DNA of 26,015 nt, from the IMG/VR virus record IMGVR_UViG_3300037805_000095, positions 1 to 26,015 of that record; one strand, 5' to 3'. Positions 1-26,015 of this stretch are shown here, piece by piece. The translations under genes and the position numbers were made by a program. The notes below the pieces were generated by a model that worked only from the letters and a program-made list of their open reading frames with translations, searched no databases and was not told the origin of the DNA. Each line of letters starts with the position of its first letter. Position 1 is the first letter of the stretch. Origin of the DNA: a virus.

Positions 1-71
1 TCATTCATAGCATCTAAACGGACATTAGAGATAGCATCTAACATTTCTTGGTATTCTTCTAATTTGTTCAT
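1..71 (-). CDS. Partial gene, N-terminus only, unknown product
   Basis: An ATG at 71 opens a frame that runs off the left edge of the window, giving 23 residues starting MNKLEEYQEMLDAISNVRLD. The start is supported by an AGGAAAT Shine-Dalgarno-like stretch just upstream and by a consensus early promoter at 98-126. The visible segment is acidic and probably helical. Too little is present to assign a family. Confidence 0.65.
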   Translation of the reverse strand, partial: MNKLEEYQEMLDAISNVRLDAMN

Positions 72-97
72 ATTGTATTTCCTAAAAAGTAAGACTA

Positions 98-126
98 ATT
101 ATAACTTAGTTTGTTCTCAATGTCAA
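98..126 (-). promoter_or_regulatory. Early sigma-70-type promoter for the partial left-edge gene
   Basis: On the minus strand there is TTGACA (121-126), a 17-base spacer and TATAAT (98-103), a perfect consensus. It sits between the stop of the methylase motif-I gene and the ATG at 71. The downstream AGTCTTACTTTT leader resembles other promoters in the window. Confidence 0.85.
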
Positions 127-134
127 CCTTTATT

Positions 135-578
135 TTACTTTTTATTTTCAAAGAATTGATCTAAGTTCAACTTCTCACCAAATGAGTAATCATAAGTCAA
201 TGCATCTGCACAAACAATATTTTTCTCTACAATAGTTCTAAACTCTTCGTGACCACATAACAACCTATCCCTAGTTACCAATACGTTATCTAGCATCAAG
301 TCAACACCATATGTAGTTTGTAGAGACTGCTCAAGAGAACTACCATTTTCAATCTTCCTGATTATAACTTCCCCAAGGAACTGACCATCACCACAACTTG
401 GATCTAGGAATGTCCTCATAGTATCAGTAAACTTTTCAATTGGGATTTTATCAAGAATCTCTCTGACCAAAGGTGTCGGGGTAAACACCTCACCAGTTGA
501 CTTGACTCTAGATTTCTCACGGGCAACACCAGACATGTATTCACGATCACGGATATGCTTTATTACATTTTCTATCAT
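135..578 (-). CDS. N6-adenine DNA methylase, AdoMet-binding half (split subunit)
   Basis: This 147-aa protein carries only the front half of an Eco57I/N6_Mtase-type adenine methyltransferase. TGEVFTP (28-34) is motif X, LDPSCGDGQF (58-67) is motif I that binds AdoMet, YGVDLM (90-95) is motif II, and ADAL (124-127) is motif III. It ends before the catalytic [DN]PPY motif, which sits instead in the gene transcribed just before it (589-1665). The gap between the two genes is 10 bases, and AAGGAACC spanning the upstream stop serves as ribosome binding site. The two proteins together would make one complete enzyme, so a heterodimer is the natural inference. Many phages and bacteria carry short methylases of this type, so action with another partner or loss of function cannot be excluded. 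Confidence 0.8.
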   Translation of the reverse strand: MIENVIKHIRDREYMSGVAREKSRVKSTGEVFTPTPLVREILDKIPIEKFTDTMRTFLDPSCGDGQFLGEVIIRKIENGSSLEQSLQTTYGVDLMLDNVLVTRDRLLCGHEEFRTIVEKNIVCADALTYDYSFGEKLNLDQFFENKK

Positions 579-588
579 ATGGGGTTCC

Positions 589-1665
589 TTATTTTCCTTC
601 GATTAGATTTATTTCTTCCTCAGTTAATCCGAACTCAGCATAGATTTCTTCGTCAGTCCACTCTCTATTTACATCTAGAACGGGTATAGTATGTTGTCTT
701 TGAGCAATAAGGAATACAAGTTTTGTATTCCTATAATTTTCGCCAATGTATTGAAATAATTTCGATGTATTCCATAGATCTCTAATCTTGGTCAGTTCTT
801 CTACACCACCTGTGATGTAAAAATAAGCAGGGGAAACTTCTTCTGTTGTTATCAGCAAGTTCTTGTCGGATACACAGAACTTCTTGTAGTTGTTCATACA
901 AAGTTTCAACGAGTTATCGATCACCTTGCTAGAATACATAACCTCGTGTGCTTTACTATTCCATATAACAGGGATAGGGTGGGATTCTGATTGTATAGAA
1001 ACAACGTCAGACTTCCTTCTACCTTGCCTCTTTATGGTGTATCTAGAGTGATCGCTATTGATAAACTTGCTGACGATACTATCTCGAGTCGTTGATTCTA
1101 ACATCATACCAGCTGTATATTGTACAACCTTTGTTTCGCCAGATGCCATCACGAACGTTGTAGGATCCTTAGATATCGTGTTTTTCAATCTCCAAGAACA
1201 TATCTTCACCCCAACATTGAAATGCTTATCGGTGGTTTCATCGTAACTGATAAATGCTTTTTGCTCGAGTATCTTTTGAAGTTTATTAGTGGTCTTGTTT
1301 ACGATCTTGTTTGACAACGATCCTTGCACGATAGTCCGAGGGCATATAAACATTATCTCACCACCATCTACCAACAATTCTTCGATACATTTGATCGCAA
1401 TGACATTCCATAACTTTATGTTATCTGATGCTCCTTGATACGGTGGATTTCCTACTATAACGTCAAATTGCATATGATCTAGTTCTCCTTCTAATAACTG
1501 TTGTACTGTATATAGTGTCGCTTGAGGCATGTAGTCGCCCATGATTAAATCTGCTTCCTTTGCCACCACCACAATCAGATTTGACTTATCTTTGTATTCA
1601 TTGTATTTCTGTTGTAACTCACTTAGAAACACTTGGCCACGGTAAATCAACATCACATTTTTCAT
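589..1665 (-). CDS. N6-adenine DNA methylase, catalytic NPPY half with putative target recognition
   Basis: This 358-aa protein has the catalytic motif IV NPPYQ at 73-77 (FDVIVGNPPYQ context). A helix (LWNVIAIKCIEEL) and the strand DGGEIMFICP follow, matching motifs V-VI of Eco57I-like adenine methylases. The rest has no motif I and probably contains the target recognition domain. There is no DPxxGxG AdoMet site anywhere in it. That site lies in the next gene (135-578), so the gene order is the reverse of the domain order in an intact enzyme. The start follows a purine-rich leader and a promoter at 1708-1736, making this the first gene of a two-gene transcript. The first 60 residues are not recognised. 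Confidence 0.75.
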   Translation of the reverse strand: MKNVMLIYRGQVFLSELQQKYNEYKDKSNLIVVVAKEADLIMGDYMPQATLYTVQQLLEGELDHMQFDVIVGNPPYQGASDNIKLWNVIAIKCIEELLVDGGEIMFICPRTIVQGSLSNKIVNKTTNKLQKILEQKAFISYDETTDKHFNVGVKICSWRLKNTISKDPTTFVMASGETKVVQYTAGMMLESTTRDSIVSKFINSDHSRYTIKRQGRRKSDVVSIQSESHPIPVIWNSKAHEVMYSSKVIDNSLKLCMNNYKKFCVSDKNLLITTEEVSPAYFYITGGVEELTKIRDLWNTSKLFQYIGENYRNTKLVFLIAQRQHTIPVLDVNREWTDEEIYAEFGLTEEEINLIEGK

Positions 1666-1707
1666 AATATAGGTCTCTCTCTGTTGGATTATTTATTTTA
1701 TATAGAT

Positions 1708-1736
1708 ATTATACTATAGAATATCCTATAAGTCAA
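1708..1736 (-). promoter_or_regulatory. Early promoter of the split methylase pair
   Basis: TTGACT (1731-1736), 17 bases, TATAAT (1708-1713) on the minus strand, 43 bases upstream of the ATG at 1665. The leader contains a GAGAGAGA tract near the ribosome binding site. Confidence 0.8.
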
Positions 1737-1744
1737 CCTTTGTT

Positions 1745-3922
1745 TTAATCTTCAAGACCTAAGAAAATCTGTATTTTTCTAAGTGTCACAACTTCGTTTT
1801 GTGATTCTGCATCTTGGAAGATACGATCAACAACCTTTTTATATGCTTCATTTTCCAAATTTCTTTCAAACACTTCTTTATCAAGACGAGTGTGTTTTTT
1901 CCAAGATTCATTACTCACTGTATCAATCATATCCAATGAGACAATATTGAAATATTTTTTACATAACACTGGAAGAACTTCAAGAATAATTCTCATTGTT
2001 TTGATATATTCTAATCTTTGTTTATCAGACAACACAACTTCTTTCTTTTTATCGTCTTCCTTTTTTCCTTCTGAGATTTTTGATTCTGGTTTAGTCAAAT
2101 CAGATTTGGTGATTGCTTTCGATTGTCTTGTAGATTTACCAATCGATATATCTATTTCAATGTCAGCATCCCATAATTTGGCATTGATATAACCTTCTTG
2201 TCTTGTCACTTCCATCAAACCATCGATCAGTTCGTTTATATCCAAAGTAAGTTTTTCTGTTGGTCCTTTTTCATTCAGAACGAATGCATTGAAGGTATTG
2301 AAATCCTGCCAGAAACGATGACCCTTTGAGATCAAATTATCATTGCTAGAATTTTCTACATTATCGTTTTCGATAAGGAACATATCTTCAGCAAGACCGA
2401 TACGCTCAAAACTGGCACGGATAATGTTAGCAGAATCCTTTCCTTCTTTCCATGTCAAACAACGACTCATCTTTTGGTAATCAGCAGAGGATATAGCACC
2501 GTCTTTGAAAATAACAACACGATCAATCTCAGGGATACTGAACGATCTACTTGCCATTTGGCGGCTGAAGATAACCAATTTACGAGTATCGTTCGACTTG
2601 ATCATTTCTTTCAATACTTTATTCACATGACGTTCAGCATCATTATTTGAAGTTTCTTTAGACGTAAGCAACATTGTTTTGATAGTGGATGAACGTGTAT
2701 CACTATAATGTTCAACGAACTGGTCAAGGTGTGTATTGTTTTCTGTATTGATAAAGATCATAGTTGCTTCATTATCAGTCAGATCTAGTTTACAGTTCTT
2801 GCCAACGAACTGGTCTACATAGTCTGCTAGATTGCTATGGTGATCAGCATCGGCGAACGATTGTGTGATATTTAATTTCTTTTCATCAGCAGACATTACT
2901 AATTGGATGTCTGTAAATTTGCGATGAACGACCATTTCACCCTTAGCCATTTCAATCATATCTGTATAGTTCATATGCCCAAAAAATGTATTTTCTTCGG
3001 TGCTTTCTTTACGGATAATCTTGTTTCCTTTGTTGATGTTTGTTCCAGACATTACAACGATTTTGACGATGTTACATTTCTCTTGGATGGCTTTGTGTTT
3101 AGCACGACTGTTCTCAGTATGAGCACCCATATCAGCCTCGTCAGTAACAAGGATAACATTGTGATGGCTTTGGATTTTTGAACTAAGATTCGTCAATACC
3201 GAGTCATCACCTTGGTATAAAGTCGCTTCAACAATCTCGAAATCATATCCAACATTTTTATAAGAACTTATGAAAGAAGCGTCACTGCCTTTGCTTTTTG
3301 AAGAAATTACCAACACAAGGTTATCATACTTTTTTGTTAGTTCTTGGGCATATTCTAGCATCAAATATGTTTTACCGAATCTAGGGCATAGACTCAACAA
3401 GTTGTAATACTTATCAGATGATAACATTTTAGATAGAATGGTTCTTTGTGGTAATCTAAGACTGATAACTCTTCTTGCTTTTTTGCCTAGAAGAGAATTA
3501 ATTGCTTTGTTTTTTGCATCATTTAAACGAGTCTCAAGAGCAGCAAGAAAATCTTTATTTTCAAGCAGACTATCTTCATAAGGCAGATCCAGACTTTCAA
3601 CAATGTCTTCGATACGAACCCAAGTCCACTCTCCGCGTTTACGGTCTTTTCTTGTATATGCTTCAAAGTTGGGGTATTCGTGAATAACATTACGAATCTT
3701 ATCGTCAAGTTTTACATCACTGTTGTTATCAACAGATATTTCACTAACAATAATAAGAGTCGAAGTGGTAGACGAAATATCTTGATCTTTTACTCGACCT
3801 TTGGTGTCTATTAATGTTTGACCATTCTTTACTTTCAACCATCCTGGTTTTTGCTTTTCAGAATAAGCAAATTCAGTTTCACAAGTGTAAGCATATTGGT
3901 AGTTTATTTTATTTGTTTTCAT
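1745..3922 (-). CDS. GIY-YIG-like nuclease fused to SF2 DEAD-box helicase, restriction-type
   Basis: This is a 725-aa protein. The N-terminus (about 8-110) fits the T5orf172/GIY-YIG nuclease pattern: YAYT (10-13), PGWLKV (26-31), the catalytic-type Arg in GRVKDQ (R43), a His in VIHEY (H81) and the Glu of GEWTW (E98). The SF2 helicase core follows. Its Walker A is the PRFGKT variant (180-185), motif II is VTDEAD (DEAD at 261-264), motif III is MSGT, and a C-terminal RecA-like domain has SADYQKMSRCL near 479-489 (motif VI). A lysine/glutamate linker near 640 precedes a helical tail. The start is the ATG at 3922. Reading further upstream only translates the promoter, with TTG in the -35 box. Lying next to a DNA methylase suggests a restriction or restriction-like role. 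An anti-host or repair helicase is the alternative. Confidence 0.75.
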   Translation of the reverse strand: MKTNKINYQYAYTCETEFAYSEKQKPGWLKVKNGQTLIDTKGRVKDQDISSTTSTLIIVSEISVDNNSDVKLDDKIRNVIHEYPNFEAYTRKDRKRGEWTWVRIEDIVESLDLPYEDSLLENKDFLAALETRLNDAKNKAINSLLGKKARRVISLRLPQRTILSKMLSSDKYYNLLSLCPRFGKTYLMLEYAQELTKKYDNLVLVISSKSKGSDASFISSYKNVGYDFEIVEATLYQGDDSVLTNLSSKIQSHHNVILVTDEADMGAHTENSRAKHKAIQEKCNIVKIVVMSGTNINKGNKIIRKESTEENTFFGHMNYTDMIEMAKGEMVVHRKFTDIQLVMSADEKKLNITQSFADADHHSNLADYVDQFVGKNCKLDLTDNEATMIFINTENNTHLDQFVEHYSDTRSSTIKTMLLTSKETSNNDAERHVNKVLKEMIKSNDTRKLVIFSRQMASRSFSIPEIDRVVIFKDGAISSADYQKMSRCLTWKEGKDSANIIRASFERIGLAEDMFLIENDNVENSSNDNLISKGHRFWQDFNTFNAFVLNEKGPTEKLTLDINELIDGLMEVTRQEGYINAKLWDADIEIDISIGKSTRQSKAITKSDLTKPESKISEGKKEDDKKKEVVLSDKQRLEYIKTMRIILEVLPVLCKKYFNIVSLDMIDTVSNESWKKHTRLDKEVFERNLENEAYKKVVDRIFQDAESQNEVVTLRKIQIFLGLED

Positions 3923-3956
3923 AATATATTTCCAAAGTTTCTCAAAAGTATGACTC

Positions 3957-3985
3957 ATTATCCCATGTATCGACTTCCATGTCAA
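3957..3985 (-). promoter_or_regulatory. Early promoter cassette, copy with GATAAT
   Basis: TTGACA (3980-3985), 17 bases, GATAAT (3957-3962), with TG one base before the -10 (extended -10). The conserved unit from the start codon to beyond the -35 (about 3920-3990) differs by a single visible base from the copy at 4503-4572 across the shared leader. It drives the nuclease-helicase gene. Confidence 0.85.
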
Positions 3986-3998
3986 CGACTATTTTCAT

Positions 3999-4505
3999 TT
4001 ATTTTACAAGGACTCTGTAGTGTAGACATTGAACTTCACCTTCTGCCATTATGGTCCTTACAGTGACTTGACGATCCTCACATTGGATGTATCCATTGAT
4101 GTTTCCATCACTAGCAATAAACAAGTAAGAACCATCAACAACCTTACCACCTTTCTTTTCGACCCTGAAGATAAGTTTTTCTTTCTTTTTCTCAACTTCT
4201 TTATCAAGGAAGTCACTAAGGTTGAATGGGTGTCTTGGGTTGTTATGTTTGTAGATAATATCTACGGTTGCTGCTGTCATAGACTGTCTGTGTCTTTTGT
4301 AGTTTTCTTGTGCTTCTACATAGTCGGCAGGTCGTATGTCTTCTGGTTCGCTCATTCGTCTGGTAAATAACTTATATTTTTTCATCAAGTCGTCACGTAT
4401 AGTTCGTAAACGGTTATCTTCTTTTGCTGTTGCTATGTAATAATCGGTGGTCTTTTCCTTCCATGTTGCTAAGAAGGTATCTAATGCGTCTGTTGGGTTA
4501 TTCAT
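3999..4505 (-). CDS. Unknown phage protein, 168 aa
   Basis: No family is recognised. The protein is charged. Its N-terminal two thirds look helical, with a lysine/glutamate-rich stretch near residues 105-113. A probable beta-rich end follows, including YLFIASDGNINGYIQ. The start is the ATG at 4505, preceded by GGAAATATATT. A longer frame back to 4571 is an artefact that translates the promoter repeat (KSIHGIMSHTFEKLWKYI). It has its own promoter and lies between the nuclease-helicase gene and a GC-richer unknown, so it is an independently regulated accessory gene. There are no membrane segments or signal peptide. Confidence 0.7.
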   Translation of the reverse strand: MNNPTDALDTFLATWKEKTTDYYIATAKEDNRLRTIRDDLMKKYKLFTRRMSEPEDIRPADYVEAQENYKRHRQSMTAATVDIIYKHNNPRHPFNLSDFLDKEVEKKKEKLIFRVEKKGGKVVDGSYLFIASDGNINGYIQCEDRQVTVRTIMAEGEVQCLHYRVLVK

Positions 4506-4539
4506 AATATATTTCCAAAGTTTCTCAAAAGTATGACTC

Positions 4540-4568
4540 ATTATCCCATGTATCGACTTCCTTGTCAA
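4540..4568 (-). promoter_or_regulatory. Early promoter cassette, copy with GATAAT
   Basis: TTGACA (4563-4568), 17 bases, GATAAT (4540-4545), extended -10 TG. AAATAAGTG lies immediately upstream of the -35, as in at least four other copies. It drives the 168-aa gene. Confidence 0.85.
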
Positions 4569-4577
4569 CACTTATTT

Positions 4578-4967
4578 TCATTTTATTTTCAAATGCAAGG
4601 TTTTAAGGGATTCAAAGGTTTCGTCTCCATCCAGATAGTGTGCCTCAAATTCAGCATCGGCTCTATCGATAGCAATCACGGTATTACGCACCTTTCTCTC
4701 GGCAACACGATGTAACAAAGGATCCGCAACATCATTTAAACGAGCAGTGACTTGGCGGCTTCCAAAATGGCGAACACATTTAGCAATATCTTTAAGATGC
4801 CCCCCACTCAACACGCTAACGATGAACGCTTTTGAAGGCATATTACGATTACTCCAATCATAAGGCTTTGCCATGCCCAATAACTCGGACAACGATGTGT
4901 CACCTGCTTCAGTAGGGGTTGGATAGAACTCGTGCTCTTCTTTATCTTCAGGCTTTCTATAGCGCAT
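4578..4967 (-). CDS. Unknown 129-aa protein, GC-richer than its surroundings
   Basis: The start at 4967 has a GAGGGG ribosome binding site 4-5 bases upstream. The product is soluble and charged, with an acidic N-terminus containing PTPTEAGDTSLSELL. A central helical stretch contains HLKDIAKCVRHFGSRQVTAR and could be a DNA-binding or protein-binding helix pair. No family is recognised. By eye the GC content is clearly higher than in the neighbouring genes, which suggests recent acquisition. It follows the 72-aa gene at 5027-5245 and probably shares its promoter (5278-5305), since no convincing promoter lies in the 59-base gap. Confidence 0.65.
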   Translation of the reverse strand: MRYRKPEDKEEHEFYPTPTEAGDTSLSELLGMAKPYDWSNRNMPSKAFIVSVLSGGHLKDIAKCVRHFGSRQVTARLNDVADPLLHRVAERKVRNTVIAIDRADAEFEAHYLDGDETFESLKTLHLKIK

Positions 4968-5026
4968 TTATCCCCTCTTTCGTTATTCTAACTGAAATCC
5001 AATATATTGAACTCTAATTGCTGTCA

Positions 5027-5245
5027 TTATGCGATATCCAACTGGATATCGAAGCCTAGCCATTTTCCGCATAGACCTGATGGAGAGACACCACCGCTAT
5101 TTCTCATAGTTTCTAAAGAGTTTAATGCTGATCTGGCAGCATCATTGAAATTATCAAATGTGCCTAAGCCTTGGCGTATTTCTTTAGCAGTTGTATAGAA
5201 TGATACATAATCTACGATAATTCTGATTTTAGTAGTTGCTTTCAT
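5027..5245 (-). CDS. Unknown small protein, 72 aa
   Basis: It is read from the ATG at 5245 (MKATTKIRIIVDY). A GTG four codons upstream is possible, but it would use up the GTGAGA that serves as ribosome binding site. The product looks like a small alpha/beta protein: a beta strand, then a helix with FNDAARSALNSLETM, then a strand. The last codons contain an 8-bp inverted repeat (about 5032-5051) with no T tract. First gene of a two-gene unit with 4578-4967. Function unknown. Confidence 0.6.
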   Translation of the reverse strand: MKATTKIRIIVDYVSFYTTAKEIRQGLGTFDNFNDAARSALNSLETMRNSGGVSPSGLCGKWLGFDIQLDIA

Positions 5246-5277
5246 GTTATTTCTCACTTTATTGATTTGATGAGTCT

Positions 5278-5305
5278 ATTATACCAGAATCTGCGGGGAT
5301 GTCAA
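5278..5305 (-). promoter_or_regulatory. Early promoter with 16-base spacer
   Basis: TTGACA (5300-5305), 16 bases, TATAAT (5278-5283), with TGG directly before the -10 (extended -10). The upstream AAATAAGTG element is present. Drives 5027-5245 and probably 4578-4967. Confidence 0.8.
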
Positions 5306-5312
5306 CACTTAT

Positions 5313-5555
5313 TTACCATTTAGACATCTTCTGAGTGAAGTCAATTATCTTAGTTTGTACCTGTTCTTCTGTGAATCGTTGATGGACTTCACGCCAGTAT
5401 TCTTCTCCTTCTGGTGAAGCATCCCACATAAAGGCACCACCTAAACCAACCACCCTATCTTCATCATCGTGGAACGCTTCGTCCGCGTTAGTCATGAACT
5501 TCAGGGTTAGGTCATTTCTGTCTAGGAATTCTAGTAGATCGTTGGGGATATTCAT
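5313..5555 (-). CDS. Unknown acidic phage protein, 80 aa
   Basis: The product begins MNIPNDLLEFLDRNDL and contains GGAFMWDASPEGEEYWREVH, a pattern seen in small phage proteins with [FW]xWxxxPEGxxxW. Function is unknown. It starts 10 bases after the stop of 5566-5931 with no clear Shine-Dalgarno sequence, so translation is probably coupled. It is the last gene of the unit running from the promoter at 6926-6954. Confidence 0.65.
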   Translation of the reverse strand: MNIPNDLLEFLDRNDLTLKFMTNADEAFHDDEDRVVGLGGAFMWDASPEGEEYWREVHQRFTEEQVQTKIIDFTQKMSKW

Positions 5556-5565
5556 ATATTATAGG

Positions 5566-5931
5566 TTAGTTCTGTGGTGGTGTATAGGTTGTGTGAATGG
5601 CATGAACCAATCTATCATGATCAAAACCAACCACTGAGATTTCTGTGAATGTTGTGTAATCGGTATCAGATTCTCCGAATATCAATGTCCGGTATAATGG
5701 GATATTATATTTGATATGATGAATTATATAAACACCATCAGACGCTTTGATCTTCAAATATGTCTCAAAATCGTTGGTAATCATTGATACTTTGAAATCG
5801 TGTGGCTTGTAATATGAGTATTCTCCATACTCCTCGTTTATTTTTTTAATGATATCCGTTTCAGTAATTCCTAGTTGTTCTGCTGATAGTTCAAACTCTT
5901 CGTTTTTGTAGTTCTTGATAATTATCTTCAT
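5566..5931 (-). CDS. Unknown phage protein, 121 aa
   Basis: The ATG at 5931 overlaps the TGA of the preceding gene (ATGA), so translation is coupled. The product is rich in Tyr and Ile and probably alpha/beta. A short N-terminal strand (MKIIIKNY) and a helix (ITETDIIKKINEEY) are followed by several predicted strands. There is no signal peptide, metal-binding motif or nucleotide-binding motif. No family is recognised. Confidence 0.65.
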   Translation of the reverse strand: MKIIIKNYKNEEFELSAEQLGITETDIIKKINEEYGEYSYYKPHDFKVSMITNDFETYLKIKASDGVYIIHHIKYNIPLYRTLIFGESDTDYTTFTEISVVGFDHDRLVHAIHTTYTPPQN

Positions 5932-6128
5932 GGTGTTATGTCCAGTCCGCTATCAGTAGTCCTAAACAATTTACCATCACCATAAAAGGCCTTCAATTTC
6001 TTACCATCCCAAGTATTAACAACACACGCGACAGAACGTCCATCCGATAAGTTTAATCCAATAGCCACAATGTAAGCATCAAATCCACATTTGGTTTTGT
6101 AGGTTTTGCCTACTATCAATTCACACAT
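5928..6128 (-). CDS. Unknown small protein, 66 aa
   Basis: The product is probably all-beta, opening MCELIVGKTYKTKCGFDAYIV. This could be a small barrel (SH3- or OB-like), but that is only an impression. The start at 6128 has a strong purine tract, AGAGAGAGAGAGGAAAG, as ribosome binding site. It overlaps the next gene by ATGA and follows the SleB hydrolase by 25 bases. Confidence 0.65.
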   Translation of the reverse strand: MCELIVGKTYKTKCGFDAYIVAIGLNLSDGRSVACVVNTWDGKKLKAFYGDGKLFRTTDSGLDITP

Positions 6129-6145
6129 TTTCTTTCCTCTCTCTC

Positions 6146-6161
6146 TCTCAAAGTTATTTTT
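6146..6161 (-). repeat. Leader/junction repeat, copy 1
   Basis: AAAAATAACTTTGAGA on the minus strand, spanning the stop codon of the SleB gene and the leader of the 66-aa gene. An identical 16-base copy lies at 6602-6617, at the preceding gene junction. The pair suggests that gene joints, not only promoters, have been duplicated. Confidence 0.5.
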
Positions 6162-6594
6162 TATAAAAGATATGATTTTCTATTGTTGCAACATACTTTA
6201 ATGAATTTCTCCATCTTGGTTTAACATTTTTTGTATGATACCACATAGCACCTTTTGAAATCTCGTTTTTTGCTATTATAATATAAAACTCATCTACATT
6301 TTTTCGTATAACATGTAATACCTTTTTATTCCTTGCTGGTTTCCATCCATTATTATACCAAGAGAATTGCTTAGGTTGCTTTATAACATCACATAGATTT
6401 GTTGGATAATTCTTAGACTTAGATCTATTATTAACCACATCCATTATCATAAACTGTCCAAGTGTAGATTCGGATCTACCTTCATGGTACACATTTAATG
6501 CCAGACAATCCTTTTCATTATCAGTAATAACACGAGCATTGCCTATCATCGGTATCAAACATAACACCAAAAATGCTATTAATTTTATATTCAT
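6154..6594 (-). CDS. Exported SleB/CwlJ-type cell wall hydrolase
   Basis: A 146-aa protein with an N-terminal signal sequence (MNIKLIAFLVLCLIPMIGNA, cleavage about residue 20). A Hydrolase_2 (SleB/CwlJ) domain follows. LALNVYHEGR (31-40) carries the family's conserved Glu (E38). QFMIMDVVNNR matches the typical Q-x-A-x-V-x-x-NR helix, and QFSWYNN matches QFSW. The family cleaves peptidoglycan glycan strands (lytic transglycosylase-like). The signal sequence implies action in the periplasm, as a lysin exported by the host Sec system or an envelope-remodelling enzyme. It sits in an early transcription unit (promoter 6926-6954) and not in the plus-strand late group, which is unusual for an endolysin. 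Confidence 0.85.
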   Translation of the reverse strand: MNIKLIAFLVLCLIPMIGNARVITDNEKDCLALNVYHEGRSESTLGQFMIMDVVNNRSKSKNYPTNLCDVIKQPKQFSWYNNGWKPARNKKVLHVIRKNVDEFYIIIAKNEISKGAMWYHTKNVKPRWRNSLKYVATIENHIFYKK

Positions 6595-6601
6595 AATATA
6601 A

Positions 6602-6617
6602 TCTCAAAGTTATTTTT
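6602..6617 (-). repeat. Leader/junction repeat, copy 2
   Basis: Second exact copy of AAAAATAACTTTGAGA, immediately after the stop of 6616-6891 and leading into the SleB gene. Confidence 0.5.
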
Positions 6618-6891
6618 AAAGGTTTATGCGTTTAAGTATTAATGTGTATCCATCAACACCAGACATCAACCAGAAATATACAAGGGATGCTTCAATATTG
6701 TCTGATAAAGTCTTTTTGCAGTCTATATTACTGATCCATACTTTTGTCTCATAGAGGTTGTGTGCCATGTCAGGATCAGCAATCACCACGGTAAGGGTTT
6801 TTTTCTCGTGGGTTTCTATTGAATCGTAGGCAATACTAGAATCGGCAAGCCAGTCTGATATTTGTAATTTTAGTGTGTTTTTTGCAGTCAT
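6616..6891 (-). CDS. Unknown phage protein, 91 aa
   Basis: The start at 6891 (MTAKNTLKLQISDWL) follows GGAAATATATT. The upstream in-frame extension to 6957 is translated promoter repeat and is rejected. The product is small, soluble and probably alpha/beta, with no motif I recognise. First gene of a five-gene unit (this gene, SleB, and the 66-, 121- and 80-aa genes). Confidence 0.65.
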   Translation of the reverse strand: MTAKNTLKLQISDWLADSSIAYDSIETHEKKTLTVVIADPDMAHNLYETKVWISNIDCKKTLSDNIEASLVYFWLMSGVDGYTLILKRINL

Positions 6892-6925
6892 AATATATTT
6901 CCAAAGTTTCTCAAAAGTAAGACTA

Positions 6926-6954
6926 ATTATACCTTGTATGGACTTCCTTGTCAA
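6926..6954 (-). promoter_or_regulatory. Early promoter cassette, TATAAT copy
   Basis: TTGACA (6949-6954), 17 bases, TATAAT (6926-6931), with AAATAAGTG upstream of the -35. The leader TTTGAGAAACTTTGGAAA is identical to the copies at 3920 and 4503, while the -10 region is closer to the copies at 16771 and 21060. It looks like a hybrid of two cassette types. Confidence 0.85.
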
Positions 6955-6981
6955 CACTTATTTTAAATTATTTTTGTTTCA

Positions 6982-7461
6982 CTAACTTCGATACTCAATG
7001 ATATGATACTTTTCTTTACCATCTTGGTATGCTTGTATTGCATCTTCTTCATTGACAAAAAACCCCAAGTGCTTATTCACACCATCAACCATGATTCGTG
7101 CTTGCCATTTTTGACACTTTTTGTCCCAAGAATACCCCTTTGAATGCGTATTAAATGAATTCTCTTGCTTAGTAACGACTCTCAAGTTGTCAATGCGGTT
7201 ATCATCTCTTATACCGTTTCTGTGGTCAATGAACATCTTTTCAGGAATGTTGCCGTTATGCATAATGTAAATCAATCTATGTACTCTATGACGTTTAAAG
7301 TCTGCGGTCACCAAGGTATATCCATAGATGTCAGTTGTGCCAGCCATAGCACCCTTCCTTGCTGTAGGGGACCTATTAGTTTTATTATACAACTTACCAT
7401 CTCTGTATTCAAATAGTTCATTCAGTCTTTCTTGACTCGGATCACCTGTGGGAAGTGTCAT
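6982..7461 (-). CDS. Free-standing HNH endonuclease with AP2 DNA-binding domain
   Basis: A 159-aa homing-type endonuclease. The HNH part spans about 45-100 with HRVHRLIYIMHNG (58-70), IDHRNG (79-84) and DDNRIDNLR (87-94), which supply the metal-binding His/Asn residues of the HNH_3 fold. The C-terminal AP2-like DNA-binding domain covers about 109-150 (GYSWDKKCQKWQARI, then LGFFVNEEDAIQAY). Such genes are usually selfish elements inserted beside conserved phage genes. This one lies directly downstream of thyX, with its ribosome binding site (AGAGGTAA) starting at the thyX stop. No intron boundaries are seen, because thyX is intact. Confidence 0.85.
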   Translation of the reverse strand: MTLPTGDPSQERLNELFEYRDGKLYNKTNRSPTARKGAMAGTTDIYGYTLVTADFKRHRVHRLIYIMHNGNIPEKMFIDHRNGIRDDNRIDNLRVVTKQENSFNTHSKGYSWDKKCQKWQARIMVDGVNKHLGFFVNEEDAIQAYQDGKEKYHIIEYRS

Positions 7462-7471
7462 CTCATTACCT

Positions 7472-8125
7472 CTAAATGATAGTTTTAGTCATTGGAAATA
7501 TCTTTGTGATTGCTTTAGCACAAGCAAGAGCAACTTTTTGATGCTCTAATTGTGTCCCGTTAGCACATCTCAATTCGATATAATGTAACCAACTCCTGAT
7601 CGTACCATTCATATACATTCTTGAAACTGTATTACCTTCAGGAAGAATTGCTCTTGCTTGTTCCTTGGCAATGCCATTACTAATTGCCCAATCATAATTC
7701 TCTTTAACTAAACGAATCAACTCCTTCTGTCTTCTATCCCATTCACCACACAACTCCCTATCTTCATTAGGAATAGAGTTTTGTCTATTCTTGGTGTCTT
7801 GTAATCGTGCATCACGAGTCACAAAAGCAAGATCAGTAGTAGGATCAGCATATCTCTGAGAAAACTCTTGGAATGAAAATGATCTGTGTCTAAGAATTTG
7901 TCGTGCAATATCTCTTGTAGTTTCAATCTCAATACAAGCAGATACCATCTCAAGTGGACTCCAATGCTTGTTCTTGATAAGATAGTTAATAAGTTTTTCT
8001 GAGGTTTCATTATTCATTTGATTAGATGGATTAGAAACTCTGGCACAGAATGCCACTAGATCTTGAATATCATTTAACCCAGAATCATCTACCGGTGTTG
8101 AATAACTAATTAATTTTACTCTCAT
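7472..8125 (-). CDS. thyX: FAD-dependent thymidylate synthase ThyX
   Basis: A 217-aa flavin-dependent thymidylate synthase that makes dTMP from dUMP with methylene-tetrahydrofolate and NADPH. The ThyX signature RHR-x7-S is at 79-89 (RHRSFSFQEFS) and continues QRY. An N-terminal CARVSNP segment, HWSPLEM (54-60) and a C-terminal RCANGTQLEHQ helix also fit the family, and the length is normal. The start overlaps the helicase stop by ATGA, so translation is coupled to gp41. With the dCMP deaminase (10947-11384) it forms a dCMP-dUMP-dTMP route for an AT-rich genome. Confidence 0.95.
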   Translation of the reverse strand: MRVKLISYSTPVDDSGLNDIQDLVAFCARVSNPSNQMNNETSEKLINYLIKNKHWSPLEMVSACIEIETTRDIARQILRHRSFSFQEFSQRYADPTTDLAFVTRDARLQDTKNRQNSIPNEDRELCGEWDRRQKELIRLVKENYDWAISNGIAKEQARAILPEGNTVSRMYMNGTIRSWLHYIELRCANGTQLEHQKVALACAKAITKIFPMTKTII

Positions 8126-9510
8126 ACTTTAAACCCCTTGAAATCGTTCATTTTTTTATTTGCATAATTCGCTACTGGTGGTTCAGCAGGTGCTTGTCCC
8201 GAATCCATTATACCCTGTGCTGATTGCTCAACATCATATAACTTCATCTTTGCTTTATCTACCCCGACAATGAATCTCTTATTAAGATTAAGATCCGCAT
8301 ATCGGTTCTTCAATTGTTTCACTAGGATTTGATTTAATCCTTCTAGTTCTTCATTACTAATCAATGCAAACATTAAATCTGCTGTTGCTGGTAAACCAAA
8401 TGATTCTGAAGTATCTGTAAGTTCTACATCAGAACTATTAAACCCTGAACGTGTAACCTGTGTTGCAGAGATAATAGGTACATTAAATTCTACCGCTAAA
8501 CCTCGAATCTCTTCAGCAATTGATTTGATTAATGTATAAGAGTTAACAGAACCACCAATACCTTTCATTCTTGCCGAAGCACAAATATTAAGATAATCAA
8601 TAAAAATGATATCAGGCATAAAGTTCTTTTTCAATTGCAACTCTTTTAATAAAGACCTGAAATGCCCAACATGAGCAGAACCAGTTGGATACTGTTTGAT
8701 CTTCAACATACCTTGGGATTTCTTAGAGATGCTATTAATCTTACTAGTGAATGCTTCTTTTGATATATTCTTAATATCATCTAAGTCTGTATTCAAAAGG
8801 TTTGCATCAATACGTTCAGCAATCTTTTCTTCTGCCATTTCCATTGTAATATACAAGGCATTTTTACCTTGTGATATGATAGAACTTGCAACGTGACACA
8901 TGAACAAACTTTTCCCAGTACCAGTACCCGCTAGAATGACATTTAAACTTTTCTTACTAAAACCACCCTTTGTGATTTGATTGAAGTAATCAAGGTCGAT
9001 GGGTAATTTCTCTTCGGTTCTATGATAAAATTCGTAACGTTCATCTACATCAGTGAAATAATCATGACCAATGTTTTGATCAAATCCGACTGACAAAGCA
9101 TCTTGTAACAATTCTGGTAATGCATTTTTGGTTAACTCCTGATCTTTACCTTCAATGATAGAAATAGATTTCATGATAGCAAGATAGATTGCTCTATCCT
9201 GACACCATTTTTCTGTATGATCTAGTAACCAATCTATATCAGTTACTTCTTCTTTTCTTGATACTTCTGAAACTATTGTTATAACTTCATGGTACTGTGA
9301 ATCCGATAGATTAGCACTATCTAATTCAATAGATAATGCTTCTCCGGAGGGCAGTTTATTGTACTTAGAAACAAAGTTTAGAATCTCTTGAAAGATAATG
9401 CCGTGATTTCCTTCAAAGTATTCCTTCTTTAAGAATGGGATAACCTTACGAGTAAAGTTATCATTATTAATCAGATTCCGTAAAATTATTGTCTGGATCT
9501 CTGTGTTCAT
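8122..9510 (-). CDS. 41: Replicative DnaB-type DNA helicase, T4 gp41 family
   Basis: A 462-aa hexameric 5'-3' helicase of the DnaB/gp41 family, close to the length of T4 gp41. An N-terminal helical domain (about 1-140) is followed by a RecA-like core with Walker A AGTGTGKS (194-201) and Walker B DIIFIDYLNI. QVTRSG is the sensor-like segment, and KQLKNRY fits the arginine-finger region. The ATG at 9510 is preferred because it has AGGTG about 9 bases upstream. The GTG at 9522 lies inside that ribosome binding site. It overlaps the upstream 122-aa gene by 44 bases. The order uvsX-x-41 matches T4 (uvsX-40-41). Confidence 0.93.
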   Translation of the reverse strand: MNTEIQTIILRNLINNDNFTRKVIPFLKKEYFEGNHGIIFQEILNFVSKYNKLPSGEALSIELDSANLSDSQYHEVITIVSEVSRKEEVTDIDWLLDHTEKWCQDRAIYLAIMKSISIIEGKDQELTKNALPELLQDALSVGFDQNIGHDYFTDVDERYEFYHRTEEKLPIDLDYFNQITKGGFSKKSLNVILAGTGTGKSLFMCHVASSIISQGKNALYITMEMAEEKIAERIDANLLNTDLDDIKNISKEAFTSKINSISKKSQGMLKIKQYPTGSAHVGHFRSLLKELQLKKNFMPDIIFIDYLNICASARMKGIGGSVNSYTLIKSIAEEIRGLAVEFNVPIISATQVTRSGFNSSDVELTDTSESFGLPATADLMFALISNEELEGLNQILVKQLKNRYADLNLNKRFIVGVDKAKMKLYDVEQSAQGIMDSGQAPAEPPVANYANKKMNDFKGFKV

Positions 9511-9835
9511 GTTTTGTATCACCTATTTTATAATTTCCGTCAGTAAAAGCACTATCTAATACAAAACTTAATATGTCACCCACATAATTATTAAAATCTA
9601 TATCGGATTCAAGATCCACAGTATCTAAACCGGATGGAACATAGTTAATAGCATATTCAAACTTTAAAGTTGCTTTGGCATCTTTATCCAAAGGTTCTGT
9701 AAAAGAAATAGCACCATAACTTAATACTACACCGGTGTATTGACCAGATAGAAGTTTAAATGAATCATATTCAGCATCTTCAATGTAAGATATTTGTTCA
9801 AAATCATATTCTGTAATATTATTATTATACATCAT
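9467..9835 (-). CDS. Unknown acidic protein between uvsX and gp41, 122 aa
   Basis: The start at 9835 (MMYNNN) has a strong GGAGG ribosome binding site. The first 11 bases overlap the end of uvsX and the last 44 overlap gp41. The frame's further upstream part is uvsX in another frame and is rejected. The protein is strongly acidic and probably beta-rich (SGQYTGVVLSYGAISF), with a disordered acidic C-terminus ending DPDNNFTESD. It occupies the position of T4 gene 40 but shows no similarity I can see. Tight overlap with both replication genes suggests a replication or recombination accessory role, by inference only. Confidence 0.75.
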   Translation of the reverse strand: MMYNNNITEYDFEQISYIEDAEYDSFKLLSGQYTGVVLSYGAISFTEPLDKDAKATLKFEYAINYVPSGLDTVDLESDIDFNNYVGDILSFVLDSAFTDGNYKIGDTKHEHRDPDNNFTESD

Positions 9836-10892
9836 TTTCCTCCGTTTGTAAAGCAGTAATATCAATATCACCTAAAATAGATTTATAACCAATAGTGAAA
9901 TGACTCTTAACGAATGCAGAGAAATCCGTTTCTTCTAATATAGATTTCCAGAAACCTTCGTTCATTGTATCTTTTTCTCTTACCTTCGGATCAAGCAACT
10001 CTCCAGTAGATTTATCAACTTTACAATACCAACCATTGGAAGGCTTACCAACATAATTGCCAGCCAGAGCAATATCAAGCAACCCAGAGTAACGCTGTAT
10101 ACCGCCTTCCCAAGAAACTGTAATAGGAATTTTTGACTTCTCTTTAACATATCGTGATTTCTCTACGTTGATTATGAAATGATACCCTTGTATTTCTGTG
10201 CCTTTCTTATCTTGTTGTCTACCAATAATCCATACGTTATCCGCACTGTACATTACACCTGTACCACCTGATACAACTGGTTTTGAATACATTTCAAGAG
10301 TTTGATATGTATGATTCACGGCAATCATTGGAATATCTTTCATTGTCAGATAAGGAGTTGACATACGAAATAGACCTTTCAATGCTTTTGCTCTTGACAT
10401 ATCAGCGACTGCTTTTTCATTTAAGGCATCATCAAGTTCTTTCTTAGATGCTAAGTTACCAAGTGAATCAATTACAACAACAACTTTATCTTCTCTTGTA
10501 ATCATTTCTAACTGATTGATTAGATCAAACTTCAACTCTTCTACGTTAGTAATGGGTGTATGTAAAACTCTTGAAGTATCAATATCGAATGATTGAAAAT
10601 ATGATTGTGGTGAACCAAACTCTGAATCATAGAACAACATAACAGCATCAGGGTATTTCTTTAGATAAGCAGATGCCATTACTAACCCAAAACTTGTTTT
10701 GAAATGTTTAGATGGTCCTGCTAATACCGTTAATCCTGGAGTCAAACCACCTTCAAGTGACCCAGATAATGCAACGTTGATCATTGGTACATCAGTTGGA
10801 ATCATATCCTTATCAGTAAATAACTTTGATTTTGATAATACTTCTGTAGATTTTAGTTTAGAATTCTTTTTTAGTTTGTCCATGATAGACAT
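9825..10892 (-). CDS. uvsX: UvsX, RecA-like recombinase
   Basis: A 355-aa strand-exchange protein. Walker A is the T4-type GPSKHFKTS (59-67; T4 UvsX has a similar GPSKxFKS form), and Walker B is VVVIDSLGNL. The DNA-binding loop region precedes GGTGVMYSADNVWIIGR. The ATG at 10892 is chosen because GAGGTG lies 6 bases upstream. A GTG at 10901 overlaps that site. It has its own early promoter (10929-10957) and leads the uvsX-x-41-thyX-HNH unit. No intron or intein is seen. Confidence 0.95.
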   Translation of the reverse strand: MSIMDKLKKNSKLKSTEVLSKSKLFTDKDMIPTDVPMINVALSGSLEGGLTPGLTVLAGPSKHFKTSFGLVMASAYLKKYPDAVMLFYDSEFGSPQSYFQSFDIDTSRVLHTPITNVEELKFDLINQLEMITREDKVVVVIDSLGNLASKKELDDALNEKAVADMSRAKALKGLFRMSTPYLTMKDIPMIAVNHTYQTLEMYSKPVVSGGTGVMYSADNVWIIGRQQDKKGTEIQGYHFIINVEKSRYVKEKSKIPITVSWEGGIQRYSGLLDIALAGNYVGKPSNGWYCKVDKSTGELLDPKVREKDTMNEGFWKSILEETDFSAFVKSHFTIGYKSILGDIDITALQTEENDV

Positions 10893-10928
10893 ACACTTCA
10901 CCTCTTTATTTAATTAATAATAAGATTT

Positions 10929-10957
10929 ATTATAACACACTTTCGATTAAAAATCAA
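10929..10957 (-). promoter_or_regulatory. Early promoter of the uvsX operon
   Basis: TTGATT (10952-10957), 17 bases, TATAAT (10929-10934) on the minus strand, 37 bases before the uvsX ATG. The -35 is weaker than in the cassette promoters. Confidence 0.7.
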
Positions 10958-11384
10958 CAGTTTTATAATTCACTCCTGCCTCATCAAACATACGTTTAGA
11001 CCAAGACCATTCTTCATCCCAATTAGTAGGAGTATCCTTATATAACATAACAACATTCTTTATGCCTACTTGAATAACACCTTTAGCACAACTAGAACAA
11101 ACAGGTAATCCATAAACATATAAAGTAGCACCATCCAAAGATGTTCCAGTAAAAGATGCATTGAATATACAATTCATTTCTGCATGAACCACCATTTTAT
11201 ATTTAACTTCTCGGTTATCATAGTTCTCTGGGTTATCATTAACTCCTCTCGGAAATCCATTATATCCCTGAGCAAGAACTTGACCTTTAGATCCAATCAC
11301 AACCGCACCGATTTGTTTAGACGGATCTTTGCTCCAAGTAGAAACCTCTTTTGCTAATTTAATATATCGTTTATCCCATTTCAT
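10947..11384 (-). CDS. Deoxycytidylate (dCMP) deaminase
   Basis: A 145-aa zinc-dependent deaminase that converts dCMP to dUMP. The signature is present: HAEMN (H67, E69, with E69 as the proton shuttle) and PVCSSCAK (C96, C99) supply the zinc ligands. GYNGFPRGV (40-48) is the typical dCMP deaminase nucleotide loop. The start follows AAAAGGTG. It is the last gene of the unit from the promoter at 13252-13280. Its end is followed by the uvsX promoter, whose -35 lies just inside the gene's final codons. It feeds ThyX. Confidence 0.93.
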   Translation of the reverse strand: MKWDKRYIKLAKEVSTWSKDPSKQIGAVVIGSKGQVLAQGYNGFPRGVNDNPENYDNREVKYKMVVHAEMNCIFNASFTGTSLDGATLYVYGLPVCSSCAKGVIQVGIKNVVMLYKDTPTNWDEEWSWSKRMFDEAGVNYKTVDF

Positions 11385-11395
11385 TCATTCACCTT

Positions 11396-12322
11396 TTACA
11401 TATTTTTATAAATAAATTCTATTGCACCTTCTGCTTCTTTATTAAGTGGTCTATTACCATACCATCCACCAGTTTCCACATCTAATTCTTTACATAATTC
11501 TGCAATTTCCATTGCTGTTATTGGATACTTCTGTTTCACTGCATTACCCGCAGTTGATACCATAATCTGATACATTTTATGATACCACCCAGTAGAACTA
11601 ATTGTCCTATATTCAGCAACTAATTTCTTATTGATAAATGGACAATTTCTATATGAATTCCATGATATAGTTCTATTATCCATTTGATCCTTTCTATGTT
11701 GTAAAATCATCTCCTGCATACTACTTGGCAATCTATCAAAGAAGTTATTACCCTTTGGTACAAGTGTAGGATGTTTATCTATTAAAGCATAAGGATCAAT
11801 ATACTGACCAACATTAGTAAATATAAAGTTATTAGCATTTTTATAATCAGCAGGTACATAATACATTCTAGACAGATCTTTAGTTTGTCTATCTCCAATA
11901 GATTCCAATTCACTATTCAATGCATACCAAAATGCTTTTATCTTTGATGCTTCTACATGACATTTCAAAGGGAATATCAATCTAAACTTTGGAAACTCCT
12001 TTGTAGATGATGCTGTAGAATAACACACATAATACCAATCACCATACTTTTTTGCTAAGGTTTCTTTTAGATCACCTTCAATTTGATGATCATCAACATC
12101 TACTGCTGCCCAACCACACCAAGATATAACAGAATCATTCTTTCTGGTTGTATCTTTTTTAAATGAAGCAGGTGAAATCAATGGTGCATTTCTTTTACCT
12201 ACTCTAGGGATATTTGATAACTTATATAAGAACTTCTCGAACTCTGGGAAGTCAGAGAAGTTCATTACCTTGTCAGTTTTGTTGTCGAAAATTGATTTAA
12301 ATAAAGTTAGGGATAATGCCAT
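11396..12322 (-). CDS. AEP/PrimPol-type primase-like protein
   Basis: A 308-aa protein resembling archaeo-eukaryotic primase superfamily domains found in phage and plasmid replication proteins. WAAVDVDDHQ (71-80) gives the DxD metal-binding motif I. YSTASSTKEFPKFRLIFPL gives the strand around motif II, but the usual SxH histidine is absent. DLSRMYYVPAD gives a motif III-like D..R..Y.P segment. A C-terminal part (about 190-308) could be a PriCT-like helical domain. The ATG at 12322 is chosen for AAGGAA directly upstream. It overlaps the MazG-like gene by 26 bases. A DnaG/gp61-type TOPRIM primase is not visible in this window, so this may be the phage primase, by inference. Confidence 0.6.
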   Translation of the reverse strand: MALSLTLFKSIFDNKTDKVMNFSDFPEFEKFLYKLSNIPRVGKRNAPLISPASFKKDTTRKNDSVISWCGWAAVDVDDHQIEGDLKETLAKKYGDWYYVCYSTASSTKEFPKFRLIFPLKCHVEASKIKAFWYALNSELESIGDRQTKDLSRMYYVPADYKNANNFIFTNVGQYIDPYALIDKHPTLVPKGNNFFDRLPSSMQEMILQHRKDQMDNRTISWNSYRNCPFINKKLVAEYRTISSTGWYHKMYQIMVSTAGNAVKQKYPITAMEIAELCKELDVETGGWYGNRPLNKEAEGAIEFIYKNM

Positions 12323-12725
12323 GATTTCCTTCATGTGTGGGTGAAACCCAATTTTCAGGTTTGACCATATCAGGTAAATTTAATGGGTTGTATCTTGTAG
12401 GATTGACACCAGGAAGTTTAGTCATATTAGCATTATATACTTTATCCCATGCTACATTAGCATCAACACCCATAGTATCTAAAGTAACAAATGCAAACAC
12501 CAAAGTATCAATAAGAGCATCAACAACTTCTTCAGCATCTCTAGTATTGATTGCTGTGTATAGTTCATCAACTTCTTCTTGAATTTGTGTTTGTCTAAAC
12601 TTTAAATATTCATTCATAATTGATTTGAAGTGTGTAGGATCACCTGCCATTTTATCAGCAACCCATGTATCCACACCAAACTTCTTATGCATATCTTTAA
12701 TATCTTGAACCAAATCTTTACTCAT
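12297..12725 (-). CDS. MazG-like nucleotide pyrophosphohydrolase
   Basis: A 142-aa all-alpha NTP-PPase (MazG/HisE superfamily). The metal-binding pattern EExxE is at 50-54 (QEEVDEL), and a second acidic helix has EEVVDALIDT (E65, E66, D69, D73). A conserved WDKVYNANMTK segment follows. Family members hydrolyse dNTPs/NTPs or PRA-type substrates, and phage versions are thought to tune host nucleotide pools. The start at 12725 has GGAGAG upstream and overlaps the end of the 45-aa gene. It lies among nucleotide-metabolism genes. Confidence 0.8.
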   Translation of the reverse strand: MSKDLVQDIKDMHKKFGVDTWVADKMAGDPTHFKSIMNEYLKFRQTQIQEEVDELYTAINTRDAEEVVDALIDTLVFAFVTLDTMGVDANVAWDKVYNANMTKLPGVNPTRYNPLNLPDMVKPENWVSPTHEGNHGIIPNFI

Positions 12726-12855
12726 TACCACTCTCCACTCTAGTCATACCCAATAAGACACGAGCATCATCTCGTATCTCTGCTGTTACTGCTAAACCAT
12801 ACATATCAGGGTTTAATAGATTTCTTAAAAATCTTTCAACTTGTTCATCCAACAT
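12718..12855 (-). CDS. Small unknown protein, 45 aa
   Basis: A short open frame with a good GGAGG ribosome binding site (GGAGGATATTATG). It encodes a helical protein opening MLDEQVERFLRNLLNPDMYG and containing TAEIRDDARVLLGMTRVE. Its stop overlaps the start of the MazG-like gene by 8 bases, indicating translational coupling. Function unknown. Confidence 0.6.
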   Translation of the reverse strand: MLDEQVERFLRNLLNPDMYGLAVTAEIRDDARVLLGMTRVESGNE

Positions 12856-12982
12856 AATATCCTCCACTCTCAAAACATTAACTTTAAGTTAAATCTAAGT
12901 ATAATCCCAGATAGAACAAACCAAATGAACATAAGTTCATGCTCAAATGTTATTTCTATTTTACCATTGATTCCCATTTTAA

Positions 12983-13222
12983 TCAACATAAATCTACATA
13001 ATATAGTCCATAAACTAGACCACCGATGCCAACTAATACCATTACACCATTAGTTACTATCATTGCGGGTTCTTTCCATCTGATAGAAACAATTAACCAT
13101 AAGATACCACCACACACCAAGATAAGCGGACCAAGTGGATAATAACCCATAGAATTGAATGCTGTACCAATAACCAAAATTACTGTAGCACACCATTTCA
13201 GATAAAAATTCAAATCATACAT
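12983..13222 (-). CDS. Small membrane protein, 79 aa
   Basis: About three hydrophobic segments (roughly residues 9-24, 29-46 and 53-75) separated by SIRWKE, with little else. It resembles a small integral inner-membrane protein seen in marine T4-type phages. Function unknown. The ribosome binding site is AAAGGAG. It has its own early promoter (13252-13280), which probably also reads the 45-aa, MazG-like, AEP and dCMP deaminase genes. The 127-base stretch 12856-12982 downstream shows no gene or clear signal. Confidence 0.75.
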   Translation of the reverse strand: MYDLNFYLKWCATVILVIGTAFNSMGYYPLGPLILVCGGILWLIVSIRWKEPAMIVTNGVMVLVGIGGLVYGLYYVDLC

Positions 13223-13251
13223 AACAAACTCCTTTACTCAATTTATACTTA

Positions 13252-13280
13252 ATTATACTATAAGATGACCTTGTTGTCAA
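13252..13280 (-). promoter_or_regulatory. Early promoter, leftward arm of a divergent control region
   Basis: TTGACA (13275-13280), 17 bases, TATAAT (13252-13257) on the minus strand. It lies back-to-back with the plus-strand late promoter at 13335-13342. The intervening DNA contains a CA/TA-rich simple tract (about 13298-13316). Confidence 0.85.
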
Positions 13281-13334
13281 CTCTTTTTATTATTATAACA
13301 CACACACATATATATCTTTATCAAGATTCTGCCT

Positions 13335-13342
13335 TATAAATA
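13335..13342 (+). promoter_or_regulatory. T4-type late promoter TATAAATA
   Basis: TATAAATA is the exact T4 late-promoter -10 element read by the gp55-type sigma factor. It is followed about 43 bases later by the ATG at 13385, on the only plus-strand transcription unit in the window. Confidence 0.75.
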
Positions 13343-13384
13343 GGTATTAGACCCAGATTGGGAAATAACTATGGAGAATATAAT

Positions 13385-13894
13385 ATGAGTAAAAAACGAC
13401 TAATGACTTTTGAATATGACAATATGCCAATCATGAGTCCTGTGATTATAGACACAAAGGGTCACGGATTAATTAGAGCACTTTTGTGTTGGGTAATCAC
13501 ATCAAGAAAGTGGAAGATAGAAGATGATTGGTTATATTATATTGATGGTGTGCAACATGTAGTAGAATCAGGATTTGTGTTTGATGGTGCTTCTGTCCCT
13601 AAGTATTTTAGAAGTTGGTTATCTCCTATGGGTATTCTACTCATTCCTGGATTAGTGCATGACTGGGGTTATTACTATGCTAGTTTAACTGTTGTAGGTG
13701 TTGATAGTGAACCTAATGTTAATGTAGACAAGACTCAAAAAGAAATGGATATTATATTCAGGGACATTGCAATTCAAGTAAATGGGTTTCGTTACATCAA
13801 CAAGGTTGCATATTATGTGCTAAGATTATGTGGTTTCTTTGCATGGAATGGTCATCGTAGAAGAGAAAAGAAAGAGTTAGATCAGGAATCATAG
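13385..13894 (+). CDS. DUF1353 family phage protein
   Basis: A 169-aa protein with the DUF1353 hallmarks FVFDGASVPKYF and IPGLVHDWGYYY, then a segment with MDIIFRDIA. This gives the D-GAS-P ... HDW ... D..F pattern of the family, whose biochemical function is not established. The last 40 residues include a hydrophobic stretch (VAYYVLRLCGFFAW) and a basic tail. The ATG at 13385 has GGAGAA upstream. An in-frame TTG at 13358 lacks support. It is driven by the late promoter, and neighbours in related phages often belong to tail or lysis regions, so a virion or lysis role is plausible but unproven. Confidence 0.8.
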   Translation: MSKKRLMTFEYDNMPIMSPVIIDTKGHGLIRALLCWVITSRKWKIEDDWLYYIDGVQHVVESGFVFDGASVPKYFRSWLSPMGILLIPGLVHDWGYYYASLTVVGVDSEPNVNVDKTQKEMDIIFRDIAIQVNGFRYINKVAYYVLRLCGFFAWNGHRRREKKELDQES

Positions 13895-13927
13895 ATCCAT
13901 ATATAACTCATAAAATGGAATAATTAA

Positions 13928-14254
13928 ATGGCACATAAAGTATTACAAGAAGATTCAACATATAATCAGTTTGATGGTGATGGTGATGGGATTATAAGTG
14001 ATGAAGAAATGTCAAGAGCTGCGTTAATGAAGAAGATTGAGAATGAAGATAAGAAACAAGATGCTCAAAGAAATATGGCATGGTTTGCTTTGTTTGGAAT
14101 GTTGTTATATCCGTTTGCGGTTGTTCTTGCTGACTTTGTTAACTTGAAGTCAGCAAGTAAGACATTAGGTGATATGGCACCAACATATTTTGTATCAGTT
14201 GCTGCTATTGTTATGGCATTCTATGGTACACAAGCATTTATATCTAAGAAGTAA
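13928..14254 (+). CDS. EF-hand calcium-binding membrane protein, possible holin-like
   Basis: A 108-aa protein with a textbook EF-hand loop DGDGDGIISDEE (16-27), with Asp at 1, 3 and 5 and Glu at 12. A charged helix (about 28-47) and two transmembrane segments (about 50-70 and 84-104) follow, ending in KK. Two membrane spans and a late promoter fit a holin or other membrane-acting late protein. The N-terminal Ca-binding loop would be unusual for a classical holin. The 33-base gap after the DUF1353 gene has only a weak ribosome binding site (AATGGAATAATTAA). Transcription probably ends at the hairpins at 14259-14330. Confidence 0.75.
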   Translation: MAHKVLQEDSTYNQFDGDGDGIISDEEMSRAALMKKIENEDKKQDAQRNMAWFALFGMLLYPFAVVLADFVNLKSASKTLGDMAPTYFVSVAAIVMAFYGTQAFISKK

Positions 14255-14258
14255 CTAA

Positions 14259-14330
14259 AATACTTTACTTTTTATGGTGTTATGCCTGAAAAGTAAAGTA
14301 TTCCATCTACCAAGTAATCCTTGGTAGATG
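14259..14330. terminator. Double hairpin between convergent transcripts
   Basis: Hairpin 1 is a 14-bp A/T-rich stem (14259-14272 with 14289-14302). Hairpin 2 is an 11-bp stem CATCTACCAAG/CTTGGTAGATG (14304-14314 with 14320-14330), loop TAATC. They lie between the plus-strand EF-hand gene and the minus-strand 71-aa gene, so they may stop transcription from both sides. Neither has a classic long T tract. Confidence 0.65.
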
Positions 14331-14370
14331 CTAGTAATCATATGTTTGTGACATTAACATTTTGTTATTT

Positions 14371-14586
14371 TCATATCCAACCCTCTTGTTCGATGTCGAA
14401 CCAGTAGCAGCCAAAAGATTCATCGACTGTCTCCATATTCATTAGTCGTTCTGCTTGTTCCTCAGTTATGTTGATGTTTGTCTTTTGTAGCAACACCTCT
14501 TTAGTCGGCATCTTTGACCAGATTCCTATGACAACATTAGTGCGGTCATAATTATCGTCTTCGGTATATAAGCAGTAAAGGTTCAT
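14371..14586 (-). CDS. Unknown small protein, 71 aa
   Basis: Read from the ATG at 14586 (MNLYCLYTEDDNYD). The in-frame extension upstream translates the promoter repeat and is rejected. It is an acidic alpha/beta protein with a helix NITEEQAERLMNME. No family is recognised. Single-gene unit with its own cassette promoter, facing the convergent late transcript. Confidence 0.65.
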   Translation of the reverse strand: MNLYCLYTEDDNYDRTNVVIGIWSKMPTKEVLLQKTNINITEEQAERLMNMETVDESFGCYWFDIEQEGWI

Positions 14587-14620
14587 AATATATTTCTCTA
14601 ATTTCTCAAAAGTATGACTC

Positions 14621-14649
14621 ATTATCCCATGTATCGACTTCCATGTCAA
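14621..14649 (-). promoter_or_regulatory. Early promoter cassette, copy with GATAAT
   Basis: TTGACA (14644-14649), 17 bases, GATAAT (14621-14626), extended -10 TG, AAATAAGTG upstream. Its core is identical to the copy at 3957-3985, more than 10 kb away. The leader next to the start codon differs (AATTAGAGAAA). Confidence 0.85.
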
Positions 14650-14662
14650 CACTTATTTTAAA

Positions 14663-15304
14663 TTAATCCCACAATGAAGAGTAATATTTACCGAACAACC
14701 TAAATCCGTTTTGGATTCTATCCTTGTATTTGTTGATTCCATCCCAATCATACTCCAAGGTGTGTTTGGGTCCATGATCTAATATTTTAAGCGTAGAACC
14801 ATCATACGTTTCATCAGTATCAACCCAAACATAGTCAGCGACACCAGTTGTAAATTGCCCCATCCAATCATCTTCATCTAGTTTAGATCCAAAAGCAAAT
14901 ATCATTTCATCAAGACACCATTCCCACCGTTCAAAGAAGAACTCATCGGTATCCCATGCATCATTACACCTAGGAGCATTCATAGATTTCAATCTATCAG
15001 GAACGTCACACTCATCAACTGCCGGTGCTCCATGATGGTTATCTTTGAGTTTAACCAACATAGGATAAATAATCTTTGCTAACGTATAATCAGCAGACCA
15101 CACATCATGATCATCTATCTTGATATATTCTATTTCAGGATGAATGAAATCTAACACAGATTTTAACCCATTACAAGTTGCTGTTAAGATTTTTGGTGGT
15201 TCATCCTCGAATGCATCATAATCCTTTCTCCAGAAGAAGAACTTCTCCTTTATTGTATAAGGAGAAATCCAATGATTTCTAGGTTTCCCCATAAATACTT
15301 TCAT
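14663..15304 (-). CDS. Conserved phage protein of unknown function, 213 aa
   Basis: The N-terminus MKVFMGKPRNHW and the block DDHDVWSADYTLAKIIYPML, followed by HHGAPAVDECDVP, form a pattern I associate with a widespread phage hypothetical family. Its activity is unknown. It is rich in Trp and Asp. A FFFERWEWCLDEMIFAF helix and an aromatic C-terminus ending SSLWD are visible. GAGGAAAG precedes the ATG. It is the last gene of a six-gene unit starting at 16734 and is coupled to the 53-aa gene by an ATGA overlap. Confidence 0.75.
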   Translation of the reverse strand: MKVFMGKPRNHWISPYTIKEKFFFWRKDYDAFEDEPPKILTATCNGLKSVLDFIHPEIEYIKIDDHDVWSADYTLAKIIYPMLVKLKDNHHGAPAVDECDVPDRLKSMNAPRCNDAWDTDEFFFERWEWCLDEMIFAFGSKLDEDDWMGQFTTGVADYVWVDTDETYDGSTLKILDHGPKHTLEYDWDGINKYKDRIQNGFRLFGKYYSSLWD

Positions 15305-15462
15305 TCTTCTTTCCTCAGTGTAAACGATCCGTCATTATTATCTGTCCAAACTATTGAATCCCCCTCAACCAATTTTAATTCCTTTACTATAGCATATGGG
15401 AGATTAAACTTCAAATCCATATACTCACTAATTTCATAAACTTCAGTTGTGTATGTTTTCAT
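15301..15462 (-). CDS. Small AbrB/SpoVT-like protein, 53 aa
   Basis: The frame is short but clear, with an AGAGG ribosome binding site. The sequence runs MKTYTTEVYEISEYMDLKF, then LPYAIVKELKLVEGDSIVW, then DNNDGSFTLRK. The 'P..l...L.l..GD.i.w.....g.f.l' pattern is that of swapped-hairpin AbrB-type domains used by transition-state regulators and antitoxins. It is small enough to be only that domain, so it might bind DNA or a partner protein. It overlaps both neighbours by ATGA, so it is translationally coupled within the operon. Confidence 0.6.
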   Translation of the reverse strand: MKTYTTEVYEISEYMDLKFNLPYAIVKELKLVEGDSIVWTDNNDGSFTLRKEE

Positions 15463-15761
15463 AATATATCCTCTATTTTCACTACCTTAACTATACCACT
15501 AGACATCAATTCCTCCAAAACACCTGAGATATTGAAACGAATAATTTCACTACCCTTTCCAACTTTATAGACAGAACCAGAGTACCCGTGAATTTCATAA
15601 TGGTGTTCAGTTGTGACAATTCTTTCAATACCAGAATTCAATCTCCAAGTATCACCGTCAAGATATCCACCACTCCATCCAGCAAGAACTTTATGGAAGG
15701 TATTGCCTTCATGTTCAACTTCTAAGATTATCCAGTTATCTGGTTCATATAAACTTCTCAT
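15459..15761 (-). CDS. Conserved phage protein of unknown function, 100 aa
   Basis: It contains YEPDNWIILEV near the start and KVLAGWSGGYLDGDTWRLNS, a pattern typical of a common small phage hypothetical protein. Predicted beta-rich, with no catalytic motif recognised. A GGAGG lies about 11 bases before the ATG. It overlaps the 53-aa gene by ATGA. Confidence 0.7.
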   Translation of the reverse strand: MRSLYEPDNWIILEVEHEGNTFHKVLAGWSGGYLDGDTWRLNSGIERIVTTEHHYEIHGYSGSVYKVGKGSEIIRFNISGVLEELMSSGIVKVVKIEDIL

Positions 15762-15764
15762 TCC

Positions 15765-16166
15765 TTAATCGCCTCCGTGAATAGGGCATTCACCATTCAT
15801 AATAAAATATCCGGTCCCAACACGCTCATTATTATCCATAGTTGGACATTCACAATGTGGTGCTATAAACCAGTAAGACATCCATTTAGTACATTGTTCA
15901 TCAAACTGTTCATCAGAATCAAAGTCTGATCTTTTGATAAACTTCCATTGCAATTGCATTTCAACTTCTATGGCACTAATCTCCTTTGCAAACTCTATCA
16001 AAGCAGACACACCATCCTCTGTTAATGGGTCACATTCTTGCATATCATTAAACACTTGTGACATATCAATGTACAACTCGGATAATGTTTCAAATTCATC
16101 AGAGGACAATCCTTGTGTCTCTGCTAATGCTAGTGATGGTTTGAAATTGTATTTTTTATTGCTCAT
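15765..16166 (-). CDS. Unknown phage protein with C-terminal Cys/His cluster, 133 aa
   Basis: The start is the ATG at 16166 (MSNKKYNFKPSLAL), with AAGGCGG upstream overlapping the previous stop. The longer frame to 16229 is the neighbour read in another frame. A long helical middle region has acidic residues. The end holds HCECPTMD and then CPIHGG, which could be a zinc site (H-C-x-C ... C-P-x-H). Function unknown. Part of the 16734-14663 operon. Confidence 0.65.
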   Translation of the reverse strand: MSNKKYNFKPSLALAETQGLSSDEFETLSELYIDMSQVFNDMQECDPLTEDGVSALIEFAKEISAIEVEMQLQWKFIKRSDFDSDEQFDEQCTKWMSYWFIAPHCECPTMDNNERVGTGYFIMNGECPIHGGD

Positions 16167-16168
16167 GT

Positions 16169-16429
16169 TTAACCGCCTTGATGTGATGTAGGAGATGCTT
16201 GAGGGTTTCTTGGAATAGATCCGCACCACTCAGAACCATCATAGCATATGGGGAAATAAACAAACCAAGTTGTCCATGTAGTAAAGGGTTGTCCTTCCTC
16301 CCCACCAAAACCATTATCAAACTCTACATCCAATTCTTTCTCGGTCAAAGTTGAAATATAGTTACCATTGATGTCATCATCTTTATTCTGTAACATTGCA
16401 CTATTAATTAGTTTTCGCCATGTTGTCAT
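16169..16429 (-). CDS. Conserved small phage protein, 86 aa
   Basis: The C-terminal half holds EGQPFTTWTTWFVYFPICYD followed by GSEWCGSIPRNP, a pattern common to a small phage hypothetical family. The function is not known. AGGA precedes the ATG at 16429. Middle gene of the six-gene unit. Confidence 0.7.
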   Translation of the reverse strand: MTTWRKLINSAMLQNKDDDINGNYISTLTEKELDVEFDNGFGGEEGQPFTTWTTWFVYFPICYDGSEWCGSIPRNPQASPTSHQGG

Positions 16430-16452
16430 AATTATATCCTGTTCAGTTTATT

Positions 16453-16734
16453 CTACACATAACTCTTCACCCAGTCTACAGATGCTACCTTTACAATAGT
16501 GGGGTAATCTTTAAGGTAGAATCCTGTACCCGCTGATAATGAATTGAAATCTATTAACTTCTTATGTGGATGGTCAACATTATCCCATTCATCAAATAAT
16601 CTCTTACATAAGGTATCATATTCAATATCATCTAAAGGTGACTCTAAGTGTGAATTATCTACATAATATATATAAGAACTCATCAAATAATAAGAAACTA
16701 GTTGATTTGATGATAGTCGATTTATATTTGTCAT
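16453..16734 (-). CDS. Small protein resembling the N-terminal domain Ia of NAD-dependent ligase
   Basis: A 93-aa helical protein. The segment YYVDNSHLESPLDDIEYDTL followed by CKRLFDEWD resembles the 'YY....p..sD.eYD.L...L' helices of LigA domain Ia, which binds NMN in full-length ligases. Nothing else of a ligase is present, so it is probably a phage protein using only this fold. First gene of the operon from the promoter at 16771-16799. Confidence 0.55.
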   Translation of the reverse strand: MTNINRLSSNQLVSYYLMSSYIYYVDNSHLESPLDDIEYDTLCKRLFDEWDNVDHPHKKLIDFNSLSAGTGFYLKDYPTIVKVASVDWVKSYV

Positions 16735-16770
16735 ATCATAGTTCCTGTATTTCTCAATTAAGTAAGACTA

Positions 16771-16799
16771 ATTATACCTTAACTAGTCTTAGATGTCAA
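16771..16799 (-). promoter_or_regulatory. Early promoter of the 16734-14663 operon
   Basis: TTGACA (16794-16799), 17 bases, TATAAT (16771-16776). The leader shares TTAGTCTTACTT with the copies at 98 and 21060. The -35 is immediately preceded by the end of the methylase remnant. Confidence 0.85.
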
Positions 16800-16804
16800 C
16801 ACTT

Positions 16805-16921
16805 TTATTGTATAAAATTTAATGTATCATCAACTTCTTTGGTTAATACATAAGTGTTATCAATACGCACCTTTGCTATGTCGAAGTAGGTTTCGTCCAT
16901 CTCTATTCCTATGAAACTGCG
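16805..16921 (-). pseudogene. C-terminal remnant of a DNA methyltransferase
   Basis: In one minus-strand frame the codons read R-S then FIGIEMDETYFDIAKVRI, followed by about 18 residues and a TAA at 16805-16807. 'FIGIE.D..Yf.iA..RI' is the well-known C-terminal AdoMet-pocket block of beta-class N4/N6 DNA methylases (DpnA/YhdJ-type). The rest of the gene is missing, and the frame abuts the DNA polymerase stop codon. An internal ATG at 16898-16900 would give only 31 residues. Both edges carry the ATAAGTGT-type sequence found upstream of cassette promoters. I infer deletion of most of a methylase gene, unrelated to the split methylase at 135-1665. Confidence 0.65.
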
Positions 16922-16930
16922 ACACTTATT

Positions 16931-19441
16931 TTAAAAGAAGTCATCAAGTGATACTCTAGATTCTACACTCCAACCAACAGCATCTAATATTGGTAAAATA
17001 GGAGCAAGAAAGGTTTTCTCAAATTGTAGTTCATAGTCTATATACTTCTCCAGTCCAAGTTCTGGTGGTAAATAATCAGGAAATGCTATAACATTTTCCT
17101 TAATAGGATTAGGCATTTTCATATAACAGAACTTAATTTTTTCACCATTACCAATCAAAGGATATTTAGATTTTAAACCTTTAGCGATAACATGATGATT
17201 ATAAAGAACCGATCCTCTTACATGAATTGGTGTTCCTTTCTTATAGATAACTTCAGAATCTTTCCATTTAGTAATATCCGATACACCTCTAGGAAATGAT
17301 ATCTCTTCTGGTTTGAATGTTAAAAATTGATTCTTAAACTTTGCTATGGTGCTCTGAGTATTCTCTTCTGACCCTGTGATAATAACTTTAAACAGATCTT
17401 TTAGAGCAGTTCTACATACTGCTGGTGTAGAAGATTTGATTGCTTCAATACCCATAATCTTTAACTTAGGTTCTTTATATTGCACACCTTCATTATTATG
17501 GACATTCAATATATACCTTTTCTTTGCTGTCCAGATACCACGATCAGCAATTGCTTCTCTTGACATTTCCATTCTAGGTACAAGACAATTGAACTTCTCA
17601 AATAATCCAGCATAAGTTCTTTGCAACATAGGTTCAAACTGATCTCTACAGATTTTATCAATTGCTCCTACTGGATTGTTATCACCCACATATTTCTTCA
17701 CCAAAGGTGCAAAGTTTACATAGACAGAATCTGTGTCAATAGCAATAACATAATCAACATCTTTAGTGCCAACTATCTTATTCATAAAAGCATTAACAGC
17801 TCTTTCAGCCAATCGAATAACCATTTGACCTGTTAACGTAATCCCTTCAGCAATTCTTAGATCATAATACTTGAAATATCTATTACCGATAGCACCATAA
17901 AGAGAGTTCATAAGAATCTTAATTGCCATCTGTTGATTCTCATAGATAGAGATATCACGTTCAACACGATACAATTCCTTTTTATTATCTTTGGGTATTG
18001 TTTCCTTTTCTTGTTGAGATGCTAACATCTTTTTCTTGATCAACTTTCGTTCAGCATAATATTCTATAATGATTTTAGGTAGAATGCCTTGTTTATCTTT
18101 ACGAAAATATACACCATTAGTTGCTAGAGTATAATCTGGATTTGTATTATAAGCACCATCAAGACACATATCAGGTGTTAAATCTCTTCTATCATTATCA
18201 ACAATAGTTTCGGGTGACATATTCCATTGTGCAATAATGTTTGGATAGAGTGAGTTTAAATCGAATGATACAACCCATTCATGTAATCCAACCATTGGCG
18301 ATTTAACATAACCACCTGGATAATCCTTCTTGATATTATCTTTAGTCGGTTGAGATATAATACCTTTCTTAGAGATGTCACGATATATAATGGATTCCCA
18401 GATTCCAGTGGTACCTAAGATATCAATGTAATTTACACCACCACGATATGCCATAGTAAATGCAAGGGTAATTAATCCCAACTTATCTTCAAGTCTATCC
18501 ACAAGTTCTACATCTTTAATGTTATATTCAATGAACCTTTGATAGTTATTGAGATATAACCCTTGTAGATTTGTGAATTCATCAAAAGAGATTTTACGAT
18601 CTCCAAGTACTGTATGTGCAATATGATCTAACTTATAGGACTCTTGAGCACCATAGGAATATCCAAGTTTCTTAAATAAATCAAGATAATCTAATTGACT
18701 AACACCAGTCAAATCAAAATATTGGGTTTCTTTGTTCATCTTTGTTACTGTACGAGGCGAAACTAAACCCCAAGGGGATAACTTCTTAACATAAGATTCA
18801 TCTAATATACGAAATATTCTATTAACAAGGTAAGGTATATCAAAGAACTTAGAATTCCATCCTGTAATCACATCAGGACAATTATCAGGTAATGCCCAAT
18901 GTGTTAAGAATTTACTTAATAAATCTCTTTCATCATTACAGTTCACATAGACTACTTTGTTTTCACAATTAGATGAATCAAATTCCCCCACACCCCAAGT
19001 ATAATATATGTTATCAATATTGTTCTTTAGAGTAATTGCCGTGACAGGATATAAAGCATCTTCTGGTTTAGGGAAACCTTCATCAGAATAAACCTCAATA
19101 TCAATAGTAGATACATTAATCATATCTCTATTATATTCTATATCATCTGGAAATTTATCTTGAATAAACTGAGAAATAAAGTTAGAGTTACCATAAAGAG
19201 TATTATCAGCACCAGAAACACCATCCCACCGATCTTTATAATCTTTGACTTCTCTCATGGAATGGAATTGTATAGGCATAACCTTTGTACCATCAAATGC
19301 AACAGCAGTACCATCAGGATCTTTTTGATACATTACCGGAGCAAACTTTATTCTGTCTTGAAATTTATAACCGTCTTTGTATCCACGATAGAGTAGTTGA
19401 TTGCCGTAACGACTGACATTGGTATAGAAAGTATTCTGCAT
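16931..19441 (-). CDS. 43: Family B DNA polymerase, T4 gp43
   Basis: An 836-aa replicative polymerase with proofreading, somewhat shorter than the 898-aa T4 enzyme. Exonuclease motifs are STIDIEVYSDEG (Exo I, D114/E116), VITGWNSKFFDIPYL (Exo II) and YNIKDVELVDRL (Exo III). Polymerase motifs are SFDLNSLYPNIIAQWNMSPE (A), KILMNSLYGAIGN (B) and IDTDSVYVNF (C, catalytic DTD). No intein or split is seen. The ATG at 19441 has GAGGA upstream. It has its own early promoter (19470-19498) and partners gp45/44/62 and gp41. The stop lies against the methylase remnant. Confidence 0.96.
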   Translation of the reverse strand: MQNTFYTNVSRYGNQLLYRGYKDGYKFQDRIKFAPVMYQKDPDGTAVAFDGTKVMPIQFHSMREVKDYKDRWDGVSGADNTLYGNSNFISQFIQDKFPDDIEYNRDMINVSTIDIEVYSDEGFPKPEDALYPVTAITLKNNIDNIYYTWGVGEFDSSNCENKVVYVNCNDERDLLSKFLTHWALPDNCPDVITGWNSKFFDIPYLVNRIFRILDESYVKKLSPWGLVSPRTVTKMNKETQYFDLTGVSQLDYLDLFKKLGYSYGAQESYKLDHIAHTVLGDRKISFDEFTNLQGLYLNNYQRFIEYNIKDVELVDRLEDKLGLITLAFTMAYRGGVNYIDILGTTGIWESIIYRDISKKGIISQPTKDNIKKDYPGGYVKSPMVGLHEWVVSFDLNSLYPNIIAQWNMSPETIVDNDRRDLTPDMCLDGAYNTNPDYTLATNGVYFRKDKQGILPKIIIEYYAERKLIKKKMLASQQEKETIPKDNKKELYRVERDISIYENQQMAIKILMNSLYGAIGNRYFKYYDLRIAEGITLTGQMVIRLAERAVNAFMNKIVGTKDVDYVIAIDTDSVYVNFAPLVKKYVGDNNPVGAIDKICRDQFEPMLQRTYAGLFEKFNCLVPRMEMSREAIADRGIWTAKKRYILNVHNNEGVQYKEPKLKIMGIEAIKSSTPAVCRTALKDLFKVIITGSEENTQSTIAKFKNQFLTFKPEEISFPRGVSDITKWKDSEVIYKKGTPIHVRGSVLYNHHVIAKGLKSKYPLIGNGEKIKFCYMKMPNPIKENVIAFPDYLPPELGLEKYIDYELQFEKTFLAPILPILDAVGWSVESRVSLDDFF

Positions 19442-19469
19442 TGATTCCTCACTTGTTCATAATATAGGT

Positions 19470-19498
19470 ATTATAACATACATTTTATTGTATGTCAA
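19470..19498 (-). promoter_or_regulatory. Early promoter of the DNA polymerase gene
   Basis: TTGACA (19493-19498), 17 bases, TATAAT (19470-19475), 28 bases before the ATG. A 7-bp hairpin sits immediately upstream of the -35. Confidence 0.85.
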
Positions 19499-19500
19499 CA

Positions 19501-19523
19501 GGTGTACAAAAGGAATGTACACC
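19501..19523. terminator. Hairpin upstream of the polymerase promoter
   Basis: GGTGTAC (19501-19507) pairs with GTACACC (19517-19523) around a 9-base loop. It lies after the stop of the 92-aa gene and directly against the polymerase -35. This is the stem-loop-plus-early-promoter arrangement described in T4-type phages. There is no T tract, so termination strength is uncertain. Confidence 0.5.
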
Positions 19524-19539
19524 GTTTTACATTAGTTCT

Positions 19540-19818
19540 TTACACAATAATACTTGGAGTTGGTGCATAGATTTTAGAGAAGAGTGATTTATATTTTTCG
19601 ACTAATCCCTCAACTGCTGTTGTGACAAATAGAACATGCTCTTTTTTGATTTCCGTGTCATCATTTTCAATGGTGGAATAGGGCATGAATGCCATTAAAC
19701 CAATTCCATTTTCTGATGGAACAATAAGCATAGGTTCTTTAATTATCCATCCAGTGTCTGTTTCAGTTGCTTCACAAAGGATTTCTTCGTGACTTAGTAA
19801 TCTTAGTATTTTTATCAT
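19540..19818 (-). CDS. Conserved small phage protein, possibly Sm-like, 92 aa
   Basis: It starts MIKILRLLSHEEILCEATET and contains IIKEPMLIVPSENGIGLMAF and MPYSTIEND, which looks like a small all-beta barrel (Sm-like). This family is common in marine T4-type phages, without known function. A C-terminal helix VEKYKSLFSKIY follows. No Shine-Dalgarno sequence is visible before the ATG. The start lies only about 25 bases after a rho-independent terminator, so expression would need readthrough or antitermination. Confidence 0.7.
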   Translation of the reverse strand: MIKILRLLSHEEILCEATETDTGWIIKEPMLIVPSENGIGLMAFMPYSTIENDDTEIKKEHVLFVTTAVEGLVEKYKSLFSKIYAPTPSIIV

Positions 19819-19843
19819 AATTTAATTTTAAAGGTTAATTCAT

Positions 19844-19870
19844 AAAAAAAGGGAAGATTGCTCTTCCCTT
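19844..19870 (-). terminator. Rho-independent terminator downstream of hsp20
   Basis: On the minus strand AAGGGAAGA-GCAA-TCTTCCCTT forms a perfect 9-bp stem with a 4-base loop. The last two stem T's and the next five (19844-19850) make a run of seven T's. It is the best intrinsic terminator in the window. It ends the hsp20 transcript, or acts as an attenuator before the 92-aa gene. Confidence 0.88.
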
Positions 19871-19903
19871 CGAGGTAGTATTTTATCTATCTATAAATTG
19901 GTT

Positions 19904-20347
19904 TTATTTAGATTCGGTTAAGAACTGTGCTTTACCAATAGGGATAGATTTGGGTTGCATTTCTTCAGGAACAATAACATCTAAGGTAATAATTAAAATA
20001 CCATCAATAATATCAGCCTCCGATACTTCAACATAGTCGGAAAGTCTGAATTTCTTATTAAATTTCTTAGTAGAGATACCTCGGTGGATATATTCAAACG
20101 ATTCATCATTTGATTTATCTGAATCGCCAGAGATAGTGAGGGTACGATCTTCAACAGATATAGACAGTTCGTCTTGATTAAATCCTGCAACAGCAAGTTC
20201 AATCTTATATTTTGTTTCAGATATCTTTTTAAGATTATGTGGTGGGTAATGATTTTCGGAACTTCTTGTAATTGCTTGCATATCTGATAAAAGACTATCC
20301 AAACCAACAAAAGATGAACGTGGGAACATTGTGTTTAATTGTGTCAT
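19904..20347 (-). CDS. hsp20: Hsp20-family small heat shock protein
   Basis: A 147-aa small heat shock protein with an alpha-crystallin domain (about 45-130). YKIELAVAGFNQDELSISVE and LTISGD form the core strands, and FEYIHRGIS with KKFRLSDYVEV forms the R/F motif region. GILIITLDVIVPEE gives the G-I-L strand. A C-terminal SIPIG matches the I-x-I anchor used in oligomer assembly. Phage Hsp20 is a common gene of marine T4-type phages and may help fold virion proteins. The ribosome binding site is the perfect AGGAGGT. A TATAAATA late promoter lies upstream (20415-20422) and a strong terminator downstream, so it is a single-gene unit. Confidence 0.92.
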   Translation of the reverse strand: MTQLNTMFPRSSFVGLDSLLSDMQAITRSSENHYPPHNLKKISETKYKIELAVAGFNQDELSISVEDRTLTISGDSDKSNDESFEYIHRGISTKKFNKKFRLSDYVEVSEADIIDGILIITLDVIVPEEMQPKSIPIGKAQFLTESK

Positions 20348-20414
20348 AAAATGACCTCCTAGTATTAAGCAAGGGTTATAGTAAAATGAATCCAGACAAT
20401 CTGCGATTCAAGTT

Positions 20415-20422
20415 TATTTATA
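20415..20422 (-). promoter_or_regulatory. T4-type late promoter for hsp20
   Basis: Exact TATAAATA on the minus strand, 68 bases before the hsp20 ATG. No TTGACA/TATAAT promoter was seen in the 80-base gap, unlike most other leftward units. Confidence 0.6.
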
Positions 20423-20427
20423 TCAGA

Positions 20428-20694
20428 TTAATTTCTTAGTAAAATATCAACTATTATCGATCCAACAGTATCATGATAATGTGGGTTATGTCGTCTATGA
20501 TAATTTCTATGATAATTTCCATTATAATTATACCTCACAACATGTCTATGATTATGATGATTATTATGTTGCTTTCGTATCAAATATTCATTCCAATTTT
20601 TATTAACCATATATTGACTTTCAGTGTAATGTTCATGGTGTGCTAGAACATTAGTAGAAAATATCAACATAAGTATTGTAAGTGTTTTCATCAT
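20428..20694 (-). CDS. Exported histidine-rich small protein, 88 aa
   Basis: A clear signal peptide (MMKTLTILMLIFSTNVLA, cleavage near residue 18) is followed by about 70 residues with 13 histidines. These lie in clusters such as HHEH, HNNHHNHRH and YHRNYHRRHNPHYHD, interleaved with Asn, Tyr and Arg. No enzyme fold is recognised. His-rich exported proteins commonly bind Zn, Cu or Ni, so a periplasmic metal-binding or envelope-binding role is possible. The ATG overlaps the stop of the 47-aa gene (ATGA) with GGAGG upstream, so the two are coupled. Confidence 0.75.
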   Translation of the reverse strand: MMKTLTILMLIFSTNVLAHHEHYTESQYMVNKNWNEYLIRKQHNNHHNHRHVVRYNYNGNYHRNYHRRHNPHYHDTVGSIIVDILLRN

Positions 20695-20834
20695 ATAGCC
20701 TCCAAATAAATTCTATTACAAGTTAAATCAAACATACTTCGAGTTTTCATGACCCATTTACTGGCATCATGGCCGTTACAAAAGTATGCCTGACAAACCC
20801 CATTAATAAAAACTTTATATCTAAATTTCATCAT
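20691..20834 (-). CDS. Small unknown protein, 47 aa
   Basis: An open frame starting with tandem ATGs at 20834, 2 bases after the stop of the 62-aa gene. It overlaps the His-rich gene by ATGA. The product includes MMKFRYKVFINGVCQAYF and GHDASKWVMKTRSMFDL, suggesting a small beta-hairpin plus a helix. Contiguity on both sides supports its being real. Function unknown. Confidence 0.6.
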   Translation of the reverse strand: MMKFRYKVFINGVCQAYFCNGHDASKWVMKTRSMFDLTCNRIYLEAI

Positions 20835-20836
20835 GA

Positions 20837-21025
20837 TTAACAAGAAAATGAAAAGGATGATATTGTATTCAATTTATATCCTCGTTCTTTAAGATATGTA
20901 ACACATTTACGTTTTGCATTTTTTAAAGTATAATCAGAGAAGTATACCTTCTCATCTTCTGGAAGGTATACTTTAAACGTTATTACACCGTTCTCATCAA
21001 TCTTTTCTGCATTTACTAATTTCAT
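20837..21025 (-). CDS. Unknown small protein, 62 aa
   Basis: Starts MKLVNAEKIDENGVITFKVY at 21025 after GGAAATATATT. Two predicted strands are followed by a helix, TLKNAKRKCVTYLKERGYKL, and a Ser/Phe/Cys tail. It is basic overall. No family is recognised. First gene of a three-gene unit (this, 47 aa, His-rich exported protein). Confidence 0.65.
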   Translation of the reverse strand: MKLVNAEKIDENGVITFKVYLPEDEKVYFSDYTLKNAKRKCVTYLKERGYKLNTISSFSFSC

Positions 21026-21059
21026 AATATATTTCCTGTATTTCTCAAAAGTAAGACTA

Positions 21060-21088
21060 ATTATACCTTATCTAGTGCTAGATGTCAA
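21060..21088 (-). promoter_or_regulatory. Early promoter cassette, TATAAT copy
   Basis: TTGACA (21083-21088), 17 bases, TATAAT (21060-21065), AAATAAGTG upstream. The leader matches the copy at 16771 around TTAGTCTTACTT and the copy at 6889 around GGAAATATATTATG. Confidence 0.85.
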
Positions 21089-21176
21089 CACTTATTTTTA
21101 GAATATTTTTAAAAATTGTCACTATCCAAGTAATAATTGATATCGAAGAAAGTAGTAGTAGTAAATATTTAAACAT
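21078..21176 (-). CDS. Possible 32-aa hydrophobic peptide
   Basis: A short frame starting MFKYLLLLLSSISIITWIVT with a single likely transmembrane helix and a few basic residues at the end. It begins 9 bases after the stop of the 76-aa gene, and its last codons run into the -35 of the next promoter. No Shine-Dalgarno sequence is visible, so expression would rely on coupling. It may be chance, although a hydrophobic run this clean is suggestive. Confidence 0.3.
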   Translation of the reverse strand: MFKYLLLLLSSISIITWIVTIFKNILKISVDI

Positions 21177-21185
21177 TTCAGTTTT

Positions 21186-21416
21186 CTATAGATATTTTCC
21201 TAACTCAGATTGTTTTTCAAGTTTTAGTATCTGTTTCCATATTTTAAGTTCTTTAGATTTATCAATTTTAGAAGAAGCAAGATCTTCGTCACTTAACTCT
21301 TCTAATGCTGAAATGATACTGAACATACCAGAAGAATCATAATAAGCAGATTTCACAGAACTAAGATCTGGAGTTTTAGCCTCTTTTAGAGTTTTAATTG
21401 TTTCTTTGTACAACAT
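21186..21416 (-). CDS. Unknown small helical protein, 76 aa
   Basis: The start at 21416 has AAGGAA upstream. The product is charged and almost entirely helical (MLYKETIKTLKEAKTPDLSS, then ALEELSDEDL, then KIWKQILKLEKQ). There is no family match or membrane segment. It is driven by the promoter at 21450-21479. Confidence 0.6.
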   Translation of the reverse strand: MLYKETIKTLKEAKTPDLSSVKSAYYDSSGMFSIISALEELSDEDLASSKIDKSKELKIWKQILKLEKQSELGKYL

Positions 21417-21449
21417 TATTGTTCCTTTTTAATTTTTAAAGTAAGATTC

Positions 21450-21479
21450 ATTATAGCATGGTGTTGACTTCCTTGTCAA
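21450..21479 (-). promoter_or_regulatory. Early promoter with 18-base spacer
   Basis: TTGACA (21474-21479), 18 bases, TATAAT (21450-21455), with TGC before the -10 (extended -10). The AGGAAGTC after the -35 matches the copies at 4563 and 6949. Confidence 0.75.
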
Positions 21480-21502
21480 CCTTCATTTTTCAAATAAATG
21501 AA

Positions 21503-21901
21503 TTATTTTGAAACACATCCAGCAATAGCAGGACCGAAACCATCACAGTATACTAGAGGCACTTGTCTGAAATATACAGCAGGAGCAGGATCAACTAACT
21601 CTAGTGTAATATCCACTAAACCTTGTACACCTATAGCATCAAGGGACTCATCCACTAATACCATCAATGCACAATCATCAAGCAGATATGCTCGGTTAGT
21701 GTCAATCTCACTTTCTATCGATGTAAAGTAAACACCCGTTAGACTGTCTACATTGTTGCATCTGTATTCCCAATAATATTGAGACTCAGAGTCTGGACTT
21801 ACAAAACCCGATCCAGTTGTGTAGTGGTTAACTTTGGTATGGTTAGCACTAGCAGATGCTATTGATAGTGCAAGTAGTAGTGTTACGTGTAATATTTTCA
21901 T
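21503..21901 (-). CDS. Exported protein of unknown function, 132 aa
   Basis: A strong signal peptide (MKILHVTLLLALSIASASA, cleavage about residue 19) precedes a mature part with four cysteines (in YRCNN, DDCAL, VYCDG and AGCVS). These could form two disulfides in the periplasm. It is probably beta-rich. No family is recognised. It has its own promoter, overlapping the end of the nuclease gene, so it is expressed from the same exported-protein cluster but independently. Confidence 0.7.
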   Translation of the reverse strand: MKILHVTLLLALSIASASANHTKVNHYTTGSGFVSPDSESQYYWEYRCNNVDSLTGVYFTSIESEIDTNRAYLLDDCALMVLVDESLDAIGVQGLVDITLELVDPAPAVYFRQVPLVYCDGFGPAIAGCVSK

Positions 21902-21950
21902 TCTTAATGTTCTCGATTTTAGTTTAAAATTGGACTTTTAGAAGTCCGTT

Positions 21951-21979
21951 ATTATAATATAGATCATATCAGTTGTTAA
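21951..21979 (-). promoter_or_regulatory. Early promoter overlapping the end of the nuclease gene
   Basis: TTAACA (21974-21979), 17 bases, TATAAT (21951-21956). The TAA inside the -35 is the stop codon of the upstream nuclease gene. A small hairpin GGACTT/AAGTCC (21932-21947) falls at the predicted transcript start. Confidence 0.65.
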
Positions 21980-22440
21980 GGGTTATTTAAATCACACCAA
22001 GATTCTTTTTTCTTGCCATAATATTCACGAGCATAACCTTTTTCTAGTAACATCATTCTAAGACTTTTACCATCTAGGAGGATATCACCCAAAACTCGTC
22101 CTCCATATTTATCCCATTTTATAATAGCGACTCGTTGAACTTTACTTTCTTTGATCATTTTTTTAGTGAAGTTGCTTGCTTCTTCACCATGCCGTGCTTC
22201 GGTTTCGCATTCTGCTCTCCAACTCTTTTCAGGAGTATCAACACCAAACACTCGAATCGATAATTCTTGTTTCAATGGTGCGGGTAGAAAGTTTGCTTCA
22301 AATGCAACAGTATCTCCATCAATTACTCTTGTGATTTTGTAGTCATATATAGCAGCAACTTTCTCTTTAGCAAATGCCAAAGGATTTATCACTAGTTTCA
22401 TAACTATCATTAATCCTAGTAATATTTTTACACTTCTCAT
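21976..22440 (-). CDS. Exported staphylococcal-type (thermo)nuclease
   Basis: A 154-aa SNase-family nuclease with an N-terminal signal sequence (cleavage near LAFA, residue 24). The catalytic set is complete. VIDGDT (39-44) is present, R63 in SIRVFG matches Arg35, and D68-T69-P70-E71 in GVDTPE matches Asp40/Thr41/Glu43. R115 in KYGGRVLGDI matches Arg87, and the LLEKGYAREYYG end fits the family. These Ca-dependent enzymes cut DNA and RNA. Export places it in the periplasm or outside the cell, where it could attack incoming DNA or external nucleic acid. The start lacks a clear Shine-Dalgarno sequence. No promoter was confidently found in the 172-base gap upstream. Confidence 0.88.
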   Translation of the reverse strand: MRSVKILLGLMIVMKLVINPLAFAKEKVAAIYDYKITRVIDGDTVAFEANFLPAPLKQELSIRVFGVDTPEKSWRAECETEARHGEEASNFTKKMIKESKVQRVAIIKWDKYGGRVLGDILLDGKSLRMMLLEKGYAREYYGKKKESWCDLNNP

Positions 22441-22452
22441 ACCGTACCCACA

Positions 22453-22577
22453 TTTAAACGATTTTAACCTTTATAAGTCATTGATTACTAACATGAATAA
22501 TAGTGCTATTTTCACTTAATATTGTTATTGATGCAATGATACCTATTAGTTCTAGTTATAATGCATTTTAAACGATT
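22453..22577 (-). repeat. Direct repeat AATCGTTTAAA in the gap between regA block and nuclease
   Basis: Copies lie at 22453-22463 and 22567-22577 (minus-strand AATCGTTTAAA), bracketing 103 bases with no open frame. The second lies next to a TATAAT-like sequence without a clear -35. A weak hairpin AAACTA/TAGTTT (22596-22610) follows the stop of the 79-aa gene. Possible operator or promoter scar. Nothing else is recognised in 22441-22612. Confidence 0.4.
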
Positions 22578-22612
22578 ATAATATATAACATGTTGAAACT
22601 ATTGTAGTTTTA

Positions 22613-22852
22613 TTACAAAGTAACCCAACCGGTTTCAGTTAAAACCTTAACAGGATCATTAGTTTCTATCCAGACTCTAGCACCACAAGAAAGTGGTTTA
22701 TCTTTACTATAAACAACTTTCCCATTAATAAAATCTGCTTCATACCCATATATATTATCTTTATATGTTTTACAGGTAATGACAGGATTATTTTGATCCC
22801 TGTTATTATTAGATTTTATCACATGTTGGTTGATATGTATTATACGTTTCAT
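22613..22852 (-). CDS. Conserved small marine-phage protein, 79 aa
   Basis: The start MKRIIHINQHVIKSN and the block KPLSCGARVWIET match a small family I recall from marine T4-type phages. PVITCKTYKDNIYGYEADF lies between. Probably beta-rich. Function unknown. It begins 2 bases after the regA stop and ends the 44-62-regA transcript, so it probably acts in the replication period. Confidence 0.75.
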   Translation of the reverse strand: MKRIIHINQHVIKSNNNRDQNNPVITCKTYKDNIYGYEADFINGKVVYSKDKPLSCGARVWIETNDPVKVLTETGWVTL

Positions 22853-22854
22853 AA

Positions 22855-23274
22855 TTAATGAACAGTTCCTATATTATATTTTGGACTTAGTTCCCATTCA
22901 GATTTTTCTTTATGTGATATTACTTTGATTTGTCTTAGAGGTGCAACATCAGTAGCAGTGGCAGGGTTTACCATAGAAATCAAACCCCAATCTGATAATA
23001 GTGTAGCAACTGTGTTACGTCTTTGTAAATCATTCACGGATAGATTAGATGGTTTAGCATCTAAAATAAACAATTCTTTAAAATGAACAATGAAATATCT
23101 ACCTTGCTTATGTAAAATATGACAAGACTGATATAAGATTTTATCTCTTCTTGAAGCAACACCAATACGTGTTAAAGTTTCTCTAACTTTCAAAAAATCA
23201 TCTGGTTCATTCAAAGTGATTTCCAGCATCATCTCTGGAGTCCAATCCTGTACTTCTGTATTATTATTTTCCAC
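22855..23274 (-). CDS. regA: RegA translational repressor of early mRNAs
   Basis: A 139-aa homologue of T4 RegA, which binds ribosome binding sites of early mRNAs. The body matches T4: DDFLKVRETLTRIGVA, then LYQSCHILHKQGRYFIVHF, then HKEKSEWELSPKYNIGTV. The frame opens with a GTG at 23274 that overlaps the end of gp62 and has AAGGA upstream. An ATG at 23229 would align with the T4 start (MLEITLNEPDDF against MIEINLKTPEDF). The longer form is kept because its ribosome binding site is better, but the start is not certain. Gene order 44-62-regA is as in T4. Confidence 0.92.
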   Translation of the reverse strand: MENNNTEVQDWTPEMMLEITLNEPDDFLKVRETLTRIGVASRRDKILYQSCHILHKQGRYFIVHFKELFILDAKPSNLSVNDLQRRNTVATLLSDWGLISMVNPATATDVAPLRQIKVISHKEKSEWELSPKYNIGTVH

Positions 23275-23638
23275 CTTTAAATATCCTTAATTTCAATTCA
23301 TCAATTTGACTATTTGATAGAAGCGGAATAACCTTTCTTGCCTTATCAGCAGAATAACCATAATATTCCATAACAACTTCTAATGCTTCAGATTCAGTTT
23401 CCTTTCCCCATTTAGAGAACCTTTTCCGTTTCCTAATTGTATTTAGGAGGAAATCGAACTGAAGTTTATTATCAAGTTTGTGATATTTATTCATTTCATT
23501 GGCATAAAGAATGGTATCATTGAAGTACGATAATGAACGATTTATAACAAATGAGTTATATTCCTTTTCAGTTAACGCATCAACGATAAGATTTTTTTTG
23601 GTTTTGTTAATAGCCGTTACAAAATCATATGGATTCAT
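23264..23638 (-). CDS. 62: Sliding clamp loader small subunit, gp62
   Basis: A 124-aa protein between gp44 and RegA, the T4 position of gp62. The NPYDFVTAINKTKKNLI start fits this subunit in marine T4-type phages. FDFLLNTIRKRKRFSKWGK, MEYYGYSADKARKVIPLL and the final LRIFKGG segment fit as well. It is shorter than T4 gp62 (187 aa). With gp44 it forms the ATP-driven complex that opens and loads gp45. It starts 1 base after the gp44 stop (coupled translation) and overlaps regA by 11 bases. Confidence 0.85.
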   Translation of the reverse strand: MNPYDFVTAINKTKKNLIVDALTEKEYNSFVINRSLSYFNDTILYANEMNKYHKLDNKLQFDFLLNTIRKRKRFSKWGKETESEALEVVMEYYGYSADKARKVIPLLSNSQIDELKLRIFKGGK

Positions 23639-23639
23639 A

Positions 23640-24581
23640 TTACTTGAACTCTACAGATGACATGATTTCAGTCATGCAAGCAACCAAATTGATTTCATGA
23701 TCAGCAACGAATGAATTCTTGTATTGATAATCAGCAATCAATAATACCAGTTGAGGTATAGATTGTGGTTGTATGTATTCCATCATGTTATCGTATAAGT
23801 TACGAAAGATTGCTTGAGGTTCTGAATCAATATTATTAACGACCCATTGACGCATTGACTTAAAATCTTTAGTTTTAAGATGTTTCATTAGATCTTTAAT
23901 ATTTGAATCAGATAGATTGACCAGTAATCCTGCATCAATCTTTCCTGTTATAGCATATCTTTGTAGTTCATTTAATACTCTTCTCCAATCAGGAAAATAC
24001 TTTGTAATAACTTGTGCCACAACTTCGGGTACAAATTCTACATTTTCTTCTTTCAAGATTTGAGTTACCCGTTTGAAGAATTGTCCAGCAAGTTCAGGTT
24101 TATCTTTATTGGATATACTAAATTCATATACAGAACATCTTGAATGTAATGGTGCAATGATTTTATTCTTAAAGTTACAAGTTAAGATAAATCTACAGTT
24201 ATTAGAGAATTCCTCAATGAAACCTCTTAATGCAGGTTGAACAGAATCTGCATTAAGATAATCTGCTTCATCTAGAATTACTACTTTATAACCACCTTGT
24301 AAAGAAACAGATGAAGCAAAAGATCTGATCTTGTCACGAACAGTATCAATCTTTCGTCCTTCATCTGATCCATTTATCAAAATGTAGTCTAACCCTAATT
24401 CGTTACACAATGCTTTTGCTATAGTCGTTTTACCAACACCAGCAGAACCAGTAAATAACATATTAGGGATTTCACCTGACTTAACGATCTCTTTAAATAC
24501 TTTCTTAATAGGTTTTGGTAGAATGCAATCTTCTACAGTCCTAGGTCGGTATTTTTCAACATATAAAAACTCATTGCTCAT
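23640..24581 (-). CDS. 44: Sliding clamp loader ATPase subunit, gp44
   Basis: A 313-aa AAA+ ATPase, close to T4 gp44 in length. It begins EFLYVEKYRPRTVEDCILP. Walker A is GSAGVGKTT (45-53), Walker B is LDEAD (103-107) and the arginine-finger motif is SRC (147-149). The C-terminal helical collar follows. It loads the gp45 clamp for gp43. The ATG at 24581 is chosen, with AGGGG about 10 bases upstream. A TTG two codons earlier is possible. Its promoter is at 24613-24641. Confidence 0.94.
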   Translation of the reverse strand: MSNEFLYVEKYRPRTVEDCILPKPIKKVFKEIVKSGEIPNMLFTGSAGVGKTTIAKALCNELGLDYILINGSDEGRKIDTVRDKIRSFASSVSLQGGYKVVILDEADYLNADSVQPALRGFIEEFSNNCRFILTCNFKNKIIAPLHSRCSVYEFSISNKDKPELAGQFFKRVTQILKEENVEFVPEVVAQVITKYFPDWRRVLNELQRYAITGKIDAGLLVNLSDSNIKDLMKHLKTKDFKSMRQWVVNNIDSEPQAIFRNLYDNMMEYIQPQSIPQLVLLIADYQYKNSFVADHEINLVACMTEIMSSVEFK

Positions 24582-24612
24582 TTTCAAATAACCCCTTTCA
24601 TTATAAATTAAT

Positions 24613-24641
24613 AGTATACATTATATTGTATATCAAGTCAA
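24613..24641 (-). promoter_or_regulatory. Promoter of the 44-62-regA unit
   Basis: TTGACT (24636-24641), 17 bases, TATACT (24613-24618) on the minus strand. It is weaker than the cassette promoters, matching the consensus at 10 of 12 positions. Confidence 0.6.
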
Positions 24642-24653
24642 GTGTTTCTTTGT

Positions 24654-24890
24654 TTAGACTAACTCAGTGGCATCTACACGATCTTCTTCTTCTTCAGGTG
24701 GACCATCAACACCTTCGGATTCTACTCTTGCTGCTTCAACGAATGCTGAAAACTTATCATATAATGTGCCAACAGCAGTTAATTCGTTGGGTTTAAATGC
24801 ACCACGTTCAGTAGTGATATTGATAATGGACAACACAGTTTGTAGATCTTGTAATGATAATCCAGCAGGTTGTTGTACTTCTTCTGTCAT
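24654..24890 (-). CDS. Small acidic protein between gp45 and gp44, 78 aa
   Basis: A helical N-terminal half (LSLQDLQTVLSIINITTERG, then AVGTLYDKFSAFVEAA) precedes an acidic tail (PPEEEEDRVDATELV). A protein of this kind between the clamp and clamp-loader genes is a feature of marine T4-type phages and is absent from T4 itself. The ribosome binding site GGAG lies inside the last gp45 codons, 1 base from the gp45 stop, so translation is coupled to the clamp. A replisome accessory role is inferred from position only. Confidence 0.75.
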   Translation of the reverse strand: MTEEVQQPAGLSLQDLQTVLSIINITTERGAFKPNELTAVGTLYDKFSAFVEAARVESEGVDGPPEEEEDRVDATELV

Positions 24891-24891
24891 G

Positions 24892-25572
24892 CTATACTCC
24901 GTAGGTTGAATTCTTTTCTAAGGCAACAAAATATTCCATATCAGAATTTAATGTTTTGAACTTAGAAATAAGTTTTGATGATATTGATACTTCATAATCA
25001 TCTTGAATGAATTTAAAATTATTTATATTGAAAATTAGTTTACAAGTAACATCGGATACTTCCATATTCTGTACTTCAATATCAAAGGAGTTTGATGTTA
25101 CATCTTTGGTGTCAGTAACGACAAGTTTAGGGATATCACCTGGTGTACAAGTAAGCACCACATCAGTTACACCTAGAGTAGAACATGCAGTTCGGATATT
25201 AGACATATCATCAGCAGTCAATACAAAGGTGACATCAACAGGAGGCATCACAATTTCTTTGGTGGGTGTTGTAAGGATTGATGGACTTGCAAAGAAGTAT
25301 TTTACTGAACGTCTACCTTCTGATACCCGTACAAATTTCATATCAGGATCAAACACTAGATCTGGATCAGAAAACATATGGATAACACTAAGGAATTCAT
25401 TTAGGTCATAGATACCAAATTGTGCTTCAATCTCTTGTTCAATCTTAGCAGTTGCCATAATGGTTTTTGCTTCAGACATAGTTTTGATTGTATTGCCTGG
25501 ATTAAAAACAATGTTCGAATTGATAGAACCAAAGTTCTTTAATACTGCTAATGTTTCTTCTGTAAATTTCAT
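24892..25572 (-). CDS. 45: Sliding clamp, gp45
   Basis: A 226-aa clamp protein, against 228 aa in T4. It starts MKFTEETLAVLKNFGSINSN and has the clamp-type repeats of beta strands (DLNEFLSVIHMFSDPDLVF, then ILTTPTKEIVMPPVDVTF). It encircles DNA as a trimer, tethers gp43 and, in T4, activates late transcription, which fits the TATAAATA promoters seen here. The ATG at 25572 has AAGGTG upstream. A GTG at 25584 is part of that site. Its promoter is at 25606-25634. Confidence 0.92.
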   Translation of the reverse strand: MKFTEETLAVLKNFGSINSNIVFNPGNTIKTMSEAKTIMATAKIEQEIEAQFGIYDLNEFLSVIHMFSDPDLVFDPDMKFVRVSEGRRSVKYFFASPSILTTPTKEIVMPPVDVTFVLTADDMSNIRTACSTLGVTDVVLTCTPGDIPKLVVTDTKDVTSNSFDIEVQNMEVSDVTCKLIFNINNFKFIQDDYEVSISSKLISKFKTLNSDMEYFVALEKNSTYGV

Positions 25573-25605
25573 TATATTATTCACCTTATTTAATTATAAA
25601 AAACT

Positions 25606-25634
25606 ATTATACTACACTTTTAACTATTTGTCAA
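25606..25634 (-). promoter_or_regulatory. Early promoter of the sliding clamp gene
   Basis: TTGACA (25629-25634), 17 bases, TATAAT (25606-25611), a perfect consensus, 34 bases before the gp45 ATG. The -35 lies inside the last codons of the upstream gene. Confidence 0.85.
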
Positions 25635-25907
25635 GTCATCATCATCATTAAGATCGTGTTGATGAATTGCCATGATAGTATAATGTAAAGTCTTCATCAG
25701 ATCATCCCGATTTGACCCATTCTTCTTTCCGTATCTTTGGGCATACTTCAATATATTACCAACGAAAAACCCCATCCCATGTCCAGAATCAATAATGAAT
25801 TCTGATGCTTGGAACTTATTCCTTGAATAATGTTGAGAATATGTAGCATCTATATAGTGCTTAATATCATCAAGGATTTCATCTTCATTATATCTGTAGT
25901 TAATCAT
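25620..25907 (-). CDS. DUF3310-like small phage protein
   Basis: A 95-aa protein whose SGHGMGFFVGNILKYAQRYG followed by KKNGSNRDDLMKTLHYT matches the 'G...GN..KY..R.g.K....eDL.Ka..Y' pattern of DUF3310, a domain shared with T7 gp1.7-type nucleotide kinases. The kinase function cannot be assumed here. The ATG at 25907 overlaps the stop of the upstream partial gene (ATGA). The in-frame TTG at 25919 is less likely. The C-terminus is acidic (DLNDDDDL). Confidence 0.65.
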   Translation of the reverse strand: MINYRYNEDEILDDIKHYIDATYSQHYSRNKFQASEFIIDSGHGMGFFVGNILKYAQRYGKKNGSNRDDLMKTLHYTIMAIHQHDLNDDDDLTNS

Positions 25908-26015
25908 GCAATTTCCCAATCAGTTCTAAAAATATATTGTTGAAAACTTGGCGTTTTAAGAACTCCACCATCGGACAAACTAACCTTTACTATACCATCC
26001 TCCTTAAACCAATGA
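25904..26015 (-). CDS. Partial gene, C-terminus only, unknown product
   Basis: The frame enters from the right edge and ends at the TGA overlapping the DUF3310-like start. Thirty-six residues are visible, including KEDGIVKVSLSDGGVLKTP and YIFRTDWEIA. Probably beta-rich. No family is recognised from this fragment. Confidence 0.6.
   Translation of the reverse strand, partial: HWFKEDGIVKVSLSDGGVLKTPSFQQYIFRTDWEIA

What the first reader, a model, noticed from the sequence alone, without database searches (positions are those of the whole stretch)
135..3922. Phage-borne restriction-modification-like set: GIY-YIG-like nuclease/helicase plus methylase
Seen: a 725-aa protein with T5orf172/GIY-YIG-type residues (Y10-Y12, R43, H81, E98) ahead of an SF2 helicase core (PRFGKT, DEAD, SGT, motif VI). 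It lies beside a complete set of adenine methylase motifs. Known: nuclease-helicase fusions beside methylases form restriction systems in bacteria. Inference: this phage may carry a compact system that marks its own DNA and cuts unmodified host or rival-phage DNA. The two parts have separate promoters, which would allow methylase and cutter to be timed differently.
Basis: partly seen in the sequence, partly recalled or inferred. Interest (0 to 1): 0.78.

Follow-up and report, generated by a model that had tools for sequence, protein, structure and literature searches.

The report
Phage restriction cassette with two-gene methylase
A T4-like virus of bacteria carries a three-gene cassette that looks like a complete tag-your-own-DNA-and-cut-the-rest system, whose tagging enzyme is split into a cofactor-holding gene and a target-choosing gene, and relatives of the cassette occur in dozens of other phages and in many bacteria.

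Summary
The minus strand carries H (1745-3922), a 725-aa protein with an N-terminal GIY-YIG (T5orf172-type) domain and an SF2 helicase core. It is followed by an adenine methylase that is not one gene but two, in permuted order: M_C (589-1665; motif IV NPPY plus target recognition) and M_N (135-578; motifs X, I, II, III). Each unit has its own near-consensus sigma-70 promoter. The GIY-YIG domain is supported by homology. Its Arg43 and Glu98 are conserved, but the proposed His81 is not the aligned position, which is Arg77. H-C-N operons recur widely: of 49 N-half clusters with enough flank, 44 have M_C adjacent and 32 an H or H-C fusion. A bacterial N-M-H operon is conserved in 53 of 58 testable loci. 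In other phages the same methylase pair sits beside PD-(D/E)XK-like plus helicase, or lone GIY-YIG-like nucleases, so the nuclease part is swappable. One phage has five M_C genes beside a single M_N. Best reading: an ATP-dependent phage-borne restriction-modification system with a two-subunit methylase. It is a new variant of a known kind. Activity and target are untested.

The parts
1745..3922 (-). H: 725-aa GIY-YIG (T5orf172-type) nuclease + SF2 helicase
   Evidence: ORF/translation; Helicase_C E=8.8e-5; Foldseek top hit Type ISP enzyme LlaBIII E=5e-11, then HsdR; homologues beside methylase halves
3578..3922 (-). GIY-YIG/T5orf172-like domain of H (residues 1-115; K32-x-G34-x-T36, R43, E98)
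   Evidence: hhalign 95%, E=3.7e-8 to the GIY-YIG set of relatives; alignments; AF2 topology beta8-14 beta28-34 alpha37-47 beta56-63 alpha70-81 at low pLDDT
2243..3475 (-). SF2 helicase core of H (about residues 150-560)
   Evidence: motifs read; AF2 pLDDT mostly 80-93 here; PDB restriction-helicase matches
589..1665 (-). M_C: 358-aa catalytic/target-recognition half of a gamma-class adenine methylase (NPPYQ at residue 73)
   Evidence: Eco57I PF07669 E=1.4e-7; phrog_3689 DNA methyltransferase E=4e-20; AF2 pLDDT 82.6; Foldseek CamA 7e-12, M.TaqI 1e-10
1480..1665 (-). vestigial SAM-binding half at the N-terminus of M_C (residues 1-62): strand-helix-strand-helix-strand without the Gly-rich loop
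   Evidence: AF2 secondary structure; motif I absent here, intact in some relatives, the whole half missing in others
135..578 (-). M_N: 147-aa SAM-binding half (EVFTP motif X, DPSCGDGQF motif I, YGVDL motif II, CADAL motif III), no NPPY
   Evidence: N6_Mtase PF02384 E=6.6e-4; phrog_4376 E=1.6e-21 over its whole length; 388 viral relatives
3957..3985 (-). sigma-70-like promoter upstream of H (TTGACA-17-GATAAT, TG before -10), inside a 92-nt repeat
1708..1736 (-). sigma-70-like promoter upstream of M_C-M_N (TTGACT-17-TATAAT)
98..126 (-). next sigma-70-like promoter just after M_N (TTGACA-17-TATAAT), inside the related repeat 79-147

Best explanation
The cassette is a phage-borne, ATP-dependent restriction-modification system. 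M_N binds SAM and M_C supplies the catalytic NPPY motif and the target recognition domain; together they form a gamma-class (M.TaqI/CamA-like) N6-adenine methylase that marks the phage's own DNA at a short sequence. H, alone or docked on the methylase, uses its SF2 motor and GIY-YIG nuclease to cut DNA whose sites lack the mark: host DNA, or DNA of rival phages and mobile elements. Shown: gene structure, domain identities, the exact split between motifs III and IV, the conserved operon, promoter-like sites, exchange of the nuclease part among relatives. Inferred: complex formation, ATP-driven cleavage, site specificity, biological target.
For: Split: the shortest M_C relatives begin MKFDVVIGNPPY, and a profile of joined N+C aligns across the junction with CamA at 7e-14. 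Division of labour in bacteria: N has EPACGxG[NA]F in 60 of 61 and no NPPY in 60 of 60; M has NPPY in 63 of 63 but a Lys in motif I (DPxxK[ST]G[VI]F) in nearly all. Coupling: the C and N reading frames overlap in 57 of 61 pairs. Conserved set: 44 of 49 viral clusters have M_C adjacent to M_N, 32 of 49 have H or an H-C fusion; bacterial N-M-H in 53 of 58 testable loci. Nuclease swapping beside the same methylase pair: PD-(D/E)XK-like plus helicase (L002, L017, L033, L048) or lone GIY-YIG-like (L066, L067, L077). ACG-2014f strains C24 and C90 have 96% identical flanks and entirely different cassettes after the same N-half. H folds most like LlaBIII and HsdR.
Against: No activity data. P0001 itself gives no direct Pfam GIY-YIG hit and its N-terminal AF2 confidence is low. 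The family His is Arg77. H-family proteins without a methylase in the available flank exist in bacteria (L136, L137, L138, L178, L179). Some M_C relatives keep an intact motif I, so N is not simply a replacement half in all of them. Many phages carry the methylase pair with no H nearby (17 of 49 clusters).
Confidence: 0.72

Rival explanations
1. The methylase pair mainly protects phage DNA against host restriction, and H is a host-genome degrader or nucleotide scavenger (like T4 endonuclease II, a GIY-YIG enzyme that spares modified phage DNA) rather than a defence against rivals.
For: Phages with M_C+M_N and no recognised H nearby exist, including a five-M_C array in L061. T4 EndoII precedent (PMC1564403). 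Host-type early-like promoters.
Against: H is an ATP-motor restriction-type protein, not a small nickase, and its bacterial homologues sit in the same operon on chromosomes, where degrading the host would make no sense.
Confidence: 0.3
2. H is a recombination or repair helicase (UvsW-like) with a structure-selective nuclease domain, and the methylase neighbours are incidental.
For: The A4 profile also finds T4 UvsW at 2e-5. T5orf172 proteins of jumbo phages have been proposed to act in recombination (PMC7824862). A few bacterial H homologues lack methylase genes in the flank.
Against: Tight H/methylase linkage across phages and bacteria, frequent H-C fusion, swapping of H for other nuclease modules at the same place, top structural match to a restriction enzyme.
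Confidence: 0.08
3. The cassette is decaying or inactive: H has lost nuclease activity (His to Arg) and M_C has lost SAM binding, so only a helicase and a methylase remnant remain.
For: Arg77 at the family His; M_C without Gly-rich loop.
Against: All three ORFs are intact and recur unchanged on several contigs. The same His to Arg change occurs in L074, L055 and L039. Phage nuclease Odn (ICP1 Gp88) cuts DNA although it lacks a conserved His or Tyr of its first helix while keeping Arg and Glu (PMC8263062). Relatives lacking the M_C SAM half altogether are common.
Confidence: 0.1

Closest known systems
Type ISP enzymes LlaGI/LlaBIII
   Same: nuclease - SF2 helicase - adenine methylase - target recognition in one functional unit; best PDB match of H; H-C fusions in relatives give the same domain order
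   Different: three genes here; GIY-YIG instead of PD-(D/E)XK; methylase SAM half encoded in trans; phage-borne
Bacterial N-M-H operons (Ruminococcus, Phocaeicola, Desulfovibrio and others) and PADLOC model PDLC03626 'REase_MTase_IIG' (1359 aa)
   Same: same three protein families; PDLC03626 matches bacterial H and M as one polypeptide; 63 of 80 loci have N-M-H
   Different: bacterial order N-M-H rather than H-C-N; larger proteins (about 230, 510, 840-960 aa); M keeps a Rossmann half with Lys in motif I
EcoP1I (phage P1, Type III)
   Same: a complete ATP-dependent R-M system carried by a phage (PMC2962900, abstract)
   Different: a Type III Res/Mod pair with a one-gene dimeric methylase (M.EcoP1I); unrelated gene layout
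CglI (R.CglI + H.CglI)
   Same: ATP-dependent restriction by a nuclease together with an SF2 helicase-like protein (PMC5737866)
   Different: nuclease and helicase are separate proteins; here fused
Synechococcus phage S-CAM7 genes 055-056-057, phage MC09 'Eco57I' fusion, ACG-2014f gp51-53
   Same: direct relatives of the cassette in cultured or named phages, annotated only as hypothetical, methyltransferase or 'type II restriction subunit'
   Different: about 20% identity in H; order and fusion state vary
Mom plus REase-fold systems of jumbo phages (PMC7824862)
   Same: phage-borne modification paired with a nuclease, proposed to attack host or superinfecting DNA
   Different: acyl modification, different proteins, no helicase

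Membership tests
GIY-YIG superfamily (T5orf172 branch) | profile-level similarity of the N-terminal domain | tested here: met
   no direct Pfam hit, but hhalign 95%, E=3.7e-8 to the GIY-YIG set of relatives, most of it T5orf172/MUG113-positive
GIY-YIG superfamily (T5orf172 branch) | catalytic Arg and Glu | tested here: met
   R43 and E98 in invariant columns
GIY-YIG superfamily (T5orf172 branch) | His in the D-x-x-(I/V)-H helix of the T5orf172 relatives | tested here: not met
   Arg77 in P0001; also Arg in L055, L039 and L074; not required in every active member (PMC8263062)
GIY-YIG superfamily (T5orf172 branch) | fold match to a solved GIY-YIG structure | tested here: inconclusive
   A7 profile finds no GIY-YIG chain in PDB; the listed Foldseek hits of the full model are helicases or motor proteins; N-terminal pLDDT 45-67
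SF2 helicase | Walker A, DExx, motif III, motif VI | tested here: met
   PDB/AF2 matches
gamma-class N6-adenine methylase | motifs X, I, II, III, IV and TRD | tested here: met
   present, but divided over P0003 and P0002
gamma-class N6-adenine methylase | all motifs in one chain in the order X-I-IV-TRD | tested here: not met
   two genes, order IV-TRD then X-I-III
Restriction-modification system | methylase and nuclease genes in one conserved unit | tested here: met
Restriction-modification system | methylation protects from cleavage at the same site | not testable with these tools
   needs methylome and cleavage assay
Type I R-M | separate HsdS specificity subunit | tested here: not met
   no further gene between or directly beside the three
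Type III R-M | Res/Mod pair with a single-gene Mod | tested here: not met
   methylase is in two gamma-class halves
Type ISP R-M | single polypeptide nuclease-helicase-methylase-TRD | tested here: not met
   three genes; similar domain logic, and H-C fusions occur in relatives
PeSL mobile regulatory cassette | early promoter plus stem-loop repeated between genes | tested here: not met
   promoter repeats yes, no stable stem-loop in the three stretches folded

The most novel reading that the evidence does not exclude
A combinatorial methylase: one constant SAM-binding subunit (M_N) serves interchangeable and, in some phages, tandemly arrayed catalytic/specificity subunits (M_C), so that a phage could carry several target specificities and swap the attached nuclease module while keeping one cofactor subunit. 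L026 has five M_C genes with 95% identical first 80 residues (83% up to NPPY) and 19-37% identical remainders, plus H and one M_N; L061 has five M_C-like genes with no SAM half and one M_N. The window would be the single-specificity form of this system.
Probability: 0.45. Interest if true: 0.8.

Novelty: new variant of a known kind. Interest (0 to 1): 0.66.

Why it matters
If active, it would be a widespread class of restriction systems carried by T4-like and other phages for virus-virus or virus-host conflict, with a methylase whose cofactor-binding and catalytic functions sit in different proteins. That makes a direct test possible: does one SAM subunit activate many specificity subunits? 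It also gives identities to hundreds of phage proteins now called hypothetical (phrog_4376 has no assigned function), and would offer compact, re-targetable modification enzymes. The exchange of whole nuclease modules between strains of one viral species offers a natural experiment on superinfection exclusion.

Tried and rejected
Direct Pfam, PHROG, PADLOC and NCBIfam scans of P0001: no nuclease hit. The profile of relatives A7 against PDB gives only spurious hits such as dioxygenases, so no solved GIY-YIG template was found by sequence. The A8 alignment was too divergent for a viral scan. PeSL idea for the promoter repeats: no stem-loop above shuffles. Lone-helicase/repair reading: rejected as main explanation because of linkage, fusion and module swapping. 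Simple 'one methylase split in two' for all members: rejected as general, because some M_C relatives and the bacterial M keep their own Rossmann half; M_N is better described as a constant partner. Searches for published descriptions of this cassette found none in the held library; subscription journals and REBASE were not searchable. The automatic adjacency count mis-scored a few loci (L061 H, L015 gene order); H was recounted. The host of the phage was not determined.
Full report
WHAT IS THERE. The window is a fragment of a T4-like phage: its DNA polymerase is 51% identical to that of Phage C48C1 and about 49% to cyanophage S-T4. On the minus strand, in transcription order, lie H (3922-1745, 725 aa), M_C (1665-589, 358 aa) and M_N (578-135, 147 aa). 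H contains a complete SF2 helicase core and no N-terminal domain that Pfam recognises directly. M_C matches the Eco57I methylase family from motif IV onward (E=1.4e-7) and M_N matches the SAM-binding half of N6_Mtase (E=6.6e-4).

THE NUCLEASE DOMAIN. Homologues of H in a gut phage and in bacteria have clear T5orf172 (GIY-YIG) domains (L015 E=2.3e-9; L178 E=2.4e-8), and 6 of 29 members of the viral alignment A4 do too. Profile comparison of the N-termini of P0001 and its closest relative L074 with a set of these relatives, most of them T5orf172/MUG113-positive, gives 95% probability, E=3.7e-8. K-x-G-x-T, Arg43, Gln47 and Glu98-Trp99 of P0001 fall on family columns. ICP1 Odn, an active T5orf172 nuclease, likewise lacks a conserved residue of the motif but keeps Arg and Glu (PMC8263062). 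The AF2 model shows a beta-beta-alpha-beta-alpha order here but at pLDDT 45-67, and no GIY-YIG structure came up in PDB searches, so the domain rests on sequence homology.

THE SPLIT METHYLASE. The AF2 model of M_C (pLDDT 82.6) matches CamA (7e-12), M.TaqI (1e-10) and M.BseCI, all gamma-class N6-adenine methylases. Its first 62 residues form a strand-helix-strand-helix-strand half without the glycine loop. In relatives this half ranges from intact motif I (L024, L026, L039, L055), through degenerate (window, S-CAM7, L074), to absent: in many phages M_C starts MKFDVVIGNPPY. M_N nearly always carries the canonical loop, with NPP[YFW] in 1 of 72 viral sequences. A profile of joined M_N+M_C aligns through the junction with CamA at E=7e-14, against 1e-4 for M_N alone, so the cut lies exactly between motifs III and IV. 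L075 has the two fused in the permuted order.

THE FAMILY. A viral scan with M_N gave 388 relatives, of which 80 were kept; with the named phages they form 64 clusters at 90% identity. Of 49 clusters with at least 3.5 kb upstream, 44 have M_C adjacent and 32 have H or an H-C fusion (recount). C and N frames overlap in 57 of 61 pairs. Named members are S-CAM7 genes 055-057, MC09 (H fused to M_C), ACG-2014f C24 and others, mostly annotated as hypothetical. A bacterial scan from the H side found an N-M-H operon in 63 of 80 loci across many phyla, 53 of 58 among those with enough upstream sequence. There N keeps EPACGxG[NA]F (60 of 61) and lacks NPPY (60 of 60), while M has NPPY (63 of 63) but Lys in place of the first Gly of motif I in nearly all. 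PADLOC has a fused relative, PDLC03626, filed as Type IIG.

EXCHANGEABLE PARTS. The same methylase pair occurs with other nucleases. Bellamy and ACG-2014f C90 carry related proteins with a PD-(D/E)XK-like pattern (34% identical) plus helicases; L033 and L048 have a similar small protein plus a ResIII helicase. L066, L067 and L077 have a small protein with a GIY-YIG-like pattern read from the sequence (no Pfam hit). S-SKS1 has a possible GIY-YIG domain fused to M_C (weak, 45%). ACG-2014f strains C24 and C90 are 96% identical on both sides and carry wholly different cassettes in between, with a 72-bp, 90% identical stretch at both borders. L026 has five tandem M_C genes whose first 80 residues are 95% identical and whose parts beyond NPPY are 19-37% identical, before a single M_N; L061 has five M_C-like genes without a SAM half before one M_N and no H.

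EXPRESSION. Near-perfect sigma-70 sites precede H (3985-3957) and M_C (1736-1708), and another follows M_N (126-98). The window has 17 such sites, 16 on the coding strand, against 2.8 on average and at most 7 in shuffles. Several sit in 69-92-nt repeats. Whether H and methylase are timed differently cannot be told from sequence.

MECHANISM. I propose that M_N (SAM) and M_C (catalysis, target choice) form the methylase, and that H docks on it or on its unmethylated site and cuts after ATP-driven movement, as Type ISP and Type I enzymes do; H's best structural matches are LlaBIII and, a few ranks down, HsdR. Shown: structure, linkage, split, exchange. Inferred: complex, activity, specificity, and whether the prey is rival phage, plasmid or host DNA. 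L061 suggests that some phages keep only modification. A repair-helicase role is disfavoured by linkage and swapping, but a host-degradation role in the manner of T4 EndoII (PMC1564403) is not excluded.

NOVELTY. Phage-borne R-M systems are known (EcoP1I of phage P1; Mom-nuclease systems of jumbo phages). I found no description of this cassette in the held library. The combination of GIY-YIG helicase, trans-encoded SAM half, swappable nucleases and M_C arrays makes it a new variant of a known kind.

Noticed in passing
L026 3311-9817 and 9798-10349: Five tandem M_C genes: first 80 residues 95% identical, 83% up to NPPY, then 19-37% identical; one M_N follows and a split H precedes them. Looks like a specificity array.
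   Followed up: partly
L061 5706-10480: Five M_C-like genes without a SAM-binding half before a single M_N and no recognisable H: a possible modification-only array.
   Followed up: partly
L016 3357-6444 versus L017 2370-5842: Two strains of Synechococcus phage ACG-2014f are 96% identical on both sides but carry different cassettes (H + M_C versus PD-(D/E)XK-like + M_C + helicase) after the same M_N; a 72-bp stretch recurs at the borders.
   Followed up: yes
window 79-147, 3918-4009, 4501-4592, 6887-6978, 14582-14673, 16752-16820, 21021-21112: Repeated 69-92-nt promoter/leader sequences upstream of several genes; 17 near-consensus sigma-70 sites in the window, 16 on one strand. No stable stem-loop in the stretches folded.
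   Followed up: partly
L102-L181: In the bacterial N-M-H operons the M subunit has a Lys in place of the first Gly of motif I (DPxxK[ST]G[VI]F) in nearly all copies, while N has the canonical loop but no NPPY.
   Followed up: yes
L136, L137, L138, L178, L179: Bacterial H homologues with no methylase gene in the available flank; neighbours include RhuM, Bro-N, integrase or recombinase genes.
   Followed up: partly
L019 5989-7368 (minus): S-SKS1 protein with a possible GIY-YIG domain fused directly to an M_C half, followed by M_N; no helicase seen nearby.
   Followed up: partly
window 6982-7461, 21976-22440, 19904-20347, 7472-8125: ORFs that read like an HNH endonuclease, a thermonuclease-like secreted nuclease, an Hsp20 chaperone and ThyX; identified by eye only.
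   Followed up: no
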